DNA from: Clostridiales bacterium
Lineage (GTDB): Bacteria > Bacillota > Clostridia > Christensenellales > Aristaeellaceae
Direction: 5' to 3'
DNA length: 64,000 bases
Assembly (NCBI GenBank): GCA_015056015.1
Contig: SVHD01000008.1
Span: forward strand, 1-64,000
Positions 1 through 64,000 of this stretch are shown here, piece after piece; position 1 is the first letter of the stretch, and the number at the start of each line of letters is the position of its first letter. Below the pieces are notes generated by a model. It had not been told where the DNA came from. It worked only from the letters and a program-made list of their open reading frames with translations, and did no database searches. The position numbers and the translations under genes are program-made.

Positions 1-3000
1 CGCCGAACTGCGCCTTGCCGCCCAGAGGCTGCTGGGTGACCAGGGAGTAGGGGCCGGTGGAGCGGGCGTGCATCTTATCGTCAACCAGATGATGCAGCTT
101 AAGGAAGTACATATAGCCAACCGTTACGGGGTTTTCGAAGGGATCGCCGGTGCGGCCGTCATAAAGGACGGTCTTGCCGTCGGTGCGAAGGCCTGCCTTG
201 GCCAGGCATTCTTCAATATCCTCTTCCGTCGCGCCGTCGAATACGGGGGTGGCCACATGCCAGCCCAGGGTCTTGGCGGCGATGCCAAGGTGCACTTCCA
301 GCACCTGGCCGATATTCATACGGGAGGGAACGCCCAGGGGGTTCAGCACGATTTCCAGGGGGGTGCCATCGGGCAGGAAGGGCATATCCTCTTCACGCAG
401 AATGCGGGATACAACACCCTTGTTGCCGTGACGGCCGGCCATCTTATCGCCGACGGAAATCTTACGCTTCTGAGCAATGTAAACGCGAACCATTTCGTTC
501 ACGCCGGGAGAAAGCTCGTCCTTGTTTTCGCGGGTGAAGATCTTCACATCCACGATGATACCGCCTTCGCCATGGGGCACCTTCAGGGAGGTATCACGGA
601 CTTCGCGGGCCTTTTCGCCGAAGATGGCGCGAAGCAAACGTTCTTCAGCGGTCAGCTCGGTTTCGCCCTTGGGGGTTACCTTACCCACCAGGATATCGCC
701 GCTGCGGACTTCAGCGCCGATGCGGATGATGCCGTTTTCATCCAGATCCTTGATGGCGTCTTCACCCACATTGGGAATATCCCGGGTGATTTCTTCCGGC
801 CCAAGCTTGGTTTCCCGGGCTTCGGATTCATATTCTTCAATATGAATGGAAGTATATTTATCTTCCTTCACCAGCTTTTCGCTGATGAGCACGGCGTCTT
901 CGTAGTTATAGCCTTCCCAGGTCATGAAGCCGATGAGCACATTGCGGCCCAGACCGATTTCACCCTTTTCGGTGGAAGGACCATCCGCCAAGAGATCGCC
1001 CACTTCAATCACCTGGCCCTGGGATACCCGGGGACGCTGATTGATGCAGGTGCCCTGGTTGGAACGGGCAAACTTGGTCAGACGATAGGAATGCTTTTCG
1101 CCGTTTTCATCGCGGATCACGATTTCATCGGCGCTGACGGCATGCACCACGCCGGCATGCTTGGAAAGCAGCACAACGCCGGAGTCGTGGGCGGCCTTAT
1201 ATTCCATACCGGTACCGACAAAGGGGGCTTCAGGCACCAGAAGCGGCACGGCCTGACGCTGCATGTTGGAACCCATCAGGGCGCGGTTGGCGTCGTCGTT
1301 TTCCAGGAAGGGAATCATGGAGGTGGCGACGGAAACGACCTGCTTGGGAGAAACGTCGATATAGTCCACGTCGGAGGCGGGCACTTCGATGGTATCTTCG
1401 CGCCAGCGCACGATGACCCGCTTGTTGACGAAGGTGCCGTCTTCATTGACGGGCTCCTTGGCCTGGCCTACCTTGTAATCGTCTTCTTCATCGGCGGTCA
1501 TATAGACGATGGTATCGGTGATCCGGCCGTGTTCTTTATCCACCTTGCGGTAAGGTGCTTCGATAAAGCCGTATTCATTGATGCGGGCATAAGTGGCCAG
1601 AGAGCCGATCAGACCGATGTTGGGGCCTTCAGGCGTTTCAATGGGGCAGATACGGGCGTAATGGGAATAGTGCACGTCGCGCACTTCCATGCCCGCGCGG
1701 TCACGGTTCAGACCGCCGGGGCCCAGGGCGGAAAGACGACGCTTGTGGGTCAGTTCCGACAGGGGGTTGGGCTGGTCCATGAACTGGGACAGCTGGGAAG
1801 AACCGAAGAATTCCTTGATGGCGGCGGATACGGGGCGGATGTTGATCAGTTCGCCGGGCTTGACGTCATTGGCGTCCTGAATGGCCATGCGCTCGCGCAC
1901 CACGCGTTCCAGGCGGGAAAGGCCGATGCGGACCTGGTTCTGCAGCAGTTCGCCCACGGAACGCAGACGGCGGTTGCCCAGATGGTCGATATCATCGGTA
2001 ACGCCCACGCCGTAGGGCAGGCCCAGCAGATAGCTGACGGAGGCCACGATATCATCAATGATGATATGCTTGGGCACCAGATCATACACGCTTTCAGAAA
2101 TAACGCGCTTGAGATCTTCTTCCGCAACGCCATCCATCACCCGAAGCAGGGTGGGCAGATGAACCATTTCCAGAATGCCCGCTTCCTTGGGATCAAAGGG
2201 CAGGAAGCCCGCGGCGTCCACAAAGTTATTACCGATCACCTTGTGCACAACCTGATCGCACTGGAGGAACACAACGTTCACGCCGGCGTTCTGGATATCC
2301 TTGGCCTGGGCGCGGGAAATGAGATCGCCCTTCTTCACCATCACTTCGCCGGAGATGGGGCTGACGATATCTTCCGCGGCCACTTGGCCGGCAATACGGG
2401 CGGCAACGCCCAGCTTCTTATTGAATTTATACCGGCCCACGCGCATCAGATCATAGCGCTTGGGATCGAAGAACAGGCTGCGCAAAAGGGCGCGGGCGCC
2501 GTCTTCCGTGGGCGGTTCACCGGGCTTCTGACGCTTGTAAATTTCAAGCAGGCCCTGGGTCTGGGTCTTGGTAGAGTCGGAACGGGCGATGGTGGTCATC
2601 AGCCGTTCATCTTCACCGAAAAGATCGGTGATTTCCTGATCGGTGCCATAGCCCAGCGCGCGCAGAAGCACGGTAATGGGCAATTTGCGGGCGCGGTCAA
2701 TACGCACCCAAAGCACATCGTTGGAATCCGTTTCGTATTCCAGCCACGCGCCCCGGTTGGGGATGATCTGGGCGGAGAAGAGGTGCTTGCCCGCCTTATC
2801 GATCTGCACGTCAAAATATGCGCCAGGAGAGCGCACCAGCTGGCTGACGATGACGCGTTCCGCGCCGTTGATGATAAAGGTTCCGTGTTCGGTCATGAGC
2901 GGGAAATCGCCCATGAATACTTCGGATTCCTTAATTTCGCCGGTTTCCCGGTTCTTCAACCGGACAAATACCTTCAGCGGGGCCGCGTAAGTCAGATCGC

Positions 3001-3250
3001 GTTCCTTGCAACGCTCCACGGAATTTTTGGGCGTGCTGTCCAGCGAGTAATCGACAAACTCCAGCACCAGATTTTCGCTATAATCGGTGATGGGGGATAC
3101 ATCGGCCAGAACCTCTTTCAAATCTTCCGTCAGAAACCGTTTATACGAATTCTTCTGGACTTCGATCAGATTCGGCATATCCAGGACTTCGTCGATGCGC
3201 GAGAAGCTCATACGTTTGCGAAGCTTCCCCATTTGGACCTCGTGCACCAT
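1..3250 (-). CDS. rpoB: DNA-directed RNA polymerase subunit beta (C-terminus truncated by window start)
   Basis: Minus-strand translation from ATG at 3250: [38 protein letters not shown]...; contains [67 protein letters not shown]. No stop before the window edge, so absent from the ORF track. Confidence 0.98.
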
Positions 3251-3395
3251 AAAAGCTATCACCCCTTTATTCCTGCCCAGTAAATCGAGAAAAACGCATA
3301 TGGCCCCCTTCCCCAATCGCCCCTTTTTGGATGTTTTCCGGTGCGTTTGGGCATGGCCATAGAACTGCATCTTACCGATACTGATGCAATCATAG

Positions 3396-3424
3396 AGTAT
3401 AGCACGGTCAATTGCATCTGTCAA
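3396..3424 (-). promoter_or_regulatory. SigA-type promoter for rpoB
   Basis: Minus strand TTGACA-N17-TATACT (TGTCAA at 3419-3424, AGTATA at 3396-3401). Confidence 0.75.
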
Positions 3425-3602
3425 CCGTTTTCCTTCATTATTTAAATATTTTTTTCGTTTTTTTCTCAGTTTTGCGGATTTTTCCCATTTTCCGCTCCTC
3501 CAGCGGTTCTTGCGCCGCCGTCCCGCCCCGCATTTCTTGACAAAGCCCCTTTCCCGGCGGTATACTCCTTTTACAAGCTGTCATTGGGGGAGGAAAACCG
3601 CG

Positions 3603-4535
3603 ATGAACCAATATTTTTTCTTTATTGATGATGTGATCTGGCCCTTCCGGGATCTGAGCCGGCAAAGGCCCGCTTCCATTTTTGATCATCCATTTCTTGG
3701 CATGCTGAAAAGAATGAACCGGCAATACGGCCTGAAAACCCAGCTGAATATCTTCTTTTCCACCGATCCTTCCTACGGCGGGGAGGATTTTGATCTCACC
3801 CAAATACCGGATATCTACCGGGAGGAATTCCGGGCAAACGCCTCCTGGCTGCGCTTTGCCTTCCATGCGGAAAAAGAATTTCCCGGCTATCCTTACGTCA
3901 ACATTTCCTATGATGAAATGAAGGCGGCCTACACCCGCGTGCGGGATGAGGTATACCGCTTCGCCGGGGAGGAAGTTTTCAGCCACCGGGTGTTGATCCA
4001 TTACAACGCCATTTCCAAAGCCGGCTGCCAAGCGCTGAGGGATTGCGGGGTCACCCTGCTTTCCTCCACCGATGGGGCGGATCTGCCGGAGGATTATGCT
4101 GCCCTCTCCCCCGCCGCCCGGGAAAGAATGCTTGCCGGCCGCACCGAAGAAACCACCCGGCCCTACCTTAAAACCCGCAGCAGCGGGGAAACCATTCCCG
4201 CCATCCGGGCCTATAATCATTTATCGGATGATATGGCTCTGCGCTGCGATCACAGCCTTTGCGCCTGGGCGGGCAATGATCTGCATCTGCCCATGAAGGA
4301 ATTTTGCCACCTCTTGCTCAACGTCCATAAGCCCCAGGAAATTGAGCGCCTGCTGCCCGAACGCATAACCGGCGATTTCATCGGCATCGGCGATCATGAG
4401 CAATATTTTTATCCCGATTATGCCCGGTATCAACCCGATTACGAACAGCGCATTGCAGCCGCCTGCCGGATTATGCAGGAAAAGGGCTGGCAATCCATCC
4501 GGATGGATGAGCTTTCCTTCATTCCAATCGTATAA
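3603..4535 (+). CDS. polysaccharide-deacetylase-like hypothetical protein
   Basis: ORF MNQYFFFIDDVIWPFRDLSRQRP... preceded by GGGAGGAAAA SD; deacetylase-like overall pattern, weak recognition. Confidence 0.6.
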   Translation: MNQYFFFIDDVIWPFRDLSRQRPASIFDHPFLGMLKRMNRQYGLKTQLNIFFSTDPSYGGEDFDLTQIPDIYREEFRANASWLRFAFHAEKEFPGYPYVNISYDEMKAAYTRVRDEVYRFAGEEVFSHRVLIHYNAISKAGCQALRDCGVTLLSSTDGADLPEDYAALSPAARERMLAGRTEETTRPYLKTRSSGETIPAIRAYNHLSDDMALRCDHSLCAWAGNDLHLPMKEFCHLLLNVHKPQEIERLLPERITGDFIGIGDHEQYFYPDYARYQPDYEQRIAAACRIMQEKGWQSIRMDELSFIPIV

Positions 4536-4548
4536 GGAGGATCCGATT

Positions 4549-6366
4549 ATGGCGCTTCATTCTTTGGAAAAACAATTTGACGTAGTCGTGATCGGCGGGG
4601 GCATGAGCGGCATCTGCGCCGCCATTGCATCCGCCCGCAACGGGGCAAAAACCGCCCTGGTGCAATCCCGCGGCGTCCTTGGGGGCAATGCCAGCAGCGA
4701 AATCCGCATGCATATCGTAGGCGCCTCCTGCCATAACAGCAAAAAAAATCTGGCCGAAGGCGGCATTTTGCTGGAAATCCTCCTGGAAAACAAGCGCCGC
4801 AATCCCTATCAGAATTTCAGCATCTGGGACAGCGTGCTGTGGGAAAAGGTGCATTTCCAGGAAAACCTGACCCTTTTTCTCAATACCGATGTGCGCTCCG
4901 CTCAGATGGAAGGAAAGCGCATTCTTTCCGTTACCGGATATCAGAATACCACCGAAACCGATCTGACTTTCCTGGCCGATATCTTTATTGACGCCACCGG
5001 TCACGGCACGGTGGGCGTGCTGGCCGGGGCAAAAAGCCGGGTAGGAAGCGATGGAAAAGCGGAATTTGATGAGCCCACCGCCCCGGATCAGCCCAACACC
5101 GATACCATGGGCTCCACCATCATGTTCCAGGCAGTAAACCGGGGAAAGCCCGTTCCTTTTGAAAAGCCTCATTGGGCCTATTCCTACACGGAAGAGGATT
5201 TGAAGCATCGCTCCCACTATAATTGCACCAAAACCCTGGGGGAAGGGGATAACAAAGCCCTGCCCGATTTTTCCACCTTCGATTCCGGCTATTGGTGGCT
5301 GGAATTGGGCGGCGATAATGAGGATAACATCAAAAACGCCGAGGAAATCCGGGATGAATTGCTCAAGACCCTCTATGGCGTCTGGGATCATATCAAAAAC
5401 GCCGGGGATCACGGCGCAGAAAATTACGATCTGGAGTGGGTGGGCATGGTGCCGGGCTACCGGGAAAGCCGACGGCTGGAAGGGCCCTATCTGCTCAATG
5501 AAAATGATGTGCGGGCCAACAGAATCTTTGAGGATGCGGTGGCCTACGGCGCCTGGCCCATGGATGTGCACACCCCCGGCGGCATTCTGGATACGGATCA
5601 ATTGCCCAGCGCCGTCTATAATTTTGAGGGGCATTATACCATTCCCTACCGCTGCTATTATTCCAAAGATGTGGATAATCTGATGATGGCGGGGCGAAAT
5701 ATTTCCACCAGCAAAATGGCCTTTTCCTCCACCCGGGTAATGGGCACCTGCGCCATCGGCGGCCAGGCGGCGGGAACGGCGGCGGCCATGGCCGTAAATG
5801 AAAAGATCCTGCCTGCCCAGGTGAATGTATCCGCCCTGCAGCAGCGTTTGCTCCGGCAGGATTGCTTCATTCCCGGCTTCAAAAATCAGGATGAAAAGGA
5901 TTTCGCGCCCCTTTGCCGCATCCATGCCAACGGCGCAAAGGAAAATTGCCCTGCCGAAAATGTGGTCAATGGCATTGCCCGCACCACCGAAGAAGGGGAA
6001 AACGCCTGGGAATCCCTGCCCCTTCAGGAAAAGAAAGCGCAGCTTACCCTCGCCTTTGATCGGGCCCGGCAGGTGGGCAGCATCCAATTGGCCTTTGATC
6101 CCAATTTCACCCGGGAAATCATGCCCTCCATCACCTCCACCGTCCGGGATCGCCAGTGCCGGGGGCTTCCCGATGAATTGGTAAAGGATTATACCATCCT
6201 TTTGCGCAGAAATGGCGCCATTGTCTGGCAGCAGACAATCACCGAAAACGGCCAGCGGTTGAATCTGCTTTCCCCCCATGTGGAAGCAGACGAAATGGAA
6301 ATCACCGTCCTTGCCACCCACGGCCATCCTGCCGCCCGGATTTACGAAATCCGGCTCTACGAATAA
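4549..6366 (+). CDS. FAD-dependent oxidoreductase (FAD_oxidored-like) with C-terminal extension
   Basis: N-terminal FDVVVIGGGMSGICAAIASARNGAKTALVQ Rossmann motif, GGNASSEIRMH motif; SD AAGGAGG upstream. Confidence 0.85.
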   Translation: MALHSLEKQFDVVVIGGGMSGICAAIASARNGAKTALVQSRGVLGGNASSEIRMHIVGASCHNSKKNLAEGGILLEILLENKRRNPYQNFSIWDSVLWEKVHFQENLTLFLNTDVRSAQMEGKRILSVTGYQNTTETDLTFLADIFIDATGHGTVGVLAGAKSRVGSDGKAEFDEPTAPDQPNTDTMGSTIMFQAVNRGKPVPFEKPHWAYSYTEEDLKHRSHYNCTKTLGEGDNKALPDFSTFDSGYWWLELGGDNEDNIKNAEEIRDELLKTLYGVWDHIKNAGDHGAENYDLEWVGMVPGYRESRRLEGPYLLNENDVRANRIFEDAVAYGAWPMDVHTPGGILDTDQLPSAVYNFEGHYTIPYRCYYSKDVDNLMMAGRNISTSKMAFSSTRVMGTCAIGGQAAGTAAAMAVNEKILPAQVNVSALQQRLLRQDCFIPGFKNQDEKDFAPLCRIHANGAKENCPAENVVNGIARTTEEGENAWESLPLQEKKAQLTLAFDRARQVGSIQLAFDPNFTREIMPSITSTVRDRQCRGLPDELVKDYTILLRRNGAIVWQQTITENGQRLNLLSPHVEADEMEITVLATHGHPAARIYEIRLYE

Positions 6367-6373
6367 CGAAATT

Positions 6374-6412
6374 AAATCCTCCGTCTGCTTTCCGCATACG
6401 GAGGATTTTTCC
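6374..6412. terminator. bidirectional intrinsic terminator between convergent genes
   Basis: AAATCCTCCGTctgctttccgcatACGGAGGATTTTT hairpin. Confidence 0.8.
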
Positions 6413-6417
6413 ATCTG

Positions 6418-7206
6418 TTATTTTTTCTGATATTCGTAGAGCCGATACATCTTTTTCGATATCTTCCCCGCGAACACTTTCTGAAATATCCGTTTTTCCA
6501 TCCCGGCAAGCTGATCAACCAGCACAGCGGGCGTCATTTCATGCTCCTTCACAAAGCACAGGCCCGTATTTTCTTCCAGATCGGCAGGCCGGTCCATGCC
6601 GTATACCTGCGTCACGCCCACGTCATTGATGGGGTTTTTATACCGGGAGGCCTTCGCCGCAAAAACGGTATAGCAATCCATCAGCAGATGCACCCGGGAA
6701 AAGCGCGCTCCCAGCGCTGCCAGAATCCCCCTTAATTCCGCCGGGGCAAGATACATGCTGACGCCTTCCATCACCACGATGGCGCAATCCTTTTCCGGCA
6801 GCTGATCCAGCCACCTTTTTTCCCGGATATCCGCGCCCAGCATGCGATAGGACGGGGATTCCTGATAATACCGTTTTCTTTCCTCCATCACCTGGGGAAA
6901 ATCCACGTCATACCAGCTATGCTCCCCGGCGCCCACACGATGGATCCGGCTGTCCATGCCGCAGCCAAGATGCAGAATCAGCGCATCCTTTTCTTCGCGC
7001 ATCCGCAGGCGCAGCCAATCATCAAATACTGCCGCGCGCATGCCCATATAATAGGCCAGCCATTTGGAGGCGGATTTCCCTTTCAGCGGGAATTTTTCCG
7101 TTTCCCAGATTTCCGCCGCCTTTTCATCCCGGAGAATCACGCCTTTTTTGCTGACGTACGCCTTCCCGTACAGCGGAATATACAGGGTCTGATTGACGTT
7201 ATCCAT
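6418..7206 (-). CDS. class I SAM-dependent methyltransferase (LCMT/PPM-type)
   Basis: ILHLGCGMDSRIHRVG..WYDVDFPQVMEERKRYY..; start set at MDNVNQTLY (7206) with SD AGGACAGGAAGA rather than the ORF-track start, which reads through a terminator hairpin. Confidence 0.75.
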   Translation of the reverse strand: MDNVNQTLYIPLYGKAYVSKKGVILRDEKAAEIWETEKFPLKGKSASKWLAYYMGMRAAVFDDWLRLRMREEKDALILHLGCGMDSRIHRVGAGEHSWYDVDFPQVMEERKRYYQESPSYRMLGADIREKRWLDQLPEKDCAIVVMEGVSMYLAPAELRGILAALGARFSRVHLLMDCYTVFAAKASRYKNPINDVGVTQVYGMDRPADLEENTGLCFVKEHEMTPAVLVDQLAGMEKRIFQKVFAGKISKKMYRLYEYQKK

Positions 7207-7212
7207 TCTTCC

Positions 7213-7256
7213 TGTCCTCGCAAAAGCCGCGGCATCCAAAGACGCCGCGGCGTATG
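7213..7256 (-). terminator. intrinsic terminator of the Zn-peptidase gene
   Basis: Minus strand GCCGCGGCGTCTTTGGATGCCGCGGCTTTTGC: 8-bp GC stem plus TTTT. Confidence 0.6.
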
Positions 7257-7268
7257 TTTTCATCCGGT

Positions 7269-7946
7269 TCAGTCCCTGCGCCGGGCAATGGAAATCAGCC
7301 GCAAAAGCTGCATCAGCGCGGAAACAAAGGAAGCCACATAGGTCAGCGCCGCCGCATTGAGCACGCTGCGCACGCCTTTTTCCTCATCCTGGGTCAGATA
7401 CCCGTTATTCACCAGCATGGCGGTGGCCCGGCGGCTGGCGTCATATTCCACGGGCAGGGTGATCAGGGAAAAGAGCACCACCAGGGCAAAAAGAATGATG
7501 CCCACATACATCAGCGGTTCCCAGGTGGTGATAATGCCAAGCAAAAAAATGGGCCAGGCCAGATTGGAGCCCAGATTCACCACCGGCACCATCACGGATC
7601 GCAGGGCCAGGAAGGGATAATTTTCCTTCTTCTGCAGGGCATGGCCCGCTTCATGGGCGGCAACGCCCAGGGCCGCCACGCTGGCAGAATCGTATACGCC
7701 CTCGGATAAGCGCAGCTTATTGCTTCTGGGGTCGTAATGATCGGTAAGGGTGCCGTGGGTGCGCTCAATGGCCACATCCCCTGCCCCTTCCTTTTGCAAA
7801 AGATACTGCACCACCTGCCAGGCGGGCAAACGGCCCTGAGTGGGCACCCGGCTGAATTTTGCATAGGTGCTCTTCACCCGGGATTGGGCCCACAGGCCCA
7901 GAATCAGCCCGGGCAAAAGCAGAATCAACGTTGAATCCCAATACAT
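7269..7946 (-). CDS. neutral zinc metallopeptidase (YugP-like, Zn_peptidase_2)
   Basis: MYWDSTLILLLPGLILGLWAQSRVKSTYAKFSRVPTQ...VAAHEAGHALQKKENYPFLALRS HEXXH motif; SD GAGAGGAGAT upstream of ATG at 7946. Confidence 0.88.
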   Translation of the reverse strand: MYWDSTLILLLPGLILGLWAQSRVKSTYAKFSRVPTQGRLPAWQVVQYLLQKEGAGDVAIERTHGTLTDHYDPRSNKLRLSEGVYDSASVAALGVAAHEAGHALQKKENYPFLALRSVMVPVVNLGSNLAWPIFLLGIITTWEPLMYVGIILFALVVLFSLITLPVEYDASRRATAMLVNNGYLTQDEEKGVRSVLNAAALTYVASFVSALMQLLRLISIARRRD

Positions 7947-8143
7947 GAATGGATCTCCTCTCTGAAAACGCGCCCATTTTCTGGCTGCGCTTATTTTTAT
8001 TATACCCGAAAGGATGAAAAAAAGATGAAAGGAATATGGCAAAATTCGTTCCTTTGCTTCTTTCATTAATATACCCGCTTTTTTTGTATTTTCCTGCACG
8101 GCAGTGATGGTATATTTCCTTTTTTTCGCTCATACCCTGTCCC

Positions 8144-8962
8144 ATGAATTGGCAGAAGATTCTTCCCGACGTCCCGGAAATCAGGGACATGGATTTTTCC
8201 GCCGCCCGGGAAATCCGCCTGCGGCCGGGGCATCCCCTGCAGGCGATCTTTCCGGAAGGCGTCTGGCAGGGAATGCGCCCGCTCTCCCCTGCCGAAATTA
8301 CCCGGGCCGCCGCCGCCCTTTCAGGGCATACCCTGGCCATTCAGCAGCAGGCGCTGCAAAAGGGATATCTTTCCCTGCCCGGCGGGCACCGGCTGGGGGT
8401 GGCGGGCGTGATGGGGGAAAAAGGACTGATGGAAATCACCAGCCTGTGCCTTCGCATGGCCCATGAAATCAAAGGATGCGGAACGGATATTTTTCCCCGT
8501 ATTCTTGGCAGAAGCACGATCATTCTCGGCCCTCCCGGCACGGGGAAAACCACCCTGCTAAGGGATCTGATCCGCCTGTATTCCCAGGCCGGCTGGCAAA
8601 CGGGCGTGGCGGATGAACGGGGAGAAATTGCCGCCTGCCAGGGGGGCGCGCCCCAGCTAGACGTGGGCAAAAACAGCGACGTGATCAGCCGCATGGAAAA
8701 AAATCGGGCGCTGATGCTGCTGCTTCGCGCCATGGCGCCCCAGGTGCTGGCGGCGGATGAGCTGGGAAATTCGGAGGACGCTGTTTCCGTGCTGGAATGT
8801 ATCCGCTGCGGCGTAATTCTGCTGGCTACCGCCCACGCCAATTCCCCGGAAGCCCTGATCAATCGCCCCGGCATGGAAAAGCTTCTGGGGGCAGGGGGCT
8901 TTGAACGGGCTGTACTGCTGAAAAAAATCGGCGAAGCGCCGGAAATTGTGGAGGTGATCTGA
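8144..8962 (+). CDS. spoIIIAA: stage III sporulation protein AA (ATPase)
   Basis: GPPGTGKTTLLRDLIRL Walker A, first gene of a complete spoIIIA operon. Confidence 0.95.
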   Translation: MNWQKILPDVPEIRDMDFSAAREIRLRPGHPLQAIFPEGVWQGMRPLSPAEITRAAAALSGHTLAIQQQALQKGYLSLPGGHRLGVAGVMGEKGLMEITSLCLRMAHEIKGCGTDIFPRILGRSTIILGPPGTGKTTLLRDLIRLYSQAGWQTGVADERGEIAACQGGAPQLDVGKNSDVISRMEKNRALMLLLRAMAPQVLAADELGNSEDAVSVLECIRCGVILLATAHANSPEALINRPGMEKLLGAGGFERAVLLKKIGEAPEIVEVI

Positions 8963-9453
8963 TGCAGCTGCTGTTTCCCCTGCTGGCGGCCGCTGCCTGC
9001 GTGATGCTGGGGATGCTGGCGGCAAACCGGCTGCAGGAGCGGGAAAAACTGCTGGCCCGCTGGCAGCAGGCCTTTAAGCAAATGGAGCTTGCCATCGCCC
9101 ATCATCCCCTGGGCCTGCCCGGGCTTTTGCGAAAGGGCGCCCAGGCACAGCTTCCCTGCCTTGATCAGGGGGCGGACATGCTGGAAAAGGAACCCGCCCT
9201 TTCCCCGGAAGTCTTTCTTCAGCGCTTTCCCGTTCAGCCGCTGCTGACGCCCCCGGAAGAAACGGCCATCCGGGAGGGGCTGCGGGGGATATTTTCTCCC
9301 GATCCGGAAAGCCAGCTGCAATCCCTCCTGTACGCCCGGGAGCAGATTGCCTTCTTTGCCCGCATCAGCCGGGAGGCGGCGGAAAAGAACAGTCGGCTGT
9401 ACAGAAGCCTTGGCTGCCTGGCCGGGGCGGCACTGTTTATCCTGATGATTTAG
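8962..9453 (+). CDS. spoIIIAB: stage III sporulation protein AB
   Basis: Position and size in operon; N-terminal TM, coupled to spoIIIAA stop. Confidence 0.85.
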   Translation: MQLLFPLLAAAACVMLGMLAANRLQEREKLLARWQQAFKQMELAIAHHPLGLPGLLRKGAQAQLPCLDQGADMLEKEPALSPEVFLQRFPVQPLLTPPEETAIREGLRGIFSPDPESQLQSLLYAREQIAFFARISREAAEKNSRLYRSLGCLAGAALFILMI

Positions 9454-9464
9454 GAGAAAAAAAG

Positions 9465-9662
9465 ATGCAAATTGACGTGCTGCTGCGCATTGCCGGGGTG
9501 GGTATTCTGCTGACGGTGATCTGCCAGATTCTCACCCGGGCCGGGCGGGAAGATATCGCCACCCTGGCCACCATTGCGGGAATTATCCTGGTGCTTCTGA
9601 TGGTGGTTTCCCTGGCAGGGGAACTGCTGAACCAGATCCAGGCCGTATTCTTTCTGCCATGA
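9465..9662 (+). CDS. spoIIIAC: stage III sporulation protein AC
   Basis: 65-aa two-TM protein MQIDVLLRIAGVGILLTVICQILTRAGREDIATLATIAGIILVLLMVV. Confidence 0.93.
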   Translation: MQIDVLLRIAGVGILLTVICQILTRAGREDIATLATIAGIILVLLMVVSLAGELLNQIQAVFFLP

Positions 9663-10048
9663 ATGACATTTTCCGCATGGCGGGCTTTTCCGTCATTGCC
9701 GCCCTGATCGCCTTCACCCTCCGCGCCGCCCATCGGCAAGCCGGGGCGGCGGCGGCCCTTGCGGCGGGGATGATGCTCTTTTTCTTCGCCGTCACCCGGC
9801 TTTCCCAGGCGGCCAATGCCCTGCGGGCTCTGGCGGAAAAATCGGGCGTGGAAAATGAAATGCTGATGCTGATGCTCAAAATGGTGGGGCTTGCCTATAT
9901 CACCGAATTTTCCGTCCAGGCCTGCCAGGACGCCGGGGAAAACGGCCTGGCTTCCAAGGCAGGGCTATGCGGAAAAATGCTGCTGATGCTGGAAACCCTG
10001 CCGCTGATTACCCGGATCGGGGAATTGGTGCTTTCTTTTTCATTATGA
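9659..10048 (+). CDS. spoIIIAD: stage III sporulation protein AD
   Basis: MNDIFRMAGFSVIAALIAFTLR...; ATGA overlap with spoIIIAC. Confidence 0.92.
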   Translation: MNDIFRMAGFSVIAALIAFTLRAAHRQAGAAAALAAGMMLFFFAVTRLSQAANALRALAEKSGVENEMLMLMLKMVGLAYITEFSVQACQDAGENGLASKAGLCGKMLLMLETLPLITRIGELVLSFSL

Positions 10049-11184
10049 GATGCTTGCTTGTTTTCTTGTGCCTGCTGTGCTTTTTTCTTCCCGCCGCCCG
10101 GGGGGAAGGCCTGGAAGAAAGCCTTTCCTCTGCCCTGGATTCCCTGCCCCTTTCCCCCTGGGAGGATGCCTGGCAAGCCCTGATCCCCGAGGGAGGCGAA
10201 CTGAAGGAAGCGCTGCTTTCCCTGGCCCGGGGCGAACGAAAAATGGATGGAGAGGCGCTGCTGCTTTCCCTGGGGCAGATGCTCTTTTCCCAGATTGCCG
10301 CCAGCGCCCATCGCTGCGCGCAATTGATGATTCCGGCGGTTTTTTGCGGGGTGCTGCAAAAAATGAAGGCGGCCTTTGCCAAAGGCGCCCTGGGGGAATA
10401 TGCCGGCGCCGCCTGCTATCTTCTGCTGGCCTCGGTGATGGCCCGGGATCTGGCCATCCATATGCAGCTTTCCCGGCAGGCCGTCACCCGGATGGCTGAT
10501 CTGATGCAGGCCCTTTTCCCCCTGCTGCTGACGCTGCTGGCGGCGGTGGGCGGCACGGCGGGGGCGGCCTTTTTCCAGCCGGCGGTGGTGGCGGCCTGCG
10601 GCACCATGACCGCCCTGGTGCGCAATGTGACGCTGCCCCTGGCCATGGCCGCCTCCCTCACCGCCATGCTCAATCATCTTTCCCGGCATATGCAGGTAGG
10701 GAAATTATCCGCCCTGCTCAAATCCGCCGCTTCCTGGACGCTGGGGGTGAGCTTTACCATGTTCATTTCCGTCAACGCCCTCCAGTCCCTGGGGGCCGCG
10801 GCGGCGGACGGCATTTCCATCCGCACCGCCAAATATGCCGTGGATCATTTTGTGCCGGTGGTGGGCGGGATGTTTGCCGATACCATGGATACGCTGGTGG
10901 GGGCTTCCCTGCTGATCAAAAACGCCCTGGGGCTGACGGGGCTGATGCTCCTGCTTTCCACGGCGGCCGGCCCCATGCTGCAAACCCTGGGAACGGTGAT
11001 CGTATACCGGGCCTGCGCCGCCCTGCTGGAACCGGTGGCCGATGAAAAGATCTGCGCCTGCATCCAGGATTTTTCGGATATGCTGATGCTCTTTTTCATT
11101 ATTCAGCTGTCGGTAGGGGCCATGTTTTTATTGCTGGTTGCCCAGATGCTGGCGGCGGGAAATCTGACGGTGATGATGCGATGA
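10045..11184 (+). CDS. spoIIIAE: stage III sporulation protein AE
   Basis: Polytopic protein; start at ATG 10045 overlapping the spoIIIAD stop; operon position. Confidence 0.92.
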   Translation: MRCLLVFLCLLCFFLPAARGEGLEESLSSALDSLPLSPWEDAWQALIPEGGELKEALLSLARGERKMDGEALLLSLGQMLFSQIAASAHRCAQLMIPAVFCGVLQKMKAAFAKGALGEYAGAACYLLLASVMARDLAIHMQLSRQAVTRMADLMQALFPLLLTLLAAVGGTAGAAFFQPAVVAACGTMTALVRNVTLPLAMAASLTAMLNHLSRHMQVGKLSALLKSAASWTLGVSFTMFISVNALQSLGAAAADGISIRTAKYAVDHFVPVVGGMFADTMDTLVGASLLIKNALGLTGLMLLLSTAAGPMLQTLGTVIVYRACAALLEPVADEKICACIQDFSDMLMLFFIIQLSVGAMFLLLVAQMLAAGNLTVMMR

Positions 11185-11348
11185 ATGATTTTCTGCATCA
11201 GATTGCCGGGCTGTGCCTGATGCGGCTGCTGGCGGAAATGATTTTGCCCGAAGGGGATATGAAGGGCTATGCGGAGGCAGGAGTGGGGCTGATGATGATG
11301 CTGTGTATGCTGCGCCTGCTTTCCGGGCTGCTGCAGGGGGGAATATGA
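11181..11348 (+). CDS. spoIIIAF: minimal stage III sporulation protein AF (55 aa)
   Basis: Not in the ORF track; MNDFLHQIAGLCLMRLLAEMILPEGDMKGYAEAGVGLMMMLCMLRLLSGLLQGGI*; ATGA overlaps at both ends; matches the N-terminal TM pattern of SpoIIIAF. Confidence 0.85.
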   Translation: MNDFLHQIAGLCLMRLLAEMILPEGDMKGYAEAGVGLMMMLCMLRLLSGLLQGGI

Positions 11349-11713
11349 AGGATTGGCTGAATAAACTGAAGGGAAGCAAGGGCAGTTCCTGGCTTTTGCT
11401 GGCGCTGCTGCTGGGCGTTCTGCTTTTATTTCCCCTGTCGGAACCCCGGGAAAACGGCATGACCGATGAGGAACAGCGCATCAGCGCCACCCTTTCCGCC
11501 ATTGCCGGCGCCGGGGAAAGCCGGATTACCATTTATTATGCCCCGGCGGAAAAAGGCTTCGGCGCATCCGCCGCCATGCCTCAGGGGGCGGTAATTCTAT
11601 CCCGCGGGGCGAATGATATTGCCGTCCGGCTGCAGCTGCTCCGGGCCGCGGAAACCCTTTTGCAATTGCCCGCCGATCAGATTGAAATTTTCCCCATGGA
11701 GGAAGCAGAATGA
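11345..11713 (+). CDS. spoIIIAG: stage III sporulation protein AG
   Basis: MKDWLNKLKGSKGSSWLLLALLLGVLLL...GAVILSRGANDIAVRLQLLRAAETLLQLPADQIEIF. Confidence 0.9.
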   Translation: MKDWLNKLKGSKGSSWLLLALLLGVLLLFPLSEPRENGMTDEEQRISATLSAIAGAGESRITIYYAPAEKGFGASAAMPQGAVILSRGANDIAVRLQLLRAAETLLQLPADQIEIFPMEEAE

Positions 11714-12192
11714 AGGATAGAATTCTCAATATCCTGATGCTGGCCAGCGTTTTTGCCGCCCTGACGCTGACCTTGATTACCGAAAAGGGGCTGCCTGCCG
11801 CCCCCGTTTTTTCTCCGGAAGCCCTTTCCACCCTCTCCCCTTCTCCTTCGCCCCATCCCATCGAGGCCTATCGCATCCGGCGGGAAAATACCCGGAAGGA
11901 GGAAACAAGCGCCCTTTCCGCCCTGGCCGAAAATCCGGAAACGGACGAAAAAATCCGCATCATGGCCCAGGAGGAGATGACCCGCATCATTCAGCGCAAT
12001 GAAATGGAAATGGCCCTGGAGGCCGCCCTGATTGCCCGGGGCTATCCCGATGCCCTCTGCATTTTTCAGGCGGGCACCCTGACCATTCTTTTTTCCACCC
12101 CACTTCAGGAATCCGACGCCCAATGGATTTTTCATCTGGCCCAGGAAATTTCCTCCCTGGAAATGGAAAATATCCGTCTGTCCGCCTGTTAA
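11710..12192 (+). CDS. spoIIIAH: stage III sporulation protein AH-like (SpoIIIAH/SpoIIQ-partner family)
   Basis: TM anchor plus EEMTRIIQRNEMEMALEAALIARGYPDALCIFQAGTLTILF; last gene of the operon. Confidence 0.88.
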   Translation: MKDRILNILMLASVFAALTLTLITEKGLPAAPVFSPEALSTLSPSPSPHPIEAYRIRRENTRKEETSALSALAENPETDEKIRIMAQEEMTRIIQRNEMEMALEAALIARGYPDALCIFQAGTLTILFSTPLQESDAQWIFHLAQEISSLEMENIRLSAC

Positions 12193-12252
12193 ATCCGCAG
12201 AAAACGTGGTATAATGAAGACGTAAGCCAAAAGAAACAGGAGGAATCGGGCC

Positions 12253-12684
12253 ATGATCAGAACCGGACGGGTTATTTCATCAGAAAAGGGGCAGGTGGAA
12301 GTCTGCTTTGAGCGTCCGGAAGCCTGCGCCCATTGCGGCGCCTGCGCGGGGCAAAAGCATCACACCCAGGTAAAGATTCCGGGGGAAGCCCCGGTGGGAA
12401 GCCAGGTGGATGTGGAAATGCCCGATCAGCAGGTGGTAAAGGCCTCCCTGATGGGGTATGTGCTTCCCCTGCTGATGCTGCTGCTGGGCATGGCCATCGG
12501 TTCTCTCTTTTTCGATAACGAGGGCATGTGGGCGCTGCTGGGATTGATCTTCATGGGCATTTCCTGGCTGATCCTGCGTCTGGCAGAAAAGAAAATGCGC
12601 AGGCGCGCCATCTGGCAGCCTAAAATTCTTGCGATTCATGAGGAAGGAGATAAAGATCATGGGACTGAAATTGACGAAGGATAA
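12253..12684 (+). CDS. SoxR-reducing system / RseC-MucC family protein
   Basis: MIRTGRVISSEKGQVEVCFERPEACAHCGACAGQKH... CxxCxxC plus two TM helices. Confidence 0.85.
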   Translation: MIRTGRVISSEKGQVEVCFERPEACAHCGACAGQKHHTQVKIPGEAPVGSQVDVEMPDQQVVKASLMGYVLPLLMLLLGMAIGSLFFDNEGMWALLGLIFMGISWLILRLAEKKMRRRAIWQPKILAIHEEGDKDHGTEIDEG

Positions 12685-12970
12685 TTTTGAAGAATTGGTG
12701 CTCAAAGCGGACAAGCCCGTGCTGGTGGATTTCTGGGCGCCCTGGTGCATGCCCTGCCGGATGATCGCCCCCGTGGTGGAAGAACTGGCGGAAGAGCTCA
12801 ACGGCCAGGCCGTGGTGGGCAAAATCAATGTGGATGAAGAAGGCGATCTGGCCCGGCAGTTCAAGGTGAACAGCATCCCCTGCCTGATCGTATTTGAAAA
12901 CGGCCAGGAAGCCCGCCGCAGCGTGGGCGCTCAGGGCAAGGACGCCCTGAAAAAGCTGGTGCTTGGCTGA
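12659..12970 (+). CDS. trxA: thioredoxin (WCMPC active site)
   Basis: [46 protein letters not shown]...[12 protein letters not shown]; overlaps the preceding gene. Confidence 0.92.
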
Positions 12971-13128
12971 TGCCATCCCTTGGCATCATCGGCGGCGCGG
13001 ATGGGCCCACAGCCATTCTGGTGTCCTCCGCGCCCTTTCCTTTCTTATCCATTCTGCTTTTTGCCGCCGGGATTTTCCTGGTCACGCTGCTTGGCAGGCG
13101 AATCCTGAAAGGAAAAAGAAAAAAATAG
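12970..13128 (+). CDS. 52-aa membrane micropeptide carrying the OadB-type [12 protein letters not shown] signature
   Basis: Not in the ORF track; [57 protein letters not shown] overlap with the thioredoxin stop. Confidence 0.75.
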
Positions 13129-13172
13129 TGGTCTTTTCCCTGGATTCTTCACATCTTTTTACAAAAAACCGC

Positions 13173-13201
13173 TTGCAATCCCGAAAACACCATGCTATAA
13201 T
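13173..13201 (+). promoter_or_regulatory. SigA-type promoter for rpmE
   Basis: TTGCAA (13173-13178)-N17-TATAAT (13196-13201). Confidence 0.8.
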
Positions 13202-13207
13202 ACCAAT

Positions 13208-13268
13208 TGCGGCTCATGGGCTGCCACCCATGAATCCGATATCTCGAATAAAAAGAGGTGAAAATGGC
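13208..13268 (+). ncRNA. candidate L31 leader (5'UTR hairpin upstream of rpmE)
   Basis: TCATGGG-ctgcca-CCCATGA stem-loop between promoter and rpmE SD (AGAGGTG). Confidence 0.4.
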
Positions 13269-13466
13269 ATGAAGGAAAAGATCCATCCCAAGTACGAAAA
13301 GGCCATCGTGCGCTGCGTATGCGGTGAAACCTGGGAAACCGGTTCCACCAAGAAGGAACTGAAGGTCGAAATCTGCTCGAAGTGTCATCCTTTCTTCACT
13401 GGCAAGCAGAAGCTGGTGGATAGCGGCGGGCGCGTCGATCGCTTCAAGAAGCGCTTCGGTATGTAA
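13269..13466 (+). CDS. rpmE: 50S ribosomal protein L31 (four-Cys type)
   Basis: [65 protein letters not shown]. Confidence 0.98.
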
Positions 13467-13551
13467 GCCCCATAAAAGCAGCAAGGCCTGTTTGGTCTGC
13501 TGCTTTTTCACTTTTATTGGCATTATTTTCTGATTTATTAAAGGAGAAGCT

Positions 13552-14574
13552 ATGGCAAAGAAAAATGAAGCCGCTGCCTGCCCCCGGGTGGATATTGGCG
13601 GCCAGGCCGTATTGGACGGCGTAATGATGAAGGCCCCCGACGCCATCGCCGTGGCGGTTCGCCGCAGCAACGGCGATATCGTGGTCAAGCGGGAAAATTA
13701 TGAATCCCCGGCGAAAAAGCATAAGTGGATGGGCTATCCCTTCATCCGCGGCGCGGTCAACATGATTTCCATGCTGGCCCTGGGCATGCGGGTGCTTTCC
13801 GACAGCGTGAAGATGCTGGGCGAGGATGCAGAGGAAGAAAAGCCCAGCAAATTTGAATTGTGGCTGGCGGAAAAGCTGGGCAAGAATGTGGATAAGGTGG
13901 TTATGGGCGTGGCCATGGTATTGGCCCTGGCCTTGAGCGTGGGGCTGTTTGTGCTGCTGCCCAATATTGCGGTGATGCTCTTCCCCGCTTCTGCCACCGG
14001 CGGCATGCTGCTGCTGAAAAATCTGGTGTCCGGCATCATCCGCACCGCCCTGCTGATCGGCTATATTTCCTTTTGCGGCCGTATTCCCGAAATGCGGCGC
14101 ACCTTCCAGTATCATGGCTCTGAGCATAAAACCGTCTATTGCCATGAGCATAATCTGCCCCTCACCCCCCAGAATGCCCAGCAGTTTTCCACCCTGCATC
14201 CCCGCTGCGGCACGGCATTTCTACTGCTGACTTTCTTCCTTTCCATCATCTTCTATTCCATCATCGATGTGCTGGTGCTGGAAGTGACCGGCTTCGATCT
14301 GGGCGCCCATTATTTCTGGCGCATCATCACCCGGCTGCTGCTTCTGCCCTGCATTACCGGCATCAGCTATGAGGCCCTCAAGGCCCTGGCCCATAAGGAT
14401 GGCCCCATCGTCAAGGCCCTGCGCTGGCCCGGCTTGCAATTGCAGCGCCTGACCACCAAGCAGCCCACCGATGAAATGTGCGAAGTGGCCATCGTTTCCA
14501 TGAACGCCGCCCTCCACGGCCTCCCCGAAGGGGAAACCACCGAGGAAGGCTGGGTTATCCTCAAGAAAGAATAA
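13552..14574 (+). CDS. yqhQ: DUF1385 family membrane protein (YqhQ)
   Basis: DIGGQAVLDGVMMKAPDAIAVAVRR..., FQYHGSEHKTVYCHE, HPRCGTAFLL. Confidence 0.95.
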   Translation: MAKKNEAAACPRVDIGGQAVLDGVMMKAPDAIAVAVRRSNGDIVVKRENYESPAKKHKWMGYPFIRGAVNMISMLALGMRVLSDSVKMLGEDAEEEKPSKFELWLAEKLGKNVDKVVMGVAMVLALALSVGLFVLLPNIAVMLFPASATGGMLLLKNLVSGIIRTALLIGYISFCGRIPEMRRTFQYHGSEHKTVYCHEHNLPLTPQNAQQFSTLHPRCGTAFLLLTFFLSIIFYSIIDVLVLEVTGFDLGAHYFWRIITRLLLLPCITGISYEALKALAHKDGPIVKALRWPGLQLQRLTTKQPTDEMCEVAIVSMNAALHGLPEGETTEEGWVILKKE

Positions 14575-14588
14575 GTCAGATTATTTTT

Positions 14589-14655
14589 GCGAGAGGGGGA
14601 TTCTTTCCCGAGGAAAGAATCCCCCTTTCGCGCTCTCCCCAAGAAGGTCGATCGG
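14589..14655 (+). repeat. intergenic hairpin family A, copy A1 (divergent)
   Basis: GCGAgaGGGGGATTCTTTCCcgaGGAAAGAATCCCCCtttCGC followed by tail ..CTCCCCAAGAAGG. Confidence 0.7.
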
Positions 14656-14726
14656 GGAATGAACGAAACTCATCTGCCATGTGATCTCCCCCTGATTCTT
14701 GCGCAGTGGGGAACGGAGAAAATCTT

Positions 14727-15566
14727 ATGACTGTTAAAAATGCCCTGATCCTGGCTGAAGAACGGCTGCGGGAAATTCCTGATCCCCGGCTGGATGCGGA
14801 ATATCTGCTGGCGGAGGTGCTGCATCTATCCCGCCTTGCCCTGCTGATGGATAAAATGCGGAAACTGACCCCGGATGAAGAAGCGGCCTTTGATGCGCTG
14901 CTTACCCGCCGGGAAAAGCGGGAGCCGCTGCAATATATCCTGGGCAATCAGCCCTTTATGGGCTTTTCCTTTAAAACTGACGCCCGGGCGCTGATTCCCC
15001 GCTTCGATACGGAAATTCTCTGCGAAGAGGCCCTTTCCCATCTTTCCGGCCGCATGCATGTGCTGGATTTATGCACCGGCACCGGCGCCCTGGCCATCGC
15101 CATCAAAAAGCTGCGCCCCGGCTGCATCGTCACCGCCACGGATCTGAGCGGCGACGCCCTTTCCCTGGCCCATGAAAATGCGGAAAGCCTGCAGGCCGAT
15201 ATCCGCTTCCTGCAGGGGGATCTGTTTGCGCCGCTTGGAGGGGAAAAATTTGATCTCATTGTCAGCAATCCCCCCTATATTCCCGATGCGCTCCGGGGAA
15301 CATTGCAGGCGGAAGTGCAAAAGGAGCCCGATATGGCCCTCTTTGCCGGCATGGACGGCCTGGATTTTTATCGCCGCATCGTCCATGAAGCGCCCCGGCA
15401 TCTGCATGACGGCGGCTGGCTCTGCCTGGAAATCGGCGATGACCAGGGGGAATCCGTCCCCGCCCTGCTTCAGGATCATTTCCGGCAGGTGCGCCTGATC
15501 CGCGATCTGAACGGCCTGCCCAGAGTGGTTGTGGGGGCTTTTTATGGGACTCCACACACGCTTTAA
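14727..15566 (+). CDS. prmC: peptide chain release factor N5-glutamine methyltransferase
   Basis: DLCTGTGALAIAIKK and FDLIVSNPPYIP motifs; adjacent to prfA. Confidence 0.95.
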   Translation: MTVKNALILAEERLREIPDPRLDAEYLLAEVLHLSRLALLMDKMRKLTPDEEAAFDALLTRREKREPLQYILGNQPFMGFSFKTDARALIPRFDTEILCEEALSHLSGRMHVLDLCTGTGALAIAIKKLRPGCIVTATDLSGDALSLAHENAESLQADIRFLQGDLFAPLGGEKFDLIVSNPPYIPDALRGTLQAEVQKEPDMALFAGMDGLDFYRRIVHEAPRHLHDGGWLCLEIGDDQGESVPALLQDHFRQVRLIRDLNGLPRVVVGAFYGTPHTL

Positions 15567-15574
15567 GGAAACGC

Positions 15575-15782
15575 ATGGGGCTCCGCCCCATACCCCGGCA
15601 GGGGAATAACCGGGTGTCGACCAAGCCGACACCCTCCGAAAAAATGAAATTTCATTTTTTCGGGCTTTGCAGATTTTCTTGTGCGGCAAGCCGCACGGGC
15701 AGAAAATCTGAGCAGAATGAAAAATGCTTCCCGAATCGCAAGCGATTCTTCAGCATTTTTCTCCTCGCGGCGTGCATGCCGC
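15575..15782. repeat. cluster of perfect/nested inverted repeats (left half of palindrome island)
   Basis: ATGGGGCtccGCCCCAT (15575-15591), GGGTGTCG..CGACACCC (15612-15634), CCGAAAAAATGAAATTTCATTTTTTCGG (15636-15663), CAGATTTTC..GAAAATCTG enclosing GTGCGGCaaGCCGCAC (15670-15710), GAAAAATGCT..AGCATTTTTC enclosing GAATCGCaaGCGATTC (15719-15761), GCGGC..GCCGC (15767-15782). Confidence 0.9.
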
Positions 15783-15812
15783 CGCTGCGGATTTTATTTT
15801 TTCTGATTCTCT

Positions 15813-15874
15813 AAAATCAATCGCAAACCAGCATCTGCATGTTTCCCGCTGTTCCTGTAAATACGATTGATTTT
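15813..15874. repeat. inverted repeat with 11-bp arms
   Basis: AAAATCAATCG (15813-15823) ... CGATTGATTTT (15864-15874). Confidence 0.9.
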
Positions 15875-15876
15875 GT

Positions 15877-16001
15877 ATCTGTGCGGGACGGCTATGCCGT
15901 CCACCCGGATTTTTGCAAAAATCCGGGGAAAACGAGAAAAATCGCCGTGGGGAGAATGCATTCTCCCCTACGCGATTTTCGCGTTTTCACGCCGCACAGA
16001 T
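15877..16001. repeat. cloverleaf-like nested palindromic element
   Basis: Outer ATCTGTGCGG/CCGCACAGAT enclosing GGACGGCtatGCCGTCC, CCCGGATTTTTGCAAAAATCCGGG (perfect 24-bp) and AAAATCGC(cgt GGGGAGAATGCATTCTCCCC tac)GCGATTTT. Confidence 0.9.
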
Positions 16002-16061
16002 TTCCGACAATTTCCCCTACCAAGCTGGCGCATATTGCCCGATAAAACCACCCACCATCTT

Positions 16062-16362
16062 CGCCTATGTGGGTCCAGGGAGGTCACCTCCCTGGTTTGG
16101 GGGATCGGGGGCCGAAGAAGCCCCCGTAACCTTCCACCATTCAGGCGCTCACTGCCTGATCAAACCGTACAATCAACTTCGCCTATGCGGGTCCAGGGAG
16201 GTCACCTCCCTGGTTCGGGGGATCGGGGGCCGAAGAAGCCCCCCGTAACCTTCCACCATTCAGGCGCTCACTGCCTGATCAAACCGTACAATCAACTTCG
16301 CCTATGCGGGTCCAGGGAGGTCACCTCCCTGGTTCGGGGGATCGGGGGCTGAAGAAGCCCCC
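16062..16362. repeat. tandem repeat, period 118/119 bp, about 2.5 near-identical units
   Basis: CGCCTATG(T/C)GGGTCCAGGGAGGTCACCTCCCTGG... starts at 16062, 16180 and 16299; each full unit holds three inverted repeats. Confidence 0.95.
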
Positions 16363-16376
16363 GGAAAGGAAGCAAC

Positions 16377-17441
16377 ATGATCGAAGCCCAATTTGAAGCC
16401 ATGGAAGGCCGCCTGGAGGAATTGCAGGAAGCCTCTGCCCAGCCGGAAATCATTGCCGATGTGCCGCGATGGCAGAAGATCCTCAAGGATATTGCGCAAT
16501 TGGAGCCGGCGGTAACCGCCTGGCGGAATTACAAGCAATTGCTGGATGAAATTGCCCAGGCCCGGGAGATGGAAAGCGATCCCGATCTGCAGGAAATGGC
16601 GGCGGAGGAATTGAAGGAATTGCTGCCCCGGGCAGAAAAGGAAATGCAGGCGCTGCGATTATTCCTGATTCCCCGGGATCCCAACGACGAGCGCAGCGTG
16701 GTAATGGAAATCCGTCCCGGCGCCGGGGGCGAGGAAGCGGCGCTGTTTGCGGCGCTGCTGCTAAGGATGTATCAGCGGTATGCCGAGCGGCAGGGCTTCC
16801 TCTTTGAAGCAGTGGATATTTCGGATACGGAGCTGGGCGGCATCAAGGAGGCGGTTTTTACCCTTTCCGGCAGCGGCGCCTTTTCCCGGATGAAATATGA
16901 ATCCGGAGTGCACCGGATTCAGCGGGTGCCGGTAACGGAGGCCGGCGGCCGAATCCATACCTCCACGGCCACGGTGGCGGTGCTGCCGGAAGCGGAGGAT
17001 GTGGAAGTAGAAATCCGGCAGGAGGATATCCGTATCGATACCTACCGGGCCTCCGGCCACGGCGGACAGTATATCAACCGGACGGACTCCGCCGTACGCA
17101 TTACCCATATGCCCTCCGGGCTGGTGGTAACCTGCCAGGATGAAAAGAGCCAGTTGAAAAATAAAGAAAAGGCCATGAAGGTATTAAAATCCCGGCTCTA
17201 TGATTTATTGCAATCCCAGCAGGACGCCGCCTATGCCCAGAACCGGAAATCCCAGGTGGGCAGCGGGGAGAGGAACGAGCGCATCCGCACCTATAATTTC
17301 CCTCAGGGCCGGGTGACGGATCACCGGGCCAATCTGACCCTGTATAAAATCGACGCCATTATGGATGGCGAACTGAACGAAATCATTGACGCCCTGACCA
17401 TCCAGGAGCAGGGAAAGAAGCTGGAACAGCTGCATATCTGA
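16377..17441 (+). CDS. prfA: peptide chain release factor 1
   Basis: [25 protein letters not shown] and [26 protein letters not shown] (GGQ, PVT motifs). Confidence 0.97.
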
Positions 17442-17457
17442 TCAAAAATTCCAGGCG

Positions 17458-17486
17458 TTGCCAAGCAATGGAATGAATGATATAAT
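17458..17486 (+). promoter_or_regulatory. SigA-type promoter
   Basis: TTGCCA-N17-TATAAT upstream of the TVP38-family gene. Confidence 0.65.
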
Positions 17487-17526
17487 AATTTTGTATGCGC
17501 ATGAAGAAGGAAGGAGGAATGCTAAC

Positions 17527-18264
17527 ATGGCCATCCGGAAGCGGGATCATTTCAAGGATGATCAGCCTGAAAATATTCAGCGGAGAAAGTTGATCAGCAT
17601 TCTGGCCCTTGTATTTCTGATTCTGGTATTCGCCCTGATTTCTTATTTTGTGGGCGTTCCGCTGGTGCGCCAGTTCACCGATTCCCCCGAAACCTTCCGG
17701 GATTATATCGATGATAAGGGCTTTTTCGGCCAGCTGCTGATGATCGGCATCGTGGCGCTGCAGGTAGTGCTGGCGCTGCTTCCCGGCGAGCCCTTTGAGG
17801 TGGGCGCCGGCTTTATCTTCGGCTGGGTGGAGGGCTCCATCCTTTGCCTGATCGGCATGGCGGCGGCATCCTCCCTGGTGTATCTGTGCGTCAAAAAATG
17901 GGGCGTCAGGATGGTGGAGCTTTTCTTCCCCCGGGAAAAAATCAGAAGCTTTTCCTTCCTGCAGAATGAAAAAAAGCTGGATCTGCTGGTATTCATCCTG
18001 TTCCTGATTCCCGGCACCCCCAAGGATATGCTCACCTACGTCATCGGCCTTACCCCCATGAAGCTGGGCACCTTTATCGGTCTTACCACCCTGGCCCGGC
18101 TGCCCGCCCTGCTTGCCTCCACCATTTCCGGCTCCCTGGCCCAAAGCGGACGGATTGAAGCGGCGCTGATCACCTACGGCATTACCCTGATCCTGACGAT
18201 CATCTGCGTTATATGGTATCGGAAGGTATCCAAGGCCGAAAAGAAAGAAAAAGAAATGAACTGA
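17527..18264 (+). CDS. TVP38/TMEM64 (VTT-domain) family membrane protein
   Basis: VALLPGEPFEVGAGFIFGWVEGSILCLIGMAAASSLVYLCVKKWG. Confidence 0.88.
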   Translation: MAIRKRDHFKDDQPENIQRRKLISILALVFLILVFALISYFVGVPLVRQFTDSPETFRDYIDDKGFFGQLLMIGIVALQVVLALLPGEPFEVGAGFIFGWVEGSILCLIGMAAASSLVYLCVKKWGVRMVELFFPREKIRSFSFLQNEKKLDLLVFILFLIPGTPKDMLTYVIGLTPMKLGTFIGLTTLARLPALLASTISGSLAQSGRIEAALITYGITLILTIICVIWYRKVSKAEKKEKEMN

Positions 18265-18290
18265 TATTCAAAAGAGGAGCTTTTATCCCC

Positions 18291-19187
18291 ATGAACAAGG
18301 AATTACGTGCGGGCCTGCTGCTTTTGCTGACGGCGGCCATCTGGGGCTTTGCCATGGCGGCCCAGCGGGACGGCGTTCAGTTTGTGCCCCCCTTTATTTT
18401 CAACGGCGTCCGTTATGTGCTGGGCACCCTGGCGCTGCTGCCACTGACCATCCGGGAAAACAAGGGAACAAAGAATCTTTTCACCAAAGACGACGTAAAA
18501 AAAGGCGTGCTGGTGGGCCTGGTTTTATTCACCGCCGCCATTTTGCAGCAATTCGGCCTCATCGGCGCGGATGCGGGCAAGGCGGGCTTTTTGACGGCGC
18601 TGTATGTGGTGCTGGTGCCGGTGCTGGGCATTCTCTTTAAGCGCAAGACCCGCCTGACCACCTGGCTGGCCCTGGCCATGGCCCTGCCCGCTTTGTATCT
18701 GCTTTGCGTAAAGCCCGGGCAGAAATTCGTGCTGGAAGGGGCGGACGCCCTGCTGCTCATCGGCGCGGTATTCTGGGCGCTGCATATTCTGGTTACCGAT
18801 CGGTATGTGGCCGGCATGTCCGCCCTCAAATTATGCACCATTCAGTTTTTTGTCACTGCGGTGCTCAATCTCATCTGCGCCCTTTTCACCGAAACCGTTA
18901 CCCTTGCCAATCTCTGGCGCGGGGCCTGGGCCATTGCCTACTGCGGCCTTTTCTCCACCGCCGTTGCCTATACTTTGCAAACCATCGGTCAAAAGGATTG
19001 CCGCCCTGCCTATGCTGCGGTGATTCTTTCCCTGGAATCGGTGTTTGCCGCCATTTCCGGGGCGCTGCTGCTGGGAGAGAGAATGACCGTTCAGGGCTAT
19101 ATCGGCTGCGTGATCATGTTCCTGGCGGTGCTGCTTGCCCAGGTGGGCGCCCTGCTTCCTGCCCGAAAGGAGAAAACTCATGTTTGA
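18291..19187 (+). CDS. DMT-superfamily (EamA) transporter
   Basis: Ten-TM pattern, LTAAIWGFAMAAQRDGVQFVPPFIFNGVRY; SD AGAGGAG. Confidence 0.9.
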   Translation: MNKELRAGLLLLLTAAIWGFAMAAQRDGVQFVPPFIFNGVRYVLGTLALLPLTIRENKGTKNLFTKDDVKKGVLVGLVLFTAAILQQFGLIGADAGKAGFLTALYVVLVPVLGILFKRKTRLTTWLALAMALPALYLLCVKPGQKFVLEGADALLLIGAVFWALHILVTDRYVAGMSALKLCTIQFFVTAVLNLICALFTETVTLANLWRGAWAIAYCGLFSTAVAYTLQTIGQKDCRPAYAAVILSLESVFAAISGALLLGERMTVQGYIGCVIMFLAVLLAQVGALLPARKEKTHV

Positions 19188-20634
19188 AAAAGATCCCCAG
19201 GCCCGGGCCTTTGGGTCTCTTTGCATTGAAAATAAATTCTTTCTGGATTATCTGCCCGCCGCCCGGGGGGATTATGTGAAGGTATATCTCTGGGGTCTTT
19301 TTGCCACGGAGCATATGCCCCCGGATTATTCCCTTTCCGATATGGCCCGGGATCTGAATATGGCCCTGCCGGAAATAGAGGCCGCCCTGCGCTATTGGGA
19401 GCGGCGCACCCTGGTTTCCCATATCAGCGATGATCCCCCGGTTTATCAGTTCCATTCTCCCACCCAGCGGCAGATGCTGCCCGGATCGCCCCTGGAAGTG
19501 GATGATGAATTTGTGAATTTCTCCGAAAGCGTTTATGCCGCCTTCGGGGATCGGCGCAAAATCACCCCCGGGGAAATCGCCCTGGCCTGGGAATGGGTGC
19601 TGGATATCGGCTTAAAGCCCGAAGTGGTGCTGATGCTGATCAATCATTGCATTGCCCAGCGGGGCGTGCAATTTTCCTTTAAAAAGGCCGAGCCCCTGGC
19701 CGTGCGCATGAAGGAACATGAGGTCAATTCCTGCGATGACGCCGACGCATTTTTGCATCATGATCAGGCGGTGCATGACGGGGCGAAAAAGGTGCTCTCC
19801 CGGATGGGCAAGCGCCGCTTCCCCAGCGATGATGAATTGGCGCTTTATGAAAAATGGCTGGGCGAATGGGGCTTTGCCCCCGAGGCCATTCTGGACGCCT
19901 GCGCCGAAACCACCAAGGGCGATCCTTCCTTTAAATATCTGGATGGCATTTTGAATGGCATCCGCGCCCGGGGCCAGGCCCGCACCGGCGAGCAGGTGAA
20001 AAAGCAATTGCAGCAGGAAGCGGATGAAAAGGCCCTGGCCCAGGAGGTATTTGCCCGGCTGGGCAAGCCGGTTACGGCCCCTGCCGCCATCCGGCTGTAT
20101 CGGGAAATTGTGGAAATCCAGCCCCATGGGGTGCTGCTGCTGGCGGCGGATGAATGCCGCCGTTCCAACAAAAATCTGGAGGATATGCAGGCCCTGCTGA
20201 TTTCCTGGAAAAACCGGGGGCTGCAGACCGAGGAAGCGGTCAGCGAATATCTTTCCCGATTCCGGGAGGCCAATCTGCTTTTGCGGGAGGTATTCGAGGC
20301 CTGCGGCCACAACGGCCGCCCCACCGCTGCCGACCGCACCCTCTATGAAAAATGGAAAAATGCCGGCTTGAATCATGAATTGATTCTGGCCGCCGCCGAG
20401 CAGGCCCGGGCCGCCGAAGGCAGCAAAATTGCCTATCTGGATAAGGTGCTGGAAGCCTGGCATGAGGCGGGCATTACGGATATTTCCCAGGCCCGGGCCC
20501 AGAGAAGGCCCGATCATGCCCCCCAGGGCAAGACCGTTTCCGCCCAGCGCTATGCCCAGCGGGAATATACGGAAGAAGAATTGCTGGCCGTATCGGATGA
20601 TTTGATCGAGGAGGCGAAGAAGCTTCGTGGATAA
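19180..20634 (+). CDS. DnaD-domain replication initiation protein (DnaB/DnaD-like)
   Basis: N-terminal winged-helix-like LWGLFATEHMPPDYSLSDMARDLNMALPEIEAALRYWERR and repeated DnaD-type blocks; adjacent to helicase loader. Confidence 0.8.
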   Translation: MFEKDPQARAFGSLCIENKFFLDYLPAARGDYVKVYLWGLFATEHMPPDYSLSDMARDLNMALPEIEAALRYWERRTLVSHISDDPPVYQFHSPTQRQMLPGSPLEVDDEFVNFSESVYAAFGDRRKITPGEIALAWEWVLDIGLKPEVVLMLINHCIAQRGVQFSFKKAEPLAVRMKEHEVNSCDDADAFLHHDQAVHDGAKKVLSRMGKRRFPSDDELALYEKWLGEWGFAPEAILDACAETTKGDPSFKYLDGILNGIRARGQARTGEQVKKQLQQEADEKALAQEVFARLGKPVTAPAAIRLYREIVEIQPHGVLLLAADECRRSNKNLEDMQALLISWKNRGLQTEEAVSEYLSRFREANLLLREVFEACGHNGRPTAADRTLYEKWKNAGLNHELILAAAEQARAAEGSKIAYLDKVLEAWHEAGITDISQARAQRRPDHAPQGKTVSAQRYAQREYTEEELLAVSDDLIEEAKKLRG

Positions 20635-21601
20635 TCAGATTTTATCTCTGGTCATGATGGATTTTGCCGCCCGCCGCATGGAAAATGAACAGGAAGAAGC
20701 CCGGCGCATGGAGGAAATCACCACTCTGCATCCTGATTTGCAGGCCCTGCTTCAGCAGCGACACAGCATGGTGATGAAATCCGTAACCAGCGTTTTTTCC
20801 GGCGAAGTTGCCCTGGATGCGGAAGCGCTGATGGCGGATTACAATCAGAAAATCAGCGCGCTGCTGGAAAAAAAGGGCTATCCCGCCGATTATCTGGCCC
20901 CGGTCTGCCAATGCAAAATTTGCCAGGATGCGGGTTATATTTACGAAAACTCCCTGAAAAAGCCCTGCGAATGCCTGAAAAAGGCCTATCTGGCCGCCCT
21001 TTCCCAGGCCTCGGAAAATACCGCGCTGGGGCAGTGCTTTGAGGCATTTGATGAAAGCCGTTTCCCGGATTCGCCCCTTCCCGGCACCGATGTAACCCAG
21101 CGGGAATACATGCGCATTATCCGGGGCCGCTGCCTGCAGTATGCGGAAAATATCCCCCACGGCCCCATCAAAACCCTGCTGCTTCACGGCGGCAGCGGCC
21201 TGGGAAAAACCTTCCTGCTCCACTGCGTGGGCAATCATGCCCGGGCCCGGGGCGTGCAGGCGCTCTTTGTCACTGCGTATGATCTTCTGATGGCGCTGAA
21301 AACCGCCTATTTTTCCCGCACCGGGGAATCGGCCCAGGAATATTTCGATGCGCCCCTTTTGCTCATTGATGATCTGGGCATGGAGCCCCTGATGGAAAAT
21401 ATCACCGTGGAGCAGATTTATGCCCTGCTCAGCAGCCGCATGAGCCGCGGCCTTTATACCGTAATTACCTCCAATCTTTCCCGCACCGAGCTGGAAAAAC
21501 GCTATACCGAGCGGGTTTCCTCCCGGCTGCTGGATACCCGCACCGGCATGGCCCTGCCCTTCCAGGGCAAGGATATCCGCCTGCTGCGCCCGGAGAAATG
21601 A
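20627..21601 (+). CDS. primosomal helicase loader (DnaC/DnaI-like AAA+ ATPase)
   Basis: CxCxxCxDxGY zinc motif, GGSGLGKTFLLHCVGNH Walker A, LLIDDLGMEP Walker B; GTG start. Confidence 0.92.
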   Translation: MDNQILSLVMMDFAARRMENEQEEARRMEEITTLHPDLQALLQQRHSMVMKSVTSVFSGEVALDAEALMADYNQKISALLEKKGYPADYLAPVCQCKICQDAGYIYENSLKKPCECLKKAYLAALSQASENTALGQCFEAFDESRFPDSPLPGTDVTQREYMRIIRGRCLQYAENIPHGPIKTLLLHGGSGLGKTFLLHCVGNHARARGVQALFVTAYDLLMALKTAYFSRTGESAQEYFDAPLLLIDDLGMEPLMENITVEQIYALLSSRMSRGLYTVITSNLSRTELEKRYTERVSSRLLDTRTGMALPFQGKDIRLLRPEK

Positions 21602-21616
21602 TAAAGAATTTTTGAT

Positions 21617-21680
21617 GCGGGGGAAACCGTTCTTTGTGACCAAAGAATGGTTTCCCCCGCACCCCTTTCCAAGAAAGCCG
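21617..21680 (+). repeat. hairpin family A, copy A2
   Basis: GCGGGGGAAACCGTTCTTTGtgacCAAAGAATGGTTTCCCCCGC + CCAAGAAAGCCG tail. Confidence 0.9.
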
Positions 21681-21786
21681 CAGCGGAATAAGCATATTTT
21701 TTCTGCCAAACGCATTCCCGCCGGAGCCTTTGGAACGCACATCGGCAGCCACAGGCAAGGCGCCGACCGGATGCTTTACATCCGGA

Positions 21787-21846
21787 AAAACAAAAAAGAA
21801 CGGCAACGGAGAGAATTTATTCTCTCCCGTGCCGTTTTTTTGTTTT
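21787..21846. repeat. hairpin family B, copy B1
   Basis: AAAACAAAAAAGAACGGCAACGGAGAGAATTTATTCTCTCCCGTGCCGTTTTTTTGTTTT. Confidence 0.9.
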
Positions 21847-21966
21847 CGTATCGCCCGTGGAAAAATTCCCATCGTTTCCCAAATATCATGCGGAAACAAA
21901 TTTTTTCCCCACGCAAGCTATTTCGCAAATCGGAGTCCAGAGGATGAAATCCTTTGGCGCAGGGTA

Positions 21967-21991
21967 CAGGGGGCGCGGAGCCCCCTGCCTC
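21967..21991. repeat. hairpin family C, copy C1
   Basis: CAGGGGGCGCGGAGCCCCCTGCCTC; identical 25-mer at 41502. Confidence 0.9.
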
Positions 21992-21998
21992 GTTTCCA

Positions 21999-22145
21999 TC
22001 AATGCACGTGCAGATGTTCCGCAGGGATAAACATTTGGACAATCGCAAAGATTGCGGAGGCCACCATCAGAAATGCCAGGAAAATGCACAAAATGCGCAC
22101 CAGCTTTGTTTTCCGTTCCTGTTGTTTTTTCGTATTCGCTGCCAT
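21999..22145 (-). CDS. 48-aa single-pass membrane peptide
   Basis: MAANTKKQQERKTKLVRILCIFLAFLMVASAIFAIVQMFIPAEHLHVH*; basic N-terminus, one TM helix. Confidence 0.6.
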   Translation of the reverse strand: MAANTKKQQERKTKLVRILCIFLAFLMVASAIFAIVQMFIPAEHLHVH

Positions 22146-22168
22146 GTTATTTCCTTCCCTTCATGAAA

Positions 22169-22417
22169 TTAGAGGCCCTGCCGCTGATATTCTTCGATCG
22201 CCCTGGAGAGCTGATCGGGGCAGGAGGTTTCGCCCCGGCAGGGAATGCCGCGGAGCAATTCCTTCACTTCATCCGCATTGCGGCCAATCACCATCTTGGC
22301 CAGGCCCTGGGTATTGCCCCGGCAGCCCCGGTGAATGGTGCAGGCGGTGATAATGCCATTTTCGATTTCCAGATCAATCTGGGTAGAGCAGGTTCCCTTG
22401 GTTTTGTACTGAAGCAT
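22169..22417 (-). CDS. TSCPD domain-containing protein
   Basis: MLQYKTKGTCSTQIDLEIENGIITACTIHRGCRGNTQGLAKMVIGRNADEVKELLRGIPCRGETSCPDQLSRAIEEY. Confidence 0.9.
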   Translation of the reverse strand: MLQYKTKGTCSTQIDLEIENGIITACTIHRGCRGNTQGLAKMVIGRNADEVKELLRGIPCRGETSCPDQLSRAIEEYQRQGL

Positions 22418-22452
22418 GGTTTCCAATCCTCCCGAGTTTATCAATATCAGTT

Positions 22453-23019
22453 TTACAGGCGGGGATCGCTTCTGAGGATGGCATAGAGCGCCACATCCAC
22501 ATAGCGTCCTTTATTGATCAGCCGCTGACGCAGCGTACCCTCGTAACGCATGCCCACATGGGCCATCACCCTGCCCGATGCAGGATTGCTGATTTCGTGC
22601 TGGGCCTCCAGCCGGTTCAGCTTCAGTTCCTCAAAGCTGAATTCCACGATTTTTCGCAGTGCCTCGGTCATAATGCCCTGATTCCAGTAATCCCTGGACA
22701 GGCTGTAGCCCACTTCAGCGCTTTTATGATCCAGATTCACCCACATAAAGCCGATGGTGCCGATCATCCGGCCGGATTTGCGCAAAGTGATGGCATAGGA
22801 TGCGGGCAGCCCCTGGCGATACTGCCGGATGGCGGCGCGCAGAAACTGCCGGGATTGGCCGATATTGCGGTGGGCCTCCCAGAGCACATGGCGGCTCACT
22901 TCCGGATCCTGGGCATAGGCAAACATATCCCGGGCGTCCTGCATGCGCATGGGCCGCAGAATCAGCCGATCCGTTTCCAGAATGGGCAGGCGGGAAAAAA
23001 TCCCTTGAAAAAACTGCAT
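22453..23019 (-). CDS. GNAT N-acetyltransferase (RimJ/RimL type)
   Basis: LETDRLILRPMRMQDARDMFAYAQDPEVSRHVLWEAH...VGYSLSRDYWNQGIMTEAL. Confidence 0.9.
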   Translation of the reverse strand: MQFFQGIFSRLPILETDRLILRPMRMQDARDMFAYAQDPEVSRHVLWEAHRNIGQSRQFLRAAIRQYRQGLPASYAITLRKSGRMIGTIGFMWVNLDHKSAEVGYSLSRDYWNQGIMTEALRKIVEFSFEELKLNRLEAQHEISNPASGRVMAHVGMRYEGTLRQRLINKGRYVDVALYAILRSDPRL

Positions 23020-23044
23020 GGAAATTTTCCTTTTCAATCAATCA

Positions 23045-23185
23045 TTATACGCTGTGATGGCCTGGCAGGAAAAAGAGCCCTGGCCCCATCTGCACGCCCA
23101 ATACCAGCAGGACAATCCCCGCCAGCAGCAAAAGCAGAAAGAATGCCATCAGCCAGCGATACACCGGATGCTTTTCTTTTTTCAT
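23045..23185 (-). CDS. 46-aa single-pass membrane peptide
   Basis: MKKEKHPVYRWLMAFFLLLLLAGIVLLVLGVQMGPGLFFLPGHHSV*. Confidence 0.5.
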   Translation of the reverse strand: MKKEKHPVYRWLMAFFLLLLLAGIVLLVLGVQMGPGLFFLPGHHSV

Positions 23186-23207
23186 GGCTGCTTCCTTATT
23201 ATAATCA

Positions 23208-23837
23208 TCAAATTTCTTTGCCATTTTGGGAAGAATGGATCACCATTCCCCGTTGTATAGGTGCATGCAGCGGCACGGAAGGCATATCCGTTTTTGCCAG
23301 CGCCTTTTGCGCCATCAGCAGCCCTACCAGCGTTTTAGAATCATGAATTTCCCCCGCCATGCAAAGGGCCACTGCCTCATCCAGGGGCATTTTCGTCAAT
23401 CCCAGGAATTCATCCTCATCCGGATGGGCATTTTGCTGGGAAAGGCCGGTGGCCAGATAAATGGCGATGCGTTCCGTACAGAAACCGGGGGTGGTATCAA
23501 TCCGATTAAGCAATTGCCAGTTTTCGGCCTGCAGGCCCGTTTCCTCTTCCAGTTCCCGCCTGGCGGCATGGAAGGGATCCTCATCCGGGGAATCCAGCTT
23601 GCCCGCGGGAATTTCCCAGGTAAACCGGCCCACCGCCACCCGGTATTGCCGCACCAGGGTCACATTCCCGGCGGCGTCAATGGGCACGATGGCCGCAGCG
23701 CCGTTATGCCGCACGATTTCCCGGGGCGCGGTCTGACCATTGGGCAGGGATACCTGCCAGCGCTCTACCTTGATAATCTTTCCGTTATAGATTTCTTCCC
23801 CGGAAAGAAAATTCTCCCGCAGCTTGTCATCCAGCAT
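23208..23837 (-). CDS. NUDIX hydrolase (ADP-ribose pyrophosphatase type)
   Basis: GKLDSPDEDPFHAARRELEEETGLQAENWQLL Nudix box. Confidence 0.93.
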   Translation of the reverse strand: MLDDKLRENFLSGEEIYNGKIIKVERWQVSLPNGQTAPREIVRHNGAAAIVPIDAAGNVTLVRQYRVAVGRFTWEIPAGKLDSPDEDPFHAARRELEEETGLQAENWQLLNRIDTTPGFCTERIAIYLATGLSQQNAHPDEDEFLGLTKMPLDEAVALCMAGEIHDSKTLVGLLMAQKALAKTDMPSVPLHAPIQRGMVIHSSQNGKEI

Positions 23838-23951
23838 GGCGCAATTCCTCCTGATTCGCTTTATCTGGAAGAATATTCTGCACCCGGGGAAAAAAATCCT
23901 GCTGCCCAAATGTAAAAATGCCTTAGCGGGGAAGAAGCAGGGGATGCAAGA

Positions 23952-23980
23952 TTGACATTGTCAAGATTTTGTAATACAAT
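23952..23980 (+). promoter_or_regulatory. SigA-type promoter of surface-protein gene
   Basis: TTGACA-N17-TACAAT. Confidence 0.7.
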
Positions 23981-24032
23981 TGAAATAATCCTGGTTAATT
24001 TTCCGATGATTCCGAAGGAGGCATCGTTTCGT

Positions 24033-27000
24033 ATGATTTATGTTTTCAAGAAAAATTTCCGCCGCGGTATTTCCCTGCTTCTGGCCTGCCTTTTGCTGCT
24101 GACGCCCCTGTGCGGCGTGGCAGAAATGATGGGGGGAAATGCATTCTCCCTTTCTTTGCAGTGGACGGACGCCCAGGGCAATCCCATGACGGTCATGGCC
24201 AATCCCATTGCCTATTCCGGCTATGAAAATGCCTATTGGGCCCAGGTGCCCCCGGATGCGCCCCTGGATGGGCTGATGCTGCAGATCGCCGATCTGAGCA
24301 ATGCCTATCCCTATTTTTCCGTGCCCAGCGGAAGCGTGCTTACAGGCGTGATGGATGCGGGCTTCAGCCTGACGGACAGTACCCCCATCGAAATTCAGAG
24401 CTATACCGCGGATAACCAGCCCGGCCCCCTGCTCTATCTGTATATTTCCACCCTGGCCCCCCAGCCCGATGTGCCCGTTCTTTTGCCCACGGATGCGCCG
24501 GTGATTGTGGAGCCCGTTGACGTGACCATCCGCTATGTGGACGAAAGCTGGAATCAGATTGCCACTCCCAACTCCCAGCGCGTAGAGGAGGGTACCTGGC
24601 CCGTTTTCGCTGCGCCCTTTGATCTGCCTGCAAATTATGAACTGAACGGCGACAACTTCCAGAATGTCACCGTGGACATGAACGGCGCGAACCCCGCGGA
24701 AGTGGTGTTCGTGTATCGCTATGTCGCGCCGCCTGTTGAGCCCGTGGATGTGACCATCCGTTACGTGGACGAAAGCTGGAATCAGATTGCCACTCCCAAC
24801 TCCCAGCGCGTAGAGGAGGGTACCTGGCCTGTTTTCGCCGCGCCCTTTGATCTCCCCGAAAACTATGAACTGAACGGTGATAACTTCCAGAATGTCACCG
24901 TGGACATGAACGGCGCGAATCCTGCGGAAGTGGTGTTCGTGTACCGCTATGTCGCGCCGCCTGTTGAGCCCGTTGACGTGACCATCCGTTACGTGGACGA
25001 AAGCTGGAATCAGATCGCCACCCCCAATTCCCAGCGCGTGGAAGAAGGCACCTGGCCCGTTTTCGCCGCCCCCTCTGATCTGCCTGCAAATTACGAGCTG
25101 AACGGCGACAACTTCCAGAACGTGACTGTGGACATGAACGGCGCGAACCCCGCGGAAGTGGTGTTCGTGTACCGCTATGTCGCGCCGCCTGTGCAGCCCG
25201 TGGATGTGACCATCCGCTATGTGGACGAAATGGGCTATGATATCGCCACCCCCACTACCCAGCACATCGAAGAGGGCACCTGGGCGATTTATCCTGAACC
25301 CGTGGATCTGCCCCAGTATTTTGAACTGAACGGCGAGGGCTTCCAGAATGTGACCGTGGACATGAACGGCGCCAACCCTGCCCAGGTGATTTTCAGCTAT
25401 CGCTATAATCCCCCGGCCACGGAAATTCCCACCCCGGCGCCTACAGAGATTCCCACCGAAGTGCCCACCGAAATTCCCACGCAGGCCCCCACGGAAATCC
25501 CCACTGAAGCGCCCACCCAGATTCCTACGGAAGCACCCACCGAAGTACCCACTGAAATTCCCACCCAGATTCCTACGGAAATCCCCACCGAAGCGCCCAC
25601 CCAGGAGCCCGTTCTTATGCCCGTACGGATTCCCGTTCTGTATCTGGATGTCATGTCCGGCATGCCGGTAGCCAGCGAAACGGAAGCCTGGTGCGAAGTG
25701 GGCAAAACCACCCCCGTCTATCCCAACCCCACCGATCTGCTCTCCCATTATGTACTGGTCAGCGAGCCGTATATGGATGTGATCGTGGATGCATACGGCC
25801 AGACCAACGTGGGCCAGATTGCCTTCCTCTATCAGTATATGGAGCCCGAAACCGAAATTCCCGTCCCCACCGCCACCCCCGAACCGGTGATCGTGCGGGT
25901 GCAGTATCTGAATGAAGAGGGCCTGCCCATCGCCGAAGAGCAGCAGATTCCCTGCGAATACGGCGAAAGAATCATTTCCCCCAATCCTGCCCAGCTGCCC
26001 GCCGATTATGAATTGATCAGCGACGCCAATATTCCGGTGCTGATCAATGAATACGGCGCTTCCGTCAATCCGGTAGCCTTTATCTATCGCTATTCCCCCA
26101 GTGTGCCCGCGCCCAAGATTGCGCTGGTCAGCGTAAAATATCTCAATCCCTACGGTGAAAGCTTCTACGCCTATACCGAAACCTGCGTGGAAGGGGCGGA
26201 AAACCTGATTTCCGTGGATTGGGGCCGCGTCAATGCCGGCAGCGGCTATCGCCTGGTATCCGCTGAAAGCGTGAAAATTTCCGTGGACGCCAACGGCGTG
26301 GCCACCCCGGCGGAAGTCATCTTCCAGTTCGGCAATGAATTGCAGGCCGAAATTACGGTCTATTACAAGGACGCCATTACCGGCGAAGATGTGGCCGCTC
26401 CCCAGGTGATGCCCTGCTTTGAAGGCAATAATATCGTGGAAGCCATGCCTGTCAATCTGCGGGAAGGCTATACCCTGCTTGGGGAAAGCACCCAGCAAGT
26501 GATTCTTTCTGCCGATGGCGCCCTCAATCCGCCCCAGGTGATTTTCTTCTATCAGGCGCCGGCCACGCCCTCTCCCGATCCGGGCACGCCCACGCCCCTG
26601 CCCGCCACGCCTACCCCGCCCCCCGTGGATACGCATTTGGATTCCTTTTGCTATCCCCAGGGCGATTCCATCAATTTCCGCTCTTCCCCCACCACCGAGG
26701 AAAAGAGCAATATCATCGGCAAGGTCAGCCGCAGCGATCTGGCCCATATCGTGGGCAGTATCGTCAACAATAAAAATGAATTATGGTATGCCGTGGAAAT
26801 CAATGGCCAGATGGGCTATCTGAAGGAAACGGTGGTACGGGTATTGACGGATGCGGAAATCGCCGCGCTCTTCAATTACACCCTGGCCCCCACCCAGGTT
26901 CCCACGCCCAGCCCCGCGCCCATTCCCGATGGCGCGGCCATTGACCGCTGGGCCGTCACCAATAAGGACAGCCTGAATTTCCGCAGCGCCCCCAAGGTAA

Positions 27001-29132
27001 GCAATGCCACCAAGATCCGCATGATCAACAAGCGGAATACCCGGGTTTGGGTTTATGAATCCGAAACCGTGGACGGGGAAAAATGGTATCGGGTTTGCAT
27101 TGACGGCACCGATGGCTATCTGATGGCGGATTATGTGGATCTGCTCAGCGAATACGAAAGCCAGCAGATTCAGAATCAGCTGCCTTCCCCCATGCCCGTG
27201 CGCACCCCCGCCCCCACCGAAACCCTCATTCCCACCCTGGCGCCTACCCTGATTCCCACCGATACCCCTGCGCCCACGGCCTCCCCCACCCCCGTTCCTT
27301 ACCGGGGCTATGCCGTCACTCAGTGGCAGACCGCCCTGCGCACCGGGGTCAGCCAGACGGATGAAAGCATTCTGGAAATGCTTTCCGCCGATACGCTGGT
27401 GTATATTTCCGGGCAGACCTATGTGGATGGCGCGGCCTGGTCCTCTGCCCAGGCGGTCAAGAGCGGCAATCTGGGCTTCATTCCCCATGAAGCCTTGCGC
27501 CTGATCACCAATGAAGAGGCCCGCATTTATCTGGACAGCATGCAGCCCTCCCAGTCCATGACCGCCACCCCCGTGCCCGAGCAGGTATACGGCTATGCCA
27601 TGACGGTGGGCGATGGGGTGCCCATGCGCGCCTTCCCCGATACCAATGCGGAAATCATGATGCTTTTGCCCTATGCAGCGGTGGCGGATGTGCGTGGCCA
27701 GAGCTATGCTGGCGGCACCACCTGGCATATGGTGCAGTATAACGGCATGTGGGGCTTCATCCGCGAGGATCAGATGCGTATTCTCAGCCCGCAGGAAAGC
27801 ATGGAATATGAAAATTCCCTGTACGGCGGCACGCCTACCCCCTCTCCTGCCCCCACCCCCGAACCTGTTACCCAGAACAGCCTTTCCAGCTACGGCCATG
27901 TGCAGAGCAACAGCGGAAAAGTGAATCTGCGCGCCCAGCCCAGCACGGAATCTGCCCGGCTGCGGCTGCTGGATAATTACGCCTTCGCCCTGGTTATGGG
28001 CACCATTACCAATGACGAAGGCATCTGGTATCATGTCAGCCAGGCCGGCACGGAAGGCTATGTCCACGGGGATTACTTCAAGGTGCTCTCCCTTGGCGAA
28101 CTGACCAATTTCCTCCAGAGCGATGAATATCAGAACGCCAACAGCGGCACCACCTCCTCCCAGCCCAGCAACAGCACCCAGCTGCAGCCCGTGGAGGATT
28201 TCAACCAGAATGTGTGGCAGAATCCCAGCATTTCCTATGAGCCCTTCAATCCCTATCTGACCCCCACCCCCGATCCGGAAAAGCTGCCTACCCACACCCC
28301 CGTTCCCACCAGCACCGCCGTCCCCAGCCCCACCCCTGATTTCGCATTGGTCGGGCCCATGGGCGCCATTACCACCCCTGCCCCCACCACCAAGACCGGC
28401 GGCTCTGCCTGGCCCTGGGTGCTGCTGGGATTGGCGGCGGTGGGTGCAGGCGGCGCATACTATGCCTATACCCTGCATCGGCAGAATGAACGGCGGCGGC
28501 AGGCCGTGCGCGCCCAGCAGGCCCGTCAGGCCCGGGCAGCCGCCCAGCAGCCCCAGATGCGGGCCGCCCAGAATAATCCCTCCCAGGTAAGCCAGGCCAC
28601 CCGCGCCTATCAGAATCAGAATGCCGCGCCCTTCATGCCGCCCCAGAGCGGCGCGCCCCGGCCCACGGTGCCCCAGCAGGGCGTTCCCTCCGGCACGGGC
28701 CGCTTCCAGCCGGTGCAGCAGAATGGAAGCGGCAATACCGGCAGAATTCCCGTGCAGCAAAGCGTCAGCAGCGGCACCGGGCGCTTCCAGCCCGTGCAGC
28801 CCCCTGCCGCCCCTGCCGGCAAGGTGGCCCCCACCACCAACCCCTATCGGCCTGTCAGCCAGCGCCAGATTCAGGAATATCAGGCGCGGACGCAAAACAC
28901 CCCGGCTGCGCCGGTCCGGCCCGAAACCCAGGCCTATCAGCCCGTGCCAAAGCAGGCCTCCGAAACCGTAGCCTATAAGCCCGTTTCCGCGCCCAATGAA
29001 ACCACCGCCTATAAGCCGGTGCAGCGCGATGAAACCACGGCCTATTCCCCTGCTGCGCCCATCGCCGCTACGCATCAGCGGCAGCGCCGTTCCGAACGCC
29101 ATCGGAATCAGGATGGAGAAAACAACCAGTGA
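24033..29132 (+). CDS. giant secreted/membrane-anchored protein: MucBP-like repeats, P/T/E linkers, SH3b-like domains, TM helix, cytoplasmic repeat tail
   Basis: Signal peptide; four 76-aa MucBP-like repeats; SH3b-like blocks (SINFRSSPT.., SLNFRSAPK.., KVNLRAQPS..); TM GGSAWPWVLLGLAAVGAGGAYYAYTLHRQNERRRQ. Confidence 0.88.
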   Translation: MIYVFKKNFRRGISLLLACLLLLTPLCGVAEMMGGNAFSLSLQWTDAQGNPMTVMANPIAYSGYENAYWAQVPPDAPLDGLMLQIADLSNAYPYFSVPSGSVLTGVMDAGFSLTDSTPIEIQSYTADNQPGPLLYLYISTLAPQPDVPVLLPTDAPVIVEPVDVTIRYVDESWNQIATPNSQRVEEGTWPVFAAPFDLPANYELNGDNFQNVTVDMNGANPAEVVFVYRYVAPPVEPVDVTIRYVDESWNQIATPNSQRVEEGTWPVFAAPFDLPENYELNGDNFQNVTVDMNGANPAEVVFVYRYVAPPVEPVDVTIRYVDESWNQIATPNSQRVEEGTWPVFAAPSDLPANYELNGDNFQNVTVDMNGANPAEVVFVYRYVAPPVQPVDVTIRYVDEMGYDIATPTTQHIEEGTWAIYPEPVDLPQYFELNGEGFQNVTVDMNGANPAQVIFSYRYNPPATEIPTPAPTEIPTEVPTEIPTQAPTEIPTEAPTQIPTEAPTEVPTEIPTQIPTEIPTEAPTQEPVLMPVRIPVLYLDVMSGMPVASETEAWCEVGKTTPVYPNPTDLLSHYVLVSEPYMDVIVDAYGQTNVGQIAFLYQYMEPETEIPVPTATPEPVIVRVQYLNEEGLPIAEEQQIPCEYGERIISPNPAQLPADYELISDANIPVLINEYGASVNPVAFIYRYSPSVPAPKIALVSVKYLNPYGESFYAYTETCVEGAENLISVDWGRVNAGSGYRLVSAESVKISVDANGVATPAEVIFQFGNELQAEITVYYKDAITGEDVAAPQVMPCFEGNNIVEAMPVNLREGYTLLGESTQQVILSADGALNPPQVIFFYQAPATPSPDPGTPTPLPATPTPPPVDTHLDSFCYPQGDSINFRSSPTTEEKSNIIGKVSRSDLAHIVGSIVNNKNELWYAVEINGQMGYLKETVVRVLTDAEIAALFNYTLAPTQVPTPSPAPIPDGAAIDRWAVTNKDSLNFRSAPKVSNATKIRMINKRNTRVWVYESETVDGEKWYRVCIDGTDGYLMADYVDLLSEYESQQIQNQLPSPMPVRTPAPTETLIPTLAPTLIPTDTPAPTASPTPVPYRGYAVTQWQTALRTGVSQTDESILEMLSADTLVYISGQTYVDGAAWSSAQAVKSGNLGFIPHEALRLITNEEARIYLDSMQPSQSMTATPVPEQVYGYAMTVGDGVPMRAFPDTNAEIMMLLPYAAVADVRGQSYAGGTTWHMVQYNGMWGFIREDQMRILSPQESMEYENSLYGGTPTPSPAPTPEPVTQNSLSSYGHVQSNSGKVNLRAQPSTESARLRLLDNYAFALVMGTITNDEGIWYHVSQAGTEGYVHGDYFKVLSLGELTNFLQSDEYQNANSGTTSSQPSNSTQLQPVEDFNQNVWQNPSISYEPFNPYLTPTPDPEKLPTHTPVPTSTAVPSPTPDFALVGPMGAITTPAPTTKTGGSAWPWVLLGLAAVGAGGAYYAYTLHRQNERRRQAVRAQQARQARAAAQQPQMRAAQNNPSQVSQATRAYQNQNAAPFMPPQSGAPRPTVPQQGVPSGTGRFQPVQQNGSGNTGRIPVQQSVSSGTGRFQPVQPPAAPAGKVAPTTNPYRPVSQRQIQEYQARTQNTPAAPVRPETQAYQPVPKQASETVAYKPVSAPNETTAYKPVQRDETTAYSPAAPIAATHQRQRRSERHRNQDGENNQ
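24522..25420 (+). repeat. in-gene tandem repeat, 4 x 228 bp (76 aa)
   Basis: GTGACCATCCGCTATGTGGACGA recurs at 24522, 24750, 24978 and 25206. Confidence 0.97.
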
Positions 29133-29209
29133 TGCATCTCCACACGGGGCTGGAAAGGCATCTTCCAGCCCCGTCTTCCAATCATCTTGAGGAAGGAGTC
29201 TCCCCGCCC

Positions 29210-30148
29210 ATGCGATTGATCCGTCTGATTGCCTTGCTGCTGTGCCTTGCGCTGTTTGCATCCGCCGCCCTGGCAGAACCGGCTTCCCCCGATCCCTCCG
29301 CCCTGCCCGCGCAGGCGGAGGAAAAAATCATCCCCCCGCTCCATCAGCCCCCTGAATATGTGGATTGGCTGCTCCAGATCGCCCGGAAGGAAATCGGCTA
29401 TACCGAAGATCGCAGCGGCGTGACCAAATATGGCACCTGGGCCGGCTATCCCACGGCGGAATGGTGCGCGGAATTCTTATGCTGGTGCGTCCATCAGGTG
29501 GACAAGCAATACGGCACCAGCCTGCTCAATGCCACCTATCCCAATTATTCCGGCACCAATGTGGGCCGGGATTGGTTCATCGCCCAGGGCCGCTATATCG
29601 CAAGGAAGGCCAATATCCCCAACTGGGGCTCCCAATGGTTTTCCGGTGAAAGCGTCGCCATGGAAAAAAACGGCTATATCCCCCTGCCCGGGGATTGGGT
29701 TTTCTTTTCCACCAATGCCACCGGGGATACCACCCATGTGGCCATGGTGGAATATTGCAGTTATGATGAATTCGGCGATGTGCAGATCCATGTGATCGAG
29801 GGCAATAATCCCTCCTCCGTGGCCAGAAAAACCTATCCCATCAATTATTGGGCCATCCTGGGCTATGGCACGGTCTATGATCTGGCCGATGTGGTGATGC
29901 GCTTTGGCAATGATGGGGAAAAGGTGAAAAATCTGCAAGGGGAATTGGTGCAGGCAGGGCTGCTGGACGCCCAGTATGTCACCGGCCGCTACGGCAGCAT
30001 CACCACCCAGGCCATCAAGGATTTCCAGAAAAAAATGGGCCTGAATCCCAGCGGCATCGCCAATCATGAAACCCAGCTGAAATTGCATGAATACGTGGTG
30101 GAATTATCCAAGCAAAATCCGGAAAACTGGGTTGTGGATGGGGAATAA
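29210..30148 (+). CDS. secreted CHAP-domain amidase/endopeptidase with C-terminal peptidoglycan-binding domain
   Basis: Signal peptide MRLIRLIALLLCLALFASAALA; EWCAEFLCWCVHQ and THVAMVEYC CHAP-like; GRYGSITTQAIKDFQKKMGL PG-binding motif. Confidence 0.82.
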   Translation: MRLIRLIALLLCLALFASAALAEPASPDPSALPAQAEEKIIPPLHQPPEYVDWLLQIARKEIGYTEDRSGVTKYGTWAGYPTAEWCAEFLCWCVHQVDKQYGTSLLNATYPNYSGTNVGRDWFIAQGRYIARKANIPNWGSQWFSGESVAMEKNGYIPLPGDWVFFSTNATGDTTHVAMVEYCSYDEFGDVQIHVIEGNNPSSVARKTYPINYWAILGYGTVYDLADVVMRFGNDGEKVKNLQGELVQAGLLDAQYVTGRYGSITTQAIKDFQKKMGLNPSGIANHETQLKLHEYVVELSKQNPENWVVDGE

Positions 30149-30233
30149 GCGAGCCTGGCAGGAATTTTTCAATTGTTGTCGAATATAAAAAGGATTCAAT
30201 TTTCCCATTTTTACTCCAAAGGGGAGTGAGACC

Positions 30234-31691
30234 ATGCGCGATATGGTGCTGGTGCTGAATTTTGATGATATTTCCAGCCGTGCGGTAACCAGAAAGCTGC
30301 GTTCCGAGCGGATCCTTTGCAAGATTGTTCCCGGGGATATTTCCCTGGAGGAAATTCAGGCGCAGGATCCCTCCGGCCTTTTGCTGGCCGGCAGCACTGC
30401 CGGGGAAGCGCCCCTGGGCCTGGATGGGCGGATTATGCAATCCGGATTGCCCATTCTGGCGCTTGGCGACGCCGCCGCGCTGCTGCTTTCCGCCCTGGAG
30501 GGCACGCCCGGGGAAAAGACCATTGAAGGGGCGGTCGCCCCGCTGCAATATGCCCGCGTTCCGCTGTTGGAAGATCTGGAGGACGGGGAACGCTATATCT
30601 CCTGTGCCCGGGATTTTACCCTGCCGGAACTGGTGGATCCCATCTGCCGGTCGGGGGATATCATCATCGGCTTTGCCCACGAAAGCCTGCCGCTTTTCGG
30701 GCTGCAATTTGAAGTGGAGCAGAATGACCCGGAAGGATCTCTGCTGCTGCGGAATTTCGCCCTTTCCATCTGCCATTGCACCACCTGGTGGGATGACGAC
30801 GCCTTTGTGGCCCGGGCAGTGGAGGAAATTGACCGGGTGGTTGGGGACGGCACCGCCGTCTGCGCCATGACCGGCGGGGTGGATAGCGGCGTCAGCGCGC
30901 TGCTGGCCTATAAAGCTTTGGGCAGCCGCCTCAAATGCATCTTTGTGGATACCGGCCTTTTGCGTGCCCAGGAAGGTGATAATTTCATCGCCTTCTATCG
31001 GGATACCATCGGCATGGATATTACCCGGGTCTATGCCCAGGATCGCTTCCTTTCCGTGCTGCGGGGCATTGAGGATCCCCAGGAAAAACGCCGGGTCATC
31101 GGCGAAACCATCCAGCAGATTCTGCGGGAAGAAAAAGAAAAGCTGGGGATATTTGACGCTGCCATCAGCGGCACCAGCTTCCACGATATCATGTTCAATC
31201 AGCAAAGCGGCCCGCGCCCGGCGCTAAGCAATTCCATTCCGGTGATCGAGCCGGTACGGGAATTATTCAAGGATGAAATCCGCCGCATCGGCGATTATCT
31301 GGGCATTCCTGCGGCCCTGATTGCCCAGCAGCCCTTCCCCGGCAGCGGCCTTGCCCTGCGGATTTTAGGGGAAGTGACCCTGGAAAGACTGCAGACCCTG
31401 CGGGCGGTGGACGCCATTTTCTGCGATGAGCTTCAGCAAGCCGGCCTGACCAAACGCCTGTGGCAATATTTTGCCGTGCTCTGCCCCATGCCCGGGGATG
31501 AGCAGGGGGCGGTCATCTGTCTGCGCTCCGTTCAATCCGCCAGCGACAGCGGCCAGGCCTATGCAGCCCGGCTGCCCTATGACGTGGTGGAAGCCGTGGT
31601 GGAAAAAGCCATGGAACAGCGGCCCGAGGTGCGCCGCGTGGTTTACGATCTTACGCCCAGCCGCAGCTATACCGGCGTGGAATGGCAATGA
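30234..31691 (+). CDS. GMP synthase (GuaA)-like protein with degenerate glutaminase domain
   Basis: AMTGGVDSGVSALLAYKALGSRLKCIFVDTGLLR PP-loop; IEPVRELFKDEIRRIG, QPFPGSGLALRILGEVT, C-terminal VVYDLTPSRSYTGVEWQ. Confidence 0.85.
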   Translation: MRDMVLVLNFDDISSRAVTRKLRSERILCKIVPGDISLEEIQAQDPSGLLLAGSTAGEAPLGLDGRIMQSGLPILALGDAAALLLSALEGTPGEKTIEGAVAPLQYARVPLLEDLEDGERYISCARDFTLPELVDPICRSGDIIIGFAHESLPLFGLQFEVEQNDPEGSLLLRNFALSICHCTTWWDDDAFVARAVEEIDRVVGDGTAVCAMTGGVDSGVSALLAYKALGSRLKCIFVDTGLLRAQEGDNFIAFYRDTIGMDITRVYAQDRFLSVLRGIEDPQEKRRVIGETIQQILREEKEKLGIFDAAISGTSFHDIMFNQQSGPRPALSNSIPVIEPVRELFKDEIRRIGDYLGIPAALIAQQPFPGSGLALRILGEVTLERLQTLRAVDAIFCDELQQAGLTKRLWQYFAVLCPMPGDEQGAVICLRSVQSASDSGQAYAARLPYDVVEAVVEKAMEQRPEVRRVVYDLTPSRSYTGVEWQ

Positions 31692-31720
31692 GGCAATGAA
31701 ACAAAAGCAAGGGGAATAAT

Positions 31721-32521
31721 ATGCGAATTACCCATCCGCAGGCGCCCTTTCAGGGAGTAGCGCCCGAGAATGTATTTTTTGTAGCCAACGATCAGCAAAT
31801 TCAGCTGGGCACGGGCTATGTGATCATGTTTTACCAGGGAGAAATGTATCCTGAGCGTCCTGCCCATCTCTTTATTCAGATGGATGCCCAGCCCTCCGCC
31901 CGGGCGCTGATGTATGGCGCGCTGCTGGCCCGGGCCGAGCAATTGCGGGCCCAGACCCCCAATCTTCCCGCCCGGCTTTATGCCCAGGTGGCGCCGGAGA
32001 ATCTGGAAATGCTGCAGTTCTATGAAAAATGCGGCCTGCGCAATGATGATGGGGAGGATCTTTTCCGCTTCCCCCTGCCCCCGGGCGTGGCCCAGGCCCC
32101 CATGGGGATGCAGTTTGCCTCCGTGCCGCTGCAGGATGAGGCGTCCCAGAATGCTTTCCTCAATCGCATCAACGCCCATCGCATTCAGCCCATTACCCGG
32201 GATTATCTGCAGCTCTGGCAGCAACAGCAGCATTTCATGGCCCTGGGCTTCTATCGCGGGGGCCAGCCCATCTGCGAAACCATCATCACCGGCACCGGCG
32301 CCAACGCCACCCTGCTGATGATCTATACCCGCTCTGATTTCCGCCGCCAGGGCCTGGCCAAGCAATTGCTGGGCGCGGCCTCGGCGCTGCTTAAGGAGCG
32401 GGGCGTTACCCAGGTATATACCCATATCTTCCGCCGGAATGCGCCCCAGGCCGCCTTGATGAAGCATCTCAACGGCGCTTTCGTCCGCACCGTCACCGCC
32501 CTGCCGGGCCTGGATCTGTAA
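31721..32521 (+). CDS. GNAT family N-acetyltransferase
   Basis: LLMIYTRSDFRRQGLAKQLLGAASALLKERGVTQVYTHIFRRN acetyl-CoA binding region. Confidence 0.8.
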   Translation: MRITHPQAPFQGVAPENVFFVANDQQIQLGTGYVIMFYQGEMYPERPAHLFIQMDAQPSARALMYGALLARAEQLRAQTPNLPARLYAQVAPENLEMLQFYEKCGLRNDDGEDLFRFPLPPGVAQAPMGMQFASVPLQDEASQNAFLNRINAHRIQPITRDYLQLWQQQQHFMALGFYRGGQPICETIITGTGANATLLMIYTRSDFRRQGLAKQLLGAASALLKERGVTQVYTHIFRRNAPQAALMKHLNGAFVRTVTALPGLDL

Positions 32522-32539
32522 ATTTGATATCAGGATTTT

Positions 32540-32600
32540 CTGGGGGAACCATTCTTTGAAGCCAAAGAATGGTTCCCCCAGTCCCTCTCCAAGAAAGCTG
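32540..32600 (+). repeat. hairpin family A, copy A3
   Basis: CTGGGGGAACCATTCTTTGaagcCAAAGAATGGTTCCCCCAG + CCAAGAAAGCTGCATTC tail. Confidence 0.9.
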
Positions 32601-32680
32601 CATTCAATTTTTCTTCCCCTTCCAGTCTTCTTCAATGCCCGTGTAACGTATAAGTGAGGGCTTTTTTTATTGCAATTTTC

Positions 32681-32709
32681 TTGTTATCTGTATCATGAGA
32701 TGCTATAAT
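32681..32709 (+). promoter_or_regulatory. SigA-type promoter
   Basis: TTGTTA-N17-TATAAT upstream of 32742 CDS. Confidence 0.65.
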
Positions 32710-32741
32710 GGAAGTATCGAAAATCGAGAGGGGAATTTTGT

Positions 32742-35039
32742 ATGCGTTCGTTGGCAAATCGTTTTCTTTGTCTTTTCATGGCTGTTTTGCTGGGCGTCAG
32801 CGTGCTGCCCGTCCATTCCCATGCCCGCGCAGCGGAATACTGCGCCAATTGCGGCAACATGGGCGAAACAACAAGTATCGCCGGCCAGACCCTGTATTAT
32901 AATATGGCCAGCGGCAATCACTGCAAATGGGTGGGTACCGTCAAAAAATTCAGCTGCTGCGGCTACACCATCGCCCAAAAGCGCGATTCCGAGACCTACG
33001 AGCCCCATTCCTTCAACAGCAGCGGCGTTTGCGTATGCGGCGCGAAGGGAACGCCTTCGGCACCCAAGCCCTGCGATCACGGCGGCACCCTGGTATACGA
33101 TTATGAATACAAAACCACGTATTCCTATGCGCAGTATTCCGCTTCTCAGCACATCAAATATACCATCGGGCGGGATATCTGTCCCTGCGGCGCGGTGGTG
33201 AATGAAAGCAAATGGGAATCCTACGAAAATCATTCCTACTTCGGCGATAAATGCAGCCAGTGCGGCGCTTCCAAGGGCGGCGGAAGCGGAAGCACCCAGG
33301 TGCCCCCCACTGCCACCCCTGCGCCCGAAGGCAACGCCTGCAATCATCAGACGTTTGAGCAGGTGCTTTCCACCCATTATCTGCCCTCCACGGCAGAGCG
33401 CCACACGGTTCGCAAAACCGTGCTGATCGCCTGCAAATGCGGGCAGATCAACCGGCAGGAAACCAAAAACCAGGTAGCTTTGCATGAATTCGACGGAAAC
33501 GGCCTTTGCAAATGCGGCTATCAGCAGGGGGCGGCTGTGCCCACCCCCGCGCCCGGCCAGGAAACGGTGACCCCGATTCCCTCCCATCGCTATCTTCTTT
33601 CCCTGACCGACGCCCAGTATTATACCGGGGAAAATCATGAAAAAATCCCCTATGTCACCGAAGGGGATGTGCGTTCCGTATACGTCACCGATCTGGATTC
33701 CCCCGATGATCTGCGGAATCTGGCCGCTGCCGATCTGCACATCGAAACCAATGAAAACTGCAGCAATACGGGCCTGATGATCAATTTCCATACCGCCGGC
33801 GGCGCGAAAATTTATCTGGTGCGCACCAGCACCGGGGAACGCCTGGCCACGCTGACGGTGGGCGTTACCGTGCTGCTGGTAGAGGATTCCAGCTGGCACT
33901 ATGAGGATTTCTATACCAATATCGTGCAGCTGAAGGATATGGAAAGCATCAACTGGAAAAGCAAAAGCCTGCGGGTGGCCCGGAATGTATTCATCAATGA
34001 TTTTGAGATGGATAACCACACCGTGAAATTCGAGGCCTACAACGGCAGCACCATGATTTACGCCGTGGTTTCCTACGATGAAAACGGCAACGAAATTGAG
34101 CGGAAATATATCGAGGGCTATGACGCCACCACCGGCATGATCGAAAGCGCCGCCAAAACCTTCTGGGCCACCGGTCGCATTTTCGATACCAAAATGGGCA
34201 ATGACGCTGACACCAAGCAGACCAACGTGGAATTGCTTACCATCCCCGGCGGGGAAATCCGCTTTCTCCAGCCCGATGAAGATATCGATCTGTGGGCCAT
34301 CAATTTTGCCGAATTGCTGATCCGTTCTCTGGATGTAATGAAATCCTATCAGAATCTGGCTTCCGAAGTGGATATTGATATGGTGGAAGAACTAATCAAA
34401 AAGCTGACCAAAGAAGAGGTCGGCGAAATTGCGAAAAATATTCTGATCCGGCAATACGGCACGCCGGAATTGCTGAAGGCCGCCTTTGTTGACGGCTATC
34501 TGTTCAAGGAATTTTTCAACAGCCAGAATCTGCTGGATCTCTATATCAAGGATTTTTCCTTCAGTCTGCTTGAGCACGCCCAGAAGCTGGGCATTGCCCT
34601 GGTCAAGGAAACCGTCTCTGCCCTGGAGGATGTGGCCCTGCTGGCCCTGGCCGGCGCATCCGGCGGCACCACGCTGGTGATCAATCGTCTGCTGGATGGC
34701 GCCCAGCTGCTGGCGGACGGCGTGGAGCTGGATCGCCTGATGCACGATTTCAACGCCTGCATGCAGGGCGAGGATTACGTGGGCCTCGATTCCATCGTGC
34801 TTCCCCTGGAAGATTACGATGCTGAGGCTGCCCCGGTCTATGGCGCGCCCACCGGCCTTGCCACCGTCCGCACCGGCCCCGGCACCCATTATAATGTGCT
34901 GGGCGTTGCCAGTCCCAAGGAAGCCCTGGTGATCCTGGATACGGTTCCCGGCGAAGATACCTTCAAGCCCTGGTATAAGGTGCGCTTCAACGGGCAGATC
35001 GGCTATGTTTCCTCCGGCATGATGGAAATCTGGGATTGA
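32742..35039 (+). CDS. secreted Cys-rich protein with repeated CxCG knuckles and C-terminal SH3b-like domain
   Basis: Signal peptide; PHSFNSSGVCVCG, NHSYFGDKCSQCG, LHEFDGNGLCKCG; C-terminal GLATVRTGPGTHYNVLGVASPKEALVIL..WYKVRFNGQIGYVSSGMM. Confidence 0.75.
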   Translation: MRSLANRFLCLFMAVLLGVSVLPVHSHARAAEYCANCGNMGETTSIAGQTLYYNMASGNHCKWVGTVKKFSCCGYTIAQKRDSETYEPHSFNSSGVCVCGAKGTPSAPKPCDHGGTLVYDYEYKTTYSYAQYSASQHIKYTIGRDICPCGAVVNESKWESYENHSYFGDKCSQCGASKGGGSGSTQVPPTATPAPEGNACNHQTFEQVLSTHYLPSTAERHTVRKTVLIACKCGQINRQETKNQVALHEFDGNGLCKCGYQQGAAVPTPAPGQETVTPIPSHRYLLSLTDAQYYTGENHEKIPYVTEGDVRSVYVTDLDSPDDLRNLAAADLHIETNENCSNTGLMINFHTAGGAKIYLVRTSTGERLATLTVGVTVLLVEDSSWHYEDFYTNIVQLKDMESINWKSKSLRVARNVFINDFEMDNHTVKFEAYNGSTMIYAVVSYDENGNEIERKYIEGYDATTGMIESAAKTFWATGRIFDTKMGNDADTKQTNVELLTIPGGEIRFLQPDEDIDLWAINFAELLIRSLDVMKSYQNLASEVDIDMVEELIKKLTKEEVGEIAKNILIRQYGTPELLKAAFVDGYLFKEFFNSQNLLDLYIKDFSFSLLEHAQKLGIALVKETVSALEDVALLALAGASGGTTLVINRLLDGAQLLADGVELDRLMHDFNACMQGEDYVGLDSIVLPLEDYDAEAAPVYGAPTGLATVRTGPGTHYNVLGVASPKEALVILDTVPGEDTFKPWYKVRFNGQIGYVSSGMMEIWD

Positions 35040-35051
35040 TAACAAAAAATG

Positions 35052-35078
35052 AAAAGAGGCCTTCCCGGCCTCTTTTTT
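35052..35078. terminator. intrinsic terminator between convergent genes
   Basis: AAAAGAGGCCttcccGGCCTCTTTTTT. Confidence 0.85.
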
Positions 35079-35559
35079 ATTTCAGCGTAATCATGGTACG
35101 GAAATTATTCGCCGGGCCTTCAAGTAAATTTCGTTCCCGGGGCAGGGGCGCTGCCTCCGGGGCGGCAGGAAGGCGCTCTTCCTCCGGCAAGGGCTGCTGA
35201 AAAATGGAGTCTTTTTCCTCCTGCGCTGTCGCTGCGCCTGAAAAAAGCTGGGCATAAATTCCCTGCAGCAGCCCGGGGAAATCCATCTGCTTTCCCGTAT
35301 CCTTCGGCGCAGAGAATTCCGTTTCCAATTCTCTCTTTTCCTTCAGCAGCGCCTGCTTTTCCATTTGCCATTTTTCCTTTTCCGCTTGCAATTCCTTTTC
35401 CGTCTGCTCAAATAATGTTTTGAGCACCCCCGCCCGGCGCTCCACCGCATTTTTTTCCGCTGCCACGGCTTCATACTGGTCATACAGCCCATACAGCAGC
35501 ACGGCCTCAGCCAGAATCAGCGCCCACAGCAGCATCAGCGTAATTTTTCTCATTTCCAT
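35077..35559 (-). CDS. hypothetical membrane-anchored coiled-coil protein
   Basis: MEMRKITLMLLWALILAEAVLLYGLYDQYEAVAAEKNAVERR... TM plus heptads. Confidence 0.6.
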   Translation of the reverse strand: MEMRKITLMLLWALILAEAVLLYGLYDQYEAVAAEKNAVERRAGVLKTLFEQTEKELQAEKEKWQMEKQALLKEKRELETEFSAPKDTGKQMDFPGLLQGIYAQLFSGAATAQEEKDSIFQQPLPEEERLPAAPEAAPLPRERNLLEGPANNFRTMITLK

Positions 35560-35642
35560 GCCTCCTTTTCCTCCCATAGCATAAATTGACCCGCTTTGCA
35601 GCAAAATATGCTCGTCAGCCCATTAAAAAGGAGGAACATTTC

Positions 35643-35789
35643 ATGGAAAAAAAGCCTGAATCCTGGAAGCAGCGGGGATTATTCGCCCTGTTGAGCCGCC
35701 AGAGCAACAGCGATGTGCTGGGCAGCTATACCGGCACCCCGGCCGACCTGGATGACGATGAGCCGGTGCAGGACGCCGATGATCTGTAA
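35643..35789 (+). CDS. small acidic-tailed protein (48 aa)
   Basis: MEKKPESWKQRGLFALLSRQSNSDVLGSYTGTPADLDDDEPVQDADDL; SD AAGGAGG. Confidence 0.6.
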   Translation: MEKKPESWKQRGLFALLSRQSNSDVLGSYTGTPADLDDDEPVQDADDL

Positions 35790-35790
35790 A

Positions 35791-35839
35791 TAAAAAACGC
35801 CGGGCAATCCAAAATGGAACGCCCGGCATTTTTTATTTT
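35791..35839. terminator. bidirectional terminator
   Basis: AAAAAACGCCGGGC..GCCCGGCATTTTTT. Confidence 0.8.
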
Positions 35840-35847
35840 CTTTCTGA

Positions 35848-36756
35848 TCAGCCCATGGCCGCCGCAATTTTCGCGGCCAGGCGCACATTATTGAGCACCA
35901 ATTGAATATTGGAGGCCAGCGATTCGCCTCCGGTAAGCTCGCATACCCGGGCCAGCAGGAAGGGGGTGGTTTCCTTGCCCTTGATTCCCTGTTCGCCCGC
36001 TTCCTTCAACGCCTGATTGATGGCGGCGTCGATGGTTTCCTTGGGCATGGCGTATTCTTCCGGAATGGGATTGGCAATCAGCATGCCGCCGGGATAATCC
36101 ATTTCCCGCTGGGCATTGATGAAGGAAGCGATTTCTTCGGGGGAATCCACCTTGTAATCCACGTTAAATCCGCTCTGCCGGGTATAGAAGGCGGGCAATT
36201 CCTTGGTGCCGTAGCCCAGCACCGGCACGCCCTTGGTTTCCAGATATTCCAGGGTCAGCCCCAGATCCAGAATGGATTTGGCGCCGGCGCAAACCACGGC
36301 CACGGGGGTCTGGGCCATTTCTTCCAGGTCGGCGGAAATATCCATGGTGGTTTCCGCGCCGCGATGCACGCCGCCGATGCCGCCGGTGGCAAATACCTTG
36401 ATGCCCGCCAGGGCCGCAATGATCATGGTGGCGGCCACGGTGGTGGCGCCATCGGCCTTCTTGGCCACCAGGATGGGCAAATCCCGGCGGCTGGCCTTGG
36501 TTACCTTGGTGCCTTCCCGGCCCAGATAATCAATTTCTTCTTCGGTAAGGCCCGCGCACAGTTTGCCGCCAATCACCGCGATGGTGGCCGGTTCCGCGCC
36601 GCATTCCCGGGCAGCCGCTTCGCATTTCAGCGCCGTTTCCACATTCTGGGGATAGGGCATGCCGTGGGAAATGATGGTGCTCTCCAGGGCGATGACGGGC
36701 CGGCCTTCCTTCAGCGCCGCCTCCACCTTGGGAGACAATTTGATATGCTGATTCAT
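35848..36756 (-). CDS. psuG: pseudouridine-5'-phosphate glycosidase
   Basis: PVIALESTIISHGMPYPQNVETA, FATGGIGGVHRGAETTMDISADLEE, VLGYGTKELPAFY. Confidence 0.95.
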   Translation of the reverse strand: MNQHIKLSPKVEAALKEGRPVIALESTIISHGMPYPQNVETALKCEAAARECGAEPATIAVIGGKLCAGLTEEEIDYLGREGTKVTKASRRDLPILVAKKADGATTVAATMIIAALAGIKVFATGGIGGVHRGAETTMDISADLEEMAQTPVAVVCAGAKSILDLGLTLEYLETKGVPVLGYGTKELPAFYTRQSGFNVDYKVDSPEEIASFINAQREMDYPGGMLIANPIPEEYAMPKETIDAAINQALKEAGEQGIKGKETTPFLLARVCELTGGESLASNIQLVLNNVRLAAKIAAAMG

Positions 36757-36774
36757 GGAATTTCCTCCTTCTTT

Positions 36775-36835
36775 GCGGGGGAACTGCTTTTGAAGCCAAA
36801 AGCGGTTTCCCCGCGCCCCCTCCGAAAAGCAATTC
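36775..36835 (+). repeat. hairpin family A, copy A4
   Basis: GCGGGGGAACTGCTTTTGaagcCAAAAGCGGTTTCCCCGC + tail CCGAAAAGCAATTCGG. Confidence 0.8.
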
Positions 36836-36942
36836 GGATAGGATCTTTCGCCTTCAAAAAACAATTTCCCCGTGGCAATTCATTTATTTGGTATCAACTG
36901 GGACACATTGTATTTTCGTTTCGTCCTTCAAAATTCCCTACA

Positions 36943-37001
36943 GCTTTCTTGGGGTGGGTGCGGGAGGGGTATTCTTTGGCTACAAAGAATATCCCTCCCG
37001 C
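36943..37001 (-). repeat. hairpin family A, copy A5 (inverted)
   Basis: CTTTCTTGGGGTGGGT + GCGGGAGGGGTATTCTTTGgctaCAAAGAATATCCCTCCCGC. Confidence 0.85.
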
Positions 37002-37021
37002 AAAAATCCCCATCCCCTCCG

Positions 37022-37489
37022 TCATTCCCTCCCATACACCTTGGCGTCGATAGCGCCCAGGCGATTGATGGTGAGGATGGCATATTCGCCGTGCATGGCG
37101 GAGCCGGGATTGAGCAGCAGGATGCCGCTGCGCCATTCCATCTTCTGCTGGTGGGTGTGGCCATAGAGCGCGGCATGCACCTTTTCTTCCACGGCCAGGT
37201 CAAAGAGGGTATCCCGCTCCTGCTTCACATGCTGATAATGCCCATGGGTGAGCAAAAGCCGCGCATTGGATAATTCAATCAGCGCCCTTGTATCGCTCCT
37301 GCCCAGATCGCAATTGCCGGCCACCTGATAAATGGGCGGCAGCATCACCCCAAGATCGGTGAGATCATGATACCCATCCCCCAGATGGATCAGGGCGTCG
37401 ATGGGGCCTTCCGCCTCCATGGCCATGAGCAGGGTGGAAAGCCGGCCGGTAAACCCATGGGAATCGCTGACCACGCCAACGCGCATCAC
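37022..37489 (-). CDS. YfcE/MJ0936-type metallophosphoesterase
   Basis: [38 protein letters not shown] motifs. Confidence 0.92.
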
Positions 37490-38802
37490 AATTCCTCCAG
37501 ATAGGGCAGCATGGCGCGCATGGCCAGGGCCCGATGGCTTACCCGATTCTTTTCTTCCTCGGGCATTTCGGCAAAGGTTTCCCCGGACAGATATTCGAAA
37601 TAGGGATCATAGCCAAAGCCGCCTTCCCCCCGGGGCGCATAGGTGATCACGCCGGGGCAGGAGCCCAGCACCGTATGGGTTTCCCCATTGGGCAGGGCAA
37701 GGGCCATGGCGCAGACGAACTGAGCGGTGCGATCCTCCTGGGCCACATCCTTCATATTTTCAATGAGCAGGGCATTATTGGCCGCATCATCCCCATGCAC
37801 GCCGGCATACCGGGCGGAATGCACGCCGGGGGCCCCATCCAGGGCGTCCACAGCCAGGCCGCTGTCATCCGCCAGGGCACAATAGCCCGTGGCCTTGGCC
37901 ACCGCCTGGGCCTTGATCACGGCGTTTTCTTCAAAGGTTTCGCCGTTTTCGTCAATTTCGCCGGTAAAGCCCGCTTCCCGCATGGAAATCACCTGCATGG
38001 AATCATCCAGCATTTCGGAAATTTCCCGGATTTTGTGCTGATTATTGCTGGCAATAACCAGGGTACGCCGGGGCGCAATAACGCCGGCCTTTTCGCCCAG
38101 GGCCTGCCGCTGCATGGCATGCAATTCCCGGATGCCCTTTTCCCCCAGATTCAGGATTTCATTCAGTTCATCCCGGCTGAAGGCCCGGCCCTCGCCGGTT
38201 CCCTGCAATTCAATAAACGCGCCGGTTTCATCCATGACGAAATTCATATCGGTCTGGGCGGCGCTGTCCTCCACATAGCAAAGATCCAGGCAGGGGGTAT
38301 CGGAAACGATGCCCGCGCTGACGGCGGCAATCTGATGCACGATGGGGGATTCCTTGAGCTTGCCCTTCTGCATCAATTTATCAATAGCGCAGCAAAGGGC
38401 CACAAAGCCGCCGGTAATGGATGCGGTGCGGGTGCCGCCATCGGCCTCCAGCACATCGCAGTCAATGGTAATGGTGCGCTCGCCCAGGAATCTCCGATCC
38501 ACCGCCTGGCGCAGGGCCCGGCCGATGAGCCGGCTGATTTCCACGCTGCGGCCATCCTTTTTGACCCCATCCCGGGCCTTGCGGCGGCCGGTAGAGGCGG
38601 GCAGCATGGCGTATTCCGCCGTCACCCAGCCCATGCCCTGGCCCCGCAGGAAGGGAGGCACGCTTTCTTCCACAGAGGCCGTGCAAATCACCCGTGTTCC
38701 GCCGCAGCGAATCAGGCAGCTGCCATCTGCCGTGCCCACAAAGCCCACCTGCATTTCACAGGGGCGCAGCATATCCGGCTTCCGTCCATCCGTCCGTTCC
38801 AT
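37486..38802 (-). CDS. rph-rdgB: fusion of ribonuclease PH and XTP/dITP diphosphatase (RdgB/HAM1)
   Basis: RNase [40 protein letters not shown]; Rdg[51 protein letters not shown]. Confidence 0.95.
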
Positions 38803-38805
38803 ATT

Positions 38806-39633
38806 TCATTCCTCCTTATCTATTTCCACATCTGATTTTTGATGATATTTGGGGCCCAGCGCCGCATAGCGCCGGGTAATCCATTTGCAGATGCCATCCA
38901 GCCCGGGATAAATCATGCGCTCGGAAATATTGATATAATCCAGCTTATCCCGGATTTCCAGCTTCACCTCCGCCGGAATAATAATGCGGCGGAAGCAATC
39001 CTCCGTTTCCGGCAGATCATTCAGCACCGTCTGGGGATCGGAGCAAACGGAAAACAGGGCATATTGATTGGCGATTCTGTTCACCGTGCTGGCGGGCTCA
39101 AAAAAGAGGGCGAAGGGCTGGGAGGAAATCCGGTTCAGCGCGTCGAAACCTTCACCCACCCGATCCATCATTTCCATGGTGAAGATATTGCCCCTTTCTT
39201 CCCGGAGCATTTCCTTGAGCGGATCGGGCAGCTGGCGATTCATTTTTTCAATATCCACGCACCAGATGATCCCGTCCCGATCATAGGTTTCCTGATCCTC
39301 GGTGGCAAAATGGGCCGCCACCAGGGGGGAATAGGTCCAATCCAAGAGGCGGGTAGGCAGGCCGAATTGCTGGGCCATGGCCAGCATCTGCCAGAATGAA
39401 TTCACATGCTGCAAATCCGCATAGCCGTATTTCCGGAAGGAACGCAGCATCTGATGCTCCAGTTTCAAATCATGGGCGCAGGCCCGGTTCAGGGAAGGGG
39501 CCAGGCCCCATTTCCAATCCGCCATGCCCCGGTATACGCAATTATCCCGGTAGCGCAGGATTTTTTCATCCCACACCCCATCAAAAATGGCGGATTGCAA
39601 TTCATCCCAGCCGTGAATGACGATTTCCTGCAT
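38806..39633 (-). CDS. FRG-domain protein
   Basis: NCVYRGMADWKWGLAPSLNRA, AQQFGLPTRLLDWTYSPLVAAHFATED. Confidence 0.85.
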   Translation of the reverse strand: MQEIVIHGWDELQSAIFDGVWDEKILRYRDNCVYRGMADWKWGLAPSLNRACAHDLKLEHQMLRSFRKYGYADLQHVNSFWQMLAMAQQFGLPTRLLDWTYSPLVAAHFATEDQETYDRDGIIWCVDIEKMNRQLPDPLKEMLREERGNIFTMEMMDRVGEGFDALNRISSQPFALFFEPASTVNRIANQYALFSVCSDPQTVLNDLPETEDCFRRIIIPAEVKLEIRDKLDYINISERMIYPGLDGICKWITRRYAALGPKYHQKSDVEIDKEE

Positions 39634-39681
39634 ACGGCGCGCCCCTTTCCTTCAAAAAATGCTGTCCCCGGAGGGATTCTG

Positions 39682-40287
39682 ATGATCAAAAGAAATTATC
39701 AAAAAGAAATGGAAGAAGAAATTGCCCGGCTCGATGGCCGCCGGCCCCGCCTGCTATTGCACAGCTGCTGCGGGCCCTGCTCCAGCGCGGTGATTGAACG
39801 GCTGCACGAGGCCTTTGATCTTACCGTGCTTTATTACAACCCCAATATTGAGCCGGAAACCGAGTATATCCATCGCCTTGAGGAGCAGGCCCGGCTTTTA
39901 TCCCTGCTGCCGGGAAATATTCCCCTGCTGCCCTGCGATTGGGAGCATGAGAAATTTTCTGCCTTTGGGGAAAAAATGGCGGAATATCCCGAGGGCGGGC
40001 CCCGGTGCATCTGCTGCTTTGAATTGCGGCTTGATTATACCGCCCGGGAAGCCAAAGCCCACGGCTTTGAATATTTCACCACCACCCTTTCCGTCAGCCC
40101 CCACAAAAATGCCGAAATTCTCAATCGGGTGGGGGCCGCCATGGGCGAAAAATATGATGTGAAATATCTGATGGCGGATTTCAAAAAGAAGAATGGTTAT
40201 CTGCGCTCGCTGCAGCTTTCCAAAGAATTTGATCTTTACCGCCAGGATTACTGCGGCTGCCTTTATTCCAAGCCGGAAAAGGAATAA
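39682..40287 (+). CDS. queH: epoxyqueuosine reductase QueH
   Basis: LLLHSCCGPCSSAVIERL, RCICCFELRL, FTTTLSVSPHKN, QDYCGCLYS. Confidence 0.95.
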   Translation: MIKRNYQKEMEEEIARLDGRRPRLLLHSCCGPCSSAVIERLHEAFDLTVLYYNPNIEPETEYIHRLEEQARLLSLLPGNIPLLPCDWEHEKFSAFGEKMAEYPEGGPRCICCFELRLDYTAREAKAHGFEYFTTTLSVSPHKNAEILNRVGAAMGEKYDVKYLMADFKKKNGYLRSLQLSKEFDLYRQDYCGCLYSKPEKE

Positions 40288-41030
40288 GAGCCCAGGGAAA
40301 TTTCCCCGCTGCGGAGGATTTCCTCTTTCCCATCCGTGATGACGATCAATCCCCCGTCATTGGCAACGCCCGTTACCCGGGCGTTTTTTTCTTGCCCGCT
40401 TTGCAGGTAGGTAATTTCCCGCCCGATCAGGGGCATCCGTGCCCGGTAAGCATCCATCAGTTCAGAATCGGAGAGGTTTTTCATCCCCGCCAGCAGATTC
40501 CCGGCGATTTTCCCCGCCAGTTCCTCCCGGGAAAGGGGAATATCCAGCGCGCCCGCAATGCCCGCTTCCGGCGGAAAGCCGCCGGGCGGCGTTTGCAGAT
40601 TTACGCCGATGCCGATAATCACCTGGTTTTCCACATATTCCGCCAGGATTCCGCAGACCTTTCTGCCCTTCACAAACAGATCATTCACCCATTTGATTTT
40701 GGGGCGGAGGGGCGTGATTTCTTCCAACGCCAGGCAGACCGCCACGGCCGCCAGCACCGTCATTTTCTGGATTTCCGCCCCGCTTTCCGGGCGCAGAAGC
40801 AGGCTCATATACAGCCCGGTGCCCGGCGGGGAAACGAAGGTCCGCCCCAAGCGCCCCCGGCCTGCCTTCTGATAATCAGCCAGCACCAGGCAGGGCGCGG
40901 AAAGATCGCCGCTGCGCACCCGCTCCTTCAGAAATACATTGGTGGAATCCACGGAAGAAAGCAGAATCAGGGGCAAATCATGCCATTCGGCCATGGCTTC
41001 CCGGATTTTTTTTTCGGCGAAAATTTCCAT
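40263..41030 (-). CDS. birA: biotin-[acetyl-CoA-carboxylase] ligase, without N-terminal HTH
   Basis: LLSSVDSTNVFLKE, ADYQKAGRGRLGRTFVSPPGTGLYMSLLLRP, KWVNDLFVKGRKVCGIL. Confidence 0.93.
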   Translation of the reverse strand: MEIFAEKKIREAMAEWHDLPLILLSSVDSTNVFLKERVRSGDLSAPCLVLADYQKAGRGRLGRTFVSPPGTGLYMSLLLRPESGAEIQKMTVLAAVAVCLALEEITPLRPKIKWVNDLFVKGRKVCGILAEYVENQVIIGIGVNLQTPPGGFPPEAGIAGALDIPLSREELAGKIAGNLLAGMKNLSDSELMDAYRARMPLIGREITYLQSGQEKNARVTGVANDGGLIVITDGKEEILRSGEISLGSYSFSGLE

Positions 41031-41126
41031 GCCCGCCCCCCTTTTCCAGCTTTCTCCATACGCCCTTCTATTATAGCTTTTTTCTTTCCTTCTGCCAAGA
41101 GGAAATAAAATTACGAGAGAATTATT

Positions 41127-41198
41127 CTGGGGAAACCGTTCTTTGTGACCAAAGAATGGTTTCCCCAGACCCCTTCCAAGAAAGTCATTCTGGATATT
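41127..41198 (+). repeat. hairpin family A, copy A6
   Basis: CTGGGGAAACCGTTCTTTGtgacCAAAGAATGGTTTCCCCAG + CCAAGAAAGTCATTCTGGATATT tail. Confidence 0.9.
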
Positions 41199-41262
41199 GC
41201 TGGACACCACAGAATCATTTTGTGTGCCAGTGCCACTTGGGAAACATGTGTCAGCATCCGGG

Positions 41263-41317
41263 AAAACAAAAAGAACGGCAACGGAGAGAATGAATTCTCT
41301 CCCGTGCCGTTTTTCTG
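41263..41317. repeat. hairpin family B, copy B2
   Basis: AAAACAAAAAGAACGGCAACGGAGAGAATGAATTCTCTCCCGTGCCGTTTTTCTG; near-identical to 21787. Confidence 0.9.
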
Positions 41318-41411
41318 CTTTCAATGCTCCTGTGGCGATGTTTCGTGATCTCATTTTCTCTTTCGTTTCTGTTACCCATTCACTGGGCACCAAGTTGATA
41401 AAAAGAAAAAA

Positions 41412-41483
41412 AGGAATATCCAGGATAGCTTTCTTGGAGGGGTGCGGGGAGGGGTTCTTTGGCTACAAAGAACCTCTCCCCGC
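41412..41483 (-). repeat. hairpin family A, copy A7 (inverted)
   Basis: AGGAATATCCAGGATAGCTTTCTTGGAGGGGT + GCGGGGAGGGGTTCTTTGgctaCAAAGAACCTCTCCCCGC. Confidence 0.9.
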
Positions 41484-41501
41484 AAAATACTCCTGGCGGT
41501 T

Positions 41502-41526
41502 CAGGGGGCGCGGAGCCCCCTGCCTC
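41502..41526. repeat. hairpin family C, copy C2
   Basis: CAGGGGGCGCGGAGCCCCCTGCCTC; identical to 21967-21991. Confidence 0.9.
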
Positions 41527-41541
41527 ATCGGTATACAGCCG

Positions 41542-43212
41542 TTATTCTTCCGGCTGATACACCAGATCCATTTCGTTTTCCTGGGCGGATACGGCCATGC
41601 CCAGATTGAGGGTGGCCTTTTCCAATTGCAGGGCCAGGGCATTGATTTTCGCCCGGCGTTCCGCGGGGGTATCGGCGGCGATGCCGGTCTCCAGCAGGGA
41701 ATCCAGCTGGGAACGGATGAATTCCAGCTTTTCGGTAATGGCGTCCGCTTCGGTACCGGCGGACATATCCGCCTCCGCTTCCTGCCAATTCATGGTGGGG
41801 GCGGCGCCCAGGGTATATTCGCTTTCCCCCTGCACGGCGGTGCAGGCATAGCCGGTTTCCTTTTCAATCAGATCGGCCAATACATCCTTGGCGGGGTTTT
41901 CCCCATGCACCAGGAAAATCTGCCGGGGCTTTTTTTGCAGTCCCTTGGCCCAGGTAAGCAGCGCCTTCTGATCGGCATGGCCGGAGAAGCCCTCCAGCCG
42001 CACGATTTCGGCCTTCACCGCAATCTTATCCCCAAAGAGGGTAACCTTTTTCACCCCATCCAGCAGCATCCGGCCCAACGACCCTGCCGCCTGATAGCCG
42101 ACGAAAACGATGGTGCTCTTTTCATTCCAAAGATTATGCTTCAGATGATGCCGGATGCGTCCGGCGTCGCACATACCGCTGGCGGCAATGAGAATCTTGG
42201 GATTCTTATCCTGGTTGAGGGCCTTGGATTCCTCGGCAGACCGGGAGAAATAGAGATTCTTGAAATCCAGGGGGTTATCGCCGGAAAGAATGCGTTCCCG
42301 GGTCTGGCTGTCAAAGACCTGGGCATTGCGGCGGAAAATTTCGGTGGTGGAAATGGCCATGGGCGAATCGATATATACATTCACCTTATCCAGCATGGCC
42401 TGATGCTCTTTATGCTCTTCGTAATAGATATTCAGCTCGTAAATCAATTCCTGGGTGCGGCCCACGGCGAAGGCGGGAATCACCACATTGCCCCCGCGGC
42501 CGATGGTGCGCACGATCACCTGAATCAATTCTTCCAGGCATTCCTTGTTTCCTTCGTGCAACCGATCGCCGTAGGTGCTTTCCATAATCACATAATCGGC
42601 CTTTTTGATGATCTTGGGATCCCTCAAGATGGGCCGGTCATCCATGCCGATATCGCCGGTATAGACCAGTTTTACCGGGCCTTCCCCATCATCCACCCAA
42701 AGCTCGGTGATGGCGGAGCCCAGAATATGCCCAGCCTCATTGAAAACGGCCTTCATCTGATCATTGATTTCAAATAATTCATCATACATATGGGGCTTGA
42801 TCAGCTTCAGGGTATTTTCCACATCTTCCATGGTATAGAGGGGCTCCACCGGATCTTTGCCCTGGCGCAGTGCCTTACGGCTTTCCCGCTCGGCGTCGGA
42901 TTCCTGGATATGGGCGCAATCGGGCAGCATGATGGAAAGCAGATCGGCGGTGGCGTCGGTGCAGTAAATAGGCCCGGAAAAGCCTCGCTTCACCAGCAGG
43001 GGCAGCCGGCCGCTGTGATCGATATGGGCATGGCTGACAATCACGCAATCCACCTTCTTGGGATCAAAGGAAAATTCCATGGCATTGCGCTTTTCCAATT
43101 CCTTGCCGCCCTGAAACTGGCCGCAATCCAATAAAATCTGATGGGTATCGGTGGTAATCAAATGGCAGGAACCGGTAACGCAATCCGCCGCGCCGCAAAA
43201 ATGGATTTTCAT
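41542..43212 (-). CDS. MBL-fold beta-CASP ribonuclease family protein
   Basis: VSHAHIDHSGRLPLL, MESTYGDRLH, AASGMCDAGRIRHHLK, GFSGHADQKALLTW. Confidence 0.93.
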   Translation of the reverse strand: MKIHFCGAADCVTGSCHLITTDTHQILLDCGQFQGGKELEKRNAMEFSFDPKKVDCVIVSHAHIDHSGRLPLLVKRGFSGPIYCTDATADLLSIMLPDCAHIQESDAERESRKALRQGKDPVEPLYTMEDVENTLKLIKPHMYDELFEINDQMKAVFNEAGHILGSAITELWVDDGEGPVKLVYTGDIGMDDRPILRDPKIIKKADYVIMESTYGDRLHEGNKECLEELIQVIVRTIGRGGNVVIPAFAVGRTQELIYELNIYYEEHKEHQAMLDKVNVYIDSPMAISTTEIFRRNAQVFDSQTRERILSGDNPLDFKNLYFSRSAEESKALNQDKNPKILIAASGMCDAGRIRHHLKHNLWNEKSTIVFVGYQAAGSLGRMLLDGVKKVTLFGDKIAVKAEIVRLEGFSGHADQKALLTWAKGLQKKPRQIFLVHGENPAKDVLADLIEKETGYACTAVQGESEYTLGAAPTMNWQEAEADMSAGTEADAITEKLEFIRSQLDSLLETGIAADTPAERRAKINALALQLEKATLNLGMAVSAQENEMDLVYQPEE

Positions 43213-43230
43213 AAGCCCTTTCTCCTTTTT

Positions 43231-44235
43231 TTAAAATCTGGTTTCGATATGCATATGCTCCGCAATGATTTTTCCCCAGCGCTGGGCGATCAGGGCCTGC
43301 CCTTCCGCAGAGGGATGCACCATATCCGCAGTGATCAGGGAGAATTCATGAAGCAGCGCCTCGCCCTCGGTAAACACAAAGGGGGCCGCCTGATATTTGC
43401 GCACAATGCCCCGGAAATCCTGCACCTTTTGCATATCCGGCAGGTGAGCAGGAAGGAGGGAAAAGATGCTGGTGGTAAAGATCGGCCTGGAATCCTGCCG
43501 CAGAACGGAAATAAAATCTGAAACCCGGCCTTCAAATTCCTCATGGGGAAACTCGCGGATCATATTGACGCCCATTTCAAAGGTGGCAAAATCCCAATCC
43601 TTCCGGGAAATAATATATTCCGCCATGGTTTTTTCCAGATGGGCAGAGCCGGCAAAGCCCAGATTGATGGTATCGCAATTGAGCATTCTGCCCAGCTTGA
43701 ATACATAATTATGCGCCGGGCCCACGGAAAGGCTGCCATGGGTGATGGAGGAGCCGTAGCAAAGCAGGATCTTTTCCGGCAGATCCTTTTTTTCCGGGGG
43801 CGTGATATCTCCTTCCGCCCGCAGGAAGCGCAAATCGCCGGAGGGCAGCACCAGCCGGATCACATCCGGAGAAAAGGGCTGCTTTTCCGCTTCCGCCAGT
43901 TCCCGGAAATATGCCATTTCCGCGGGGACGGAAAGATGAATCTGATTTTCTCCCTGATGGAGGGGGAAGGCATGCTCGGTCCAGCCGCACTGCATATAGC
44001 CGTAGTATAAGAAAACAGGCACGGCAGGGGCGGTTTCGGCATAGAGAAAAATATCCGCTTCGCCGGAAAGAATTTTGAAGCGAAGCTCCACCCCGGTGGT
44101 GGAAAGAGAAGCATTTTCCCGGGCCCTTTCATTCAGCGTTTCCCGGACGGCAGAAGGCACCCGCGCCATGCGATAGCCATGCTCGGAAGGAATCATTTCC
44201 TCCACATTGTGAAAATCAATCTTCTCAAAAATCAT
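43231..44235 (-). CDS. SGNH/GDSL hydrolase
   Basis: LLCYGSSITHGSLSVGP..NLGFAGSAHLE..FEMGVNMIREFP..DMVHPSAEGQALIAQ. Confidence 0.85.
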   Translation of the reverse strand: MIFEKIDFHNVEEMIPSEHGYRMARVPSAVRETLNERARENASLSTTGVELRFKILSGEADIFLYAETAPAVPVFLYYGYMQCGWTEHAFPLHQGENQIHLSVPAEMAYFRELAEAEKQPFSPDVIRLVLPSGDLRFLRAEGDITPPEKKDLPEKILLCYGSSITHGSLSVGPAHNYVFKLGRMLNCDTINLGFAGSAHLEKTMAEYIISRKDWDFATFEMGVNMIREFPHEEFEGRVSDFISVLRQDSRPIFTTSIFSLLPAHLPDMQKVQDFRGIVRKYQAAPFVFTEGEALLHEFSLITADMVHPSAEGQALIAQRWGKIIAEHMHIETRF

Positions 44236-44969
44236 TCTTCCATCTCCTTGGGCAATGCCTCTACCAGCTCTGTCAGTTCCGCCGGGGTAAATACAAAGGT
44301 GGGCACATCAAAGGAAGGCTCCACAAGCAGCATGGGCGAAAAGAAAAATACCGCATTGCCGTTTTCATCGGCATAATAATCCCGGGTGGCGGCAAATTCC
44401 CATTGGAATTCTTCTTCCGTTACTTCGGGGCGGCAAATGCCTTCCTGCTGCAGCTTTTTGAATTCTTCATAGAGAACAGGCGTCACCGCATCGGAAATCT
44501 GGGCGGAGGAATCCCCCACCATCACCACGCCCCGCAGCGTCAGCGTTTCGCCGATATATTCCCCGGCCACGTCGAATACCTGGGCCTCCAGGGTATATTG
44601 AACCCCCTCTTCGCCCTTGGTCTGGCTGCGCTTTTGCAGAATGGAAAGGAATTTTCCGTTGTTGCAGGTAACGGAAAAATCATGGTTCACCTCATTCTTG
44701 CCGTCAAAGAGCATATCCTTTTCATGGGCAAACATGGGCAGCACCAACTGCAGCATTTCATCCAGCGCCATCTGATAGGTATCGTTGATGGCGGCGGAGG
44801 CATAATCCTCTCCCGTAAGATGGGGATAGGCGTAGGTGAAATGATAGGTCCAATCCTTTTCGGAGGGGAAATAGGCCTCTCCCGCATTGCGCTCCACCTG
44901 CATTTCCCCCAACGCAGTTGGCAGGCACAGCAGAAACGCTGCGCAGATCAAAAGCAGCTTTTTAACCAT
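44232..44969 (-). CDS. secreted DUF3298/DUF4163-like protein
   Basis: Signal peptide MVKKLLLICAAFLLCLPTALG; YPHLTGEDYASAAINDTYQMALDEML pattern. Confidence 0.55.
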   Translation of the reverse strand: MVKKLLLICAAFLLCLPTALGEMQVERNAGEAYFPSEKDWTYHFTYAYPHLTGEDYASAAINDTYQMALDEMLQLVLPMFAHEKDMLFDGKNEVNHDFSVTCNNGKFLSILQKRSQTKGEEGVQYTLEAQVFDVAGEYIGETLTLRGVVMVGDSSAQISDAVTPVLYEEFKKLQQEGICRPEVTEEEFQWEFAATRDYYADENGNAVFFFSPMLLVEPSFDVPTFVFTPAELTELVEALPKEMEE

Positions 44970-46029
44970 TGGCAGCCCCCCAGGCAGTAAGGGAATTGCA
45001 GATAAATTCTGCATACAGGGTAAATTCCGCCTGGCGTTCCGGCGGGAATTGCAGCGTCAGCACATAATGCCAATTGACGTCCTGCGGAACCAGATGCAAT
45101 TCATACAGGCCTTCTCCCACCGCGAAAAAATAGGAAAAATCCCTGGCCTCCGTCAATTGCAAACCGGCGGCGTCCTTGCGGAAATTCTGCAGTACGGCGT
45201 CATAATCCCCGGCCGTGGTTTCAAGGGCCTGGATGGTCAGGGTGGCCTCTCCATCCGCCGTCTGCCAAACCATGCAGGCCGGCGCATCCTCGGCCAGGCC
45301 CAGAATGGAAGGAATCAGCACAGAGTATTCAAATTCGGTATTCTCGATGAATTGCCAATCATAGGTCATGCCGTTGAGATAGGTATCGGATAAGGCATAG
45401 CCGCTGATCGTATAGCCAAAGGGCATTTCCGGGGCATATTTCAGCGTCACCTGGGCATTGCAAAGCCAGGTGAGGGCGTCCTCGGGCAGGTTTTCCGCCC
45501 GCTGGCCGTATTCATCGTAATAGGTGAAAAGATCGCAGGAAAGATGCACGGTTTCCCCGTCAAAGGCGGCGGCGTAGATATGCGCGCCCACGGAGGGATT
45601 TTCCATCAGGGGAGAAAGCTCAAAATCCAGCCCGTCCGCCCGCCAGGAAATGCAGGGGCTCAGGGCCGCTTCCCCATGCTGATATTCGCCCCGGGTGAAA
45701 ACCATGGCGTAATATTCGGCAATGGCGGCCTTGGAAAGGGCGGCCCTGCCCTCCAGCAGATCTTCGCCCCCATAGGGCAGGGAAAGATTGAAAAGCCCCA
45801 AGGTCAATACCCCCTCCACCAGGGCCCGGGAGGGATCTTCCTCCTCCTGCAGCACCGGCACATCCTGCAGCACCGCGGCGCCCAGGGCCAATTCCACCAG
45901 GGTGGTCAAATTCAAATCCAGGGTGATTTCCGTGCGCTGAATATCCCGGGTGGGGGCGGCCAGCGCTGCGGAAGATGCGGAAAGAATCAGGCAGGCTGCC
46001 ATCAGCAGCGCCAGCAAACGTTTTTTCAT
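44962..46029 (-). CDS. secreted hypothetical protein
   Basis: Signal peptide MKKRLLALLMAACLILSASSAALAAP. Confidence 0.6.
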   Translation of the reverse strand: MKKRLLALLMAACLILSASSAALAAPTRDIQRTEITLDLNLTTLVELALGAAVLQDVPVLQEEEDPSRALVEGVLTLGLFNLSLPYGGEDLLEGRAALSKAAIAEYYAMVFTRGEYQHGEAALSPCISWRADGLDFELSPLMENPSVGAHIYAAAFDGETVHLSCDLFTYYDEYGQRAENLPEDALTWLCNAQVTLKYAPEMPFGYTISGYALSDTYLNGMTYDWQFIENTEFEYSVLIPSILGLAEDAPACMVWQTADGEATLTIQALETTAGDYDAVLQNFRKDAAGLQLTEARDFSYFFAVGEGLYELHLVPQDVNWHYVLTLQFPPERQAEFTLYAEFICNSLTAWGAANG

Positions 46030-46049
46030 GGGAAATACCCTCCTTTGTA

Positions 46050-46910
46050 TCATCCGTTATTTTTTTGATCGTCATCCAGCATTTTATTGAGCATCAGGGC
46101 GGCGGCATTGCCATCCCCCACCGCCTTGGCAATCTGATAGGGCGCGCCCTGCAGATCCCCGGCAATGAGCACATGCTTCAGGCTGGTCTGATAGCCATCG
46201 TGAATTTTGATTTTCTGATTCTCGGTTTCCATTTCGGGCATCAGCTGGCTCATGGCCATGGCAGGCCGCAGCACGAAAACCCCGTCATAGGTTTCCGCCC
46301 GCGCCCCGGTTTTGAGCATAATGCCATCTTCCGTTCTTTCCAGGGAAAGGGGCTTTTCCCGGATGCAGCGGATTTTTTCCGTCAGGGCAGAAACATCATG
46401 GGCGCTTTCCACGTAATAATCCAGCTCCGCTGCGATGCCCGCAAGGAAATTGGCCTCTTCCGCCCCTTCTTCCCAGGCGCCGATCACGGCCACCCGTTTT
46501 TCTTTATAAAACATGCCATCGCAGGTGGCGCAATAGCTGACCCCCATGCCCACCAGCTTTTCTTCCCCTTCAATCAGGGCCACCCGGGGAATGCCGGTAG
46601 CGATAATCACGCCCCGGGCGTCAGCAATTTCATTGCCGATCATGGCGGTATAATAATTGCCCATGGGCAAAATGCGCTGCACCAGGTTTTCCCTGGTTTC
46701 GGCCCCGGCGTCCTTCACCTGCTGATGCATCAGGGAAAGCATTTCTTTTCCCGATACCCGGGGAAGCCCGGGATAATTATCCACCCGGGCCGCCTTTTCC
46801 AAAGCGCCGCCCCCGGCATAGGCCAGCAGCACGCTTTTGCCCCGCAGGCGCAGCGTCAGCGCGGCAGAGCAGCCCGCCGGGCCGCCCCCTACAATCAATA
46901 CATCATACAT
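46050..46910 (-). CDS. thioredoxin-reductase-like NAD(P)/FAD oxidoreductase
   Basis: MYDVLIVGGGPAGCSAALTLRLRGKSVLL, SYCATCDGMFYKEKRVAVIG, IAGDLQGAPYQIAKAVGDGNAAA. Confidence 0.9.
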   Translation of the reverse strand: MYDVLIVGGGPAGCSAALTLRLRGKSVLLAYAGGGALEKAARVDNYPGLPRVSGKEMLSLMHQQVKDAGAETRENLVQRILPMGNYYTAMIGNEIADARGVIIATGIPRVALIEGEEKLVGMGVSYCATCDGMFYKEKRVAVIGAWEEGAEEANFLAGIAAELDYYVESAHDVSALTEKIRCIREKPLSLERTEDGIMLKTGARAETYDGVFVLRPAMAMSQLMPEMETENQKIKIHDGYQTSLKHVLIAGDLQGAPYQIAKAVGDGNAAALMLNKMLDDDQKNNG

Positions 46911-46916
46911 CTGCCC

Positions 46917-48260
46917 TTATTCCTTTTCTTCTTCGTCTTCCTTCTTTTCCAGAACGGTCACGATGGCCCATTCCACCCGGCGATCCAGCATTTCCTCTAC
47001 CCGGATATGCAGCCGGTCATAATCCACCTCGGGATGGGATCCATCCTTGGGAATGGCGGAAAGGCGGCTGAAAATCAATCCGCCCAGGGTATCAAATTCT
47101 TCTTCCTCGGGCAATTCAATTTTCAGCGCATCGCTGATGGTTTCCAGATCGGTGCCGCCGGCAATGCGATAGGTATTTTCATCGATCTTCTGAATATCCT
47201 GGGGCGTGGCAGGATCATATTCATCATAAATATTGCCCACGATTTCTTCCAGCAGATCTTCCATGGTAATCAGCCCGGCGGTGCCGCCGTATTCATCCAC
47301 CACCATGGCCAGATGGATTTTTTTCTTCTGCATATCCCGGAAAAGCACATCGGTGCGCACGGATTCGGGCACGAAATAGGCCGGGCGCAAAATATCCTTG
47401 AGCTGCACCTGATCATTCTGGGAAAGGGCCAGCAGAAAATCTCTTGTGGTGACGGTGCCCTTGATATCATCCATATCTTCGCCATACACCGGGAAGCGGG
47501 AAAGGCCGCTTTCGGTAATGATCCGGATAATATCCTCCGTGGTTTCTTCCATCTGCAGGGCAGTCACATCGGTGCGGTGGGTCATGCATTCCCCGGCGGT
47601 CATATCATTGAATTCAAAAATATTTTCAATCATATCCCGGGCTTCTTCCTCGATGGCGCCGTTTTCCTCGCCCATATCCATCATCATGCGGATTTCATCC
47701 TCGGTCACATTTTCCTCTTCCGTTTTGGGATCAATGCCCATCAGGCGAAGAACGGCATTGACGGATTTGGTCAGAAACCAAACGATGGGCCGAACCACCG
47801 TGGCCACGCCCCCGATCACGCCGCATACGCCCCGGGCGATGCTCTCGGGCTTTTTCATGGCCACCCGCTTGGGCACCAATTCCCCCAGCACCAGCGTGAA
47901 ATAGGAAAGGATCAGGGTGATCAGAATTACGCACAAAGTATTGAGGGTGGAGGCGGGAAGGGCTGTAAATCCCCATTTGTTCACGATCATATCCACCAAG
48001 GGATCGGAAAAATTATCCGCAGCAAAGGCGCTGCCCAGGAAACCGGCCAAAGTAATGGCAATCTGGATGGTGGAAAGAAAGCCGGAGGGCTCCAGCACCA
48101 TGGAAAGCAGCTTTCCCGCCTTCTTATCCCCTTCTTCCATCTGCCTGCGCAGCTTATTTTCATTCAGGGATACGATGGCGATTTCCGCCGCCGCAAAAAA
48201 GGCATTGATTGCAATCAGTATCACCTGTAACGTTAATAGCGCGCCTATCGGGGTATCCAA
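46917..48260 (-). CDS. CNNM/CorC (hemolysin-like) family protein with CBS and CorC_HlyC domains
   Basis: DUF21 TM region, FSRLPVYGEDMDDIKGTVTTRDFL, MAMVVDEYGGTAGLITMEDLLEEIVGNIYDEYD. Confidence 0.93.
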   Translation of the reverse strand: MDTPIGALLTLQVILIAINAFFAAAEIAIVSLNENKLRRQMEEGDKKAGKLLSMVLEPSGFLSTIQIAITLAGFLGSAFAADNFSDPLVDMIVNKWGFTALPASTLNTLCVILITLILSYFTLVLGELVPKRVAMKKPESIARGVCGVIGGVATVVRPIVWFLTKSVNAVLRLMGIDPKTEEENVTEDEIRMMMDMGEENGAIEEEARDMIENIFEFNDMTAGECMTHRTDVTALQMEETTEDIIRIITESGLSRFPVYGEDMDDIKGTVTTRDFLLALSQNDQVQLKDILRPAYFVPESVRTDVLFRDMQKKKIHLAMVVDEYGGTAGLITMEDLLEEIVGNIYDEYDPATPQDIQKIDENTYRIAGGTDLETISDALKIELPEEEEFDTLGGLIFSRLSAIPKDGSHPEVDYDRLHIRVEEMLDRRVEWAIVTVLEKKEDEEEKE

Positions 48261-48444
48261 TGTATTTTCCTCCTTCGTTTTGCCCGTTTTTCCGGGCAGG
48301 AGCGGCTCTTTTCCCGGAAATCATCCCGGCAGAAACAGGGGAACCGCCATTTGTATCCACGTTTCCAATTTTCATTATAGCACAGAAAAGCCACGAATTC
48401 CACATAAAATTGAAAAGAATTTGTAACATTTCTTCTTTCGTTTA

Positions 48445-48473
48445 TTGTCCGCCCGGGCGGGATATGGTATACT
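48445..48473 (+). promoter_or_regulatory. SigA-type promoter with 12-bp palindrome in the spacer
   Basis: TTGTCC-N17-TATACT; CCGCCCGGGCGG at 48449-48460. Confidence 0.65.
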
Positions 48474-48508
48474 GAAGAAGGAATAATTGGGGAAAGGAAG
48501 CGGGCCAA

Positions 48509-50413
48509 ATGCGGAATATTGCCATCTTTGCCCATGTGGACGCCGGGAAAACCACCCTGAGCGAGCAATTGCTCTCCCACGCCGGGGCTATCCGCACCCG
48601 GGGCGCGGTGGATCATGGCACCGCCCATACCGATCGGCTGCCGGTGGAAAAGCGCCGGGGCATATCGGTGCAATCTTCCTGCGCCCATTTTTCCTGGCAG
48701 GGAGAAAAAATCAATCTGATCGATACCCCCGGCCATGCGGATTTTGCCGCCGAGGTGGAGCGTTCCCTCTGGGCGCCGGACGGGGCCATTCTGGTGATTT
48801 CCGCGGTGGAGGGCGTGCAGCCCCAGACCGAGGCCCTTTTCCGCGCTTTGCAGCAGGCATGCATTCCCACCCTGCTTTTTATCAATAAAATTGACCGGGA
48901 AGGAGCGGATGCGAACGCCGCCCTGGCCTCCTTCCGCTCCATTCTGCATCCCGCTGCCGCATTTCTGGATGATGGGGAAGGGATGATGGCCCTGATTGCC
49001 GAAGGGGATGATCAGGCGGCGGAGGATTATTTAAACGGCGTGATCTATGAAAAAGAAGTACTATATGCCCGCATTCGCGCCGCCATGAAGGAAATGGCCC
49101 TTTTCCCGGCTCTGTGCGGCTCTGCCCTGCGGGATGAGGGCGTGCCGGCGCTTTTGCAGGCCATTCTGGATTTATTGCCGCCCCCCTTCGGAAAGAGCGA
49201 AGACCCCTTATGCGCCATTGTCTACGCCGCCAGCCAGGATCCCCTGCTGGGCCGCGGCGCTCACATCCGGGTATTTTCCGGCGTTTTGCAGAATCGGGAC
49301 GCCCTGAATATCGGAAACAGCCAGAAAAAAATCACCCAGATCCGTCTCTGGTCTCCCGATGGCCGGGGCCAGGATACGGGCAAATTGGAAGCCGGGGATA
49401 TCGGCGTGGTATACGGCCTGCAGGAAACGAAAATCGGCGCCGTGATCGGGGATGAAAGCCTGCTGCCCCGGCCCATGCAATTGGGCCTTTTGCGGGAGCC
49501 CCTGCTCTCCGCCAAAATCACCCCGGAAAACCCGGAAAAAGAAAAGGAAATGCAAAAAGCCCTGTTCGAGCTGGCGGGGGAGGATCCCCTGCTTTCGGTG
49601 GCCTACAGCGAAGAAACCAAAGAAACCACCCTGCGGGCCATGGGCAAAATGCAATTGGAAATTCTGGAGGAAACCCTGCGCACCCGTTTTTCCCTGCCCT
49701 GCCGTTTTGATCCGCCCCAGCTGATTTACCGGGAAACGGTGCTGGCCCCCTGCGAAGGCTTTGTGGCCTATACCATGCCCAAGCCCTGCTGGGCGGTAAT
49801 CAAAGTGCTCATTGAGCCCCTTCCCCGGGGCAGCGGGGTGGAATTTCAATCCATCGTGGCGCCCCGGGATATTCTGCCCCGGTATCAGCATCAGGTGGAA
49901 AAGGCCATTCCCCTGGCCCTGCGCCAGGGCATGATGGGCTGGCAGGTCACCGATGTGCGCATCACCTTAATCGACGGCAATCATCATGAAATCCACACCC
50001 ACCCCCTGGATTTCATCGTGGCCACCCCCATGGCGGTAATGGATGGCCTGCGCCGGGGCGGCACCCGATTGCTGGAGCCCCTGCTGGAAGCCCATTTCAC
50101 CATCCCGGAGGATTGCGCCGGCCGGGTGATGAGCGATATCATCCGCATGCGGGGGCAGATGGAATCCTCCCAGCGATCGGGGGATATGATGCGCATCCGG
50201 GCCCTTTTGCCCGCCGCCACCTCCCTTTCCTATTCCGATACGCTTTTGCAATTGACCGGCGGCCGGGGCGGCATGCACACCCGGCTCATCGGCTATCAGG
50301 ATGCGCCGGAGGATACCGTGGCCGTTATGCCAAGGCGGGGCGTGAATCCCCTGGATACGGCCAAATATATTCTGGCGGCCCGCAGCGCCCTGGAGGGCGA
50401 AATTTTCGATTGA
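48509..50413 (+). CDS. Tet(M)/EF-G-like translational GTPase
   Basis: NIAIFAHVDAGKTTLSEQLL, EKRRGISVQSSCAHFSWQGEKINLIDTPGHADFAAEVERSL, FINKIDREG; colinear with Tet(M) to the C-terminus. Confidence 0.92.
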   Translation: MRNIAIFAHVDAGKTTLSEQLLSHAGAIRTRGAVDHGTAHTDRLPVEKRRGISVQSSCAHFSWQGEKINLIDTPGHADFAAEVERSLWAPDGAILVISAVEGVQPQTEALFRALQQACIPTLLFINKIDREGADANAALASFRSILHPAAAFLDDGEGMMALIAEGDDQAAEDYLNGVIYEKEVLYARIRAAMKEMALFPALCGSALRDEGVPALLQAILDLLPPPFGKSEDPLCAIVYAASQDPLLGRGAHIRVFSGVLQNRDALNIGNSQKKITQIRLWSPDGRGQDTGKLEAGDIGVVYGLQETKIGAVIGDESLLPRPMQLGLLREPLLSAKITPENPEKEKEMQKALFELAGEDPLLSVAYSEETKETTLRAMGKMQLEILEETLRTRFSLPCRFDPPQLIYRETVLAPCEGFVAYTMPKPCWAVIKVLIEPLPRGSGVEFQSIVAPRDILPRYQHQVEKAIPLALRQGMMGWQVTDVRITLIDGNHHEIHTHPLDFIVATPMAVMDGLRRGGTRLLEPLLEAHFTIPEDCAGRVMSDIIRMRGQMESSQRSGDMMRIRALLPAATSLSYSDTLLQLTGGRGGMHTRLIGYQDAPEDTVAVMPRRGVNPLDTAKYILAARSALEGEIFD

Positions 50414-50441
50414 TATTATTTTAGAAAGCCGGTGGATTTTC

Positions 50442-51065
50442 ATGAAAGAAATGGCTGTCTCCTCCCAGGAAACCTATCTGGCCCTGGCCCGGAAAGAAAA
50501 AAATCCCGTCAAAAAGCAGGTGCTTCTTGCCCAGGCGGAGCGCATTGCCCCGGATGATCTTGCCGTGCAGAAGGAATTGCTGATGCTGGGGGATTTATAC
50601 AGGCGGGATGGAAAAAATCCCGATCCCCGGCTGATCAAATGCTATCTTTTCCATATTTTTGAGCATCCCGAATCCCATGATGAGCAGGAACAGGAGCACA
50701 TGGCCCGGGAGATTTTCGATCATCCCCGGCTGCAGCGCTGTCTTGCCCTTTCCCCCGCGCCCCAGGAATTCATGAAGGAATATCTTCATGATCTTTCCGA
50801 CGCCTACATTGAAATGTTCATCCGCAATGAGCGGGCCCATGTGCCCTCGCTCTTTGGCTTTGTGCCGCCCCGGCGGCTGGTAAAATTTCTGTCCCTGCCG
50901 GCGGCGGATGTGATCCGGAATATTTTCCTTTGTCCCTTCCTTGCGGAAAATGAGCAATCCCTGCTTGCCGGGGCCTTTTACCGGGCATTCTATCAATATG
51001 TAAACGGCCATACCGAAAATCTGGATGAAGCATTGGGCGAAGAAATCCGCGCCCTGATTCAATGA
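50442..51065 (+). CDS. hypothetical protein
   Basis: Intact ORF, operon with preceding GTPase; no family recognised. Confidence 0.6.
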   Translation: MKEMAVSSQETYLALARKEKNPVKKQVLLAQAERIAPDDLAVQKELLMLGDLYRRDGKNPDPRLIKCYLFHIFEHPESHDEQEQEHMAREIFDHPRLQRCLALSPAPQEFMKEYLHDLSDAYIEMFIRNERAHVPSLFGFVPPRRLVKFLSLPAADVIRNIFLCPFLAENEQSLLAGAFYRAFYQYVNGHTENLDEALGEEIRALIQ

Positions 51066-51439
51066 GCGCCGGGAAAAGGGCCTGCCTTTGGTTTGGCCTG
51101 CTGGTGATTTTTTCCCTGCTTTTGCAATTGCTCGGTTTTCTTTTCGGACAAATTCCCGGGGAAGCAGGCGCGCTTTTCTATCTTTTGCATCTGTATCTTG
51201 TTTTACCCCTGGGGGCAATCATTTTTCCCTTTCTGGCGGGAAAAAGGGGGGTGCATCCCCTGGCCGCCTTTTTCCCGGTAGGGGGCTGCCTGCTTTTGCT
51301 TCCGGTGTATCACAGCCCCGGCGTCGGGCTGCTTTGTCTGCTCCTTTCCCTGGTGGCTTCCGTTGCCGCCCAGGAATGGGAAAAGCAGAAAAATCACAAG
51401 AAAGGATCCCATCATGGCACAGCAAAACGAAAAAAATAG
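51062..51439 (+). CDS. hypothetical membrane protein
   Basis: ATGA overlap with upstream gene; several TM helices. Confidence 0.6.
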   Translation: MSAGKRACLWFGLLVIFSLLLQLLGFLFGQIPGEAGALFYLLHLYLVLPLGAIIFPFLAGKRGVHPLAAFFPVGGCLLLLPVYHSPGVGLLCLLLSLVASVAAQEWEKQKNHKKGSHHGTAKRKK

Positions 51440-51992
51440 CCTCCTGATGCGCATCAAGCGGCTATTCAGCGGGCTTACCAGTCTGGTTCTGGCCCTGGTT
51501 CTGGTGGCGGTCATTTATGTGGCGGCGGTGCTTTTGCATGCCCCGGAGGGACATGAGCAAAACGCCTGGGTGGTAGAGGAAGAAGAAAACGCCGTCACGC
51601 CCCTGCAGGCCGCCTCCTCATCGGATGTGCAATCCCTTGCCCGGCTCTTTGGCGCGCCCCTGCCCGCCTATTCCGGCCAGGCGCCCTCCGGCGAGGCCCG
51701 CAATACCCGGCATGACGGCCAGGCCGTCCGGCAAATCACTCTATCCTACCCCGGCCTTATCATCACTGCCGTGCGCCCCGCTTCCGCCGCGCCCCTGCTT
51801 TTACGGGATGAGCTTATCGTTCAATCCCGCAGCGATCTGACGGTGATGAATCTGCCCGCCGTCCTGGCCGGCAAGGGCACCAGCCATTGCCTCTATTTTT
51901 CCAGCGAATTTGCCGCTTATTCCGTCTACGCCCCCAACGCCGCCGAGGAAGAATTCCTCGCCGCCGTCAGCCGGATCACGCAGGTGAGGTGA
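51414..51992 (+). CDS. hypothetical membrane-anchored protein
   Basis: TM GLTSLVLALVLVAVIYVAAVLL; overlaps upstream gene; SD AAAGGATC. Confidence 0.6.
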   Translation: MAQQNEKNSLLMRIKRLFSGLTSLVLALVLVAVIYVAAVLLHAPEGHEQNAWVVEEEENAVTPLQAASSSDVQSLARLFGAPLPAYSGQAPSGEARNTRHDGQAVRQITLSYPGLIITAVRPASAAPLLLRDELIVQSRSDLTVMNLPAVLAGKGTSHCLYFSSEFAAYSVYAPNAAEEEFLAAVSRITQVR

Positions 51993-52025
51993 GCGGGGGA
52001 ATAATTGCGGGAGATTGAGAGATAT

Positions 52026-52195
52026 TGCGGGAGGGGGATTCTCAGGAACAAACCCCTTGAGGGTTTGTGACGCGGCATGCGTCAATACTGCAGACGCAGA
52101 GAGCATGCGCAAACGAAGTGCAGGGCATGCGATTCTTTTTCAAAGAATCCCCCTCCCGCACCCTCCCCAAGAAAGCCATTCTGGATTTTTCTTGG
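52026..52195 (+). repeat. hairpin family A, copy A8, interrupted by 88-bp insert
   Basis: TGCGGGAGGGGGATTCT (52026-52042) and AGAATCCCCCTCCCGCA (52144-52160) pair; insert 52043-52130 flanked by GATTCT direct repeats; tail CCCCAAGAAAGCCATTCTGGATTTTTC. Confidence 0.85.
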
Positions 52196-52210
52196 GGAGG
52201 TTTTATTTTA
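52161..52210 (+). terminator. intrinsic terminator
   Basis: CCCTCCCCAAGAAAgccattctggatTTTTCTTGGGGAGGTTTTATTTTA. Confidence 0.75.
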
Positions 52211-52282
52211 TTGATTCCCAGTAAAGCAAAAAGGCCCAGTAAAGCAAAAAGGCTGCAAACAAAGTTAAGCAGCCTCTTCGTG

Positions 52283-52328
52283 CCCCAGGAAAGCCATTCT
52301 GGATTTTTCCCGGGGTTTTTATTTATTG
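52283..52328 (+). terminator. second intrinsic terminator with the same loop
   Basis: CCCCAGGAAAgccattctggaTTTTTCCCGGGGTTTTTATTTATT. Confidence 0.7.
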
Positions 52329-52345
52329 GTTGCCAGTGGCGCAGT

Positions 52346-53245
52346 TTAATCCCAATACCATCCCTTATAGCTGGGCGAGGACACATTTTCCACCGTGCCA
52401 TCGGAGTAGCGCACCCGGGTAACCGCGAAATAGGCCTGATAGACATACGCCGCATTTTCCAGGAAAATTTCGGGGCAGGTGATGGTTTCGTAGGGCTTGA
52501 TTTTCTGGGTCAGGGTGGTCTTTTCCACGCTGCTATTCTGATTGCCATAGGCGTCGCAGGTATAGAAGCTGATATCGTAGGAAGTGACCGTCTTGGAGGG
52601 ATGGGTATTTTTCACGTCAAAGCGGATGGAATAGCGCCGGGTGCTGACCCGCTTCAGGCTGGCCCGGCTGCCGCTGGGGATGGTCAGAGAAGCGGAAGCG
52701 GTGCTGCCGGAGCTGGGCTTGGGCGTAGCGGTGGGGGAAGAATATCTGGAAGCGCTGCTGGTAATATCGGAAGGATCCACCATCAGATCATCTTCATTGA
52801 GAATCCAGTAGGAATAATTGGGATCGGAATTGGTTTCGGATGTGCCGTTGGTATAGTATACCTTGGTAATCGCCACATATACCAGGCAACTGTTCTGCGG
52901 ATCGGAAAGGTAGATGGGCCCCACTTCCACCGTTTCATAGGGCTTGATTTTCTGGGTCAGGGTCACCGTTTCCGTCTGGGCATTCTGATAGCCGTAGGCG
53001 TCGCAGGTATAATAGGTCACATTAAAGGAACGGACAGTTTTGCTGCTGTTGGTATTTTTCACTTCAAACGTAAAAGACATCCGCTTGGTGCTGACCTTTT
53101 TCCAGGTGCCCCAGCTGCCATTGGGAATATCCAGGGCGGTTTCGGCGGCCAGGGCCTCGGGGATGCAGCTTATCAGCAGCACCAGCATGGAAGTAAGGGC
53201 CAGCATCCGTTTCAGCATCGTGATGATTTTCATTCGGCGATCCAT
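52346..53245 (-). CDS. secreted protein with two tandem homologous domains
   Basis: Signal peptide; KKVSTKRMSFTFEVKNTNSSKTVRSFNVTYYTCDAYGYQN and KRVSTRRYSIRFDVKNTHPSKTVTSYDISFYTCDAYGNQN. Confidence 0.8.
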   Translation of the reverse strand: MDRRMKIITMLKRMLALTSMLVLLISCIPEALAAETALDIPNGSWGTWKKVSTKRMSFTFEVKNTNSSKTVRSFNVTYYTCDAYGYQNAQTETVTLTQKIKPYETVEVGPIYLSDPQNSCLVYVAITKVYYTNGTSETNSDPNYSYWILNEDDLMVDPSDITSSASRYSSPTATPKPSSGSTASASLTIPSGSRASLKRVSTRRYSIRFDVKNTHPSKTVTSYDISFYTCDAYGNQNSSVEKTTLTQKIKPYETITCPEIFLENAAYVYQAYFAVTRVRYSDGTVENVSSPSYKGWYWD

Positions 53246-53336
53246 GGTTTTCAATCCTTCCTTTTGTTCTTTCGTTGCCTTCATATTAACATTATTTTCC
53301 GGCTTTGTACAGCCCTTTGCCGGGCGGAATATTCAT

Positions 53337-54227
53337 TTATTCCGGCAGGGAAAGCAGATAGCCATCCAGATTGGTTCTGCCCGATACCGTGATTTCTTCC
53401 TGCCCGCAAAGCTGCAGGGCGGCAATAAGAATGCACAGTCCATGGGGCATATGGGCGGCCCTGGCCGGGGGCAGCCCCGGCACCCGCATTCTTTGCTCCA
53501 TCGTCATGGAGGAAAGCAGGACCAATTGCCGTTTGGCCTCCGCAAGGGAAATGATCTTTCCCTCCACGCCCTCGCCATGGGCCTCTCTGCCCATCTGGAT
53601 GGCCGCCGCCGTGGTGCAGCTGCCCCCCAGGCCCACCATTTTCGGGGCCCTGGGATAGGCGGAAAGGGCGTCGGTAAAGGGGCGCAAAGTATCCTCTGCC
53701 ATTTTCATGGCCCGGGCCGCATCCTCCCCGGAGGCAATGGGGCACATTTTCAGCAGCCGGGAAGCCCCCATCTGGGCGCTGCGGGCAAAGAGAATTTCCC
53801 CGGCCTGTCCCAAGGTAAATTCGGTGGAGCCGCCGCCGATATCCATCACCAGCCGGCATTGCTGCCCCGCCACCGCCTGGAAGGCCAGGCGCGCCTCCTC
53901 CTCCCCGGAAATCACCTGCAATTTCAGGCCGCAGATTTCTTCAATCCGCTTTGCCAGATCGCTTCCGTTTTTCGCATCCCGGGTGGCGCTGGTGGCAAAG
54001 AGGGCGATTTCCCCCGCCCCCTGCATTTTTCCCGCCAGATACAGCCGGGCCACCGCCTGGGCGGTATCCTCCAGCCGTTCCGGGGCAATCCTTCCCTGCT
54101 CATCCAGGCCCAAAAAGAGCCGCGTTTCCTCGCGGCCCCTGAAAATATCCGTCAGAATTCCATTCTTTTTTTCCGCCACCAGCAGCCTGGTGGAATTGGA
54201 TCCGATAGCAATCGCGCCGCGCTTCAT
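53337..54227 (-). CDS. Ppx/GppA phosphatase family protein
   Basis: AIAIGSNSTRLLVAE, FATSATRDAKNG, VMDIGGGSTEFTLG, VGLGGSCTT. Confidence 0.93.
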   Translation of the reverse strand: MKRGAIAIGSNSTRLLVAEKKNGILTDIFRGREETRLFLGLDEQGRIAPERLEDTAQAVARLYLAGKMQGAGEIALFATSATRDAKNGSDLAKRIEEICGLKLQVISGEEEARLAFQAVAGQQCRLVMDIGGGSTEFTLGQAGEILFARSAQMGASRLLKMCPIASGEDAARAMKMAEDTLRPFTDALSAYPRAPKMVGLGGSCTTAAAIQMGREAHGEGVEGKIISLAEAKRQLVLLSSMTMEQRMRVPGLPPARAAHMPHGLCILIAALQLCGQEEITVSGRTNLDGYLLSLPE

Positions 54228-54598
54228 TCGTTTTCCTCCGGGATCATTTCCCCTTCATCCACCACGGTGGCCTGGGGCGTATCATAGAGAGAATCGGGGT
54301 TCATCACCACAAAGCGGATTTCCCCCGGCATCAGATAGCCGTATAAACTGCGGGCCTTTTCGATAATATAGGCGTCGGTATCCTTGATGGCAATTTCCTG
54401 CTGGAGCGTGCTTTTTTCCGCCTCCACCGCCAATTGCCGCAGCCGCGTTTCCTTGGCCACATCCTGCAATACGGCAATATCCTGATCCAGCCGATTGATG
54501 GTAATCATGCCGCAGGCGGCAATCACAAAGGCGGTTACCAGCACCGGCAATAATTTCAGCCTGGGACGCATGCCCATCCCTCCTTTACTCTCCACCAT
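54224..54598 (-). CDS. FtsB/DivIC septum formation initiator family protein
   Basis: N-terminal TM, coiled coil, IIEKARSLYGYLMPGEIRFVV. Confidence 0.85.
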   Translation of the reverse strand: MVESKGGMGMRPRLKLLPVLVTAFVIAACGMITINRLDQDIAVLQDVAKETRLRQLAVEAEKSTLQQEIAIKDTDAYIIEKARSLYGYLMPGEIRFVVMNPDSLYDTPQATVVDEGEMIPEENE

Positions 54599-54692
54599 TT
54601 CGCCGAGGGCTTTCCCTTTTCCTGCCGGAAACAGGCAAAAATGCCAGAGAATCCTGTAACAAAAAATGACAATTCCTTCCCCCGGAAAGAAA

Positions 54693-56102
54693 TTATGCCT
54701 CTACCGTTTGCGTTTCCTGCGCCATTTCCCGCCGAAGCTTTCTGATATGCCGCCGATAAATCATCCAATTGGCAAAGGCGGCAAGGGACCAGGAAATGGG
54801 ATAGGAAATCAGCAGCATTTCCCAGGCATGAGGAGATGAGCGGAACATGGGGAACACCAGCATCGCCCAAAGGCTGCGGAAAATGCAATGAGCAAACACC
54901 GAGGTAATCATGGGCGGCAGGGAGCAGCCCAGGCCGCGCAGCACACTGCCGCTTACATCCATGGCCCCGGCGATAAAATACAGGGAAGAAAGCAGGGTCA
55001 GGCGAATCAGGCCGTAATGAATGGCCTCGGCGGAATCGCTGATATAGATGGAGAGCAAAGGCCGTCCCAGCAAAATGGCAATTCCGCTGAGAACCATTTC
55101 CGTAATCATGGCCGAAAGCACGCAAATGCGGATGACCCGGCTTACCCGATCCAGCTTTCTGGCGCCGAAATTCTGCCCGGTAAAGGTCATGCCCGTCTGA
55201 TTGAAGGCGTTCACCCCGGCATAAATGAAATTGCAGATGCTGCTGGCGGCAGAAGAGCCCGCCATCACGATGGCGCCAAAGGAATTGATGGCGCTTTGAA
55301 TGATCACATTGGAAATAGAAAACATGGCGCTTTGAATGCCGGCCGGCAGCCCAATGCGGATAATTTCTTTCAATTCGGCAAGATGAAAGCGCATTTTCCG
55401 GAAAAACAGGCGGCATTCATCCCCCCTGCGCAGCAGCTGAATGGTAACCAGCACGGCAGACACCAGATGGGAAAAGGCGGTGGCCAGGGCCACGCCCGCC
55501 ACATCCATATGCAATACCGTTACCAGCACCACATTGAGCAGCACATTCATGACCCCGGCCGTGGTAAGGTAATACAGGGGCCGGCGGCTGTCCCCGCGGG
55601 AACGGAGAATGGCGGCGCAGAAATTATACAAAAGATTGGGCATCATCCCAAAGGCGTAAATGCGCACATATAACGTGGACAGGGGCAGCACCTCCGCCGG
55701 CGTGCCCATCATGGTCAGCACTTTTTCTGCCAGAAGCACCAGCAGCAGATTCACAAATCCGCCGCAAATCAGGGCCAGAGGAATGGCGGTATGCACGATT
55801 CGCTGGCATTTTCCCCGGTCGCCCGCGCCGGTTGCCCGGGCCATAACCGCCCCCACGCCGGAGCCCAGTCCCCCGAATATATTGACAAATAATGCACAGA
55901 AGGATCCCGTGGCCCCCACCGCGGCGATGGAATTGCTGCCGCAGAAATTGCCCACCACCATCAGATCGGCGGCGTTGAAGAGCAATTGCAAAACCTGGGT
56001 AATAAAGATCGGAAAGGCAAACAGGAGGATATTTTTCAGCATCGGGCCTTCGCACATATTGATTTCCCGGCCCGATCGTCTTCCCAGGGATATAACGGCC
56101 AT
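54693..56102 (-). CDS. MATE family efflux transporter
   Basis: 12-TM MATE pattern; VGNFCGSNSIAAVGATGSFCALFVNIFGGLGSGVGAVMARATGAGD. Confidence 0.93.
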   Translation of the reverse strand: MAVISLGRRSGREINMCEGPMLKNILLFAFPIFITQVLQLLFNAADLMVVGNFCGSNSIAAVGATGSFCALFVNIFGGLGSGVGAVMARATGAGDRGKCQRIVHTAIPLALICGGFVNLLLVLLAEKVLTMMGTPAEVLPLSTLYVRIYAFGMMPNLLYNFCAAILRSRGDSRRPLYYLTTAGVMNVLLNVVLVTVLHMDVAGVALATAFSHLVSAVLVTIQLLRRGDECRLFFRKMRFHLAELKEIIRIGLPAGIQSAMFSISNVIIQSAINSFGAIVMAGSSAASSICNFIYAGVNAFNQTGMTFTGQNFGARKLDRVSRVIRICVLSAMITEMVLSGIAILLGRPLLSIYISDSAEAIHYGLIRLTLLSSLYFIAGAMDVSGSVLRGLGCSLPPMITSVFAHCIFRSLWAMLVFPMFRSSPHAWEMLLISYPISWSLAAFANWMIYRRHIRKLRREMAQETQTVEA

Positions 56103-56208
56103 GATTCATTTCCTCCTTGGATCTGCATATGGGATATAAAAATCATACACCTGTTTTCCGTTTTTGTCTATCAAAAACCCGCCTTTTCAGGCGGGCCGAT
56201 CATTGATT

Positions 56209-57618
56209 TTATGCCTTTTCCTGCTCTAATTTTTGCTGTTCCAGATCCAGGGCCTTGATTTTCCGCAGCGAATCGGATACCACAACCAGCGCCACGATAA
56301 AGGAAATCACATCGGAAATGGGCTGGGCCAATTGGATGCCCAGCAGGCCCATCATGGGCGGCAGAATCAGCACCAGGGGCAGGAAGAAAAGGCCTTGCCG
56401 CGCCAGGGCCAGAACGGAGGCCCGCAGGGTTTGGGCGGAGGTTTGCAGCATCATGCTGGAAATCACCTGGAAGCCAAAGGAGGGCAGCATGATGCACTGC
56501 AGCCGCAGGGCCAATGCGCCAATCCGGATGACCTCGGCGTCATCCCTGCGGAACAGGGAAATCAGCTGGGGCGCAAAGATTTCCCCCACCACTGCCGCGC
56601 ACAAAAGGAAGAGCACGCTGTATTTCACGCAGAAGCGATAGCCTTCCCGCACCCGGCCGTATTTCTTCGCCCCGTAATTAAAGCCGCATACCGGCTGGAA
56701 GCCCTGGCCAAAGCCGATGACCAGAGAATTGGCAAACATCATCACCCGGGATACGATGCTCATGGCCGCAATGGCAGGATCGCCAAAGACCGCCGCCGCA
56801 TTATTCAGGCAGGTGGTGGCCACGCTGCCGATGCCCTGGCGGAACAGGGAGGGCGCGCCGCCCTTGAACATTTCCCACAGGAACCGGGGCCGGGGATTGA
56901 AATTCCGGAAGCGGATTTTCAGATTATCCGATTTCCAGGTGCCGATAAAGAGCAGGCTGAAGGAAACAAACTGGCTGATGATGGTGGCCAGCGCCGCGCC
57001 GCGGATGCCCAGATCCAAGCCAAAGATCAGCAGGGGATCCAGCGCGATATTCAAAAGGCCGCCGGAAGCGATGCCGATCATGGAAAAAAGCGCATTGCCC
57101 TGGAAGCGCAATTGATTATTGAGCACCAGAGAGGCCGTCATCCAGGGGCAGCCGATGAGAATCAAACTGATATAAGATTTGGCATGGGGCAGAATAGTCT
57201 GGGTGGAGCCCAGCAAAATCGCCAGGGGTTCCAGGAAAACAAGGCCCAGAATGGTCAGCAGCAGCCCGGCCAGCAGCGCCATAAAAAAGCCGGTGGCCGC
57301 CATTTTTTCCGCATCCCCGACTTCCTGCTTGCCCAGGGCACGGGAAATATAATTGCCCGATCCATGGCCGAACATGAAGCCAAAGGCCTGAATAATCGCC
57401 ATCAGGGGAAAGGCCACGCCCACCGCCGCCGTGGCGCTGGTGGCCTCGCTGCCGGAAATCTGGCCCACAAAAAAGGTATCCGCCATATTATAAATAGAAG
57501 TAATCATCATGGATACCATGGTGGGAACAGCCAGCTTTAAAATCAGCTTTTTCACCGGGGTCTGGGTCATGGTAATAAATTTTTTCGTCTGTTTTTCTTG
57601 ATCCTGCGCTTGCTGCAT
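56209..57618 (-). CDS. MATE family efflux transporter
   Basis: TPVKKLILKLAVPTMVSMMITSIYNMADTFFVGQISGSEATSATAAVGVAFPLM. Confidence 0.94.
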   Translation of the reverse strand: MQQAQDQEKQTKKFITMTQTPVKKLILKLAVPTMVSMMITSIYNMADTFFVGQISGSEATSATAAVGVAFPLMAIIQAFGFMFGHGSGNYISRALGKQEVGDAEKMAATGFFMALLAGLLLTILGLVFLEPLAILLGSTQTILPHAKSYISLILIGCPWMTASLVLNNQLRFQGNALFSMIGIASGGLLNIALDPLLIFGLDLGIRGAALATIISQFVSFSLLFIGTWKSDNLKIRFRNFNPRPRFLWEMFKGGAPSLFRQGIGSVATTCLNNAAAVFGDPAIAAMSIVSRVMMFANSLVIGFGQGFQPVCGFNYGAKKYGRVREGYRFCVKYSVLFLLCAAVVGEIFAPQLISLFRRDDAEVIRIGALALRLQCIMLPSFGFQVISSMMLQTSAQTLRASVLALARQGLFFLPLVLILPPMMGLLGIQLAQPISDVISFIVALVVVSDSLRKIKALDLEQQKLEQEKA

Positions 57619-57765
57619 AATGCGCTCCTTTCTTTCGTATCAATAGCATTCAATTTATTATAAGCCCATCCGCAAGCGCTGGCAAGAGCAAGCCTTGAAA
57701 AATCGGCAATATTTCATCGCAAAAACCACACAAAAAACATTCTCTTTCCTTTTCTGCATACAAAA

Positions 57766-57802
57766 AAATCCCCCGGATGAACCTTCATTCAGGGGATTTT
57801 TG
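57766..57802. terminator. intrinsic terminator of tat operon
   Basis: AAAAATCCCCcggatgaaccttcattcaGGGGATTTTT. Confidence 0.8.
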
Positions 57803-57813
57803 CAGTTAACTTT

Positions 57814-58557
57814 TTATGCTTCTGCTTCTTCCTTTTGTTCCCGGGGCTTTACATGCCTGCAAATCAGCAGCGCCACCTCAAAGAGCAACAGGATGGGAAT
57901 GGCCAGCAGCACCTGGGATACCACATCCGGCGGGGTAAGAATAGCCGCAATCACCACCACGGCCAGAATGACGAATTTCCGCTTGCTGGCCAGCATCTGA
58001 TAATTGGTGACGCCCATGCGGGTGGTCACATACAGAATGACCGGCAATTCAAAGGCCAGGCCAAAGGGCACCACAAACCCAAAAAGGAAGCTGACGTATT
58101 TATCAATGCTCAGCATGGGCACGGCCAGATTTTCACCCGATACAATGAAAAAATCCACCGCCAGCATATATACCGCCCCATAGCAGAAGGCCACGCCCAG
58201 CAGGAATAAAAACACCGTAATGAAAAACAGCAGCCGCACCGCTTTTTTTTCATGGGTATAAAGGGCAGGCTTTACAAAGCTCCAGATCTGCCAGAACACA
58301 ATGGGGCTGCTGACCACCACCGCCGCAATCAGCGCCACCTTCATTTTCGTGGTCAGCGCTTCGGACATGGCGGTATAGATCACCTCGATGCCCCTGGCAG
58401 TAATGGGCTGAAGAATCAGGCCCATCAGGGGATCAATGGCCAAAGAAAAGATCAGAAAAAATGCGGCGGCAATGCTGGCCGCGCAAATCACCAGGATTTT
58501 GCGCAGCGCCAGCAAATGGGTCATCACCGATTGCCGCTGATCCTGCGATTGATTCAT
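57814..58557 (-). CDS. tatC: Sec-independent protein translocase TatC
   Basis: MTHLLALRKILVICAASIAAAFFLI..KVALIAAVVVSSPIVFWQIWSFVKPALYTHEKK. Confidence 0.96.
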   Translation of the reverse strand: MNQSQDQRQSVMTHLLALRKILVICAASIAAAFFLIFSLAIDPLMGLILQPITARGIEVIYTAMSEALTTKMKVALIAAVVVSSPIVFWQIWSFVKPALYTHEKKAVRLLFFITVFLFLLGVAFCYGAVYMLAVDFFIVSGENLAVPMLSIDKYVSFLFGFVVPFGLAFELPVILYVTTRMGVTNYQMLASKRKFVILAVVVIAAILTPPDVVSQVLLAIPILLLFEVALLICRHVKPREQKEEAEA

Positions 58558-58596
58558 GTATATCCTCCGTGGCAGAAAGAAGAAAAAGGGCCGGGG

Positions 58597-58779
58597 TTAT
58601 TCGGCCTTTTCTTCCGCCTTTTCCTCGGTTTGGGCGTTTTTATCTTCCGCTTTCATTTCCTTTTTGAAATCCCGGATGCTCTGGCCCAGGGCCTTGCCCA
58701 CGCCCGCCAGCTTTTTGCCGCCAAAGAGCACCAGCGCCAATACCACAATCAGGATAATTTCCATCGTTCCCAGTCTCAT
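58597..58779 (-). CDS. tatA: twin-arginine translocase TatA/E
   Basis: MRLGTMEIILIVVLALVLFGGKKLAGVGKALGQSIRDFKKEMK. Confidence 0.95.
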   Translation of the reverse strand: MRLGTMEIILIVVLALVLFGGKKLAGVGKALGQSIRDFKKEMKAEDKNAQTEEKAEEKAE

Positions 58780-59120
58780 TCTTCATTTCCTCCTTTAATT
58801 TCCGTGCGGATTTCCTCGGCAGCATCCTGCACTTCATCCCGCACTTCCTTCATTCCTTCTTCAATTTCCTGCGCCGCATCCTTCAGTTCTTCCCGGATAT
58901 CGGCTTCCTTCAGCGTTTCCTGCAGATCATCCTTGGTATCGCGGAATTCCTTGGCAAATTCATCCCAGCCAGTTTCCTTTTTGATATCCCGGATCAATTT
59001 GCGCAGCTTTTTGATCTGCCTGGCAATCCATTTTGCCACCCTGGGCAAATCCTTGGGGCCCACCACCAGAAAGGCCACCAGCAGCACGACCAGCAATTCC
59101 ATTATGCCGATATTGAACAT
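58776..59120 (-). CDS. tatB: twin-arginine translocase TatB-like
   Basis: MFNIGIMELLVVLLVAFLVVGPKDLPRVAKWIARQIKKLRKL; long amphipathic tail. Confidence 0.92.
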   Translation of the reverse strand: MFNIGIMELLVVLLVAFLVVGPKDLPRVAKWIARQIKKLRKLIRDIKKETGWDEFAKEFRDTKDDLQETLKEADIREELKDAAQEIEEGMKEVRDEVQDAAEEIRTEIKGGNEE

Positions 59121-59208
59121 CCCTTCCTGAAGCCCCCTTTCGCCCGATCTGATGTGATTTTCATTATAGCGCAATTTGGGGAAAAAGTAAATTATATTTT
59201 CTATCCCC

Positions 59209-59237
59209 TTGTAAATAATAGAAAAATCCATTATAAT
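59209..59237 (+). promoter_or_regulatory. SigA-type promoter of Tat substrate gene
   Basis: TTGTAA-N17-TATAAT. Confidence 0.75.
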
Positions 59238-59290
59238 GAAAGCAGTATCCATATACATATGGAAGTGAATTATTAAGGAGGTACATCCCT

Positions 59291-60244
59291 ATGAACATGG
59301 AACAGACTCGCCGCGAATTTTTGCGTACGGCTGGTAAGATCACCCTGGGTGCCGCCGCTGTCAGCGCCGTGCCCGCTATCGTAAAGGCTGAAGCCACCGA
59401 AATCCCCGCTCCCAAGTGGCCCTGGGAATACAAGCCCCTGGATAAGGAAGAAGTTAAGGCCCGCGTTTTCGCCAATTTCAATGGCGCCAACGGCGGCTGC
59501 TGCTCCGGCGTTGCTTCCGGTATCCTGGATCTGATGGCTGAAAAGTACGGCTATCCCTACAACCAGATCGACGGCCATATGTTCGCCAACGGCGGCGGCG
59601 GCTACGGCAAGCGCACCCTGTGCGGCGCTCTGGGCGGCGCCCTGGCCATCCTGGGCCTCTTCCTGGAATCCGGCGATTCCGGCAAGCTGCGCAACGAACT
59701 GTATGCCTGGTATACTTCCACCGAGCTGCCCATCTATCAGCCCGCTGACAAGCCCGCTCATCCCGTGAAGACCGTATCCCCCAGCCAGCAGTGCAGCGAT
59801 TCCGTTGGCACCTGGATGGCGGCTTCCGGCTGCGAATTCGGCACCCCCGAACGCGGCGTTCGCTGCGGCTCCCTGTCTGCTGACGTGGCTGCCAAGGCCA
59901 TCGAACTGCTCAACATCCACTTCGGCTTCGAAGAAGCCCCCGTTGTGGAAGAAGCTGCTGCCCCCGAACTGGCTGCCAATGAATACATCGGCACCGCCAA
60001 GAGCGAAATCGGCGGCGAAATCAAGGTGAAGGTCACCATGGACGGCGACAACATCGCCAACATCGAAGTGCTCTCTCATGGCGAAACTCCCGGCTTCTAT
60101 GAAAAGTCCGTGCCCTCCATCACCGACGCCCTGAAGGCTTCCAACGGCAAGGCTGACGGCATCGATACCAAGACCGGCGCCACCAAGACTGCCGAAGCCA
60201 TCATCGCGGCTGTGCAGGATGCCCTGTCCCAGATCAAGAAGTAA
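59291..60244 (+). CDS. Tat-exported C_GCAxxG_C_C-type redox protein with C-terminal FMN-binding domain
   Basis: RREFLRTAGKITLGAAAVSAVPAIVKA Tat signal; GGCCSG..LCGALGGAL..QQCSDSV..GC..RCGSLSADVAAKAIELL; C-terminal EIGGEIKVKVTMDGDNIANIEVLSHGETPGF. Confidence 0.88.
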   Translation: MNMEQTRREFLRTAGKITLGAAAVSAVPAIVKAEATEIPAPKWPWEYKPLDKEEVKARVFANFNGANGGCCSGVASGILDLMAEKYGYPYNQIDGHMFANGGGGYGKRTLCGALGGALAILGLFLESGDSGKLRNELYAWYTSTELPIYQPADKPAHPVKTVSPSQQCSDSVGTWMAASGCEFGTPERGVRCGSLSADVAAKAIELLNIHFGFEEAPVVEEAAAPELAANEYIGTAKSEIGGEIKVKVTMDGDNIANIEVLSHGETPGFYEKSVPSITDALKASNGKADGIDTKTGATKTAEAIIAAVQDALSQIKK

Positions 60245-60411
60245 TTCTTTCTTAATCAAAAATTGCCCGCTTTCCATCCGAGTTGTTTTGTCAAGGGTGT
60301 TTTCACACTTTTTCACAAAAGATGTACTGTTAACATCATTGATGTAAAACGACACATATTACGGCAACTCAGCTTTCCATTTGCATACAGAGGCAACAAA
60401 ACCAAAAGGCA

Positions 60412-60455
60412 CACCCCTGAGCGATCGCCTCGCTTGAGGGTGTGCCTCTCTTTGT
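60412..60455 (-). terminator. terminator-like hairpin
   Basis: Minus strand GGCACACCCTCAAGCGAGGCGATCGCTCAGGGGTGTGCCTTTTGG. Confidence 0.6.
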
Positions 60456-60630
60456 TTATTCACTTCGCAATTTGTTACGATATAGCCTTTGAATATCCCT
60501 TCATCAGGCATTACTGTCAACTGAAGCCGCATCCCATGATTGCAGGTTGTTCTGACAAGCATAAATGTTCCCCAAAACTCTCCCCCAATGGTATTTTTTA
60601 GTTTTGTATATGTTTTCTTCTGACATTTTC

Positions 60631-60677
60631 TTGACAATGTAGCAAAACGAGGATAAAATAGGTTAGTCTTAACTAAC
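60631..60677 (+). promoter_or_regulatory. promoter with overlapping operator-like inverted repeat
   Basis: TTGACA-N17-TAAAAT, then GTTAGTcttaACTAAC (60662-60677). Confidence 0.75.
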
Positions 60678-60697
60678 TGCATTGGAGGATGATTTTC

Positions 60698-61177
60698 ATG
60701 CTGTTTGTGAGCGAGTGCCTTATTGCCTGCATCTTCTTCACCCTGATGATCAAGCTGGCTACATGGAAGCAGCAGGTTGCTTTCACCAACGATTACCCTC
60801 CCGTCGTGACCGACAAGCTGCGGGACAAGGGGTTGATCGCCCAGAAGCCCCCGGCAAGGAAGAAAGACTACATCCGCAAAGCTGTGGCCATGATCGTCTT
60901 CGCATTCCTGTTTGCGCTGGTGCTGCGCCATGTGAACGGGCTGGACGGCTTTCTGCCTGCGGCGCTGACCGCCTACGGCCTGTGGCTGGTGGTGGACTGG
61001 TACGACTTCGCGGTGATGGATGTGCTGCTGGCTCCCTTTGATAAGTTCTACCGACTGTCCGGGGTCAGCGCCTTTGAGCCCTCTGCCGTGAAGTTCCACT
61101 TCATCCACAGCGTCTACGGCATGGTGCTGGGGCTGCCGGTGGCAGTGGTGGCCGGGCTGCTGGTCATGCTGATGTAA
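60698..61177 (+). CDS. small polytopic membrane protein
   Basis: SD GGAGG 9 nt upstream; MLFVSECLIACIFFTLMIKLATWKQQ... Confidence 0.75.
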   Translation: MLFVSECLIACIFFTLMIKLATWKQQVAFTNDYPPVVTDKLRDKGLIAQKPPARKKDYIRKAVAMIVFAFLFALVLRHVNGLDGFLPAALTAYGLWLVVDWYDFAVMDVLLAPFDKFYRLSGVSAFEPSAVKFHFIHSVYGMVLGLPVAVVAGLLVMLM

Positions 61178-61190
61178 GGAGGGAGATCGC

Positions 61191-61673
61191 ATGGTTCTTG
61201 TACTTGAAGGTCTGCTGATGTGCGTATTCCTTACGCTGTTCTGCCTGTTTGGCAAGCGGGGCGGCGCTGTGCGACTGGTGCATCTCTACGAGAAAGAGGT
61301 ACAGGAACGAGCTATATCGCTGGGACTGATCACACCGGCGCAGATCCGGCGCAACAGTTTGTTCTTTAAATTGGTTGGTATGACGCTGTACATCGCCTGC
61401 CTGCTGATCTTCGCCTATGTCATCAACGGCGCGCGTACCTTTGCAGACGGCTTTTTGCAGATGCTGGTTCTTCTGCTGATGATGGGCGTGTATGACCGCA
61501 TCGTGATCGACATCTGGTGGGTCGATCATACCGATGGCTGGCGCATCCCCGGCACGGAGGACTTGCGGCCTTACATCCCGGCGAAGGTGCACCTGCAGAA
61601 ATGGGTGATCACACTGGTGGTCTACCCGGCCATGGCGGCTGCGCTGGCGGTCATCATGACGCTGATCCTGTGA
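61191..61673 (+). CDS. small polytopic membrane protein, possible paralogue of preceding gene
   Basis: Same length/topology; SD AAGGAGG; LMMGVYDRIVIDIWW resembles LVVDWYDFAVMDVLL. Confidence 0.75.
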   Translation: MVLVLEGLLMCVFLTLFCLFGKRGGAVRLVHLYEKEVQERAISLGLITPAQIRRNSLFFKLVGMTLYIACLLIFAYVINGARTFADGFLQMLVLLLMMGVYDRIVIDIWWVDHTDGWRIPGTEDLRPYIPAKVHLQKWVITLVVYPAMAAALAVIMTLIL

Positions 61674-61691
61674 GCAAAAGGAGCGAATGAT

Positions 61692-62477
61692 ATGAAGCCT
61701 GATTACAAGAACTGGGTGCCCAAGGGAATGCTCGCCGGTTTTGCAGCGGGTCTGACTGCTGCGCTGGCGCTGCTGATGATCAGCCTGTTTACGCTGCCGC
61801 AGGGGACGCTGCGCACGATCCTGCTGGCTGTGTCCGCTCTGGCGGCGGTGATCCTGCTGACGGCAACGATCTGGCTGACTATGATGCACCGTGCGTTCTC
61901 CTACAACGGCAAGCGTCAGTTGGCCAAGGCCATTGTGGAAGGCACGGCGGCGTATGTCAGTATTCCCGACGGCGGCGTTGGTCTGGATGTGGGCTGCGGC
62001 AGCGGTGCGCTGACCATCGCCTGCGCCAAGCGAAATCCGAAGGCGCGAATGGTCGGCATCGACCGCTGGGGCAAGGAATACGCCTCCTTCAACAAGCCCC
62101 TGTGCGAGCAGAACGCCCGCGCCGAGAGCGTAAGCAACACCCGCTTCCAGCAGGGCAACGCACTGCATCTCGACTTTCCGGACGAAAGCTTCGACGCGGT
62201 GACCAGTAACTATGTTTACCACAATATTACCGGTGCAAACAAGCAGGATTGCTTGCGGGAAACGCTGCGGGTTCTGAAAAAGGGCGGCACCTTCGCGCTG
62301 CACGACATCATGAGCAAGAGTCGCTACGGGGATATGGAGGCCTTTGCAGCCCAGCTCCGGGCCGAGGGCTATGAAAAGGTGGAGCTGATCGACACCACCG
62401 ATGGCAAGTTCATGTCCCGCAGGGAGGCCCTGCTGATGGACTTGTCCGGCTCCACACTGCTGGTAGGCAGGAAGTAA
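61692..62477 (+). CDS. membrane-anchored class I SAM methyltransferase
   Basis: Two N-terminal TM helices; GVGLDVGCGSGALTIACAKRNPKARMVGIDRWG. Confidence 0.88.
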   Translation: MKPDYKNWVPKGMLAGFAAGLTAALALLMISLFTLPQGTLRTILLAVSALAAVILLTATIWLTMMHRAFSYNGKRQLAKAIVEGTAAYVSIPDGGVGLDVGCGSGALTIACAKRNPKARMVGIDRWGKEYASFNKPLCEQNARAESVSNTRFQQGNALHLDFPDESFDAVTSNYVYHNITGANKQDCLRETLRVLKKGGTFALHDIMSKSRYGDMEAFAAQLRAEGYEKVELIDTTDGKFMSRREALLMDLSGSTLLVGRK

Positions 62478-62487
62478 GGAGAACTAC

Positions 62488-63171
62488 ATGAAGAAAAGCA
62501 CGCGAATGATGCTTGCCTTGATCTGCGGCATGCTGGGCTGCCTGTGCTTCGGCGGCGGTGACTGGCTGATGATCTACGGCGACACCACCCATTCCGGCAG
62601 CCTGTACTGGCTGACCGAGGGTGTTGCTCAGATTGTGCCGTGGCGCAACATGCTGGCAATGGCGCTGTCGTTTCCCGGCATCATCCTGTATGGTGTCGCG
62701 CTGTTTTCCATCGAAAGTTGGATCACGGAGCAAAAGAACCGCCGCATCTACCACTATCTCACCGTCTTCGGCCTGACTCCGTGGATAGCGCTGCATCTGT
62801 TCTATGTGATGATCCTGTATCTGTTTGCGTGGCTGGACAGCAACGGTTATGCGCAGACGGCAATCCCGGCAGCAGAAGCGCTGTACAGCCACCTGTCCTG
62901 GGTGGTCATCGTCAGTGAAGCGCTGATGCTTCCGCCCTTTGCGTACTGGGCATGGCTGCTGGCAAGGGGCAGGAGCATTCTGCCCCGCTGGATGGCGGCG
63001 GTCAATCCGCTGACGATCTATGCTGTGCTGTCTGTGGGCAAGTTCATCTTGCCGGAGGGTGCTTTCCGCATCGGCTTCATCAACGGACTGATGAGCGAGA
63101 GCATGATTATTTGGTTTTCTGTGTTCATTTTCTGGAATCTGAGGAGGAATCAGAATGTCCCGCAAGGATGA
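62488..63171 (+). CDS. polytopic membrane protein (DUF6796-like)
   Basis: MKKSTRMMLALICGMLGCLCFGGGDWLMIYGDTTHSGSLYWLTEGVAQI. Confidence 0.7.
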   Translation: MKKSTRMMLALICGMLGCLCFGGGDWLMIYGDTTHSGSLYWLTEGVAQIVPWRNMLAMALSFPGIILYGVALFSIESWITEQKNRRIYHYLTVFGLTPWIALHLFYVMILYLFAWLDSNGYAQTAIPAAEALYSHLSWVVIVSEALMLPPFAYWAWLLARGRSILPRWMAAVNPLTIYAVLSVGKFILPEGAFRIGFINGLMSESMIIWFSVFIFWNLRRNQNVPQG

Positions 63172-63841
63172 GATCCGCAACGCATACCGCCACATGGGCG
63201 GCGATCACGACTTTTACGACGGCATGATCACCTGCTCCACCCTCTCCGGCAGGCTGGTCACAAGGGCTGTCTGGGCCATGAGCGAGGAGGAAAACCACGA
63301 GTACATCGCCAAGGCCATGCAGGGGATCCCCGAGGGCTTCGCTGGCAAGCTGCTGGAGGTGCCGGTGGGCACGGGCATCCTGTCCATGCCCCTGTACAAG
63401 ACCCTGCCGGAAGCCGACGTCACCTGTCTGGATTACTCTGCCGACATGATGGCCCGGGCGCAGAAGCGTGCCGAAGGCATGGGGCTGTGCAACGTGTATT
63501 TCCAGCAAGGGGATGTGGGCGCGCTGCCCTATGAGGACGGCAGCTTCGATGCGGTGCTGTCGCTGAACGGCTTCCACGCCTTCCCGGATAAGGAAGCCGC
63601 CTACCGCGAGACCTTCCGAGTATTGGCGCCCGGCGGCACCTTCTGCGGCTGCTTCTACATCGCCGGGCAGCACAAGCGGACAGACTGGTTTGTGAATCAT
63701 CTCTATGTGCCCAAGGGATATTTCACCCCGCCCTTTGAAACGCTGGAAAGCCTGCGGAACCGGCTGGAGGGCATGTACGCCAATGTGAAGATCGAAACCG
63801 TGAAGGGCATTGCCTGCTTCAACTGCACGAAGGGAGAATGA
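63155..63841 (+). CDS. class I SAM methyltransferase
   Basis: KLLEVPVGTGILSMPLYKTLPEADVTCLDYSADMMARAQKRAE. Confidence 0.88.
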   Translation: MSRKDEIRNAYRHMGGDHDFYDGMITCSTLSGRLVTRAVWAMSEEENHEYIAKAMQGIPEGFAGKLLEVPVGTGILSMPLYKTLPEADVTCLDYSADMMARAQKRAEGMGLCNVYFQQGDVGALPYEDGSFDAVLSLNGFHAFPDKEAAYRETFRVLAPGGTFCGCFYIAGQHKRTDWFVNHLYVPKGYFTPPFETLESLRNRLEGMYANVKIETVKGIACFNCTKGE

Positions 63842-63843
63842 AC

Positions 63844-64000
63844 ATGAAAAAGAAGGAACATCTGTCGTTTTTCGGCTGCGGGCCGGTATATTGCGCGATC
63901 ATCATTACGCTGACGGTGCTGGGTACGATCGCGGGCGGTCAGTCTTTGCTGAGCGGCGGTAGAGTGCTGCAGCTCAAGTGGCTCTTCTGGCCTGTCGGCA
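63844..64000 (+). CDS. membrane protein, truncated by window end
   Basis: MKKKEHLSFFGCGPVYCAIIITLTVLGTIAGGQSLLSGGRVLQLKWLFWPVG... Confidence 0.6.
   Translation, partial: MKKKEHLSFFGCGPVYCAIIITLTVLGTIAGGQSLLSGGRVLQLKWLFWPVG

Follow-up and report, generated by a model that had tools for sequence, protein, structure and literature searches.

What occupies the space between two release-factor genes that, in most related genomes, leave no space at all? In the stretch of 64,000 nucleotides of a Clostridiales genome analysed here (the window), prmC, encoding the release-factor glutamine methyltransferase (14706-15566, forward strand, with an alternative ATG start at 14727; TIGR03534, 283 bits), and prfA, encoding release factor 1 (16377-17441, forward strand; TIGR00019, 488 bits), were identified with NCBIfam and lie exactly 810 bp apart. 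The best match to PrmC, at 61%, comes from an uncultured Clostridiales metagenome-assembled genome. The first-pass annotation could not assign these 810 bp to a gene and saw in them an exceptional density of palindromes. Both points held. The open reading frames of the spacer gave no family in Pfam (68, 79, 111 and 161 aa) or in NCBIfam (79, 111 and 161 aa). The entire spacer (15567-16376, forward strand) is a palindrome island. When arms must reach 8 bp and loops may not exceed 8, it holds eight perfect hairpins that do not overlap and together cover 179 bp, whereas 500 dinucleotide shuffles of the island have 0.15 on average and 153 stretches of 810 bp taken from elsewhere in the window have 0.34, with a maximum of 3 in both cases. 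Lowering the arm limit to 6 bp raises the count to 18, compared with 2.0 in the shuffles. The three loop-free palindromes of 20 to 28 bp noticed earlier are all there, at 15636-15663 (28 bp), 15904-15927 (24 bp) and 15949-15968 (20 bp). Between 16003 and 16358 the island is made of three copies of a 119-bp direct repeat, and the ribosome-binding site of prfA directly follows the last hairpin.

The spacer was compared across relatives, as the first-pass annotation had proposed. Among the 19 congeners where both genes are readable, prmC and prfA overlap in 15, usually by 4 bp (stop over start), which means that the site is empty. The gap is 19 bp in G012, and only G001 (500 bp), G002 (253 bp) and G022 (548 bp) have long palindromic spacers. 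These three are hairpin-rich and all carry near the prmC end, as in the window, a double hairpin that we call module M. The earlier concern that the palindromes might be an assembly artefact is thus unlikely to be justified, since three other assemblies hold homologous palindromic spacers. The phylogeny of PrfA is too weakly resolved to tell a single origin of these spacers from repeated ones. In another clade, palindromic blocks resembling two further modules of the island, B and M', lie directly upstream of prfA in G010 (L064) and G020 (L067); prmC was not found in the upstream sequence that was read there. The overlap of the two genes suggests that they are translationally coupled in the relatives. 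On the host side, the pile-up of repeats parts two genes that overlap elsewhere.

The other proposed comparison, a BLAST search with the spacer in the window's genome and in those of 60 relatives, resolved it into separate hairpin blocks, each of which is dispersed. Most of these blocks belong to a composite repeat, M-B-M', in which M' is an inverted M. It starts with the left part of M (15575-15609, forward strand), delimited from the orthologous spacers and the sequence, which consists of hairpin alpha (15575-15591) and the left half-stem GGCAGGGGAATAA of hairpin beta. A residual linker between M and B (15807-15875, forward strand) holds TTTCCCGCTG and an 11-bp inverted repeat (15813-15823/15864-15874). 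Module B follows (15876-16002, forward strand; 103 bits to our model R2), with an outer stem closing three hairpins. Then come three tandem units of M', all on the reverse strand: a diverged one (16003-16120, 66%), the reference unit (16121-16239) and a third (16240-16363, 99%) ending in the hairpin CGGGGGCTGAAGAAGCCCCCG right before the ribosome-binding site of prfA. The order M, B, M' recurs, by inspection, in other copies in the window's genome, G024, G008, G002 and G019, the ends of the composite being sketched by eye only. Module B shows two-sided compensatory changes in 21 of 42 pairs. Within the genus, R2 matches 27 of the 29 genomes, the window's genome having 36 matches and G024 the maximum of 114. 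The window has another B copy at 21748-21861 (forward strand, 88.2 bits), followed by M' up to about 21990, and a decayed one with flanking repeat modules at 41206-41336 (forward strand, 52.6 bits). The same modules cluster in the intergenic regions 21610-21990 and 41130-41525, together with hairpins of the form GGGGAAACCGTTCTTTG..CAAAGAATGGTTTCCCC. Two further long hairpins, built like ATTCTTT..AAAGAAT, are at 14594-14626 and 32540-32581; the first of them, upstream of prmC, is followed by CGCGCTCTCCCCAAGAAGG, like a third repeat module that adjoins M copies (L089, L091). The composite is the older layer of the island, in which M' has been tripled in the window.

The remaining block, which we call element A, interrupts this composite. 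Judging from full-length copies in G001, G018 and G154, the copy in the window extends from 15610 to about 15806 (forward strand); its 3' end is decayed, its right terminal inverted repeat (TIR) is lost and its 3' limit is therefore approximate. The left TIR with its hairpin hp0 (CCGGGTGTCGACC; stem GGGTGTCG/CGACACCC) occupies 15610-15634 and a covarying core 15634-15793 (both forward strand; 173.9 bits to our model R1 for the core). The spacers of G001, G002 and G022 lack A, so that only the window's genome has it at the prmC-prfA site. In other locations A is common. Elements of this kind are about 250 bp long, contain no transposase gene and are multicopy and dispersed, as miniature inverted-repeat transposable elements (MITEs) are. 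Within the genus, R1 matches 28 of the 29 genomes, with a maximum of 74 matches in G018 and seven in the window's genome. Within the family it matches 52 of 120 genomes, which represent 26 of 50 genera; across the order it is rare (5 of the 151 genomes drawn). The alignment of 15 copies over 160 nt gives four hairpins, and these stems covary strongly: there are 83 two-sided cells versus 28.5 in shuffles (none of 500 as high), the signal collapses in slid controls, and 22 of 44 pairs show two-sided changes.

Clues to how A moves lie in its ends. In near-identical copies of G001 the element starts with CTGCGTGTTGACAAA, with a hairpin of its own, and finishes with TTTGTCAACGGTCTG. Because recent near-identical copies break the assembly, these borders are found at contig ends (the assembly is broken inside A in contigs C3, C4, C17, C20, C26, C29, C30, C35, C46, C60 and C63), and for the same reason the true count of recent copies in this genome is hidden. 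Five matched pairs, joined from separate contig ends and not read through, have the same hairpin on both sides of A (11, 22, 22, 25 and 29 bp). In contiguous sequence, flanking duplications scoring at least 14 were found for 13 of 73 copies from several genera, these copies being picked from high-scoring matches in fragmented draft genomes, and for none of 1,460 control pairings. Twelve of the 13 are at the element ends (the exception is L155); L159 and L205, for example, each have a duplication of 31 bp, and each of the two L149 copies has one of about 30 bp. The recent copies with duplications adjoin terminators, and what is duplicated is the entire stem-loop. The folding of 20 such duplicates, two of which flank IS1182 elements, was compared with length-matched background; for L149b and L181 the entire left copy was taken. 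The duplicates fold far better (Fisher test, p about 3e-25), the three short ones L162, L167 and L137/L146 being not significant individually. In one copy, L208 (contig C222 of G090), the right hairpin is the reverse complement of the left (loop TTAT versus ATAA), and this inverted target copy is a clue to the mechanism of strand transfer. When the G001 insertion loci were sought in relatives, either synteny was broken or an A-like end was already present (G002, G022). Upstream of one and the same gene, an A-like right end (TTTTGACAG.CTG) abuts the terminator hairpin in G001 (L137/L146), G002 (L286) and G022 (L284), which is either a shared old insertion or a hotspot.

The same target behaviour is found in two full-size IS1182-family elements of the genus. 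Element L217, whose protein scores 430.7 bits to NF033551, has the TIRs CAGACCATCAACAAA/CAACCCGTCAACAAA and is flanked by a duplicated whole hairpin of 33 bp; element L216, with one in-frame stop, has the TIRs CAGACCATCGGCAAA/CAGACCATCTTCAAA and a duplicated whole hairpin of 22 bp. The left TIR of L217 recurs without a difference over 14 nt as the right TIR of one A copy in G063 (L182), CAGACCATCAACAA; this match is short and between different genomes. In G018 the end of an IS1182 remnant, CAGCCTGTCAACAAA, differs at few positions from CAGTCTGTCAAAAAA, the end of the A copies of that genome. These matches concern A copies in relatives, since the window copy keeps its left TIR only. Because the ends of IS1182 elements resemble those of A and both are flanked by whole-hairpin duplicates, A is best read, from sequence comparison, as a MITE that would be moved by an IS1182-type, stem-loop-targeting transposase, probably acting in trans. 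The candidate partners are scattered. IS1182 remnants or DUF772 matches occur in G018, G154 and G063, those of G063 and G154 lacking recognisable element ends, and complete or nearly complete copies in G020 and G027. No genome among those compared combines a complete IS1182 element with A copies having identical ends. No IS1182 or DUF772 protein was detected in the window's genome (G000, 84.5% complete) or in G001 (96%), even though G001 holds recent A copies. Hence, the partner of A may have been lost or missed, or may reside elsewhere.

These observations make it very probable that non-autonomous mobile repeats have accumulated in the spacer and that A is an IS1182-type MITE inserted at stem-loops. 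Nested palindromic mobile elements were one of the three possibilities raised by the first-pass annotation, beside a structured non-coding RNA and a cruciform-forming locus. It is this one that is supported by the dispersed copies of the blocks, the empty sites in relatives and, for A, the TIRs that match IS1182 and the duplicated whole stem-loops. The history might then have been as follows. The ancestral prmC-prfA junction would first have received the composite M-B-M', the right M' would later have expanded to three tandem copies, and hairpin beta of the left M would then have received A in the lineage of the window. At each insertion an IS1182-type transposase would recognise the ends of A (CAG....GTC or GTTGACAAA) and join them to the foot of the stem in the target, which is usually the stem-loop of a transcription terminator. 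The entire stem-loop would be duplicated by fill-in, and sometimes, as may have happened in the window, part of the stem would be lost instead. In the window, GGCAGGGGAATAA, the left half-stem of beta in M, runs directly into A at about 15610, and the right half-stem of beta, present in G001, G002 and G022, is missing. This copy of A has no flanking duplication and no right TIR. The arrangement agrees with an insertion that removed part of its target hairpin, a step that we only infer because the right end of A is decayed.

Since each element is a bundle of hairpins in its own right, it may serve as the next insertion target, and repeated insertion into hairpin elements would produce a palindrome island. 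One might go further and speculate that the core of A and module B are a DNA-level structural signal, in the form of cruciforms or single-strand hairpins, needed in the donor, preferred in the target and devoid of RNA function. We regard this as a possible but rather doubtful extension. If true, such an element would act as cargo and as landing pad alike, and islands would grow through self-targeting.

Could the island, or A in general, be a structured RNA instead, i.e. a family of dispersed RNA genes or a leader or attenuator of prfA? The first-pass annotation had considered a non-coding RNA, and the covariation of both A and B is what one expects of one. So are the low folding energy (z-score of -10 on the forward strand) and the two G.T pairs that are fixed in A. 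Yet, the reverse strand folds equally well or better (-12), Rfam has no match at E up to 1, promoter-like sites in a promoter and terminator scan of the spacer are no commoner than chance, and the copies of A adjoin unrelated genes. The balance of G.T and A.C cells in the stems also speaks against an RNA. Over 99 copies of A, raw counts of 217 G.T cells to 40 A.C cells looked RNA-like, but this ratio was misleading because the two fixed pairs supply 177 of the 217. When they are set aside, G.T and A.C cells number 40 and 38, despite an alignment model that tolerates G.U, whereas selection on an RNA should favour G.U on one strand. Such parity is unexpected for RNA, and would be expected if both strands must pair or if the stems are corrected as DNA. 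The stems of A thus point to palindromes kept as DNA, and the RNA reading appears improbable.

Correction at the DNA level could also be passive. Palindromes might perfect themselves by template switching at replication forks and spread through recombination or replication error, without any transposase. Intrastrand switching would leave covariation of the Watson-Crick type only, the inverted hairpin copy of L208 is of the kind it might produce, and the window's genome gave no transposase candidate. But definite ends, inverted repeats in common with IS1182 and duplications bounded by these ends are hard to obtain without a dedicated enzyme, which makes this process quite improbable as the sole explanation; template switching may nonetheless perfect stems alongside transposition. 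The repeats are intergenic, palindromic, modular and present in many copies, as are REPs and REPINs moved by a TnpA-REP (RAYT) transposase, but this reading is very improbable, given that Y1_Tnp (PF01797) is absent from the 84.5% complete G000, while control searches were positive in E. coli and others, and that REPs have neither the TIRs nor the target duplication of A, a unit of about 250 bp. That the spacer is the remnant of a decayed gene might be suggested by the reading frames of 68 to 161 aa that cross it. These match no family, and the idea can practically be dismissed, because it is contradicted by the empty sites and no gene lies between prmC and prfA in the 19 readable congeners.

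The accumulation of mobile hairpin repeats that we favour has implications beyond this locus. One bacterial family offers many natural cases of stem-loop duplication, in MITEs and in full IS1182 elements, where the duplications match the terminator hairpin and change length with it. A MITE core kept by strand-symmetric covariation is unusual and leads to a testable claim on DNA secondary structure in transposition.

Among known systems, the nearest is the IS1182 family itself (NF033551; IS1272 and TnSha1), which shares with A inverted-repeat ends adjoining hairpins and targets that are stem-loops or terminators without sequence consensus; IS1182 elements of the same genus also have matching TIRs. 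IS1272 targets stem-loops and terminators, and IS1272 and TnSha1 of staphylococci delete the target stem-loop wholly or partly (PMC4923244, PMC5678879). Contrary to these elements, A has no transposase gene, its target stem-loop is duplicated and it carries a conserved covarying four-hairpin core. Duplication of the whole stem-loop is nevertheless pathway b of the published IS1272 model, where it is hypothetical. REP, REPIN and BIME repeats (PMC3116915, PMC2817692) resemble those of the island in being intergenic, palindromic, multicopy mosaics, and they differ by their RAYT, as no Y1 transposase is found in G000, and by lacking the larger units with TIRs and duplications. The RNA families of Rfam have covarying stems as A does, but A shows no G.U preference beyond its two fixed pairs and has no match among them. 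Finally, IS1182-derived MITEs are on record: the partners of ISMac2 in Methanosarcina acetivorans, of 160 and 169 bp, are present in 14 and 7 copies (PMC3852290). Like A, and compared by description rather than by sequence, they are short, gene-free, multicopy and linked to IS1182, whereas a conserved internal fold or stem-loop duplication does not figure in the account of these MITEs given there (PMC3852290). Hence, elements of this kind were already known, and what is new is the structured form that A gives to an IS1182-derived MITE.
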